Source: Zygnema cylindricum (Eukaryota > Streptophyta > Zygnematophyceae > Zygnematales > Zygnemataceae). From it: a DNA stretch of 42,747 nt. This document shows positions 1 to 42,747 of the stretch, piece after piece. Location of the stretch: assembly GCA_037447655.1 (NCBI GenBank), contig JBBHKE010001539.1, positions 356,340 through 399,086 of the forward strand, in the 5' to 3' direction. Numbering within the stretch: the stretch's first letter is position 1; every line of letters begins with the position of its first letter. Below the pieces are notes generated by a model. That model did not search any database and was not told where the DNA came from. It was given only the letters and a program-made list of their open reading frames with translations. The position numbers and the translations under genes were made by a program.

Positions 1-540
1 GAGCGAGTGGGAGGGAGAGAGGAGAGCGAGTGGGGGGGAGAGAGGAGAGAAGAAGATTAGAAAGGGGAGAGGAGAGGGGGGGAGATTAGAAGAAGAGAGG
101 AGAGAGGGGGGGTGAGCGAGAGGAGAGAGGGAGGGTGAGCGAGAGGAGAGGAGAGGGGGAGAGATGGGCAGAGAGGGGTAGAGAGGGATAGGGAGAGAGG
201 GGGACAGGGAGCAAGGAAAGGTGGAAATGTGGGAGGAAGGAGAAGGTGGAGGAGAGGAGAGGGTACGAGGGGAAAAAGAGTGAGGGAGAGAGGAGAGTGC
301 GGGGAGACAGGGGAGTGAGGGGATAGAGGTGAGGGAGGCAGTAAAGATGGAGGAGAGAGGAGAGGGAGAAAAAGGGGGGAGATGAGGACGGGAGAAGGCG
401 GAGAGGAGGGGAGAGAATGGGAAAGCGGGAAGGAGACAGTTGAGGGGCAGTTGAGAGTGGACTGGTGGGGAGAGGGAGAGGGAGGAAGAGAGAGGGCGAG
501 AAGGGGAGAGAGGAGGGAGAGAGAGAGAGAGAGGGAAGGT
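1..540. repeat. Purine-rich (GA/GGA) low-complexity tract
   Basis: The plus strand is almost entirely G and A for about 540 bases, with GAGA and GGGA motifs and no fixed long unit. Open frames on both strands here are composition artefacts. On the sense strand of the SAE1 exon at 1883-2022 this would be a polypyrimidine stretch, so it may lie in that gene's intron. Strongly strand-asymmetric DNA of this kind can form triplexes; that is inference. Confidence 0.9.
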
Positions 541-719
541 ACCTCTGCCACTGCTCCAGTAATCCCTACTACCAGAAGTCTCCCTTTGCTTAGCCTGTCC
601 CCTCCCTCAAAAAAATAAATAAAAAAAAGGGGAGAAGAAAATGAAGAGAAGGTACATAATCTCGGACTTACATTTCAAAAAATCCAAAAAAAACATTTTG
701 AGAAAGAGACAAAACGATA

Positions 720-1130
720 CCGATAACGAGGATGAAAATGGGAACTTTAATGAAAACTTTATCAATAGCCATAATGTTAACCGTAATAATGACCATGATG
801 TTAACTATGATGAAAACCATAATGATAACCGTAACAATAACTTTAATGATATCAATAATGATAACCAAAACGATAACCCAAATGATAACCATAATGATAA
901 CTTTAATGATAACACTAGTGATAACCATAAGAAAAACAATACTGATAACCATAATGATAACCATGATGATAAACATGATGAAAACCATAATGATAACCAT
1001 AATAATAAATATAATGATAACCATAATGATAACCGGAATGATATCCATAAGATAAATAAAATGATAACCATGATAACTAGGATGAAAACCATGATGATAA
1101 CCATAACAATAATAACAATGATAAAAATAA
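720..1130. repeat. AT-rich minisatellite, 6/12-bp unit (GATAACCATAAT)
   Basis: Degenerate head-to-tail copies of a 12-base unit (GATAACCATAAT, itself two related hexamers). Because 12 is a multiple of 3, every frame stays open: the plus strand reads as an Asn/Asp/His-rich peptide and the minus strand as an Ile/Val/Met-rich one. I see no conserved domain or splice context, so I treat the open frames at 641-1201 (+) and 668-1363 (-) as by-products of the repeat rather than genes. Confidence 0.85.
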
Positions 1131-1200
1131 TAAAAACAAAAATCCCCATCGAAAAAAAAAAAAAGATAAGAAGACCACATGATAAAATAAGCCAGCATTA

Positions 1201-1882
1201 ATAAATAAAATTTAGCAAGATAATAATAATAAAAAAAAACTGCAACGCAATAAAAAAGCATAACAAAAGAAATGTATTTGCATTTTTTTCTTTTGTTTTT
1301 CAAAAAATTGAAGGCAACATGGGATTTTAGCCCTAAATTCGTATTATTTCTGAAAAACCTCAATCATAAAAATCTCCAAAGAAGATTAGAAAACCTTAAA
1401 ACAACCTCTTTACACCCTATTAAAAAAAAACAAACAAAGTTACTTCAAAAAATTTCAAAAACATATAAGACCTAAAAATATTGAAAAAAGAAAATCATAA
1501 ACCCTAAAGAACCTTGAAACATCCAAAATCCTGAAATTTCCCCCAAACCACCAAATTAAAAACCTTAAATCCGTCCAAAAAAACATTCATTGGTCCCCAA
1601 TTAGTTTTTTGGAACAATTACAATATAAAATGGAAAATAAAAAATACTGAATATGGATAAAACAAACATATAAAGATTAACGTAGAAGAAAAACATTTTT
1701 CATTTTTACTTTTTTATTCTTCTGTTTTCCGAGTTTCCGCATGTTCTAGGAAAACTTTAAGAAAAAACGAAACGAAAAAAGTAACTAAAAAAATAAAGCA
1801 GAAAAAAAATAATGATTTAAATAAATAAAATTAATCAAAACAATACACTACAAATCGGCAAATGAACAGAAAATCCGTTTAC
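1201..1882. other. AT-rich non-coding, probably SAE1 intron 1
   Basis: Very A-rich sequence with many short homopolymers and no convincing exon on either strand. It follows the donor of the minus-strand SAE1 exon, so it is most simply the start of a long intron running to or past the left edge of the window. Confidence 0.5.
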
Positions 1883-2022
1883 TTTCTCTGCGCATCTGCT
1901 CCCCATATTCGAATCTGACGGTCGTAAATTGCCGCCTCCTGCTCCGTCAATCGGACGTCTTCATCACACGTGGGAGCTACGTCTTCACACGTAGGAGCCT
2001 TTTCTTCGCACGTGCGATCCAT
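1883..2022 (-). CDS. SAE1: SUMO-activating enzyme subunit 1 (SAE1/AOS1), first coding exon only
   Basis: Minus-strand exon encoding about 46 residues. The second half, YDRQIRIWGADAQRK preceded by LTEQEAAI, is the conserved N-terminus of the SAE1/AOS1 subunit of the heterodimeric SUMO E1, which with SAE2 adenylates SUMO in the nucleus. The ATG (2022-2020) sits in a good context, and a family-typical short variable leader precedes the motif; here the leader holds three related copies of a roughly 20-base CACGTGTGAAGA-like unit (Thr-Cys-Glu/Asp repeats). The exon ends at a GT donor (1882-1881), phase 2; without splicing the frame stops at once. The adenylation domain exons expected at lower coordinates are not visible, so this is either exon 1 of a gene with a long first intron or an orphan fragment. 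Start and identity are good; completeness is unknown. Confidence 0.75.
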
Positions 2023-2108
2023 GACCACAAACAAGCTTCCTCCCTGACTTGATTTTCGATTTTTATTGTTTTTAAGTGAAAACAATCAAAACATGTCTGC
2101 ACTACAGT
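2023..2108 (-). promoter_or_regulatory. Short 5' leader/promoter remnant of SAE1 before a hAT MITE
   Basis: Only 86 bases separate the SAE1 start codon from the inserted hAT-like element at 2109. The open frame extends upstream of the ATG without a family-conserved segment, so this is presumed 5' UTR or proximal promoter. Any core promoter further out would be displaced by the 624-bp insertion. Confidence 0.35.
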
Positions 2109-2732
2109 CAGAGGTCGCAAAAGTCAAAAAATTTCATACCCGAAACCGACCGTTTTTTTTTTTTCAAAATCTGAGTAACCGACGACCGACCGAGTTTTGT
2201 CACGCTCCAAAATTGTTAACCGTTAACCGACCGTCTTTACGAAAAAAAAAAAAAACCGAATCTTGATTTTTCGCGACTAACCGTGCCCGCCCGTAACCGA
2301 AAAAGTACAAAATTAATCAATGTACCACGGAATAAGCCAATAATTACAATTTGTCGCGTTCCCAAAGATTTTCGAAATGAATAGTGTACTACCGTGTCAG
2401 ATTAGCGACGCTTTGTCGCGTTGCCTTTGATTTGCGAAATAAATAGCTTACTACAGCACCGTGTCAGATTTGCGACGCTAATCATGATGCCACGTACTTC
2501 CACGATACCAAAATTACAAAGAACAATAATGTTGGAAAAAAAAAGTACAAAATTATCATTTTTTTTGGTTTTTTGTTTGACCGACCGTAATTGACCGTTA
2601 TTTTTTTCTTGGTGAGTCAACCGACCGTAACCGCCCGACCCTCAAAATTTGGCAACCGAATCCGTTCCGGATCCGGCGCGGGCGGTCGGTTAACGGTCGG
2701 TCACGGTTTCGGTTGACCGTTTGCGACCTCTG
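2109..2732. mobile_element. hAT-like MITE with 8-bp target-site duplication
   Basis: The ends are inverted: CAGAGGTCGCAAA at the left, TTTGCGACCTCTG at the right. It is flanked by a perfect 8-bp direct repeat ACTACAGT at 2101-2108 and 2733-2740. An 8-bp duplication with a CAGAGG terminus is the signature of hAT superfamily elements. The interior is made of CCGACCGT/ACGGTCGG motifs in both orientations and has no transposase frame, so it is non-autonomous. A truncated inverted copy lies at 4184-4375. Confidence 0.9.
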
Positions 2733-2740
2733 ACTACAGT

Positions 2741-2913
2741 ACCGTACCGAAGTTCTAGCGTCTCGGTTCAGGCCGAAGCCGTACCGAACCGACCTTACCG
2801 GTTATTCGCCAGTTCGGTTTTGCTAAATTGCAAACGGTTTGAACCAGTAAAGTTCGGTTGAGAACCAGTTGATTTGGTTCAACAGCGCCAAATTCGAGAT
2901 AGAACCAATGTAC
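2741..2913. other. Unique-looking spacer rich in ACCGAACC motifs
   Basis: About 170 bases with repeated GTACCGAACCG and GGTTC motifs; a weaker relative occurs near 13225-13250. No coding or RNA signal seen. Confidence 0.4.
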
Positions 2914-3269
2914 TACACCGCGAATCGTAATTAGAGTAAATTACTCTAATTCGGTCGCTCGAAATTTCGACTCTATCACATGAAATAGAGTAGATGATTC
3001 TAATTTTTTCATTATTCTATTTAAGGTAAATTTTAATTAGCGTTTTTAACTCTAATATAGGTTTTTTTAAATAGTGTGGAGTACGGACGACCTCCGACCG
3101 TGCAAAATTGTACTTTATAAAGTAAAAAAGTACAAATAATGATTTAATACAGGCCGTTATCATGTAACTGCGTTTTAACAAACCGCGTAGTGCAAACGTC
3201 ATAGTGACGATAAACTGTACGTTTTTGCCAAATTCTGTAAAAATACCTTATTTACAGTAGAGGATATTA

Positions 3270-3952
3270 TTGAAAAGTAAGCTTTAGTAAGTCTTAGAAA
3301 TTAAAGTCTAGGACTTAGAATATTTTTAGACCACCAGTTATTCAATATTAGGTATATTTAGTGTGGATTTTTAGTATCTACTGGAATAGTTATCTTTGAG
3401 TAAAATACTGTGTATGGTCACCTATGAATGTATACGTGAAACATATCTCCCAATTTTTTTTAAGTCTAGATATTGGTACTAGACAATTTTGGTCCAAATA
3501 CTTAGAATTTTGTCAGTAGATATTTAGGTGAACCCTGTACATACGTTTTAGATGTTTTCTTGATATTTTGAGTATTTAGTTCAATTAGGATTGATCAATT
3601 CAACACATATTGTGCATTCTACACAAAGTTAAGGAAATGAGCGCATTAAGTGCAGTTTAAGGTGTTTTGTGCTCTATTATCATTGATTTGCTTAAATTAC
3701 ATGTTTGTTTGGTTGAAAGACCTCTTTTATTTGTAGTTACATATGTTACACTATTGATCTAGTCTGATAGGTATTCCTCTTTGGGTTTGCTTCCGCTAAC
3801 ATGTCTGATAATGGCTCAGCTCCTGTTGCAAGTGCTCCTATTAGCCCTAGTGCTCCACCTGCTCCTCCAGGGACGAATATCCCAGCTGGTGCAAGTGTGA
3901 CTCCTAGTGGGAGTGGATCAGAACCGAGTCTAAATGCCCATGAACTTCAATA
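3270..3952 (+). mobile_element. 683-bp insertion inside the TA-MITE, possible retroelement fragment
   Basis: Flanked by the direct repeat GATATTA (3263-3269 and 3953-3959); the sister MITE copy near 4912-4920 has a single such site and no insert, so this is a real insertion. It has no obvious inverted ends or poly-A. It holds leader-like sequence followed by a short Ser/Pro/Ala-rich open frame starting at 3801 whose stop uses the junction. A comparable leader plus short Pro-rich frame occurs on the minus strand at 17941-18039, so both could be LTR/gag-start remnants of a miniature retroelement. Class uncertain. Confidence 0.55.
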
Positions 3953-3953
3953 G
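3801..3953 (+). CDS. Short Ser/Pro/Ala-rich ORF inside the insertion (50 aa)
   Basis: ATG to TAG, 50 codons, composed of Ala, Pro, Ser, Gly and Thr with an APPAPPG core and a hydrophilic tail ending NAHELQ. The stop codon straddles the insertion boundary, so the frame was probably longer in the source element. No domain recognised. It resembles in style the N-terminal low-complexity part of some retroelement Gag proteins, which is only a suggestion. Confidence 0.3.
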   Translation: MSDNGSAPVASAPISPSAPPAPPGTNIPAGASVTPSGSGSEPSLNAHELQ

Positions 3954-4116
3954 ATATTAGCGTGCCAAATTAAAGTACTTTAATAAATTAGAGTAAACTT
4001 CATAGTTGAAACATCTCTATCACGTAAATTAGCGTTCATTACTCTAATTGTTTTTTTTAGTATTTGTACTCTAATTTTTTTATTACTCTAATTACGATTC
4101 GCGGTGTACTGTACAG

Positions 4117-4183
4117 TACACCGTCAATCGCTATAAGAGTAAAGTAATAAATAGCGTAAAAAAAAAATAGTGATACTAACACT
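4117..4183. mobile_element. Left end of another TA-MITE, truncated
   Basis: Begins TACACCGTCAATCGCTAT eight bases after the previous MITE's right TA, in head-to-head arrangement (the junction GGTGTACTGTACAGTACACC is a 20-bp palindrome). Its interior is cut off by the hAT-like copy at 4184. Confidence 0.75.
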
Positions 4184-4375
4184 AGAGGTCGCAAACGGTC
4201 AACCGAAACCGTGACCGACCGTTAACCGACCGCCTACGCCGAATCCGGAACAAATTCGGTTGCCAAATTTTGAGGGCCGGGCGGTTGCGGTCGGTTGATT
4301 CACCAGAAAAAAATAACGGTCTTTTACGGTAAGCCAACCAAAAAACCAAGAAAAATGAACATTTTGTACTGTTCA
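4184..4375. mobile_element. Truncated, inverted copy of the 2109-2732 hAT-like MITE
   Basis: Starts AGAGGTCGCAAACGG and runs for about 190 bases as the reverse complement of the right arm of the element at 2109-2732, then stops where the TATATCGA element begins. The other end is missing here. Confidence 0.8.
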
Positions 4376-4377
4376 TT

Positions 4378-4765
4378 AGTGTAGGGTATCGGGTAAATTC
4401 ATATCACGATAATTTTGATATTCGATATATCGAATATCGATCGAGCAGATTCCTTAATATATCGTACCGGGACCAACATAAATTATCGCGATATATATCG
4501 CAAAAAATGGGTGTCCGTACAGTCCTAGTACATAAAATCGTACGGATACCCCCCTTGAGCGCGAGCCGAGGGGGGGGGGTGTTTGAAAAAAAAAATCGGA
4601 AAAAAAATGAAAATTTTCATTTTGTTTTTTAATGCCTTGATATATCGGCGATACGATATATCGCGATAATTTGGTTTTCGATATATCGAAGCGAAATATC
4701 GATTATCGAGTACCTCAAATTCGATACATATCGAATATCGGCAAAAGGTCCTCGATACCCAACAC
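4378..4765. mobile_element. TATATCGA foldback MITE, full-length copy
   Basis: Perfectly matching outer inverted ends AGTGT(T/A)GGGTATC and GATACCCAACACT bound 388 bases made largely of TATCG/CGATA motifs, giving a near-complete hairpin with a G-rich loop (G run near 4570). Partial copies lie at 6125-6250 and in the glycosyltransferase gene at 30257-30423. No obvious target duplication and no coding capacity, so the superfamily is unassigned. Confidence 0.8.
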
Positions 4766-4768
4766 TAA

Positions 4769-5090
4769 ACCGCGAATAGTAATTAGAGTAATAAAAAAAA
4801 TAGTGTACAAAATCTAAAAAAAACAATTTGAGTAAAGAACGCTAATTTGTGTGATGGTGTTGTTTCAACTATGAAGTTTACTTTAATTAATTTAAGTACT
4901 ATAATTTGGCATACTAATATCCTCTACTGTAAATAAGGTATTCGTACATAATTTGGCAAAACGTATAGTTTATCGTCACTATGACGTTAGCACTACGCGG
5001 TTTGTTAAAACGCAGTTACATGATAACGGCCTGTATTAAATCATTATTTGTACCTTTTTACTTTATACATATACATATTTGTATTTTTTT
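4769..5090. mobile_element. Inverted partial copy of the 2914-4108 MITE (pre-insertion form)
   Basis: Starts with a damaged terminus (ACCGCGAATAGTAATTAG) directly abutting the TATATCGA element and matches the complement of 3956-4105 and then 3075-3269, without the 683-bp insert. The short peptide frame shared by both copies (4981-5175 here, 3017-3202 on the minus strand there) is a consequence of this homology. Confidence 0.75.
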
Positions 5091-5903
5091 ACTTTATATT
5101 TTTTTTATGAAAGTCAGCAGCATGAACGAGATCTCTGGGGAACATCGATGTGATACACTTGCGAAGTACACGTAAGTAATACGCAAGTACGGATTTCCAT
5201 ATGAAAATGGTCGGTTTTCAAATCTTTGACGATTAAGATTTGATCGTCAACTTACAAATAACCACTCAAATCATAACACGTATGTAAAAACTTGTTTACA
5301 CACGATACGCGATGTAACCGAGGCCTCTGTAATACATAAATTTTGTTGTCCGTACTATAACAAAGACCTCCTGATGTAACTATACCCCAAATAAGAGCGT
5401 TGTTCCATTAGGCGGTCTCAATAAACGTCAAAAAATCATCTACTGAAGCCATCCTTCCATTGTGAAGCCATCGTTCCATTGTGTGAGGTCAATAACCGAC
5501 ATTGTTTTTGCATGGCGAAACTTCATTGGTCCACGTAACAGATGAATACGATTTTGAAAATCTTCAAAGAATCTCTGACAGCAAATTGTGACCACCTATT
5601 CGTACCAGCGAAGGTAAAAAGTGACTCGTACAACGTATTGAATAAAATCTGTTTGGGCGGACGAAACTTAAGATTTGTAAAAGCGTACAAAAATGTCAGA
5701 ATGGTTAGTGGATGGCAACAGACGCGTGAAACAATATCCTCCGTCAAATATTTTCTTCCGTCTTCCGGTGGCTTGGCATCCTCCTTGGCGGAAGACACAT
5801 GTCATACGCGACGTGTACTCACTTGGTCGCGCGGTCGTCGTGGATATTTATTCAATTTTCCATAATGCACGATGCTATTCGATGCATAATGTGATTGTGC
5901 AAT
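5091..5903. other. Anonymous stretch with an overlapping ORF pair
   Basis: No repeat family recognised for most of this stretch. Open frames overlap antiparallel at 5542-5865 (+, 107 aa) and 5523-5798 (-, 91 aa). The composition of both is protein-like rather than simple-sequence, but neither shows a domain I know and there is no splice or start context that favours one. It could be a captured gene fragment between MITEs. Confidence 0.3.
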
Positions 5904-6124
5904 AGAAGAAAGAGACGCAAACTCGTCAACAAAAACCACGTTCTCATATGTTCGTCCGTCGACTGTGTGAACAGCGCGACGGCGTACGAATTGTCATATT
6001 TTGTACGGATACACATATTACCGTGGACATCGAAAGGGCCGCTATTTATTATTCAGGACAACCCAAATTACAGTTAGGGATAAATAAGTGTATATATATA
6101 TTATAAAAAAAAATCCCGATTAGT
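5904..6124. mobile_element. Right-arm fragment of the 540-bp TA-MITE subfamily
   Basis: Closely related to 21103-21315, 21649-21850 and 22280-22470, sharing motifs such as GTCCGTCGAC, CATCGAAAGGGC and CAGGACAACCC. Here the right terminus is replaced by the TATATCGA element starting at 6125. Confidence 0.8.
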
Positions 6125-6250
6125 AGTGTTGGGTATCGGGTAAATTCATATCGCGATAATCTCGATATTCGATATATATTGAATATCGATCGAGCAAAAT
6201 CCTCGATAAATCATACCGGGACAAACATAAATTATCGCGATATATACTAC
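6125..6250. mobile_element. Partial TATATCGA MITE
   Basis: Begins AGTGTTGGGTATCGGG and follows the left half of the 4378-4765 copy for about 125 bases before similarity is lost in AT-rich DNA. Confidence 0.75.
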
Positions 6251-6580
6251 GATATACAGTATTTTTTTAAATTTAATATTTTATATTTCTATATAATATG
6301 TAATTTTAGCGAAAAAGACAAAAAAATTGATACGCCACGTACGACGTGATTTTCATTCCGTGGCTTAAAGGTAGAGGCCGCAAAATGTTACTGACAAAAA
6401 AAATACTTATTCTGTAATTCATATAATTACTTAGGTTTAGGGTGAACCTACATCAGGCAAAAGGTGGGGTTGTTCACCGGAAAAGTGCATTTATGTACAA
6501 ATCCAACTCATTGCCGTACAAGGCCGTACTTTTTTTTTTTTTCAAAACATGATTAATGGAGATTCGTTAAGATGAATGAA
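6251..6580. other. Non-coding spacer, nothing recognised
   Basis: AT-rich sequence with a poly-T run ending near 6541. A TTTAGGGTGAACC motif near 6437 resembles the ends of the GGG-terminated foldbacks further right, but no partner end was found. Confidence 0.4.
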
Positions 6581-6760
6581 ATCACGCGCACGCCGAATAT
6601 CGCGAACGCGTGCACGATATCGTGCGCGTGGACACAATATCGCGTGTGCGTGCACCGTATCGTGCACGCATGCAGAATATCGCGCGTGCGAGCACAATAT
6701 TGTGCGTGCGTGCGCGATATCGTGTACGCATGCAAAATATTGTGCGCGCATGCGTCCGAT
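6581..6760. repeat. 20-bp tandem repeat of alternating purine/pyrimidine DNA (9 copies)
   Basis: Nine units, mostly exactly 20 bases, consensus close to ATCGTGCGCGCATGCACAAT. Each unit is built of GCGTGC/GCACGC and ATATCG motifs and is nearly self-complementary. Because 20 is not a multiple of 3 and the unit has no stop codon in most registers, five long overlapping frames on both strands cross the array; none is credible as a gene. The GTGCGTGCGTGCGCG stretches are Z-DNA-prone by sequence. Confidence 0.95.
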
Positions 6761-7038
6761 ACCATGCGGCATGACACGTTGCCACTATTAGAATCTTATA
6801 AGCAGTGAACCGTGACATCTCCTAATTTCGTTTCGTCGCCACACTGTTGGAATGATCAAATTGATTGGATTAGCGACGACTTCGTGCCGTCGCGAAAATA
6901 CAATCTGTAAGTATATTTTAAATGCATATGATGCGTTAAAACCTCATGCGTTATTTTTTACGTACAACCATTTTAAGACAAACTCCTGTATTCTCTCATC
7001 CTTTTGTGTAGCCGCCTTTTTTTTTTTTTTTTTGTCAC
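6761..7038. other. Spacer ending in an 18-base poly-T run
   Basis: No gene or repeat family recognised. A T run at about 7017-7034 precedes the purine-rich ORF region. Confidence 0.4.
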
Positions 7039-7896
7039 GTGTGGCTGATTTACATGGAGGGCAACATGCAGTCGTATATTCGACAACGTATTGTCTTGCC
7101 GTATCGTCATCGCTACCCTCCATTTCCTCGGCGTAATATACGACGTCGACCAATAGTACAAAGGGAAGAGGCACAAAGGGATGGAGTGGGGAGAGAAAAC
7201 CCCATAAAGGAAAGGCAAACACCGAGGGGGGTAGAGAGGGAAAGAGATGTCCTGGAAACCATAGTAGGAGTAAGGGGTACAGCGGAGGAATTAGCGAGAG
7301 AAAGGGAGGCGGCCACTTCGCTACAAATCGGTTGGGTGCCGCCGGAGGGGAGGGACCATGAAAGGAAGGTGAGAGAAGAGGTAGAGGTGGAAGGATTGAC
7401 ACAAGTTGGGGGAGGAAGGGAAGAGACAAATTTATATGAGGTACCAAAGGAGGGGATTTTACCGGAGGAGGGAAGGGAGGAAAGGGGTGAATCGGTAGAT
7501 GTGAGGAGGGGGGAGGCGTTATAAAGTGAGATGAGTATGGGAGAAAATATTTCATTAGAGGAAGAGGGTGGAAAGACGGTAATGGGTGTAGACAAGGGGG
7601 TGATAAAAGCAACGCTAGAAGAGGGTGAGGGAAGTGAGGCACGGGAAAAGGTAGAGAAAAAATATAAAAATAAAAATAAAAAATTAATACTCTTTGATGA
7701 GGGCGATGAGGAGGAAAGAGGTGGGGGTTTTAGAGAAGAGAAGTTGTTGAGTGAGGAGAGGGAGGGGAAGACAGAGTTGGGAGAGGAAAGAAAGGGAAAG
7801 GCGGCGACGGTTGAAGAGGGTGGGTCGAGTGAGGTTAGGGGAAGATCAGGTACAAAAAAAAATGATAATAAAAAAAAAATTAATAGAGTTTTGTGA
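7039..7896 (+). pseudogene. Purine-rich, Glu/Arg/Lys/Gly-rich decayed ORF
   Basis: Two plus-strand open stretches, 7039-7524 and 7531-7896, are in the same frame with a single TAA between them, giving about 285 codons of charged low-complexity protein (many EE, GR and KK pairs). The minus strand is open over nearly the same interval, as expected for G/A-rich DNA. Its style resembles the charged C-terminal frame of the neighbouring retroelement (9137-10114), so it may be an old retroelement piece. No domain recognised; it may equally be non-coding purine tract. Confidence 0.3.
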
Positions 7897-8002
7897 GACC
7901 GTGGAGGAGGATGGAGTGGGGGGAGAGGCGAATGTCGAAAAAGGTAGGGGGATTGACGCACAGAGAAAGATTGCTAGGAAGAAGAAGATAACAAAGGGTA
8001 AG

Positions 8003-9097
8003 TGAAATTATATAAGCTCCATTGCCCACAGAATTCGCAGATCCAAAATAAGCTAATCTAGATAGTGCCGACTCCAAGTTGATATAAACCCAAATGAATG
8101 ATCCCTTGATAATCAAAACCCCAATACACCTTCACCCCAGTGAAGAGAAGACCTTATGTGTGCTCAGTTCCACCACAGAATGCAAAGCTTGAATATATGT
8201 TTGGACAATATTCCCCACTTTGACTTTCTCACTGAATAAGTGCCACCCTGGCACGCAAAGACCTTCACTGACTACACCAATGTGTAGCTTAGACACCTCT
8301 GAGTCCGCAGAAAAAATAATCACTGAATTTTCTCACCCGAGCATTAAGTTATGGCTGGTCAAAAATGACCTTTTTAGTTACAAGCTCTTTTAGAGAGAGG
8401 TACCTAAATATCACTAAGTCTTGGTCTGCCTACTCACGACTACCTACTACTAAACCCTAGTCCAATAGGAACACTATATAGTAGAAGAAGGTATGATAGG
8501 CGATGTACTTATTGTACGGCCATTGTAAGACATGGTCTACAAGGTGACATTTGCCAAATCGGGAGCCATGGTTCCTCCTCCCATCTTCTCCGATATCAAA
8601 TGATGTGGCGCCACGTGGTACCGCGTGAGGCTATCCCCAAAGGCCGCCGAAATCTTATTGTTGGTGGTGGCTGTAATGGTGGCGGTCCGATCAGTTGTAT
8701 TTATATGGCTTCGATTCGCTTCCATGCATGAATTGATTAATGCGCGTTTTCGTTAGTCTGCTGCGAATTAGTCCTTTAGATTAATACACATATATGCGTG
8801 AAACATATCAGTGTATCGTTTCGTTAGTGCCTTAATGGATAACGCGTATGTCTTCATAGTAATCTGCTGACCCTGGTTCAAATCCGATCAGATGCACTAT
8901 TTTACTAAAACTAGTAAAATACCTTGTAATTCATTCTGCCTTTTTCTAAATGGCGCAGCAGCCATGGCCTGCCTTTGGTCCTCTCTTTCTCTCTCTTTAC
9001 ATTCTAACTAAAATATAGAAGTGAACTATTAATTACCTTTTTCCAACACTCTATTTATTTTTCCAATACAAACCTAGAAAATACATAAATTTAAATA
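8003..9097 (-). repeat. 3' LTR of the copia-like element
   Basis: Nearly the full partner of 11057-12151. In element orientation the first bases are TATTTAAATTT, where the other LTR has TGTTGAAATTT, so the canonical TG has decayed. It ends in TTTCA. It contains a tRNA-like box A/box B segment at 8821-8903. Confidence 0.93.
8821..8903 (+). promoter_or_regulatory. tRNA-like pol III promoter (box A, box B, T4) inside the LTR
   Basis: A box-A-like TAGTGCCTTAATGG (8825-8838) is followed 50 bases later by GGTTCAAATCC (8875-8885), an exact fit to the box B consensus GGTTCRANNCC. A TTTT run about 15 bases on could terminate pol III. Overall similarity is to the D-arm through T-arm of tRNA-Arg, but the acceptor stem does not pair, so it is not a functional tRNA. 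It is oriented opposite to the retroelement. The same segment is in the other LTR. Confidence 0.6.
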
Positions 9098-9110
9098 CTC
9101 CCCTTATTTT
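9098..9110 (-). promoter_or_regulatory. Polypurine tract
   Basis: In element orientation AAAATAAGGGGAG lies directly against the first base of the 3' LTR, the expected position and composition for the plus-strand DNA primer of a retroelement. Confidence 0.8.
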
Positions 9111-9136
9111 CTAGTCTACTTTCTTTTCAACTCCCA

Positions 9137-10114
9137 CTAAACACATTTTTTTTTTCTTTTCTTTTTCTTCTTTCTTTTCTCTTCATAAAACTTTAAGTGA
9201 ATACAATCGTATTTAAACAAGTGCATTAGATGAACCGAAATAATAATTACATCACACATTTTATTTTGCATGCAATTTTTCAAAAATCCGAGAAAATACT
9301 TTATCCACCTCATTTCTTTTCCATCCACACTAAATCCAATTTCCCTCTTGCAATTCAAACAGCCAGCCCCATCTCCAATCTGCAACACACACCCAGATGC
9401 TAACCCTCTTACAAGCACACCTTCATAAATGCCATCACTCCCATTAGTGATGTCAAACCCATTACCCCCTAAATTTTCCCAAAAAACAAGTGTCCCCACT
9501 AAGTTCCTCATAAGATCTACGTCTTCCGTACTCATATTTTTATCCATGATACTTACCCCATTTTCTGAACTTTCCTCACTCTCTCCCATGGAATTCTTTC
9601 CGCAATCACTTTCTATTTTTATTCCTAATAAATATTTCTCCTCCCCTAAACCTTTCATTAAATATTCCTCTTCTCCCCTATCTTTTAAAACCCCCTCTAG
9701 ATTTACTTCTCCCCTTTCATCGGAATCCTTTAAAGTCTCCCTTTCCGACCAGTTTTTTGTTTCCAAAATATCTATAAAATTATCCTCATTATTTTTATTT
9801 TTCCCTTTTTCAATTATAAATTCTAGATGTGACTTTTTATACTCGTTGACATCCATTTCATGTCTAACTCCTTTAAGTACCTCCCTTCCTTTTACTTCCC
9901 TTATACCTCCAAAATCACACTGTTGCTTTCGTGGAATTTCTGTGTACTTTTCTCTCTTCTCCATTCTACCGATGTGGAGAAGCTCTAAGATTTCTTTATC
10001 GTCTTTTTTGCTCTTCCCTTTCATCCTCCTCATCCACATTCCAACTTCTAAGTTCTTCCAAACAAGGGCACTCCTCCATATAATGACCTGGTTCCCTACA
10101 AAAGAAGCAAACAC
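9137..10114 (-). pseudogene. Charged C-terminal frame of the retroelement (325 codons)
   Basis: Open frame downstream of, and overlapping by about 120 bases, the zinc-knuckle frame but in a different register. Rich in Glu, Lys, Asp and Gly, with no protease, integrase or RT motif. Its first ~40 codons read the zinc-knuckle DNA out of frame, so translation would have to enter by frameshift after the knuckle, or an indel separates the two. It occupies the place where pol should be, so it is either a Gag extension or captured host sequence. Function unknown. Confidence 0.45.
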
Positions 10115-11052
10115 CCTTTTTCAAAGCTCCATTTTCTTTTCCTCTCCCTCTCTTTCCACCAAAGTTCTGATAAGGTTTACCTTGGTCTTTCTTCTTCTCA
10201 CCACTCTTCCGCTCTTTACCGGCGTTCCTCTCATCACGCTTGCGCAAATCACCACCAGCTGTAAATGCAATCACTCTGTCACTTCCCCTACGAAGCTCCA
10301 AAGTGCTTTCCCTCACAAGAATTATCCCCATGGTAAAGCTTTAAGTCCATGAGGAGCCACCCATTGCCTTCATACCATAAATGATGTTTTCGTACTCATC
10401 TGGGAGTTTCATGAGTAGTGTATTAATCTTTCTCTCCTCGGATTCTACATATCCCGCACTAACAAGCTCAACATATAAGGCAGCAATATCATTACAAAAC
10501 TCTATCATGTTACCGCCTTTAAAAACATAGGCCTTTATTTCGTGTTTTACTAACTGCTGCCTCTGAATAGTCTCACTCTTATAAATCTGACTTAGTGTTT
10601 CCCAAATTTCCGAAGACTTGGTTAGACTTAAAAGAGTGATAGCTATGGACTTAGAAACATATCTAAGTATGAGATGTTTTGCTATAGTGTTTTTATACTC
10701 CCTAGTTTTTCTATCATTTTCTTCAGTTTTACTTATAACCCCTCTAATTGGAGCTGTGGCGGAAAGCATAGCTCCCTTCACCATAAGTGTCCCTTTATCT
10801 TTCTACCGTTTTTTTCCCTTTCATGGCAATGATTTTCCTTTCACCTTGCGTTACATCTGAACTCCAGTTAGTTTTATGGGAAGCCCCAGATGATTCTCCA
10901 TAATGAGTTCCACCAAAGCCGGGTGGCGGGCACCTCACTTGCCTTGAAACAATTCCCCACAAATGCTTTTCGAAAAGCAATCCCTCCATCGTCAACTCCC
11001 AATAAGTGAAGTCTGTTCCATCGCACATAGGCACCTTAGATGGTGGGCCCAT
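9996..11052 (-). pseudogene. gag: Copia-type Gag, broken by frameshift and stop
   Basis: Three pieces of one Gag in order. 11052-10795: N-terminal domain with the copia-typical DGTDFTYW...LW.IV pattern. 10784-10341: UBN2-type Gag domain (LLSLTKSSEIWETL, then a LLMKLPDEY segment near the end). 10331-9996: CX2CX4HX4C zinc knuckle, CFFCREPGHYMEEC, at 10109-10068. A register change near 10790 separates pieces 1 and 2, and an in-frame TAA at about 10340 separates 2 and 3. Gag would package the RNA into virus-like particles. The first ATG lies inside the primer-binding site. Confidence 0.88.
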
Positions 11053-11056
11053 AACC
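11045..11056 (-). promoter_or_regulatory. Primer-binding site, half-tRNA initiator-Met type
   Basis: Directly after the 5' LTR end (TTTCA) the element reads GGTTATGGGCCC. This matches the primer-binding site known for Drosophila copia, which pairs with the anticodon-arm region of a cleaved initiator methionine tRNA rather than the tRNA 3' end. Family knowledge is recalled, not searched. Confidence 0.75.
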
Positions 11057-12151
11057 TGAAATTTTATAGGCTCCATTGCCCACAGATTTCGGAGATCCAA
11101 AATAAGCTAATCTAGATAGTGCCGACTCCAAGTTGATATAAACCCAAATGAATGATGCCTTAACAATCAAAACCCCAATACACCTTCACCCCAGTGAAGA
11201 GAAGACCTTCTGTGTGCTCAGTTCCACCACAGAATGCAAAGCTTAAATATATGTTTGGACAATATTCCCCACTTTGACTTTCCCACTATATAAGTGCCAC
11301 CCTGGCACGCAAAGACTCTGAATGACTACACCCCTGTGTAGCTTAGACACCCCTGAGTCAGCAGCAAAAAGAATCACTGAATTTGCTCACCTAAGCATTA
11401 AGTTATGGCTGGTCCAAGATGATCTTTTTAGTTACAAGCTCTTTTAGAGAGAGGTACCTAAATATCACTAAGTCTTGGTTTGCCTACTCACGACTACCTA
11501 CTACTAAACCCTAGTCCAATAGGAACACTATATAGTACAAGAAGGTACGATGGGCGATGTACTTATTTTACGGCCATTGTAAGACATGGTCTACAAGGTG
11601 ACATTTGCCAAATCGGGAGCCATGGTTCCTCCTCCCATCTTCTCCGATATCAAATAATATGGCCCAACGTGGCACCGCGTGAGGCTATCCCCAAAGGCCG
11701 CCGAAATATTATTGTGGGTGGCGGCTGTAATGGTGGCCGTCTAATCAGTTGTATTTATACGGCTTCAATTCGCTTCTATGCATGAATTGATTAATGCGCG
11801 TTTTTGTTAGTCTGTTGCGAATTAGTCCTTTAGATTAATAAATATATATGCGTGAAACATATCATTATATCGTTTCGTTAGTGCCATAATGGATAAGGCG
11901 TATGTCTTCATAGTTGTCTGCAGACCTTGGTTCAAATCCGGTCAGATGCACTATTTTACTAAAACTAGTAAAATACCTTCTAATTCATTCTGCCTTTTTC
12001 TAAATGACGTAGCAACCATGGCCTGCCTTTGGTCCTCTCTTTCTCTCTCTTTACATTCTAACTAAAATATAGAATTGAACTATTAATTACCTTTTTCCAA
12101 CACTCTATTTATTTTTCCAATACAGACCTAGAAAATACATAAATTTCAACA
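11057..12151 (-). repeat. 5' LTR of the copia-like element
   Basis: Begins TGTTGAAATTT and ends TTTCA in element orientation, keeping TG...CA. Contains the second copy of the tRNA-like promoter at 11878-11955 (box B GGTTCAAATCC at 11929-11939). Better preserved at its outer end than the 3' LTR. Confidence 0.93.
11878..11955 (+). promoter_or_regulatory. tRNA-like pol III promoter in the 5' LTR
   Basis: Counterpart of 8821-8903: box-A-like TAGTGCCATAATGG at 11879-11892, AAGGCG, then box B GGTTCAAATCC, followed by a TTTT run. This copy keeps the D-stem pairing (TGCC/GGCG) better than the left one. Confidence 0.6.
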
Positions 12152-12155
12152 ATTC

Positions 12156-12441
12156 CATAGTTCAAAAGTAGGCGTTTCTATGGTAGGCCTTTGGTCGATG
12201 CCTTTATCGTAAGTTGTGTTATGTGCTTTTCATGTGATCTTCTTAGATCGCTACTTTGATCAGCGACCGTCCGATCGTTTTAATCTGACGGTGTAAATAA
12301 AAATTCTTGGTCTGATTGTTTTAATTGGTCCAATTTTTGGTCTGAATGTTTTAATTGGTCCGAACAGGTCCGAATACAATATGGGTCTTAAGGGCATATT
12401 GTATATTGTATGGGCCTACTTTCACCTACTTTTGAACTATG
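12156..12441. mobile_element. MITE with CATAGTTCAAAAGTAGG ends, short form
   Basis: Perfect inverted ends CATAGTTCAAAAGTAGG, 286 bases apart, starting five bases after the LTR. The interior is AT-rich with GGTCCGAA motifs. A longer relative is at 23581-24218, which shows an 8-bp duplication, so hAT-like is likely. No clear duplication is visible at this copy. Confidence 0.85.
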
Positions 12442-13112
12442 ATTTCCTAGTTGTTCAATACGCGGGTTTTTTCCATTTTTTCCAGTTTCTTCATATCGTT
12501 CGTGACTTTTGAAAAATACGCAAAAAAACGTCTACTGTAAACTAAAACTGACATGTTACGGAAACTAATAAACAAAACACTGTAACTGTTAGTTTTTTTT
12601 ACGGAAAATGTACGGTAGTTTAAAAATAAAATTTGATGCACGTGCGTACTTTTTGTTTAGTTAACCGAACAGAATGTACATGGATTGTACGGGAAAATAA
12701 TGTGACGTCTACAAATATTTCCAAAAAGAGACGTTGCGGCGTCACACTATTTGAGCGTCGTGAGTTCAAATTTTGTACGGCCGTCTTCTTCAAATTTCGA
12801 AAAGAAGCCGCCATTATTACTTGGACAGCTGAACGCGGAAAATCACAGAAGACGCCATTACTGACGCCACGGCAGTAGTTAGTAAACTGTTGTTGAAGCC
12901 GTTGATGAAGAAGTCACAAAGAAGCGTAAAAACTACGGTACATGTTCAATTCATTTTTTAAAAAATGTACGGATTCGTACCGACAAAAAATCATTAACGT
13001 TTTTTTCAAATGGACCTCTCCAGTTTTCTACGTATTGTACGCTCGTTCGAAACGTGCGTAAAATACGTTTTGAACAACTATTTATTCCTTTACTCTAATA
13101 GCGATTGGCGGT
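12442..13112. other. Anonymous stretch ending in a TA-MITE right terminus
   Basis: The end (CTCTAATAGCGATTGGCGGTG to 13112, then TA) is a TA-MITE terminus whose left partner I could not place. Open frames at 12633-12878 (+, 81 aa) and 12620-12814 (-) overlap antiparallel and show no domain; several CGTC/GACG motifs make the stretch partly self-complementary. Confidence 0.35.
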
Positions 13113-13120
13113 GTACAGTA

Positions 13121-13166
13121 CACCTTGAATCGCTATCAGGGTAAACACTAATAACGATTGACGATG
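13121..13166. mobile_element. Minimal 46-bp TA-MITE
   Basis: CACCTTGAATCGCTATCAG and its inverted partner are separated by only a few bases, with TA on both sides (13119-13120, 13167-13168). It consists of little more than the two terminal repeats and abuts another MITE end across TACAGTA. Confidence 0.75.
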
Positions 13167-13168
13167 TA

Positions 13169-14044
13169 ACGTACGGCTATGCCCGACTGTAAAATCTCAG
13201 AATCTTAAAACATGAAAATCGGTATCGTACCGAACCGTTCGATTTGGTCCACATGCCTATACAGTACAGTAAAGCACCTTCCAGTTACACAGATTGGCTA
13301 AATACACGCTCCATGTACTGCGCCACTTACTAACTGCAATGTGATATGTACATGTGGCTTGTAAGTGTGGCGCTGTACCGTAATGGATAAACAATTTATG
13401 GCGATACCGTTATTGTCGGCATCGTAACGAATTCAAGAAGTCTGAATCTTTGTCCGTAGCAAGGGTTGGCAATTCCGAGCCGTCCGCAAAGATACAGTAT
13501 CTTGTCGTATCAGCTGGAAACGTGTCCCACGCTAAGCACGTTACCCACGAAAATCGCGACCCGCCCGTGAGCCACCGACAAGGCGACAACGGCAACACTA
13601 CCAAAAGATTCTGACTTTCTGAGCTTGCAACGTTTTGGCCCCGCAGGGGTGCCGAAGTCGTCCACGTCACCCGTATTATCCGCGCGACCGCTCGTTTACG
13701 GTTTGTTTTTTCGGTTTTTTTATTTTATTAGAAAAACAACACAAAACACAAAACCCTATTTCTCGTACCCGATCCCAAGAGGTGCCGAATGTCGGCGCGA
13801 GGTGCCGCGAGGTGCCGAAGGTCCCACACTTGTATGGGGGCTTGTTCGATACCCATACTGTACAGATGCGCGAAAAGTCGAGAGGAAATTCTATATGTGG
13901 TCAGCCCATACTAAACAAATGTATATCATATGCATACAGTATGGTGTATCGTGCGGCAAAACCTTCGATGCATCTGCAGAAGCGTATAGCCTGGCGGCTA
14001 ATGCGCACCGACACATGCAAAGGGTGGATACAAACCGACAAGTG
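13169..14044. other. GC-richer stretch, no gene resolved
   Basis: Contains antiparallel open frames (13410-13670 minus; 13625-14065 plus) with no recognised domain, plus a segment around 13700-13830 distantly like the repeats at 20590-20720 and 32900-33060. It directly precedes the PstS-like pseudogene, so its 5' part may be hidden here, but I cannot show it. Confidence 0.3.
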
Positions 14045-14046
14045 TA

Positions 14047-14245
14047 CACCGTGAATCGTTATTAGCCTTATGTACGCTATATCGGCACCCCAAAATTTTG
14101 ACATTGATACCTTAAATATAATAAACTATACTATTTAAGCACGTGGAACGAAATCTGCCACGTCTCCGGGCACTAAATTAGAATGATTGATACTAATTTT
14201 TTCTTTACACTAATAATTTCTATACGCTAATAACGATTCAAGGTG
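14047..14245. mobile_element. TA-MITE (199 bp) upstream in the PstS-like locus
   Basis: Termini CACCGTGAATCGTTATTAG and CTAATAACGATTCAAGGTG, flanked by TA (14045-14046 and 14246-14247). Excising the element with one TA joins GC-richer DNA on either side. Confidence 0.85.
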
Positions 14246-14247
14246 TA

Positions 14248-15406
14248 CCGTATTCATTGGGCGCTTATTGTATTCATTGGATTTCGCAACGATTTTGCCA
14301 AGTTGTCCGTTGCGACTTCCGAGCCTTCCTCAGCCGGGCCCGAACGAAGGAATCTTGCCAGATCAGTGCGACAATTCCCACGTCACCACTGCGCCGCCCG
14401 CGGCCGACCGACAATGCAAAACAAGCCCAAAGATGTCAACCTCTCCCCCGCAGCGCTAGACCGCAGCGAAAATGCGCACCTCTGGAAAGGCGCCAGGTGG
14501 CCAACAGCGTCCAGCGGCCGCCATTGTCGGGAATCACATGACGCGAGCAAGCCGGAGGAACCCACAAGCTCAGCGTTCCCTTCACTGTCGCCACGTGTAC
14601 TCTCTCTTCACCGAGAAGACCTCCGGACTGCGTCTGACCACCGACCAGGCTGCCAAAATGTACAGTTCTGGCGCCTCCTGGAGCGAGCTACTGTAGCCGC
14701 AGGGCGGCCTCTCTGGAAACGTCGTGCCGGTCGCACGTGCGGACGGCTCCGGAACCACCGAAGTCATCCGCCGATGGCTCGCGAAGTCTTCTCTCGGGCC
14801 GGCTTCCGCCGAGAGCCCCGCCTGCGGCCCATCTTCCGGGAATGGAAAAGACGGCGTTTCCAACGGAATCGGAGAGTACACCGTGTATCGCTATTAGTGT
14901 TCATTGATTTTCCGCCACTTAAAACGTAATTTCTCCGTACACACTTGTCTGATTTTCAATTTATAACCGCCAATACGAAGCTGAGAAATTTACCTTTCAA
15001 TCGCAGCCGTCAGATCAAAAATCCGACACTTGTGTACAGAGATAAGGTGTTTTACGCGACAAAAAAAACATTAACACTAATAGCGATTCACGGTGTAGCT
15101 TTCCCCCGAAAACGCCGACGCTCTCAGCAACGGGGAGACATTTACGCTGCCCTTCCCTAAACCGTCAGGGCTTTGAACTTGCCATGGAACAATGTCGACC
15201 TCATAGACGTCTCTGGGCCAGTGACTTACCCTATTTGCGCCCTCGCAATCGAGTTCGCCAAGCTGAAGGGCGGGGCAACAGTCAAGAAATTCGTCCTTTA
15301 CACCATGGCTTCCAGCGCGCAGGGATTGGCCGCCACGTTTCTGTTCGATCCTCTTCCCAGCCAGTTCAGCGCCGCCGGTATCACTTGGGCCAACAAGATC
15401 GCTTAG
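14248..15406 (+). pseudogene. PstS-like phosphate-binding protein, broken and split by a MITE
   Basis: Reading frames in order give the C-terminal half of a PstS-type solute-binding fold: LTTDQAAKMYSSGASWSEL (about 14634-14690), a TAG, then the signature VARADGSGTTEV (about 14726-14761), a short stretch to 14876, a TA-MITE at 14879-15095, then continued coding in the same register (15099-15173), a frameshift, and TYPI...VKKFVLYTM...DPLPSQF...WANKIA ending at TAG 15404-15406. In PstS the SGTT segment binds phosphate and the DPLP-like tail packs the C-terminal helix. I could not identify the N-terminal lobe. At least one internal stop, a frameshift and the MITE make it non-functional. It is clearly more GC-rich than its surroundings, hinting at a different origin. 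Confidence 0.6.
14879..15095. mobile_element. TA-MITE (217 bp) inside the PstS-like pseudogene
   Basis: Termini CACCGTGTATCGCTATTAG and CTAATAGCGATTCACGGTG with TA at 14877-14878 and 15096-15097. Codon register is identical on either side once the element and one TA are removed. Relatives with the same interior (TTTCTCCGTACACAC-type motifs) lie at about 22538-22745 and 34797-35027. Confidence 0.85.
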
Positions 15407-16085
15407 AGAGGGAAAGAGCAAGTGAGAGAGAAGAAGAGTTGGGATAAGTGAGGGAAAAGTCTGGAATCACGGGGTTTTTACTTCGTCGGCAGGTTGTTTG
15501 TACATTTTATGAGGCAATTTTTGGGTTTTATTGAATAGTTGGGCTGTAGTGGGTAAACAATTGCAATTTTGGATTTGCTTGGGTGGTTAACACTCGCTAT
15601 TTGCTGTAATCAATAGATTCGGCAGGAAACGAATAAATTTAAGACATGTTTCCAGATCTTGTTACGACTTGCTGATTTTTGCATCAGTTTTGAGTTGCCT
15701 TTCATTTTCTGCTTGGCTTTGGATGATTCTCAAATGTATTATCGGTTTCATTTACATCTAAGATCTTATCATATCTTTGAGTATCTCATTTCTTTCCGGC
15801 GAATAAATAGTATGAATGTGATAATGTAATGGTTGAAATTTCTATAGAAAACCAAAAGGAAGTTTCGGTCTATTCTTTGGAGGTCGGCCAACTGGAAATC
15901 GCTTTTTTTCTGTGTTGGAAAGATCATTTTCCTTTTTCAAATTTAAATATTGCAACTCCCACTTTCCATTTATTTGCAATCCATTATGTCACATTTTTAG
16001 AGAAAGCTTTGACATTTTTTTACCCGAGTTTCACATTTTAAACAGATGGCTTCTACAAGAAAATCTCGAAGGTACCTGAGATTTA
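15407..16085 (+). other. Former 3' UTR region and dispersed repeat
   Basis: Follows the pseudogene stop. The segment 15545-15640 (TTTTGGATTTGCTTGGG, then GGCAGGAAACGAATAAAT) matches, inverted, 17750-17870, so at least part is a dispersed repeat. No gene seen; the open frame at 15829-16041 is not convincing. Confidence 0.4.
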
Positions 16086-16620
16086 TTGTTGAATGCGATT
16101 TTCAATGCATTCTTGTACCAAAAGTATCTCATGCCATCCGAAACCCACATCTCACCTCTCTCCAACATTTCTCACTCTCTGCCATCTCTCTATTGCCACC
16201 TCTTTTCTCTCCTCTTTCATCCTCTCTTCACCCACCTTCACCAACCTCTCTTCGGGCCCTCTTTGAACTCTTATCGCTCCCAACAACAGCTAATACCTTG
16301 CACTTTTACCTTACGTCTCTTTCACAACTTTTCCTTCTCTCTTCAATGCTTACACAGTATTTTCCTTACCTTTCCTACCTTTTTCCACAATAATTTCACA
16401 ATTTCCGATTATTTCACTAACATCTCCATAATTTTTTCTGCACTATTTTCTTTACAGCTTCCAATTCCATTTCCATTTCTAACACAATTCGGCCAACTTT
16501 GCGCCTCACTTTGCAATATAATTTCTTTACAAGTTCCCTGTTTTTTATACCCACAATCGTGTAGACGATTTAATCCAAAATCCTACAGATAACCACTTAC
16601 TATTGTTTTAAATACCCACT
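16086..16620. repeat. Dispersed repeat, inverted copy at 20030-20240
   Basis: C/T-rich DNA; 16400-16620 is similar to the complement of 20030-20240 (shared AACATCTCCAT...CTGCACTATTTTCT). Open frames here are Ser/Phe/Leu-rich composition artefacts, and the apparent protein similarity between the two loci comes from DNA homology. Confidence 0.55.
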
Positions 16621-17169
16621 ACTACTTATTATGGTTCTCCACTGCCAAAGGTGTTCAAAGTTATGGAACAAGTGTAAATTAAATAGTTCGATAGATTTCC
16701 GGTTTATTGCCAAATTCCTTCACAAAAATCTGTACATATCAAATTTGAAGTCCTGTTTCACGAACAAATCATGAATCCTAATTTCGTCCACGACTAGTGG
16801 TTATTACATTAACAGCTACAGTGAAAGGTCGAAGTTCAAATCTTAGCCGGCTCATCACTCCCTTTAACGTGATCGTCCACTCTATCCCACGTTTCTACAA
16901 ATTTTAACAAGGGTTGGTGGTAGCAGGGCTGGTTGTAGCAACCGACTTAGAGATATGTTGGGAAAGTTGCTAGGATTTGTTGGGAAGAAAGAAAGGAAAA
17001 AAGAGAAGAAGGAAAACAAAATAGTGGAGGAGGACTGAGCTCTCGTTCTATTAACGGTGTTGCAAAAGTGAAGAAGGAGGGGAAACGGAAAGGCAAGCCG
17101 GATGAGGTGGAAGAAATATGAGATTGAGAACGTTGACACTTTCAAGATGGCCGGAAAACTGGGTTTGAT

Positions 17170-17660
17170 TAGCACAAACTACGGAATTTGAATTTGGGAA
17201 TAAAATTCAAGTTTCACAATGTCATTTGAGTTTATCTTGCTTCTCGACTGCATTAGTCACGCGGAGGATCTGCACACTAATCACGCGGAGGATCTGCACA
17301 CTAAGCATTGTTTGCTGAAAATAAAGGACAAAACTAAATGTGATTAAACGTTTGTAAATAAATATAACGGAATTGAACGGAATTAAGCAGCGTTGAATGG
17401 AATGAAAAACACAAGCAAAATGGTGATTAGGCACTGTATTTGTTTGCACACAAAAAAATTAGCTCATTGCCTTTCCACACAGGATAAAATTTGGCCATAG
17501 CATTGAGTTAGCGCAGAGTTGAAGTTGCCTAGGTAAAGGTTGTTTATGGGAAGCAACAAGTGTGAACATACTCTTCTACAGAATTGAAGTTACATAGAAT
17601 CTAGAGACGAAGTAAGTGTAAAATAAAAATCAACATAGAATTCGTAGACAAAATAAGGAT
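17170..17660. repeat. Dispersed ~490-bp repeat, direct copy at 19340-19840
   Basis: Shares ordered blocks with 19340-19840 (AAGTTTCANAATGTCATT, AATTAGCTC, GTGTAAAATAAAA) with heavy divergence. Unique to this copy is an exact 24-bp tandem duplication at 17257-17280 and 17281-17304 (unit TCACGCGGAG...CACTAA). No coding. Confidence 0.6.
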
Positions 17661-17940
17661 TTAAGTTTAGTTCTTTAAATAGGATTTAAAATTTGATATG
17701 TATATATTTGGCTACTCAAAACTGATGTAAAACTCAGCAAGCCATCACAAGATATATTCGAAAATTTATTAATTTCCTGCCAAATATATTGAGTACAAGA
17801 AATTGCAGGTATTACCCACCCGAACAAATCCAAAATTACCTTTGGTTACCCACTAAACAAAAACTAAAAACTCTGCTCACTACTTGGTTTTTAAAACACC
17901 TAACACCAATGTACTGTACAGCGACAAAAACAAAGTGAGG
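17661..17940. other. Spacer containing an inverted repeat copy
   Basis: 17750-17870 is the inverted partner of 15545-15640. Otherwise nothing recognised. Confidence 0.45.
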
Positions 17941-18039
17941 CTAAGGACCGACTGCACGGTACTGTTGTTCTACGACCACTGGAGCAGGTGGAGCAGGTGG
18001 AGCAGGTGGAGCGTCAGCAGTAGTAGTGGAAGTAGACAT
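17941..18039 (-). CDS. Short Pro/Ala-rich ORF (32 aa)
   Basis: Minus-strand ATG (18039-18037) to TAG, with a Ser/Thr-rich start and an (APP)n run coded by a GGAGCAGGT trinucleotide-multiple repeat. It is preceded on its sense strand by a long untranslated-looking leader ending TTAGTGAGATT. Similar in size and style to 3801-3953. It may be a retroelement gag start or a simple-repeat accident; no domain. Confidence 0.25.
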   Translation of the reverse strand: MSTSTTTADAPPAPPAPPAPVVVEQQYRAVGP

Positions 18040-18585
18040 AATCTCACTAACAAAAGCTAATCAAGAATCCTATCAAACAGTTGTTTTCTACAGCTCACTA
18101 AATCTAACACAATAAAACAAACTGATTCAAACTATACCACAATATAGAATATCACAAAGAGTGACAACTCCTAAAGTTTCAGCTCAATTGATCCAACATA
18201 AACCAAGATATGCAACTCAGAAGTTTCCCAAAAACAGTCTGCAGGTTACACAATCTGGAAGTCTGGATACATAAAATGTTCTACATCCTACGTCTTATAC
18301 TCTTCACTCAGTTGTCCTACTACATAGTGTTGTACCGCCGATACAGGTGTTCCTAAAAGATACGTCCAAAAAAACTAAACTGCCACTAAGGTCTAAGTGC
18401 TCCTAATCACGCTAAAACTAATCTATCACTGTACAATCAATATTACTGAGAATCATATACAAGTGATTTGTTCAAATACTTGTCGCCTCGCTTAGTGACA
18501 ATTGTCTAGGTACGTCCATCCGGCTGTTGCAAAACATTTGTTAGCGAGTCACTTAATTATTCTCTTATGAATCTCGTCCGTTGAC
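18040..18585. other. Leader-like non-coding stretch
   Basis: On the minus strand this is the sequence upstream of the Pro/Ala-rich frame. AT-rich, no recognised gene or element. Confidence 0.35.
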
Positions 18586-18599
18586 TTGATTCATATCAA

Positions 18600-18860
18600 C
18601 CGTAGCAGCGCAGTCCAATTCCTGATCACATTCAAATATCTGCAGCTTCGTAGCAGCTACGCTGTCCCATACCAAAAACATCTGCATCTGCGTTTGTCTT
18701 GTTGTGTAGCAACTGCGTTGTCCTGTATCAAAATAGCAGCAGTTGCGTTTTTCCCGTTGCGTCGCAGGCTGCGTTTGTCAGTACAGAGCATATCAAAAAT
18801 TACCGCAACTGGGCTTGTTCCGTCTGCGTCGCAGCTGCGTTGTTCTAATGCTGGTGTCGG
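18600..18860. repeat. Degenerate tandem repeat built on CAGCTGCGTTGTNC
   Basis: At least five spaced copies of GCAGCTGCGTTTGTC-like motifs alternate with CATATCAAAA/GTATCAAAA blocks, spacing roughly 50-60 bases. Overlapping frames on both strands follow from the repeat. Confidence 0.6.
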
Positions 18861-20258
18861 TACCATTCAAAAACCTGCACTGTGCTTCAAGTGACGACGC
18901 GTGTCCCTATAAATCTATTTTTCCGCCGTCGTATAAATTTGCTGAGACTTAAAGCTTTCCAAAAACAACAGGTACCATGTACCTCGTGCGAAACAACTAA
19001 AGAATAAAGACCAAACATAGAAAACCGACACAAATATACAAAAGTGAACAATCGGTCGATTCTCTGATTCACACATTGTCCTAAAATTACAAAAGGACGG
19101 GAGTTTTTGTTTTTTTGGTCCATTCCATGTCTCTTAATTAAATTGATTGAGAAAAAGACACAAACTGGAATAAAATAGATGAAAATGGATTACAATGAAT
19201 AAAATCGTGTTGTAAAAGGATGTGATTTTTTTTTCCGTATGCATTCTCTATTCCTTGAGAACAAAATTGATAATGGAGGAAAATGGATGAACATAGAGCA
19301 ATAACAAGGGAGTTAAACTGAGTTCGTGTGAGTTTCTTAGGGGACCGAATTTGAGTTTGGGAATCGAATTTAAGTTTCAGAATGTCATTGGAGTCTAGCT
19401 TGTTCTTGTGTTGTATTGGTCAGATGTGAATTGCACACAAGCATAGTTCGCTGAAAAAAAGACAAAATTAACAAAAAAAAACGGATGTGTTCATGATTAA
19501 ACAACGTTGAATCGAATTGAGCACCCGTGTGTCATAAGGGTTAAGTGCTCCTACACTTTTTTGTAGGCCCTGCTATTTTAGGCACCAAACTTGTTCGCAC
19601 ATAGAATTAGCTCGTTGAGTTTGCACACAGGGTTAAATTTGCACATGGCATTGAATTTGCAAAAATAATGAATTTACGCAAACGGAGGTTGTATGCGGAA
19701 AAAATGTGTGTGAATATATTAATGTATAGAATTAACGTTGATAGAAGCGATAGTAGAAATATGTGTAAAATAAAACTGAATATAGAACTGAAATTGTGAA
19801 GAATTTATGGACCAAATGGGTAAATAATAAATCTTAACAACAAAGTCGTGGACGGAAGTAGACTTCAAGATTATTTCGTGAAATCGAACATCAAATTGTA
19901 AATGTACAAATATTCGGTAAGTAATTTTGGCAATAGACTGAAAATTATGAACGATTAATTTATACAATTTGGTTCATAACTGTGAATACCTGTGGTAGTG
20001 AACAACCAAAATTAGTAGAAGTAAGCATTTAAAACAAGAGAAAATGGTTATCTGTGTGAATTTGTATAATACCATCCCTACGATTGCGGGCAGAGGAACG
20101 AGGGAACTTGATAAGAAATCGTAGTGGAAGTGAGACGCAAAGTTCGCAGAATTGTGGTAGAAATGGATGGGATTGCAGAGAAAATAGTGCAGAAAAACCT
20201 ATGGAGATGTTGGTGAACGAAACGGAAATCATGAAATTACTGTTTGAAATTATTGTTT
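18861..20258. other. AT-rich intergenic DNA with old repeat copies
   Basis: Contains the second copy of the 17170-17660 repeat (19340-19840) and the inverted copy of 16400-16620 (20030-20240). No gene seen. Confidence 0.5.
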
Positions 20259-20259
20259 G

Positions 20260-20500
20260 TTTGAAATTACTGTTTTGCGGAAAGGTAAGGGGAAATATGT
20301 ATGAACTCCCATTTCTATGTTTGAAATTATTGTGTTGCGGAAAGGTAAGGGGAAATATGTATAAACTCCCATTGCTATGGTTAGTACTGTACTTTCTACA
20401 ATATTATTGTTTGTTTGAAATTATTGTTTTGCGAAAAGGTAAGGGGAAATATGTGTGAACTCCCATTGCTATGGTTGGTATTGTACTTTCTACAATATTC
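20260..20500. repeat. Tandem repeat, three copies of a 60-90-bp unit
   Basis: Units begin TTTGAAATTATTGTTTTGCGG and include AAAGGTAAGGGGAAATATG and AACTCCCATTGCTATGG. Copies at about 20260-20319, 20320-20405 and 20414-20500; the last two also carry a TACTTTCTACAATATT extension. Each unit holds an AAAG|GTAAGG donor-like site, but I found no exon. Confidence 0.85.
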
Positions 20501-20534
20501 AGGTAAGGCTCGTTAGTTTTCTCCCCCGTGGAGT

Positions 20535-20835
20535 GAAAGGTGTGAAACCCTCTTTCACACCGCGAAATGCCCGTGCCTTTCACACTTTGCAAAATACCGC
20601 CCGAGTACCGCAGATTTTTACGGTCATAGGGTTGTTGGTTGTGTTTTATTTTTATATAAAAAAAACACGAATGAGAACAAAACCCTAAACATATTTATAC
20701 TTGCGACACGCCGCGCGGCGCAAGGCGTCGTAGAGCGAAATTGGATTGAAAGGAGTGAAAGGCAACGTGGACCCTTTCACACGCGACCTTCACTTCTAAA
20801 AACGAAAGATTCAGGTAATTACAGTATCATAGTAT
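20535..20835. repeat. Dispersed repeat related to 32900-33120
   Basis: Shares TACCGCCCGAGTACC, GGTTGTGTTTT, AAAACCCTAAACAT and the CGCGGCGCAAGGCG/CGTCGTA region with 32900-33120. Flanked by inverted GTGAAAG/CTTTCAC motifs. No coding potential. Confidence 0.6.
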
Positions 20836-20838
20836 AGT

Positions 20839-21381
20839 TAACCGTCAATCGCTATTAGAGTATATAACGCCAATTCGGTGCCCTTTTTTCAAAAAAAAAA
20901 ACCCGAAATACAATCCATAATTTTATTTTTTCCATTATTCTAATTAGGTTTTTTTTTCAATTAGCCTTAATAAGGAAAGTACACTGCGATGGAAATAGTG
21001 TGGAGTACGGACAGGGAATCTCCGTACGAAATGGTAATTTTTGAATTACAAAGGCATAAAAAGACACTTAACATTATTGCGCACACATGTGAATGTGCAC
21101 TGGAAGAAAGAGACGCAAACCCCCCGACAAAAATCACGTTCTCGTATGTTCGTCCGTCGACCGTGTGAACAGCGTGATGGCGTACGAATGGTCATATTTT
21201 GTACGGCTACACATATTACTGTAGACATCGAAAGGGCAGGTATTTATTATTCAGGACAACCCAAATTTTAGTTAGGGATTAATTAGTTAATATTTAAAAA
21301 AAAAAAAAATCCCGATTAGTGTTAATAACACTTTTTTTTTACGCTATTTATTCCTTTACTCTAATAGCGATTGACGGTGTA
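20839..21381. mobile_element. TA-MITE, 540-bp subfamily, copy 1
   Basis: Left end slightly damaged (TTAACCGTCAATCGCTATTAG), right end CTAATAGCGATTGACGGTG then TA (21380-21381). The interior carries the GTCCGTCGACC, CATCGAAAGGGC and CAGGACAACCC blocks. Only three bases (CAG) separate it from copy 2. Confidence 0.85.
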
Positions 21382-21384
21382 CAG

Positions 21385-21919
21385 TACACCGCCAATCGCT
21401 ATTAGAGTAGATAACGCTAATTCGGTGCCCATTTAAAAAAAAAAAAAACTTGAAATACAATCCATAATTCTATTTTTTCCATTATTCTATTTAGGGTTTT
21501 TTTTCAGTAAGCGTTAATAATGGAAGTACACTGCGATGAAAATAGTGTGGCGTACGGACATGGTATCTCTTAATGAAATGGTACTTTTTGAATTACAAAG
21601 GCATAAAAAGACACTTAACATTATTGCGCACACATGTGAATGTGCACCGGAAGAAAGAGACGCAAACTCGTCGTCAAAAATCACGTTCTCATATGTTCGT
21701 CCGTCGACCTTGTGAACAGGGCGACGGCGTACGAATTGCCAGATTTCGTACGGGTACACATTACTATAGACATCGAAAGGGCGGGTATTTATCCCAGTTA
21801 GGGATTAATTAGTATATATATATTTTTTTCAAAAAAAAATAATTCCCGATTAGTGTTAATAACACTAACTTTTTTTTTACGCTATTTATTCCTTTACTCT
21901 AATAGCGATTGACGGTGTA
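21385..21919. mobile_element. TA-MITE, 540-bp subfamily, copy 2
   Basis: TA + CACCGCCAATCGCTATTAG at the left and CTAATAGCGATTGACGGTG + TA at the right; the interior is closely similar to copy 1 from end to end, in the same orientation. The two form a tandem pair. Confidence 0.9.
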
Positions 21920-22080
21920 CTATATGGTGGGTTCGATATGTTACAGAAATGAGTACGGATAAATAGGTGAGAATCTTTTATTTTGTCTGCGTTGACTCCA
22001 AAACCTTTGCGGAAACGATGGACAGGATCTCGGTAAAATAATTTTTGGGAAAATTTTAAGGCATTTTTTTTTTAACTTGC

Positions 22081-22270
22081 TTAGGGTACATTCACATGTG
22101 CTAAAGTTACAGTTATTTTCTGTCGTTTTCCTTCATAACTAAAAAAAAAATGATAAAATCCGCAACCGTACCAAAAGAATGAAATAACCACCGTACAAGT
22201 TGCGTTACCTTGAAACTTTATATGTACTGGAGTTTGTCGTATAGCGCGATGCAGTTTGTCGCTTAGCACG
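22081..22270. mobile_element. GGGTAC-terminated element fragment
   Basis: After CTTA the sequence GGGTACATTCACATGTG and the following CTGTCGTTTTCCTT parallel the left end of the element at 24494. It appears to replace the left part of the third 540-bp MITE copy. No right terminus found. Confidence 0.5.
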
Positions 22271-22537
22271 TTTCGACCCACTTTCACGTTCTCATATGTT
22301 TGTCTGTCGACCGTGTGAACAGCGCGACGGCATACGAATTGTCAGATTTTGTACGGATACACATATTACTATGCACATCGAAAGGGTCGGAATTTATTAT
22401 TCAGGACAACCCAAATTACAGTTAGGGATTAATTAGTATATATTTATATATACATAGAAATAAAATCCCGATTAGTGTTAATAACACTTTTTTTTTACGC
22501 TATTTATTCCGTTACTCTAATAGCGATTGACGGTGTA
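22271..22537. mobile_element. Right part of a third 540-bp TA-MITE
   Basis: Follows copies 1 and 2 from CACGTTCTCATATG to the right terminus CTAATAGCGATTGACGGTG + TA at 22536-22537. Confidence 0.8.
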
Positions 22538-22745
22538 GTGTTAATGTTTTTTTACCACTTAAATCATCATTTCTCCATACACACATGTCGGATGGTGGAT
22601 CTGACGGTTGCGATAGAAAGATAAGATTCTCTTATTTCGATTGGCAGTTCTAAATTGAAGATTGGACGGGTTTGTACGGGGAAAAGATGTTGTAAGTGAC
22701 GATTTTTTTTTCACATCAAAAGCGATACACGATGTTCTGTACCTA
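22538..22745. mobile_element. Decayed short TA-MITE, 14879-type
   Basis: Interior matches 14879-15095 (TTTCTCCATACACACATGTC, GACGGTTGCGATAGAAAG) but the left terminus is missing, fused to the preceding MITE, and the right terminus (AGCGATACACGATG) is mutated. Confidence 0.6.
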
Positions 22746-23580
22746 CTCGGCCAATTGTTATTAGCGTTTATAAATTTTTAGTGTTAAAAATTACTCAGCG
22801 TTATTAACGCTAACCTAAGTTTTTCAAGATTTCGAGAAAAAAAAGTTCACTTAGGGTGAAGTTATATTAAGACATTCTGTAATTGTACGACCAACATTAC
22901 ATAATGCTACAATTTGAACAAAGTTCCATTGTGCAGAGTTTGTGATCCACGTGTTCAAAACTAATTGGTACCACGTGAGTTAAGATCGTATATTATAAAT
23001 CGTCAATGATTTTCACACCGACCAAAAATCTTAATTTGCGTACCATGTACGTGCGTACCAGGTCATTGTTAAACACAACTTTTGTACTCTCCGTAGACGC
23101 CTTGTCAGATACCACATCATTTTTTTAGGGAATTGATCATGACAGTGACTGTTTTGGTTGCGCACAATCACTTAAGTCACTTTGTCTTAATTTGTACGTT
23201 TGAACTACATATTGGTACAAATAAATTGCCGTTGAGTACAAATTTGACGGTCAAACGGTTTTGACAACTTTGACTTTAAAAATATTGTTTCAACAACTTA
23301 AAGTCTTGTCGCGCTTGCGGACGTCGACCGTCATAATAAAATTAGCAATTCACACGGCCGACGAAATGCTTACGGTAACAAAATTGCAACAACCACATGT
23401 AAATAAAAGTGTTGCAGACAGTCATTTTTTGTCTTTACGTGAGCTCCAAGGTGAGAGCACTTAGCTGCAAAATTGAAATTGAATCGTCTAAGCGTTACAT
23501 TGAACTTAGACGCAGAGTGAAACAAAACCTCTTTAAACTAAAGTACCATGTCTTGTACGAAAATTTTTGAACGCACGAAA

Positions 23581-24218
23581 CATAGTTCAAAAGTAGGTGA
23601 AAGTAGGCCCATACAGTATGCCTATTGTATGCAAAACATACAATATGCCCTTAAGACCCATATTGTATTGGTCGAAAAATGAAAAAAAAGGTTAAGAGGT
23701 TGAGTTGCACATCGATCGATAGAGAATTAAACGGCTGGTCTAAATTTTGAAAAAAAATCGGATAAAAAATATTTTTTTCTGTGAATTTTGATGTGTTTTT
23801 TATTTAAACCGTCAAATTTAGACGATCGGACGGTCGCTGATCAAAGTAGCGATCTTAAGAAGATCACATGAAAAGCCCATAACACAACTTACGATAGGAC
23901 TATTTGTCATATTAGCGTCTGCAATTTTGAAGGCCACACTAAATAAAGCCGCAAATTGACCAACCGGGTTGCCCGTCCGCGGTTTTTTTTTTTTCCGGGT
24001 TTTTTTTCCGGCAGAATGTCATCGTACGCCGCGTCAGTTCGCTAAAAAATTTCGTTAGGTGGCGTGCGCTGTACTATGATCATACATCATATTCGTACGA
24101 TCGTACAAAAGTGTCCGCAACTCACACCCATACAATATGCCTACTCTACGCGAGTTTAGTGCCAAGTTTTGTGCGCCTATCAAAGGCCTACCATAAAAAC
24201 GCCTACTTTTGAACTATG
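23581..24218. mobile_element. CATAG-ended MITE, long form, 8-bp TSD
   Basis: Ends CATAGTTCAAAAGTAGG and complement; flanks GCACGAAA (23573-23580) and GCATGAAA (24219-24226) differ by one base, consistent with an 8-bp hAT-type duplication. It sits in the loop region of the surrounding foldback. Related to 12156-12441 but about 350 bases longer. Confidence 0.8.
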
Positions 24219-24493
24219 GCATGAAACGAAAAAAACTTTGTAATAAATCGAGCCGGTGTAAAAATTTCAATTGAAATTAAATGATAAAAATGCGCGTCGT
24301 CACGCACGACGAAATTGAGCCACACTATCTACGAATCAACATTCTTACATTGACAGTAAAATTTCATTTCGTGCGTTTTAATATTTCCGTACAAAACTTA
24401 CTGTAGTTCAGTTTAGTTTAAAGAGGTTTCGTTTCACTTTGCGTCTAAGTTCAATGTAACGCTTAGACGATTCAATTTCAATTTTGCGGCTAA

Positions 24494-25268
24494 GGGTATG
24501 GCCCCATGTGGCTAAGTTCGGGTTTTTTTCTGTCGTTTTCCTTTCAAACTTAGCGCCGTACTGCCTAAGCTGCCACCGTACGAGGAAATCGCAAATTTGT
24601 ATATTACAATTTGCGTCATTCTGTAACTTAGGATGTACGAAAATTTGTCGTCTTGCGTTTTTTCGACCCACTGTCACGTCATCGTCAAACTTATCATAAA
24701 ACACATCGCCAATGTGTTTTAGGCTAAGTAAAATCCGTTTACACCAATAGGAAAATAAATTGTCACGTGTGATTTTTTTTCAAAATTTTTTGACGAAAAA
24801 AAAGTATAGGGTTGTTAGGTTTTGTCCGGTAGTACCTTGTACGGTTTTTTTTTGCAGGGGTCTCGATGCTGCAGTGTCGTTTCACTCAAAGTTAAAAAAT
24901 CTGCGAAGGTGAAAAATCTGCGAAGTCAGGCGGCCGGACAGGCGAGGTTTACGCAACGGCATGTCGTACAGCCACGGCTGCAAGGCTCTACGTCTACGAT
25001 GTCACGCAATGACATGCGACATGCCAAACTGTTTAAAAAATTACGATGTGTCTTGCGACGCTTCAAAAAGTTTCGAAAAAATAAGGTGCGGCAAAGACAA
25101 ATTGTACACGGTGACAGCCGTCACGGGTATTGTTGACGTATACAGTCGTCACAAATTTAAGTCACAATCTCGAGAGAATACAAAGAGACACTTGAAATCC
25201 GGGTCCGCCGGATCCGTGCTAAAATCCAAAGTAAGTACGTTAAGTTACAACTACATGGGGCCGTACCC
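24494..25268 (+). mobile_element. Tourist-like element with TAA duplication and captured sequence
   Basis: Termini GGGTATGGCCCCATGT and its near-perfect complement (ACATGGGGCCGTACCC), flanked by TAA at 24491-24493 and 25269-25271: the GGG terminus plus TAA duplication expected of PIF/Harbinger Tourist elements. The middle (about 24830-25260) has balanced composition and overlapping plus-strand frames at 24822-25136 and 24961-25365 with several Cys/His pairs, but no family I can name. Confidence 0.8.
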
Positions 25269-25622
25269 TAAGTGCTCTCACCGTGGAGCTCACGTAAAGA
25301 CAAAAAATGACTGTCTGCAACACTTTTATTATTTACATGTGGTTGCTGCAGTTTTGTTACCGTAAACGTTCGCCGGCGTGTGAATTGCTAATTTTATTAT
25401 GACGGTGGACGTATCAATAACTGGGAGGGATTTACATCGCCCGGGCAAAATCCTCCTCGAAGGTCTCCGCCGCCCGCCAAATAGGACCTCCCCCCAATGT
25501 CTAATACCACTACGGTACTTTATTTGTACCAATATGTAATTCAAACGTACAATTTTTGACAAAGTGACGTAAGTGACTGTGCGCAACCAAAACAGTCACA
25601 CTGTCATGATCAATTCCCTTTA

Positions 25623-26036
25623 TTAAAGGTTCCACTTTTTTCGCGTGATGAATGAGCGTTGCCAGAAATAGTGTGACGAATGGGCGCTAACAGAAATAGC
25701 ATGACGAAAGTGCGTTACGACTTTTCGTTTGTATTTTTTGTTGGATTTTTCAATGAGTCTATCGTGTGCGAAATTTTTCGATTTCCGTTGGTTGCCATTT
25801 TGACACGTATGCTCATTATCCAACGTGTCGTGGCTCAATTTTTCCTGTAATTGGTGATGTACCTCGCGAGGTACATCACCAATTACAGAAACTTTCGAAG
25901 TGAATGCTTCGCGAAATAATATCCAACGGTCATTGTTAACTCCCAGAATTCTGGAGAATATTGGCAAGATTCTCTGTAATGTTGTTTTCCCTATAAACAC
26001 AAAATAAGAAGTACGGCATAGTACGGAGAGGTCCAA
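25623..26036 (-). CDS. Anonymous ORF (137 aa), not recognised
   Basis: Continuous minus-strand frame of mixed, protein-like composition without low-complexity bias, lying between the right arm of the 23128 foldback and the outer GGG terminus. A GKTTLQRILPIF segment near the N-terminus only superficially recalls a P-loop (it lacks the preceding Gly-rich loop). A 44-bp perfect palindrome lies inside it. It could be a captured host fragment or chance. Confidence 0.25.
   Translation of the reverse strand: MDLSVLCRTSYFVFIGKTTLQRILPIFSRILGVNNDRWILFREAFTSKVSVIGDVPREVHHQLQEKLSHDTLDNEHTCQNGNQRKSKNFAHDRLIEKSNKKYKRKVVTHFRHAISVSAHSSHYFWQRSFITRKKWNL
25845..25888. repeat. 44-bp perfect palindrome
   Basis: Arms of 22 bases with no spacer: CTGTAATTGGTGATGTACCT meets its exact complement around a central CGCG. 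It can extrude as a perfect cruciform or hairpin. Confidence 0.97.
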
Positions 26037-26173
26037 ATTTCTGTAAACTTCCTCCCTTTTCGTCTAATGGAACTTCACCCTAATTGATACATAACGCTGA
26101 TTTGGGTACAACGGATCTGCCATCAGGATCTTCACAGTAAAATTGATAAAAGTACAGAATTTGACAAATCGTA

Positions 26174-26564
26174 CACCGTCGCGTCCTTTTACTCTAATTT
26201 ATTCACAACTCTAATTTAGGTTTTCTGCAGTATATTTAATACGCGATCAATATCTCTAGACTAAAATAGGTACGATATTATTCCGCCTTTTATTCTGAGC
26301 GCATTTTTACGTGCGATCTCGATTATTTTAATCCATGTTTCGTATTTTTCTACTTAATAAAGTACCATTTTGTACGGCTGACACGTCCGTACAACACACT
26401 ATTCAAGAAGATCATAAATTAAAATTATTAACGCTAATTCACCCGAACCTTAATTAACGTAAAAAAAAATTAGTGCTATTAACTACATTTCAAGTTTTGG
26501 GGTCAAAATTTGGGGGTGCCGATATAGCGTTCATAACGCTAACAAGTAACAACGATTGGCGGTG
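26174..26564. mobile_element. TA-MITE just upstream of the glycosyltransferase gene
   Basis: Left end TACACCGTCGCGTCC (TA at 26172-26173), right end AACGATTGGCGGTG + TA (26565-26566). The interior includes the block shared with 33840-33900 (TTTTGGGGTCAAAATTT). It ends about 365 bases before the ATG at 26931, so it borders or forms part of the promoter. Confidence 0.75.
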
Positions 26565-26566
26565 TA

Positions 26567-26930
26567 CTGTTACAGTACGGGCATAGTATGGGGAAGCCAC
26601 ATATAGCGTTTCCCATAGTTTATGTATGTACAATCTGAAACTTTAACTATTGTCCGTACCATCTGAAATTTTAAATGTCACTTTGGTCTCTCCTCTCTCA
26701 CCTTCTCCTCAGTCAGATCTACATCTTCACCATCATTACCATGTCCTCTCCTCATTCCCTCCCTCTCTTTTTCTAGCTGCGTTCATGGCTTCTCTTCTCC
26801 TCACTTCTCTTTCCACCTCTCTCTCTCTGTCGTCGCTGTCCCTTAATCTATGATCCTCCAAATTCTAATCCCATTTTCTCCATTCAAACCCTAACTTTTT
26901 CAACTTTTTGTCATTCAGTCCTCCACTCCC
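26567..26930 (+). promoter_or_regulatory. Pyrimidine-rich promoter/5' UTR of the GT fusion gene
   Basis: From about 26690 the DNA becomes strongly C/T-rich (CTCTCTCTCTGTCG and similar), as in the Y-patch leaders of many plant genes, up to the start CCCATGG. At least one upstream ATG opens a short frame in this leader. No clear TATA box is assigned. Confidence 0.45.
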
Positions 26931-29900
26931 ATGGCTCGTACGGACAGTTCTGGCTTGTGGAGCTTTCTCGGCCCTACTATTCGTGTCTTTCTCATTTCCC
27001 TCCTTCTCCTCCCTCTCCTCCATTTACTCCGCTCTCCCTCCTCCTCTCAAATGATTTCTGGTCAACGAGTCGCCTATGCGACAGTTGTCTGCGGAGAACA
27101 AAACGCCAAAGCCGCCATGGTTTTAGTACATTCAATCCGAAGTACAAAAACGCCATTCGATATTGTGGTATTAACAAAAAATTTGTCGGCTCCTACGAAG
27201 CATATTTTGGCAGCATTAGGAGCCTTAATCGATCCTCCTCCCGGTCCCATCCTCGATAATTCTCGTCCGGTGTCTTATGGCTCAATGAATTCGTCTTATT
27301 CGGAGGAAAGTTGTTTAATGGCAAAAATGAGGCTTTGGGGATTGACTCAATACGATATTTTAGTTTATGTGGATCATTTGATGGTGGTTTTGGAAAATAT
27401 CGACGATTTATTTCAACGGCGACAGTTGTCGGCTGCACCGGATAACGATTTACCGGATCGATTTAACCCTAATTTAATGGTATTGGAACCAAATCAAATC
27501 ACTTTGAGACGAATGGTTTTTACCTATGAGAATAGTCCAGAACATGTGAGGGTTAAAGAAGCGGAAGACCTACTTTTTTTCAATTATTTTTTCGAGGATT
27601 GGCCGTTACAACCCCCGGAAAATCACTTAGATTATGGGTTTAATGCTCCGGCAAAACTTGGATATTCTGCCACGTGGAATGAATGGGTCCACACTAAGTT
27701 GAAGGCTGTCCACTTTGAAGGCCCTTTTGAGCGATGGAATGAAATCTGGGACAAACATTATCCTCCCACTCGACGTTACGACCATATTCGATGGGAAATT
27801 TTGAGGGATATGTATACCTTCTTAGTTCAACAAGGAGTAGTTTTGCCTTCAGATGCTATAGTAAACCCATATTGTCAGACGGACTATATGCAATTTGCAA
27901 GAGGATCGCCCATTCAGAGAAGAGCTAGTATTCTTTTACGGTTTCGAGGAAATTTGAATTCCTTACGAGGACTTATACAGTCTTTAACTTCCCTCCGTTT
28001 CGTGCATCGTATCTATGTTCTCCCGACAAGTTCGAATGCCCAAATCGAATCACTAGGATTAGTGTGGAATGGGTCCAAACCGGTGACTGTTTTAAATGGA
28101 TCCGATTATTCCCCTAGTGCTCTTTTACGCCCCATTCCCTCTTTAGACACCGATTGTCTCATTTTAAGCGATGATACTGTGAAAGTCAATCCTTTGGTTT
28201 TGCAAACAGCTTTTAAATTATGGATGCAGCATCCCCATAGAATTGTGGGACTGTTTCCTATGGCTCATTATAGGAGGGCTTTGACCGGAGAACTTGTTTT
28301 CGTGGGACAACCTCGAACTCAATATTCGATGGTGGGGACTAAGTTGCTTATTATGCATCCGGATTATTTGCAATCATACACTTGTACTTTGCCACAGGTG
28401 AGTCGCTTTTGATTTCAAGTTCTGGTGTGGTTCTGTAGTTTTAATTGGGTACAAGTTCTGGGTTTTAGGTTTGGGTTTTGGGAAATCGATGATGTTTTTA
28501 AATAGACCCCTTCAATATGATCCTTCATTCTTATCTCACATGATAAAACTCACAAAAACCTTCAAAATGGACAAATGTTAAAACTTTGAAGCACCCCTAA
28601 AATCTTGGGAAATCATTATAGACTGGGAAACTCCAAAAGATCTCTGTACCTTCAAATTCCATGAGAGGTTGTTTGAAATCCAGGAGAAAAGGAAAAGTAA
28701 AAGAAAACAAAGGAGGTCCCGCCTTTATTCTTCCTAAAGGATTTGGGAAATTTGTGTAAAATTCAAGTAGACGTTCTCTGAAACCCACGAGAAACAAGAA
28801 AAGGAAATTGAAAAAGGAGTTTTTGTTTCAGTCTATTTGGTTTGCAAATTGTGTATAGTGTCAACTGCAGGCATCAATGGTCCTTTGAAACTTGGAAAAA
28901 AGTGAAAAAGAAAAAAAAACAAAAGGAGGGAGTAACTTTCAAAGAGTATGTTTCGAGTTTGGGAAATTTTGTATTTATTATTATTTTTTATTTTATTTCT
29001 TGCAGGCAGTGAAGGAGTATGTGGATCGAATGCCGAGTTGTGCAGATATTGCTTTAAATATGCTCGCAACTCAATTGACAAATACTCCTCCTTTGTTAAT
29101 TATCGACGGAGAGAAACGGATAATGGAAGAAGATGGAAACGCAGCTGCCGAAGCGGAAAGAACTCGTCTCCTTTCCTCTTGTCTTAATGATTTAGAAGCT
29201 ATGTTAGGAAACATGGCTTTGCAAAACACAACGGAAGCAAAAATGTACATGGAACACGACGAATTTACAAAAGAAGTGTTTCATGATCCTAATGCTCAGG
29301 CGCTCGCCCAAACTCCCGATCAAACAGTTTTGGATTTCCAGCCTATTTTCGAACCTCCAGGGAAAATTGCGAGTACAGACGAGAATTATCGTTTCATGTC
29401 TCAGATTCAGAGAATTATTTCCATGCCGGAAGTTATTGTTATGCCTTCTCCGTTAAAACCGAAACAGGTTCTGTGTGTGCAGGGAAATAGTTCTAATGCT
29501 GCTTGTCATTCGGGTGCAAATTGTACAAATCAATTTGCTTTAACTACTTTCAGAAGCGTTCCTTCGAGTGCTCTCCTTCTTTTAGGTACAACTCTTGTCC
29601 TTCATTCTCGTTATGGATTTGATGACCGGTTTCACACACCTAATATTCTTGCAAACTTGTTTTATCCATATCCCGACTACGGTTTTATGAAACCAGCGCG
29701 AGCTTTATTCTATCGACGAGGAAGTCTCGAAATGAAAGTTTCACAATGGAGCCGGTTATTATTTAAGTCTCTTTTAGGAGACCATATAGCCCCTTTTCGA
29801 CTCCGAAATGGAGACCGCCCAGTGTGTTTTGAAAGAGCGGTTATGACGAGAAGATATCGACCGATGGCGTCAGAGAGAAATATTGTTTTGAGAGAAGCTC

Positions 29901-30761
29901 AGGAAAGAGCTTGGGCTTATTGTGGGGTGCAAGCTGGTCTCTCGGAAGTTCCTGTTTCCGCTAGTACTTCGAAATCTGCAATAAAAATAGCAGAAAAAGC
30001 GGCTTCTTTGGCAGCTTCCTGGGCTTTTACGGTACGTCCGAAAAGTGCAACGCGGATCTTGTTGTTACATGGAGATGTCGATACTGGATATGGTGTTATT
30101 GAAAACTTAAATGAGCTTGTAAGTGGTTTACGATTAAATTGCCAAAAGGAGAATGCCTGCGAGCTACTTGTTCTTGGAGAACGGAATTTTACGAACTTTT
30201 GCCAACAGGTAAGCGTTCCTCCTGCCTTAAATAACTATATGAATGACAAGAATACTAGTGTTGGGTATCAAGGACCATTTGCCGATATTCGATATATATA
30301 TATATATCGAATTTCAGGTACCCGATAATCGATATAACGCTTCGATATATCGAAAATCAAAATATCGCGATTTATCTCCGATATATCGCCGATATATCGT
30401 ATCGTCGATATATCGAAGCATTTAACATATGGGATCGGCGGATCTGTTTATTAGTGTGGCTGGAGATGGAACCATGAACCATATCATGTTTATGCTTCAG
30501 GGAAAACGAGTATTAGAATTAGTACCTTTTGGACTCAAACAGTACGATCCTCGAGTTTTAAAGGTGTATCAAGAAGCTTCTAGATGGGTAGGTTTAGAAC
30601 ACCATCAACTTTTTGAAAAAACGGGGCCTACTTGTCCCGCTCAAGATTCGAGTTGCCGTTTCTTTTATCGGAAACGGGCGATGCGTATAGACGTGGACAA
30701 AGTTTTGCAGTGGTGGAATTCCGTGAGATCTGCTCCCGCGGACGGAACAGCTGTAGCATAG
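26931..30761 (+). CDS. Three-domain glycosyltransferase, GT8-GT64-GT61 fusion
   Basis: Exon 1 is 26931-28397 (489 codons) and exon 2 is 29006-30208 (401 codons), both phase 0 with GT/AG ends; the last coding segment is about 30429-30761. A type II signal anchor (residues 12-33) predicts a Golgi lumenal enzyme. Residues 45-275 look GT8/glycogenin-like (LMAKMRLW, VYVDHLMVVLENIDDLF, HFEGPFERW). Residues 330-515 are GT64/exostosin-like (LSDD at 412-415, HRIVGLFP, YSMVGTKL, then SCADIALNML across intron 1). Residues 680 onward are GT61-like (CFERAVM at 763-769, RILLLHGD at 839-846, then ADLFISVAGDGTMNH in the last segment). Such domains usually build xylan, GIPC or other wall and protein glycans. 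The GT8 DxD is degenerate (DHL). The last splice junction is unresolved because of a MITE, so the allele may be defective in GT61. Confidence 0.82.
28398..29005 (+). other. Intron 1 of the GT fusion gene
   Basis: Donor CAG|GTGAGT, acceptor TTCTTGCAG|GCAG. It interrupts the GT64 domain between PQ and AVKEYVD; frames on both sides fit phase 0. A second AG four bases on (GCAG) could shift the frame if used. No repeats recognised inside. Confidence 0.85.
30209..30428 (+). other. Last intron of the GT gene, acceptor unresolved
   Basis: Donor CAG|GTAAGC is strong and phase 0. No AG before the final coding segment gives phase 0 in its frame: AG at 30417-30418 enters the wrong frame, and a TAA lies two codons before the ATG at 30429. 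The MITE at 30257-30423 fills most of this interval, so the original acceptor and perhaps about 20-30 codons of GT61 sequence may be lost. Confidence 0.6.
30257..30423. mobile_element. Half-copy of the TATATCGA MITE inside the GT gene
   Basis: Begins with the outer terminus AGTGTTGGGTATC and follows the complement of 4765-4640 and beyond to CGAAGCATT, where similarity stops directly against TAACATATGGGATCGG of the last coding segment. The other half and terminus are absent. Confidence 0.85.
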
Positions 30762-32890
30762 AAACGTCCAAATTGCGCTAATTTATTTGGGAGTCATGGT
30801 ATAAAACTGGCTTTACGGGACGTTGACCATGTCTAGTTAAGTTTATTTTTAGTGTTTCATATCAATCATTTTTATCTAGCTTCTTCTTTTGAGAAGTTCG
30901 TTGGGTACTTTTTGGGAAATTGTTGTGAACATTGTTGGGGAAATCATCGGAAAGTTGGTGAGAAAATGTCAGGACGACCATTGAAGCCGACCATTGTTGC
31001 GAACAACAATTGGGAGTAGGGACATAAATTGGAGTGGATAGTCTGAAATAAATGTTTATATGGGATCGGCTGTCTGTTTTTCTAGGGTTTCATTGAGCCA
31101 ATTGATATCCATGTGGACATATGTAGGCATGAGAACAGGTCAGGAGTTCATTTTAGTTTCTTCTGCAGATTGCGGATTGGACGAATATCAGGTTTTTCTT
31201 TTTTGTTTTGTTTCTTTGTTCTTTAGAAAGGTGTTGAAGCGATAAATTCAGAGTGTTTAGAGAGCCTAAGCTGAGAGATTTTAGCAGGCACATGTTCAAG
31301 AATAGACATTAGGTCGATTGAAGTAGGAAAGAAAGGGAGCTCGGGGATGTTTATTTGTCTTACTTGACCAAACTGTGAGGTTCTATAAGTACATTAATAA
31401 AGAATCTGTCAGTCTTTTGTTTGTTCCCTGGGCTGATCGATGGATAAATTTTCAGTCCTGTATATTTTGTATGTAGTATTGTATATTGATAATTTGAGTT
31501 GTCCAGTTCTAAAATTGGCAAACTCAAAACTTTGTTGGTGATGGCATTCATAAGAAAATGTAAAATCCAGTTGTTTTTTTCAATTGATGGTGATGATGTG
31601 ATGTTGATATTGAAGATATTGTTGACGGAGATAAAATTTTACTTGTCCATAAAAGAAACCTACAAGACACACTGATGAGAAATGAACGAAGTGTATACAG
31701 TAGCTTATCTTTTGAAAGCCGACACTCGAGTAAAAGACGATTTTCGATGAAACAATGCTTCGAGGACTTGTCGACTCTAAAATATACAGCACTACCTGTA
31801 TTAAGCATTTTTGGGATAGTTAAGAGGCAACCGAAAGGTGATGGTCTTACCTTTCAATTGTGATGTCACGATCAAATTTCGGGCTTTCTGGTAATGAAAA
31901 AAAAGTACTTTGATGCCCTGAAACATATTTAACACTAACAACAACCAGCAGTGTACAAAGGAGGCGTCTGCAACCAGATTATTTCTATGATTTATAATCA
32001 TTAAGACTTTCTGTCACAGATGATCGTCATTGTCATAACCTTCCAATTTGATAGGAAGCCAGATCAGGCTTATTGGACAATAGAAAAATGTGAAAGAGTT
32101 GCCAAAAACTGAAAAGGGAGAAAACAAACAAACAAACAAAAAGGAAGTATGACACTGAATGAAGACATTGACCACCGAATCTACCTTTAAAATCTAGAAG
32201 TTAAATATTTTGATTGCAGATTTTACAACACTGAACAATCAAACAAAAAATAACAGATCTTATCTGTTTTGAATCTGTAGCAGGCTGGCTATCAGTATCT
32301 TTTCTCTTTTAACGTTATTAAAACATTGTAAATATTATAATTGCTTTTCTTCAAAAAGCAACTTCACAAGCATTAACTGGATTTATTGAGTGGAAACAGA
32401 CATGAATGTTAAATAGACTATGTAAAGGTGTAACTCAAAAATGGTTATTACAAGTAAGCATGGTAGTGGTTCTAAATTGTGGACAAATTGTACAAATTTT
32501 TGTATGTGGATGGATTTTCTAAACATGATCCCTCTACAAAAATTTAATTCATGGCAACATGATAATCGAGTCTATCTGATTGTATTTGTCCATGAAATAG
32601 CTAACCATACAAATTCCGTTCCATCTCTGATTTCTCATTAAGATTATTATACAAATTGACTGATGCAAATCTGACAGTCAAAATTCGTTGATAATGTTGA
32701 TGATGAACTTCTGCTATACACATGCCTTTATACCATGTTCAATGCGGAGAGTTGCCATTCAACGGCTGTCATCAGTTGCTAAGCTTCAGAACTCTTAGGC
32801 AGACCAGCGAACAAAGCTTTGCTTTAATTTCCTAAAGCATTGTGTTTTCAATTCGACAAAAAAAAATGGGAAATCAACCGAGTAGATACT
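30762..32890. other. 3' flank of the GT gene and gene-free spacer
   Basis: Presumed 3' UTR first; AATAAA at 31047-31052 is a candidate poly-A signal about 290 bases after the stop. Just after it (31057-31082) TATATGGGATCGGC and CTGTTT resemble the start of the last coding segment at 30427. The remainder is AT-rich with short frames on both strands that show no domain; no element family was recognised. Confidence 0.4.
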
Positions 32891-32899
32891 AAACTTGGA

Positions 32900-33120
32900 A
32901 ACATCGCAAGGAAAGTACCGCCCGGGCACCTCGGATTTTTAGGGCTAGATGTTTAGGGTTTTTCATTGGTTGTGTTTTTTTTTATATGAAAAAACACAAA
33001 TGAGAAAAAAAACCCTAAACATGTTTAATTATTTATACACACGACGTCTCGGCGCGTCGTAAAACGAAATGAATGTGGCGCGTTGCCCCGCATGTCCCAC
33101 ACGTTGTCCGTAGCGCGAAA
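32900..33120. repeat. Dispersed repeat related to 20590-20790
   Basis: Shares TACCGCCCGGGCACC, GGTTGTGTTTT, AACCCTAAACATG and a CGTCTCGGCGCGTCGTA block with the 20.6-kb copy. Confidence 0.6.
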
Positions 33121-33723
33121 AATGCAAGTTTTAGTACAGTATAACTGGCCGTCTATGACTTCTAATGCAAGTGTGTTTTTTTTTGACGAAATAATAAAGG
33201 GGAATTGCTAATCGCAGAGACGATTTTTGCTGCGCGCAGGTAGTTGTCAGAAATTGTACATTTTAAGTACAATTTCGTACAAGCTACGTACCTTTAATTT
33301 CAGATTTGACGGTCAATCCGTCGAACAACTTTGAGAGGCGGATTATTGTACCGGCGGTTAAAAAAGTGTCGCGCTTGCAAACGTCGACCGTCATAAAAAA
33401 AAAAAAAATTCACACGGCCGGCGCAGTTTTACTGTAACCAAACTGCGGCAGCCACATATAAATAAAATGGCTGCGCGCAGATAGTTTATCACTTCACGTT
33501 AACCGCAAAAATGAAATCAACTCGTCGTCACGTTCACGGTGGACGTGACGACGTGACATTTTAGTTTCATCGTTTTAAGCGGGTAGGGTACGCATTTTTG
33601 TTTTGTAAGAAGTTTATTTGTTTTCGTGCGAGTTTACACATGTTGTACGTCATCCTTTAATATGTGTCCAAGTTCAATGTAACGGTTCGCGAGTTGATTT
33701 CATTTTTGCAGTAAGCTACAGTA

Positions 33724-33921
33724 CACCGCCAATCGCTATTAGAGTCAAGGATTAAATAGCGTCAAAAAACAATTAGCGTTATTGATTCTAATTTATTTCC
33801 TGAGACGTGGCAGATTATGGTCCACGTCCTTAAATAGCATTATTAATTCTATTTCAGGTTTTGGGGTCAAAATTTAGGGGCACCGAATTAGCGTTATATA
33901 CTGTAATAGCGATTGGCGGTG
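33724..33921. mobile_element. TA-MITE nested in the foldback (198 bp)
   Basis: CACCGCCAATCGCTATTAG to CTGTAATAGCGATTGGCGGTG, TA at 33722-33723 and 33922-33923, in a CAG-TA-CTG target. Confidence 0.9.
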
Positions 33922-34142
33922 TACTGTATCTGTGAGCAGCCATTTTATTTATATGTGGCTGCCGCAGTTTGGTTACAGTAAAACTGCGCCGGCCGTGTGA
34001 ATTTATTTTTTTATGACGGTCGACGTTTGCAAGCGCGACACTTTTTTAACCGCCGGTACAATAATCCTGACCGTCAGATCTGAAATTAAAGGTTCGTAGC
34101 TTGTACGAAATTGTACTTAAAATGTACAATTTCTGACAACTA

Positions 34143-34685
34143 CACCGCGCATCGTTATTAGTGTCAAAGTCACTAATTGGGTTCTTAAAATTTTGATTTT
34201 TTTCCTCAAATAGGATACATGATTTTAATTTTTCCTTGACGTTAATTGAGGTACCGTACAAAATAGCGTAAAGAACTAAAGTTCAATAAGATCTAAATAG
34301 CGTGGTGTACGGTCGATGTCAGAACGTACATAAATGTACCTTTTCAAGTGAAAATTTTACAAAAAATGAATTAAATCGGAAGCGTACGCATAAGAACGTG
34401 CGCTAAAAAACGGGATTGGTCTGACACGTAAATTAGTCTGACATGTACGGATATATAAAATTCACTAAGGTGTACGATTTCAATATTTTGTACGAATACA
34501 TATAATAATGTATATAATCGTACAGAAAATTTTCCATTTTTGCTGTTCCAAATTAGCGTTAACACTGAAATTAGAATAAACCTTTTTTTTTTTAATTTTC
34601 AAATTCTTAATTAGCGTCAATGACGGTATATCTACTTACACACTATTTAAACTTTGACACTAATAAGTAATAACGATGCGCGGTG
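34143..34685. mobile_element. TA-MITE nested in the foldback right arm (543 bp)
   Basis: CACCGCGCATCGTTATTAG to AATAACGATGCGCGGTG, TA at 34141-34142 and 34686-34687. The uninterrupted target is visible in the complementary left arm (GCGCAGGTAGTTGTCAG around 33241), which proves that TA is the duplicated target and CACCG the true end. Confidence 0.95.
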
Positions 34686-34796
34686 TACCTGCGCGCAGCA
34701 AAAATCGTCTCTGCGATTAGCAATTCCCTAAATCAGTGTTGATAACATTAAATTAAGTGGCTCAAATTACATATTTACATTAGTGTAGCTACAGTA

Positions 34797-35027
34797 CTAC
34801 TGCGTAAGATGCGCATCATTGTTAGCGTCAATGTTTTTTCGCCATTTTAACCAGCATTTCTCCGTGCACATGTGTCCGATTGGAGTTCGAAGACCGCCAA
34901 ATCGGAAGGTAAGATGCGTACCTTTCCATCGCGACCGTCTGATTGATTATTTGAGAAGTGTGCACGGAGAAAAGCTGGTTTCAGTGGGCAAAAAATGCCA
35001 TTGACGCTAACAGCGACACATGGTGTA
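34797..35027. mobile_element. Short TA-MITE upstream of the mitochondrial gene
   Basis: Decayed left terminus near 34795 (TACTACTGCG...), right terminus GACACATGGTG + TA at 35028-35029. The interior matches the 14879-15095 type (ATTTCTCCGTGCACATGTG). It ends about 195 bases before the ATG at 35223. Confidence 0.65.
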
Positions 35028-35222
35028 CTGTAATGCACCAATCCACACTGCCTAGATTGTACCTCTGTACGACTGCATTCGTACGAATATGTACTATATG
35101 CTCCCCCCCCCCCTCCCCAAATTAAAATTACTGGACAAACCGACAAAGTTCCATCAGTTATTTCCGGTCGAAGGCCGAAGCTCTCTCCCACGTGTCTTTC
35201 TGTTCGTGTGCCACGTGGCACA

Positions 35223-38200
35223 ATGCAGCGCACTCGACAGCTGGCGTCCCTGGGCGTTCGTCTCTCTTCTGTCGCTTTCCACACTCGGGCCGTTGTGAGA
35301 CTTCTAAAAACCTTGATCCGCGTTACTTTTACCACATCTATGTTTGACCTAATTTTTGTTTTCCCCTAATTCATTTTTTTTCTTCTTGAATCCATTCTTT
35401 AATTTCATCCATATCGCAATGTATTATTTCTGTAAATGGTAATAACCATTTCTGTAAATCATAGTCAGTTGTTCTAAACTTCTATCTGTTTTTTCTCGCA
35501 TTCCTTTCTCGAAGCTTTTCAGAAATGTTATCCCTATTTATTTATTTTGTTTATATGTTGTTTTTCTTTATTTTACAGTGCCGTGGAAAATGCTACATTT
35601 TTTCATTTTGTTTCCTGAGTCTACGAATTTGTTAGGGTTTTTTTTTGTTGGTATCTGATTTTTTGTCCTTTTGCAGGTGGTCGGTGCTGCTACTTTACAG
35701 CAGGAATCTGCGTCAGCAACAGAGGGGATTTTGTTTCCCAGGTAAAGTCTTAACTCCATATAAAAAGAAAAAAAAATCTCATTTTTAGGTTTTCTATTTT
35801 TATTTATTTTTGGTTTCCTCATATTTAGGTTTTCTATGTTGTACGGCTCCATTTTTCATATTTACTTTTCCTATGTCTAAGTTTTCTATGCTATTTTTTC
35901 TTTTCATGAAAGTCTGTAAATATATTCACAAACTTTTTAACTCATTTCGGTGGTTCTTATATTTTTTATTTTTTCAGCATATCTGTCAATTTCATCGTTA
36001 AGGTGATGAATTAATTTTGAAGTTCCTTAGGGTGATGAGCTCATTTCTTTTTAAAGAAATTAAAAACGTAATTTTTTTTTTTTTTGTTTTCGAAGCAAAA
36101 AATTAATCATTCTCATCACGTTTTGACTGTTTAACCTTTTACTTGTTCATGATTAAGTCTATGAGAAGAAATGTCGGTATTTGTCCTCAAAGATATAAAC
36201 GAACAAATGTTTGAGTTGTTTTCAATCAAACATGGTCTTCCATTATTATTACTATTAATTTTTTTTTGCCTGTTCGCCTATGGCTCTACATCCTTCACTG
36301 TAATTACACCATCCATCGCTATTGCCTTTGAGAAATAATCAGGAGACGACTGTTTTAGTGTTAATAATTATTTCTGGTCCAAATGGCGTGGACAATTGTA
36401 AACCACAAAAGCAATTAGTGTTAAGATACAAATATGCATTATTAACACTATTTTGTATCCAGAGGTCGAATAAAATCCAGGACGGATTAGTTTTATTACC
36501 CTAACATCGATTCATGTTGTACTGTGGTAATATTTACAAATATAATGTTGATGTCATAGAGATAATATTGATGGTATGTCCACGCCACTTCACACAAATG
36601 ATCATATCCTTCCATACAATATCTTTTGCAAACATTTCAAACAATTGCTGCTTGAATTTAGTTCATGTTTGACCAATTATGGTGAGGAATGTAAGGATCC
36701 ACAATTATTTTACGTGTATTTTTGGAACATTTTCTTCTTGAAATTAGTTTAAGCCAGACCATTTTCGATGAGAGATGTCAAATTCGTTGAAGGAAGCCAA
36801 TCCATGAGTTGAAGGCTTAAATCTTTACACAAAGACGAAGAGTTTAGGTCGAGGGAGGGTGAGAGGGAGTGAGGGAGGGAGAGGGAGGGAGGGTGGGAGA
36901 GGGACAGGGAGAGGGACAAGCAGAGGGGAAGGGGGAGGGGAGAGGGGGAGGGCCAGGGAGAGACCTCAGGTTTTCAGAATGCAATCGCATTGGCTGTTCA
37001 CAGCTGGGCAATGTATCTATAACATGAGAAGTCGCGATAGAATTAATAGTTAAACAGTTTAGTTTAATCTATTTCAGTTTTCCCCATTGACCGAAGTTTC
37101 ACCATCGTATCCAAACTAAGGCTCGAGAATAGACTCAAGAATGATACATGTAGAACTGCAAAAACCAAGACACCTAAACTGCCCACCACCACTGCAACTT
37201 TTACTTCAATTAGTGTGGACCATTCTAGGTAATTTCGGAGATGGTGTGAATTATACTATTTAACCATCTTATTTTGTCAGTGAGCAGTGTAGGATGGATC
37301 GTCTCTATATCGTCATACTTTTATCAAATGTGGTTCACACTATTTTTCAATGTCGACACTTATTTCTCCATTTGCTGTTTGCGGTTTTTGTATAGTCCCC
37401 TAAATTCTAGAAACAGGTTGTCCAAAACACATGCAATAAGCATTTAATGATACCGTTTAATAATATAATTCATCTAGTAATATCACCTAGAAAAAAAGAA
37501 GATCTTATGGTCATGCGCCTCTCTGGAATATAGTGGAATGGATCCTAATGGATCCCTTTCTTCCATACTTCCTCCAACTTCCCTATGTTTCCTACCTGTT
37601 AAACATTTTAAATATTTAAAATAAGTAGTTATGAACCATGTCGTGTGCTTCATTTTACATTTTGCCTTTTACATTTTGTATTTTACAGTTTATATTTTAC
37701 ATATTATGTTTCATCGACAAAGCCTCCATTGTTTATAGCAAAACATCTACGGTTTTTTTATGTCTTTCATTTTTTAAAGTGTACCATCACTTCATGAACT
37801 TTATTTACCATTTTATCGTGTTTCAACAACAAATACCAGAAAAGTAAACTTTTCATATTTCTCCCGCTAAAACATTTGCATTGATTTTTACGCGTATAGT
37901 TAAAACAGTATTGTTGCATATGAAACGGCTTTTGCCGATAATCAAGATGTACTTTTTTAGGGTTCTTAATAATTGATGTTTCGACGCGATACATTCAACG
38001 ACCGATAATTCCAATATCTAATACAAACATTCAGTCCGTATAGTTTGTGCATGTCATGCTTTACGTATATTTCTTACATTTCATATATTTTGCAATTTCC
38101 GTGCATTTCGTACATCTAAAAACCTAGATTTAAGAAAATATCGGTTGATTATCAGTGATTAGCCTATGATATCGAGTTTTGAACTTCCCAATATCACAAT

Positions 38201-41200
38201 GTACCGAATCTGCGATAGATCGTCTACCTACAAAATAGTCAAAATTGTCAAAATAGTCAAAATAGCCAGAATAGTCAAAATAGTCAAAAGTGTGATGAGC
38301 AAAGACTTCTTCACATTAGCCAGTTAAGCTTCAAACATTAATTAACCCTTAAAAACCCTTAAAAACCCTCAAAACACCCGACAACCTCATGAAACCCTGA
38401 AATATTTTCAAGGAAGAGTTGCTAGACATGAATCTCGGTTTTTTTTCCCCCGAATGCTAAAAAAAACAAGTTACAAAGTGACTATTGTTCTTAACTAACT
38501 AAATGTTTTTCTGAAATTAGTTGGTTCCCTAACTGTATAATTCCTCAGAAAACTTAAAAAAATAATAATAAAAAAAAACATTGTTTTCAAGAGTCCCCAG
38601 AAAAACCTAAAAAAAAAAACCCTTCTGTTTCAAAAATCCCTTGAAAAACAGTAAAAAAGAAAAAAAATCTTTTCAAAAATGCCTCAAAAAGCCTGAAGAA
38701 AATTCAAAAACATTAATTGCATTTCCGTGCAATATCTCTTTCCATTTCGTATTCATCACTGTAATTGGTGTGGATAAACTAACCTTATTGGTGGAAAATT
38801 ATTATAGAAGGGAAAATCGTAGAGGTAGACTTCATCCTTTTTTTTCCGTTGTAATTACTTCAGGGTTTTAGATTTTACTTGTAAAGCCCTCCTCCCATTG
38901 CGCCCTCTTTCTTTTTTTTCTTGGCTGAAAATTTTTCTACACCAATTGTTTTTTTTTTTTTTTTTAATTCTCTTTACTTCCTTTAGTGACCGGCTCCTTT
39001 TCTTTTATGTTTTTCCCCTGCCTGACGAATTATTTTTTTGCCCCTTTTTTTATTTTGTTTTTTTTCTTTTATTTGGTTATTTTAGGGAAGGTTCTTGGGT
39101 CAATTATGCCCTAAATTGGGCTTTGGCTCCTGTTGTTTTTTTTTTTTTGGTTGCCTGTTTTTTTTTCCCTTGCGATTGTTTTTTGCCAGTTTTTTTTTTT
39201 TTTCTTTAAGGAAGGTCCATGGGTAAATTAAATGGGGCTCTAGCTCGAACCAAATTGACCGCACTTTTATTTTTGGCTTTTTTTTTCCTGACCGATTGTT
39301 TTTTGCCTTTTTTGTGTGTGTGTGTGTGTGTGTTTTTTTTTTTTTAGGGAAGGTCCCGGGGTAAATTATGCCCTAAATTGGGCTCTGGCTCGGACCGGAG
39401 TGACCCCCTCCGGAGAAGCCCTCAGGAACCTTAAACAGGAGGAATTGAAAAAAAAAGGGGCCTCTTCTCCAGGTATTTTATTCTATTTTTTTTTTTTACC
39501 CTTTTTTTGAAGGGATTTTTTTATGGGATAGTTTCAGTGTTTTTTTGTGGTTTTTTTTATGGTTTTTTTTAGGATTTTTTTTAGGGTTTTTCAGAGTTTT
39601 TTCAAAGGGTGTTTGAATTGTTTTTAAAAGATTTGTTTTTTCAAAGGGATTTATAGGGCTTTTTCTTTAATGGTTTTGAGGGTTTTTTATTTTTTTTTAG
39701 GTGTTTTTAGAATTTTTATGGGTTTTACCCCATACAGGAAAGCAAGTGACTTCCGTTTTGAGTTTCTTAAATGCTTTTTCTCAGTTTAATTTCTCAGAGA
39801 GTTTCGGGATTTTATTGGCCTTTTTGGTTTTTTAGGTTTTTTTTGGAGTGAAGGATTTTTCAAGCTCAACAAAAGCTTGTATATATAAATATGTATATAT
39901 TTGTGTGTATATATATATATGTGTTTGTAGCTGTGTATCGTTTTTTTTTGTGTGAACAACTATCATGTAGAAAAATGAAGAGAGAATTTCACTTTTTATT
40001 TGCTTATTTATGATTATCTTTGTTATTATTTTATTTGCAGAATCGAAAACGGGGATAGACGTGTTTGTAAAAGGGACTGGACCTCTTACAAAAGCAAAAT
40101 TTAGTCGTCTTTTCAAAGAGGTTTGGTCAAATACTTTTAAAATCTTTGAAAATTTGCAATTTTTTTCAAAAGTCGTCCATATTCTTTCAAATTCTTACAA
40201 TACTTTCAAATTCTTAAAAAAATCTTGAAAATATTTGCAGTTTCTTTTAAATTCTTGCCAATTCTTTCAAAGTCTTACAAATTCTTACAATCGTTTCTTT
40301 TGTTCAACCTCTTTCAAATTCTTTCAGTTATTTTCAAATACTTACATATACTTTCAAATTCTTTTGAATTCTTACAAACTTTTTCAAATTCCTACCAAAA
40401 AACTCCTCGGACTCCTCTTCCTCTTCCCCACTTCCTCTCCTCCTGTTTTCTCCTGAAACTCCTCAGATTCCTCTTTCAATTCCTTTTTTCTTTTTACAAA
40501 TTCTTTTAAGATTTTACAAATTTTACAATATCTTAATCTTATCAGTCTTATCAGTCTTATCTAAAATCAAATTTTGGACGTTGGTGCATTTTCATGAAGG
40601 AAAACGTTGTTTTGTTTTTTTTTTGAATTTTTTTTTTTTTTTTTTTTTTTTTCATCCTTTTTTTTTTTTTGTTAAAAAAAAAAAAAACTAAAGTCTCCAA
40701 AGGAAGCCCTAAACATAACCCTTTCATTCTCATCTTTAATATAAACCCGAAAAAATTACTTTCTCAAACTACAGAGAATCTGGAAAAGAAACTTGAAATA
40801 AACTCTAAAAAAAAACATTTTTAAGAACAAGCCTTAAATCATTTTTTAGTTCTTTTTAGGAAGAAAAATATGCTCACCTTTGAATTCTTTTACCATTTAA
40901 AATACATATGTATATTTACTATATATCTATTATATGTTATTGCATGTTATATCATATTATTATATGTTATATATGTTATATATGTTGTATTATACATATA
41001 TATTTATGTGTATATATATATATTTATATATATGTAATTTAATCTATGTATATATCTATGTATCTGTATGTAAACATGTATACGTTCAGGTATATGTATA
41101 TATTCTTTTAGATATATATGCAGGTTTTTATCAGAACTTTAGAAACTCTCAAAAAGCAATCCTAAAGATAACCCTAAATAAAAACAGAAAATCTCACAAA

Positions 41201-42747
41201 AACCTTGAAAACATCCACAAAGAAAAACGTAAAAAACACTAAAAAACCCTAACAATATTTATGTTTTTGTCTTTTCTGGAAAAAAACAGGTTACCACCCA
41301 ACTTACGAAACCGCCTGCAGGCTCCAAAAACACCCTAGCGAAGCCTAAGAACCAAAAAAATACCCTCAAAATATTCGAAAAAAAAAGAAAAGAGCCCTCG
41401 TAAAACTCTTAACCATATTTATGTTTTTGTTTTTTGTCTTTTTAAAAAAAAAACAGGTTACCACCCAACTTTCAAATTCTTCGACAGTTTATGTTCACGA
41501 TGGGGCGGTCGGATCCGCTTCAAAAATTGACGCTCGAACTCGAGTCATTGCCGATACTCCCGGAGGAGCTCTCTCTCTCTCCTCTCTCCTCTCTCCCACT
41601 CCCACTCGAGCCGTTTCAGCAGATTCCTTTCCCCTTAATGTTTACGTCGTTTCCTCTTTCAGGTGCGTTATTTGGCTTTCTTCATTCTCTCTCTCTCTCT
41701 CTCTCTCTCCCTCCCTCTCTCTCTCTCTCCCTCCGCCTCTCTCTTTTTCTCTGTCTCTCTGTCTCTGTCCCTCTCCTCTCTCCCACTCCCACTCCGACAA
41801 GAAATTATTTTTCGCGGATTCCTCTCCAGTCCATGTCTATGTCGTTTCTTCTTTTAGGTTGTTTTGTTTTTTTGGGCCTTGTTTTGGGTTTTCTAAAAGA
41901 ACTCTGGATGAGGTTCTTTAAGAGTTTTTTTGGAATCTCTGAGTATTTTTTTTATTTTTTTTTCAAGGTTTTGTTATGGTTTTCTCACTGAGGGAGGGAG
42001 GGAGGGAAAGAGAGGGGAGGGAGGGAGGGAAGGAGGGAGGCAGGGAGTTAGACAGACATTTCTCTCTCTGCATTGTTTTATCTTTAATGATCTTTTTCAA
42101 TTTCTGAAGTTATTAATTGGTTTTTCTGGGCTTTGAAAGGTTTTTTTACTCTTCTTTGTTTTTTTTTTTTTTTTTTTTTGCAGCTTCCCTCTTTTGGAAA
42201 AGTCAAATTCTGTGTCCTTTGATCCGATTTCTTTTTCTTTTCTTTTCTAATTTAACTTTATTTTTCTCCTTTCTGATTTTTTTTTCTCTCCTTTTTTTTC
42301 TCCCCTTCTTACTTTTTTTTCGACTTTTTTCACAGCTCCTCCATATTGAAAAAGTCAAATTTTGCTGCCTTCGATTCAGATTCTTTTTTTTATCCTTTCT
42401 AATTTTTCTTCTCTACCTCATCTTTTTTTCTTCTCTTTTTCTTCTTTTTTCTTTCAGCTCCTCCGTATTGTAAAAGCCAAATTTTGCGGCCTTCGATCCA
42501 GATTTTATTTTTTTTCCTCTCTTATATTTTCTTTCCCTTTCTATTTGTATTTTTTTTTTTTTCCCCTTGCAGCTCCTCCGTTTTGGAAAAGTCAAACTTT
42601 GTGACAATCGATCCGGATTTTTTTTTTCTTCCTCTCTAATCTTTTTTTTCCCTTTCTCTCTCTTTCTTCTCTTTTGTTTTTTTTTTTTTTCTTTCAGCTC
42701 CTCTGTTTTGGAAAAGCCGAATTTTGTGGCCTTCGATCCGGATTCTT
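35223..42747 (+). CDS. Mitochondrially targeted plant-type protein, PEPCK-like family (partial)
   Basis: Exons with consistent phases: 35223-35294, 35677-35741, 39348-39472, 40041-40120, 41457-41662, then an exon starting at one of five acceptors from 42184; the gene runs off the window. The start, MQRTRQLASLGVRLSS, is Arg/Ser-rich without acids, a classical mitochondrial presequence. Later segments read VNYALNWALA, ESKTGIDVFVKG, VYVHDGAVGS, RTRVIADTPGGA and TRAVSADSFPLNVYV. These resemble, from memory, an uncharacterised plant family often labelled ATP-PEP-carboxykinase-like; none of the PEPCK catalytic motifs is present here, so that label should not be taken as activity. Gene structure is firmer than the name. 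Exon edges are repeatedly duplicated in its introns. Confidence 0.55.
36307..36519. mobile_element. Decayed TA-MITE in intron 2
   Basis: CACCATCCATCGCTATTG at the left and CTAACATCGATTCATGTTG at the right, with TA at 36305-36306 and 36520-36521. An older, more diverged family member. Confidence 0.65.
36855..36965. repeat. GGGA/GAGG purine microsatellite
   Basis: About 110 bases of GGGAGGGA and GAGGGA motifs on the sense strand of intron 2; G-run spacing could allow G-quadruplexes in the transcript. Confidence 0.85.
38228..38290. repeat. 9-bp tandem repeat (AAATAGTCA)
   Basis: About seven imperfect copies of AAATAGTCA in intron 2. Confidence 0.85.
39086..39347 (+). repeat. Two decoy copies of acceptor + exon-3 start
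   Basis: Copy a (from 39086, after TTTTAG) preserves G-GAAGGT...AATTATGCCCTAAATTGGGCT and reads VNYALNWALA in frame before dissolving into T-rich DNA. Copy b (from 39211, after CTTTAAG) has a deletion and an in-frame TAA. The real exon starts at 39348. Spacing is 125 and 137 bases, and the intervening T-rich DNA also repeats (GATTGTTTTTTGCC). A (TG)n run at 39313-39332 lies just before the real acceptor. Confidence 0.9.
40130..40540. repeat. Degenerate TTCAAATTCTTACAAA repeat in intron 4
   Basis: Many imperfect copies of TTTCAAATTCTTACAA directly after exon 4, giving spurious Phe/Leu/Ser-rich frames. Confidence 0.75.
40890..41125. repeat. TA/TATG-rich microsatellite
   Basis: Dense TATATATG, ATATGTTAT and GTATATAT runs within intron 4; no coding. 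Confidence 0.8.
41240..41320 (+). repeat. Decoy copy of acceptor + exon-5 start
   Basis: TTTATGTTTTTGTCTTT...AACAG then GTTACCACCCAACTTACGAAAC (from 41290) duplicates the real acceptor and exon start at 41457 (GTTACCACCCAACTTTC). The copy diverges after about 20 bases. Distance is 167 bases. Confidence 0.88.
41690..41785. repeat. CT microsatellite after exon 5
   Basis: CTCTCTC/CCCTC runs downstream of the exon-5 donor. A shorter CT run lies inside exon 5 itself (about 41570-41605), where it codes for the LSLSSLLSPTPT segment. Confidence 0.9.
41770..41857 (+). repeat. Duplicate of the exon-5 3' end with donor
   Basis: CTCTCCTCTCTCCCACTCCC through ATGTCTATGTCGTTTCTTC and TTTTAG|GTT copies the last ~75 bases of exon 5 (to 41662, TTTCAG|GTG) including the AG|GT border. 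Both borders would work as donor and, with their pyrimidine tracts, as acceptor. Confidence 0.85.
41985..42055. repeat. GGGA purine run
   Basis: Short GGGAGGGAGG tract in the intron before exon 6. Confidence 0.85.
42184..42747 (+). repeat. Five tandem copies of acceptor + exon-6 start
   Basis: Polypyrimidine tract, CAG, then C-TCCTCCGTTTTGGAAAAG...TTCGATCCGGAT starts at 42184, 42336, 42458, 42573 and 42698 (spacing 152, 122, 115, 125). All but copy 3 (TAA in codon 5) keep an in-frame reading like SSVLEKPNFVAFDPDS, phase-compatible with exon 5. Copies 1-4 decay into T-rich DNA after about 50 bases; copy 5 is cut by the window end and may be the true exon. Confidence 0.92.

Follow-up and report, generated by a model that had tools for sequence, protein, structure and literature searches.

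One gene at the end of a 42,747-nt stretch of the Zygnema cylindricum genome (hereafter the window) carries several of its exon edges more than once, the additional copies lying in the adjoining introns. With a probability of roughly 0.7, we read these copies as fossils of successive local tandem duplications that crossed intron-exon borders and lengthened the introns. The explanation that we favour is thus ordinary duplication, which happens to be unusually clearly visible in this gene. The window corresponds to C1151:356340-399086 in the assembly that we searched (352.8 Mb in 2689 contigs) and lies between two N runs of ~3.9 kb each (-3938..0 and 42748..46645).

Exons of the gene were rebuilt from open frames and splice dinucleotides, and their phases fit to give a single continuous reading of 153 residues. 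The model covers exons 3-6 and leaves exons 1 and 2 unplaced. The translation of exons 3-6 matches ATP-type PEPCK (PF01293) with an E-value of 5.9e-4 and 19.1 bits, which falls under the curated Pfam cut-off of 26.5. The same translation weakly resembles (E 0.0096) NDUEG2, which is listed as a PEPCK-like subunit in an account of Euglena complex I (PMC10884005). Because the resemblance to PEPCK and NDUEG2 is weak, the 'mitochondrial' label that the gene had been given may serve as a lead only. The introns of the gene are 45% T, as compared to 30-37% for noncoding sequence of six carrier loci.

Several other features of the window deserve a brief description. A Copia-type element at 8003-12149 is delimited by direct long repeats (8003-9095 and 11057-12149, 94% alike) and contains, between the repeats, a minus-strand reading frame with Retrotran_gag_2 and a zinc knuckle. 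A glycosyltransferase gene at 26931-30758 encodes an intron-split GT64 domain, preceded by a sub-threshold GT8 match (E 0.089) and with an end that we take, from a motif, to be GT61-like. A palindrome, CGATATATCG, at 30336-30422 lies within a stretch similar to 4639-4767. Within the window, no RNA family matched above its gathering score and no tRNAs were found, and another gene of the window had no match when scanned against viral contigs.

A combination of self-BLAST, nhmmer and alignment recovered all four edge families reported in an earlier note on this DNA, with the copy numbers given there. Counting the true edge, the start of exon 3 is present three times, the start of exon 5 twice, the end of exon 5 twice and the start of exon 6 five times (Table 1). 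Self-BLAST E-values for the edge families range from 1e-8 to 6e-69, with partners on the intron side only. The copies follow one another in direct order, 115-195 nt apart: successive exon-3 starts are spaced by 124 and 138 nt, the exon-5 starts by 167 nt, the exon-5 donors by 195 nt and the exon-6 starts by 152, 122, 115 and 125 nt. T-rich tracts space the exon-3 and exon-6 units, and a CT run precedes both copies of the exon-5 donor. The note had described the repeated unit as a tract, an AG and 20-50 exon bases; such modules exist, with the amendments that their exon part spans ~15-60 nt and that one exon-3 copy has AA in place of AG. The units lie next to one another in direct orientation and take in intron as well as exon sequence, the form expected of tandem duplications. 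Of the 3887 intron bases under consideration, 1324 fall in edge modules, tracts and spacers; this figure depends on hand-set limits and includes the tracts and spacers of the true edges.

Table 1. Exons of the gene and copies of their edges (positions in the window; a slash marks the exon-intron junction)
Feature	Position	Strand	Description
Possible remnant, fourth and oldest exon-3 edge copy	38985..38997	+	13 nt like exon-3 interior, recognised by eye and missed by nhmmer; uncertain
Exon-3 acceptor module, copy U1	39021..39129	+	AG at 39084-39085, exon copy from 39086; 39/44 aligned exon bases identical
Exon-3 acceptor module, copy U2	39195..39262	+	AG changed to AA, 7-nt deletion, exon copy from 39210
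Exon 3, true copy	39348-39472	+	Open frame, joins exon 4 in phase
Exon 4	40041-40120	+	No copies of either edge found
Exon-5 acceptor module copy	41243..41304	+	Exon copy from 41290, CAG/GT kept
Exon 5	41457-41662	+	Encodes most of the PEPCK_ATP-like stretch
Exon-5 end and donor copy	41757..41859	+	AG/GT at 41857/41858, 195 nt downstream, frame open throughout
Exon-6 edge copy c1	42184..42232	+	Alignment, nhmmer
Exon-6 edge copy c2	42336..42384	+	Alignment, nhmmer
Exon-6 edge copy c3	42458..42506	+	In-frame TAA; alignment, nhmmer
Exon-6 edge copy c4	42573..42621	+	Alignment, nhmmer
Exon-6 edge copy c5	42698..42747	+	Last before the N run at 42748-46645; true exon or another copy

Shuffle tests set these matches against chance. 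In a test of exon bases (300 dinucleotide shuffles, adjoining intron, segments placed 0-3 nt off the junctions), the best intron score was never reached in shuffled sequence for the start of exon 3 (67, shuffle mean 16.8), the end of exon 5 (43, mean 21.4) or the start of exon 6 (62, mean 18.5). The first 50 exon bases of exon 5 alone gave a score of 30, reached in 1 of 300 shuffles, at a different site (40311); with a segment that was half intron and half exon, the true copy scored 60 and was matched by 0 of 200 shuffles. Intron 4 also contains, at 40127-40400, a ~10-nt periodic repeat (CTTTCAAATT...) similar to part of exon 5 (CTTTCAAATTCTT). No copy of the end of exon 3 or of the start or end of exon 4 was found in the shuffle tests. 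An edge was counted as copied if it scored at least 32 and 0 of 200 shuffles reached its own score, and by this rule a nearby copy accompanies four of the seven edges in the window and one of five edges behind the N gap.

The exon-6 array runs up to this gap of ~3.9 kb. Because the window stops at the N run right at the fifth exon-6 start, c5 may not be the last of the array and may have successors. Three exons, with a stop codon at the end, can be read by eye behind the gap and, judged by position and strand, probably belong to the same gene. A fifth copied edge, probably of this gene, is found there: the exon end AAACCGGGAGAGCAAGAAG/GTAAG at 47653 recurs with its donor 104 nt on, at 47757. 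The acceptor of the last exon is borderline (score 29, 4/200 shuffles).

The arrangement would arise as follows. A local tandem duplication that crosses an intron-exon border would leave one copy joined to the intact exon, and this copy would keep a working splice site, since the orphan would lack both the remainder of the exon and, at exon distance, a second splice site to pair with. Now intronic, the orphan would presumably be ignored by exon recognition and would drift. Repeated rounds would make introns longer, with series of decaying acceptors and donors inside them. Duplications within exons would be purged by selection, so that survivors would be seen at edges; coding sequence would keep old edge copies recognisable, and purely intronic copies in T-rich sequence would be hard to spot. 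Given the CT runs before the exon-5 donors and the T-rich spacing of the units, slippage or unequal exchange in T-/CT-rich tracts may have been the route, with template switching a further candidate. We infer that the copies are unused in splicing.

Copied edges are not a peculiarity of one gene, as had been supposed, though this gene is an outlier. Among the sampled pieces of the genome, intronic copies of exon edges also turned up in a dehydrogenase-like gene (L013), a glucosyltransferase-like gene (L017), a carrier gene (L035) and one of eight random pieces (L024). In L013 (C2614, minus strand), an exon that we take from its motifs to be short-chain-dehydrogenase-like has two upstream acceptor copies by self-BLAST, one of them without AG (nhmmer recovered one of the two). 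The donor edge of the next exon is copied four times downstream (E 1e-7 to 3e-4), and one of these copies has lost its donor. An exon end in L017, presumably sterol-glucosyltransferase-like by its motifs, has one copy at E 1.5e-10 and a remnant without GT identified by eye. These two loci are a biased sample because they come from nine (L013-L021) chosen for matching T-rich linkers. The carrier gene repeats a donor edge four times with a period of 54. L024 belongs to eight randomly drawn 8-kb pieces (L022-L029, the first 8 of 60 contigs from a random list), and in it an exon-like end, recognised by eye, recurs together with GTAAAA 174 nt on. Finally, by eye, apparent coding ends including the stop codon are repeated in the 3' flank in L032 (rc 4510-4822) and L010 (3015-3231), and a splice site therefore appears not to be needed for copying.

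Local duplications are common among the sampled pieces of the genome. Tandem families, many of them satellite-like, occur in 16 of the 20 pieces numbered L010-L029 and, among carrier loci, in 4 of 12 (thresholds differed slightly); none was found in L012, L014, L022 and L026 or in the other 8 of the 12 carrier loci. Taken with the share of intron bases that the modules occupy, these counts support a local mutational process and intron growth, both of which had been suggested for the gene. Repeats of other kinds were also encountered: L039 contains near-identical carrier exons 2.4 kb apart (rc 1595-1771 and 4010-4186), a whole-exon duplication, and in L029 (2601-2947), LRR-type exons (LSGSIPSSIGQL-like) of plant-like appearance are repeated. 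Such LRR repeats were excluded from the count of edge copies.

For a background rate, we used carrier genes taken from the PF00153 match list before their sequence was seen. A nearby copy was found for 1 of the 45 junctions tested, 30 of which came from L030-L035, with edges whose junction could not be fixed by eye excluded. The other 15 came from six carrier genes (L036-L041) that had no tandem family within 700 nt and gave 0/15 edge matches (17 edges were listed, two anchors were not found and L040 contributed none). Near misses were an acceptor in L032 (score 33, 1/200 shuffles), a donor in L039 (35, 1/200) and an acceptor in L041 that no shuffle reached (0/200) but that scored 21. The GT64-domain gene of the window had 0/3 edges copied. 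Arbitrary 50-nt segments had a nearby copy in 61/734 cases in the noncoding part of L030-L035, 111/1236 in L022-L029 (coding included) and 39/764 at positions 1-38300 of the window; these rates are slightly lax, with 100 shuffles as against 200 for edges, include segments inside repeat arrays, and are very uneven between loci, some having none. In a stricter set of complex segments, with a score of 36 or more, copies were found for 9/402 on the left and 7/402 on the right (~2%, 2.2%), and for 0/364 with flanks from elsewhere.

Relative to these rates the gene stands out, and its p-values are optimistic because it was selected for standing out. Copies accompany 5 of its 12 edges as compared to 1/45 carrier edges (Fisher p 0.001; p 0.0006 for the 4/7 in the window alone), and the probability of five or more of twelve is 0.002 at a background of 8.3% and 4e-6 at the 2.2% of complex segments. 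Its own introns outside the edge copies yield a copy for 11/90 segments (p 0.02 against 5/12). Since its edges exceed both the background and its own introns, the gene is an outlier at whose edges something beyond the average rate acts.

We consider it unlikely that this excess reflects a specific tendency of splice junctions, or of genes with T-rich introns, to be duplication hot spots, for example by way of transcription- or splicing-coupled breaks. Such a tendency would agree with the contrast between this gene and the carrier genes, with the T content of its introns and with the edge arrays in two of the nine loci fetched by T-rich linker matches. Carrier edges, however, are not above background (1/45 vs 61/734, p 0.25), gene ends that lack splice sites are copied too, and the gene was chosen as a stand-out. 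Of the positions with a tract plus AG, 7/130 are duplicated, three of the seven from L013, as compared to 43/1348 for a tract with other dinucleotides (p 0.20). Exon borders are not generally hot spots, and acceptors as duplication hot spots find no significant support. Slippage or template switching at T- or CT-rich tracts, close to what had been suggested earlier, is a candidate that fits the sequence, with no significant enrichment at tract plus AG. Duplication of the ordinary kind fits these comparisons; the gene would be either a hot spot of local extent or an extreme among the duplications common in the sampled pieces.

A second alternative, to which we also give little credence, concerns the end of exon 5 alone. 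The true end of the exon could be at either donor, as the 195-nt copy lies in frame and is open, and the pair might be an internal coding duplication (exon 5 extending to 41857 and thereby including a Ser-rich insert of 65 residues) or a 195-nt optional intron. A length divisible by three, a frame open through both copies and AG/GT at both junctions speak for this alternative. The PEPCK-like matches end before the donor pair, so homology cannot choose between the donors. Against it, the insert is largely CT-repeat sequence of low complexity, and the first donor, GTGCGT, matches the donor consensus better.

The decay of the copies bears on whether they are maintained. Most exon parts have diverged from the true edge by 11-26%; the copy of the exon-5 start is identical over 15 nt. 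Among the five exon-6 copies, 21/49 sites vary, distributed over codon positions 1, 2 and 3 as 8/5/8 (p 0.68, with few sites and low power). Because the smallest difference is that between c2 and c3 (6/49 sites, as compared to 7-15 for the remaining nine pairs), some copies probably derive from copies rather than from the exon. Disabling changes include the in-frame stop of c3 and the frameshift and lost AG of U2. The edge copies of this gene decay like noncoding DNA.

Extra acceptors and donors might be retained as decoy or competing sites that restrain or tune splicing. Signals at the copies would be compatible with such a role. AG is kept in 6/7 decoy acceptors of the window, and a strong pyrimidine tract (84% or more) is found in six of the seven, the exon-5 start copy having 56%, as its true site does. 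Every exon-6 unit contains a YTNAY motif, a loose branch-site match that is common by chance, and both exon-5 pairs have AG/GT. This retention is, however, what neutrality predicts: the probability of six or more AGs is 0.22 at 20% divergence, and the splice dinucleotide is kept in 16/23 copies from six genes (tallied by eye), where the neutral expectation is 0.61-0.72 at ~18% divergence. Signals are thus no better conserved than neutral sequence, one acceptor is lost in the window and others elsewhere, and changes show no codon-position bias. Selected competing acceptors, a possibility raised in the earlier note, are accordingly quite improbable. Similarly improbable is a broader proposal by which junction-linked duplication, for example during co-transcriptional splicing of T-rich introns, would keep adding whole splice-site modules to certain genes, such that introns would grow from their ends and arrays of competing sites would tune splicing.

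Remains of a tandem paralogous gene or exon array, or an assembly expansion, are highly improbable sources of the copies: the exon-6 array does terminate at the N gap, but a protein search of the genome, which scored the best candidates, found exons 3, 4 and 5 at this locus only, which contradicts a paralogous array, exons 3-4-5-6 follow one another in order and exon 4 is single, only exon edges are repeated, and the divergence of most copies makes an assembly echo unlikely. A transposon or introner origin was considered and rejected, as no dispersed copies were found in searches that scored the best candidates only. Among the ten matches listed outside the locus, only query positions 64-137 or 300-391, which are T-rich linkers, were involved.

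Tandem duplication across an intron-exon border is already known from single cases; the form seen here is serial. The best documented case is the potato RdRp gene, as presented in a 2016 report (PMC4974935). In that report, the duplication is direct, like those described here, and spans the 3' end of an intron and the 5' start of an exon with a putative branch site, pyrimidine tract and AG; the same gene also has an 83-bp tandem duplication inside an intron. There, one duplication gave rise to a new spliced intron, as RNA-seq showed. The Zygnema copies differ in being serial, in affecting several borders of one gene as well as other genes, in being partly decayed and in apparently yielding longer introns.

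Parallels with other systems are partial. The exon-5 pairs duplicate AG/GT, as in the AGGT-duplication model (Rogers 1989) and in internal gene duplication (Gao and Lynch 2009), whereas the exon-3 and exon-6 starts have no AG/GT at the junction and what can be seen is a lengthened intron. Decoy exons, and recursive splicing as the subject of PMC8605326, share the intronic acceptor- and donor-like sites and AG/GT junctions; the copies described here differ in showing no conservation above neutral. Introner elements, the subject of PMC9860276, likewise reflect a process that adds intronic sequence, whereas the present copies are local, with no dispersed family among the best-scoring candidates and no near-identical copies across many genes. 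A search of the open PubMed Central literature with few terms met no case of serial build-up at several borders of a gene that recurs in further genes of the same genome, and the claim of serial accumulation to novelty is weak.

Accounts of how introns lengthen and how cryptic splice sites originate usually invoke transposons or single events. A genome in which introns hold datable copies of exon borders would offer a direct record of the process, in which the rate, unit length, direction and decay of duplications can be counted. The fidelity of splicing against neighbouring decoys would, in such a genome, become testable.
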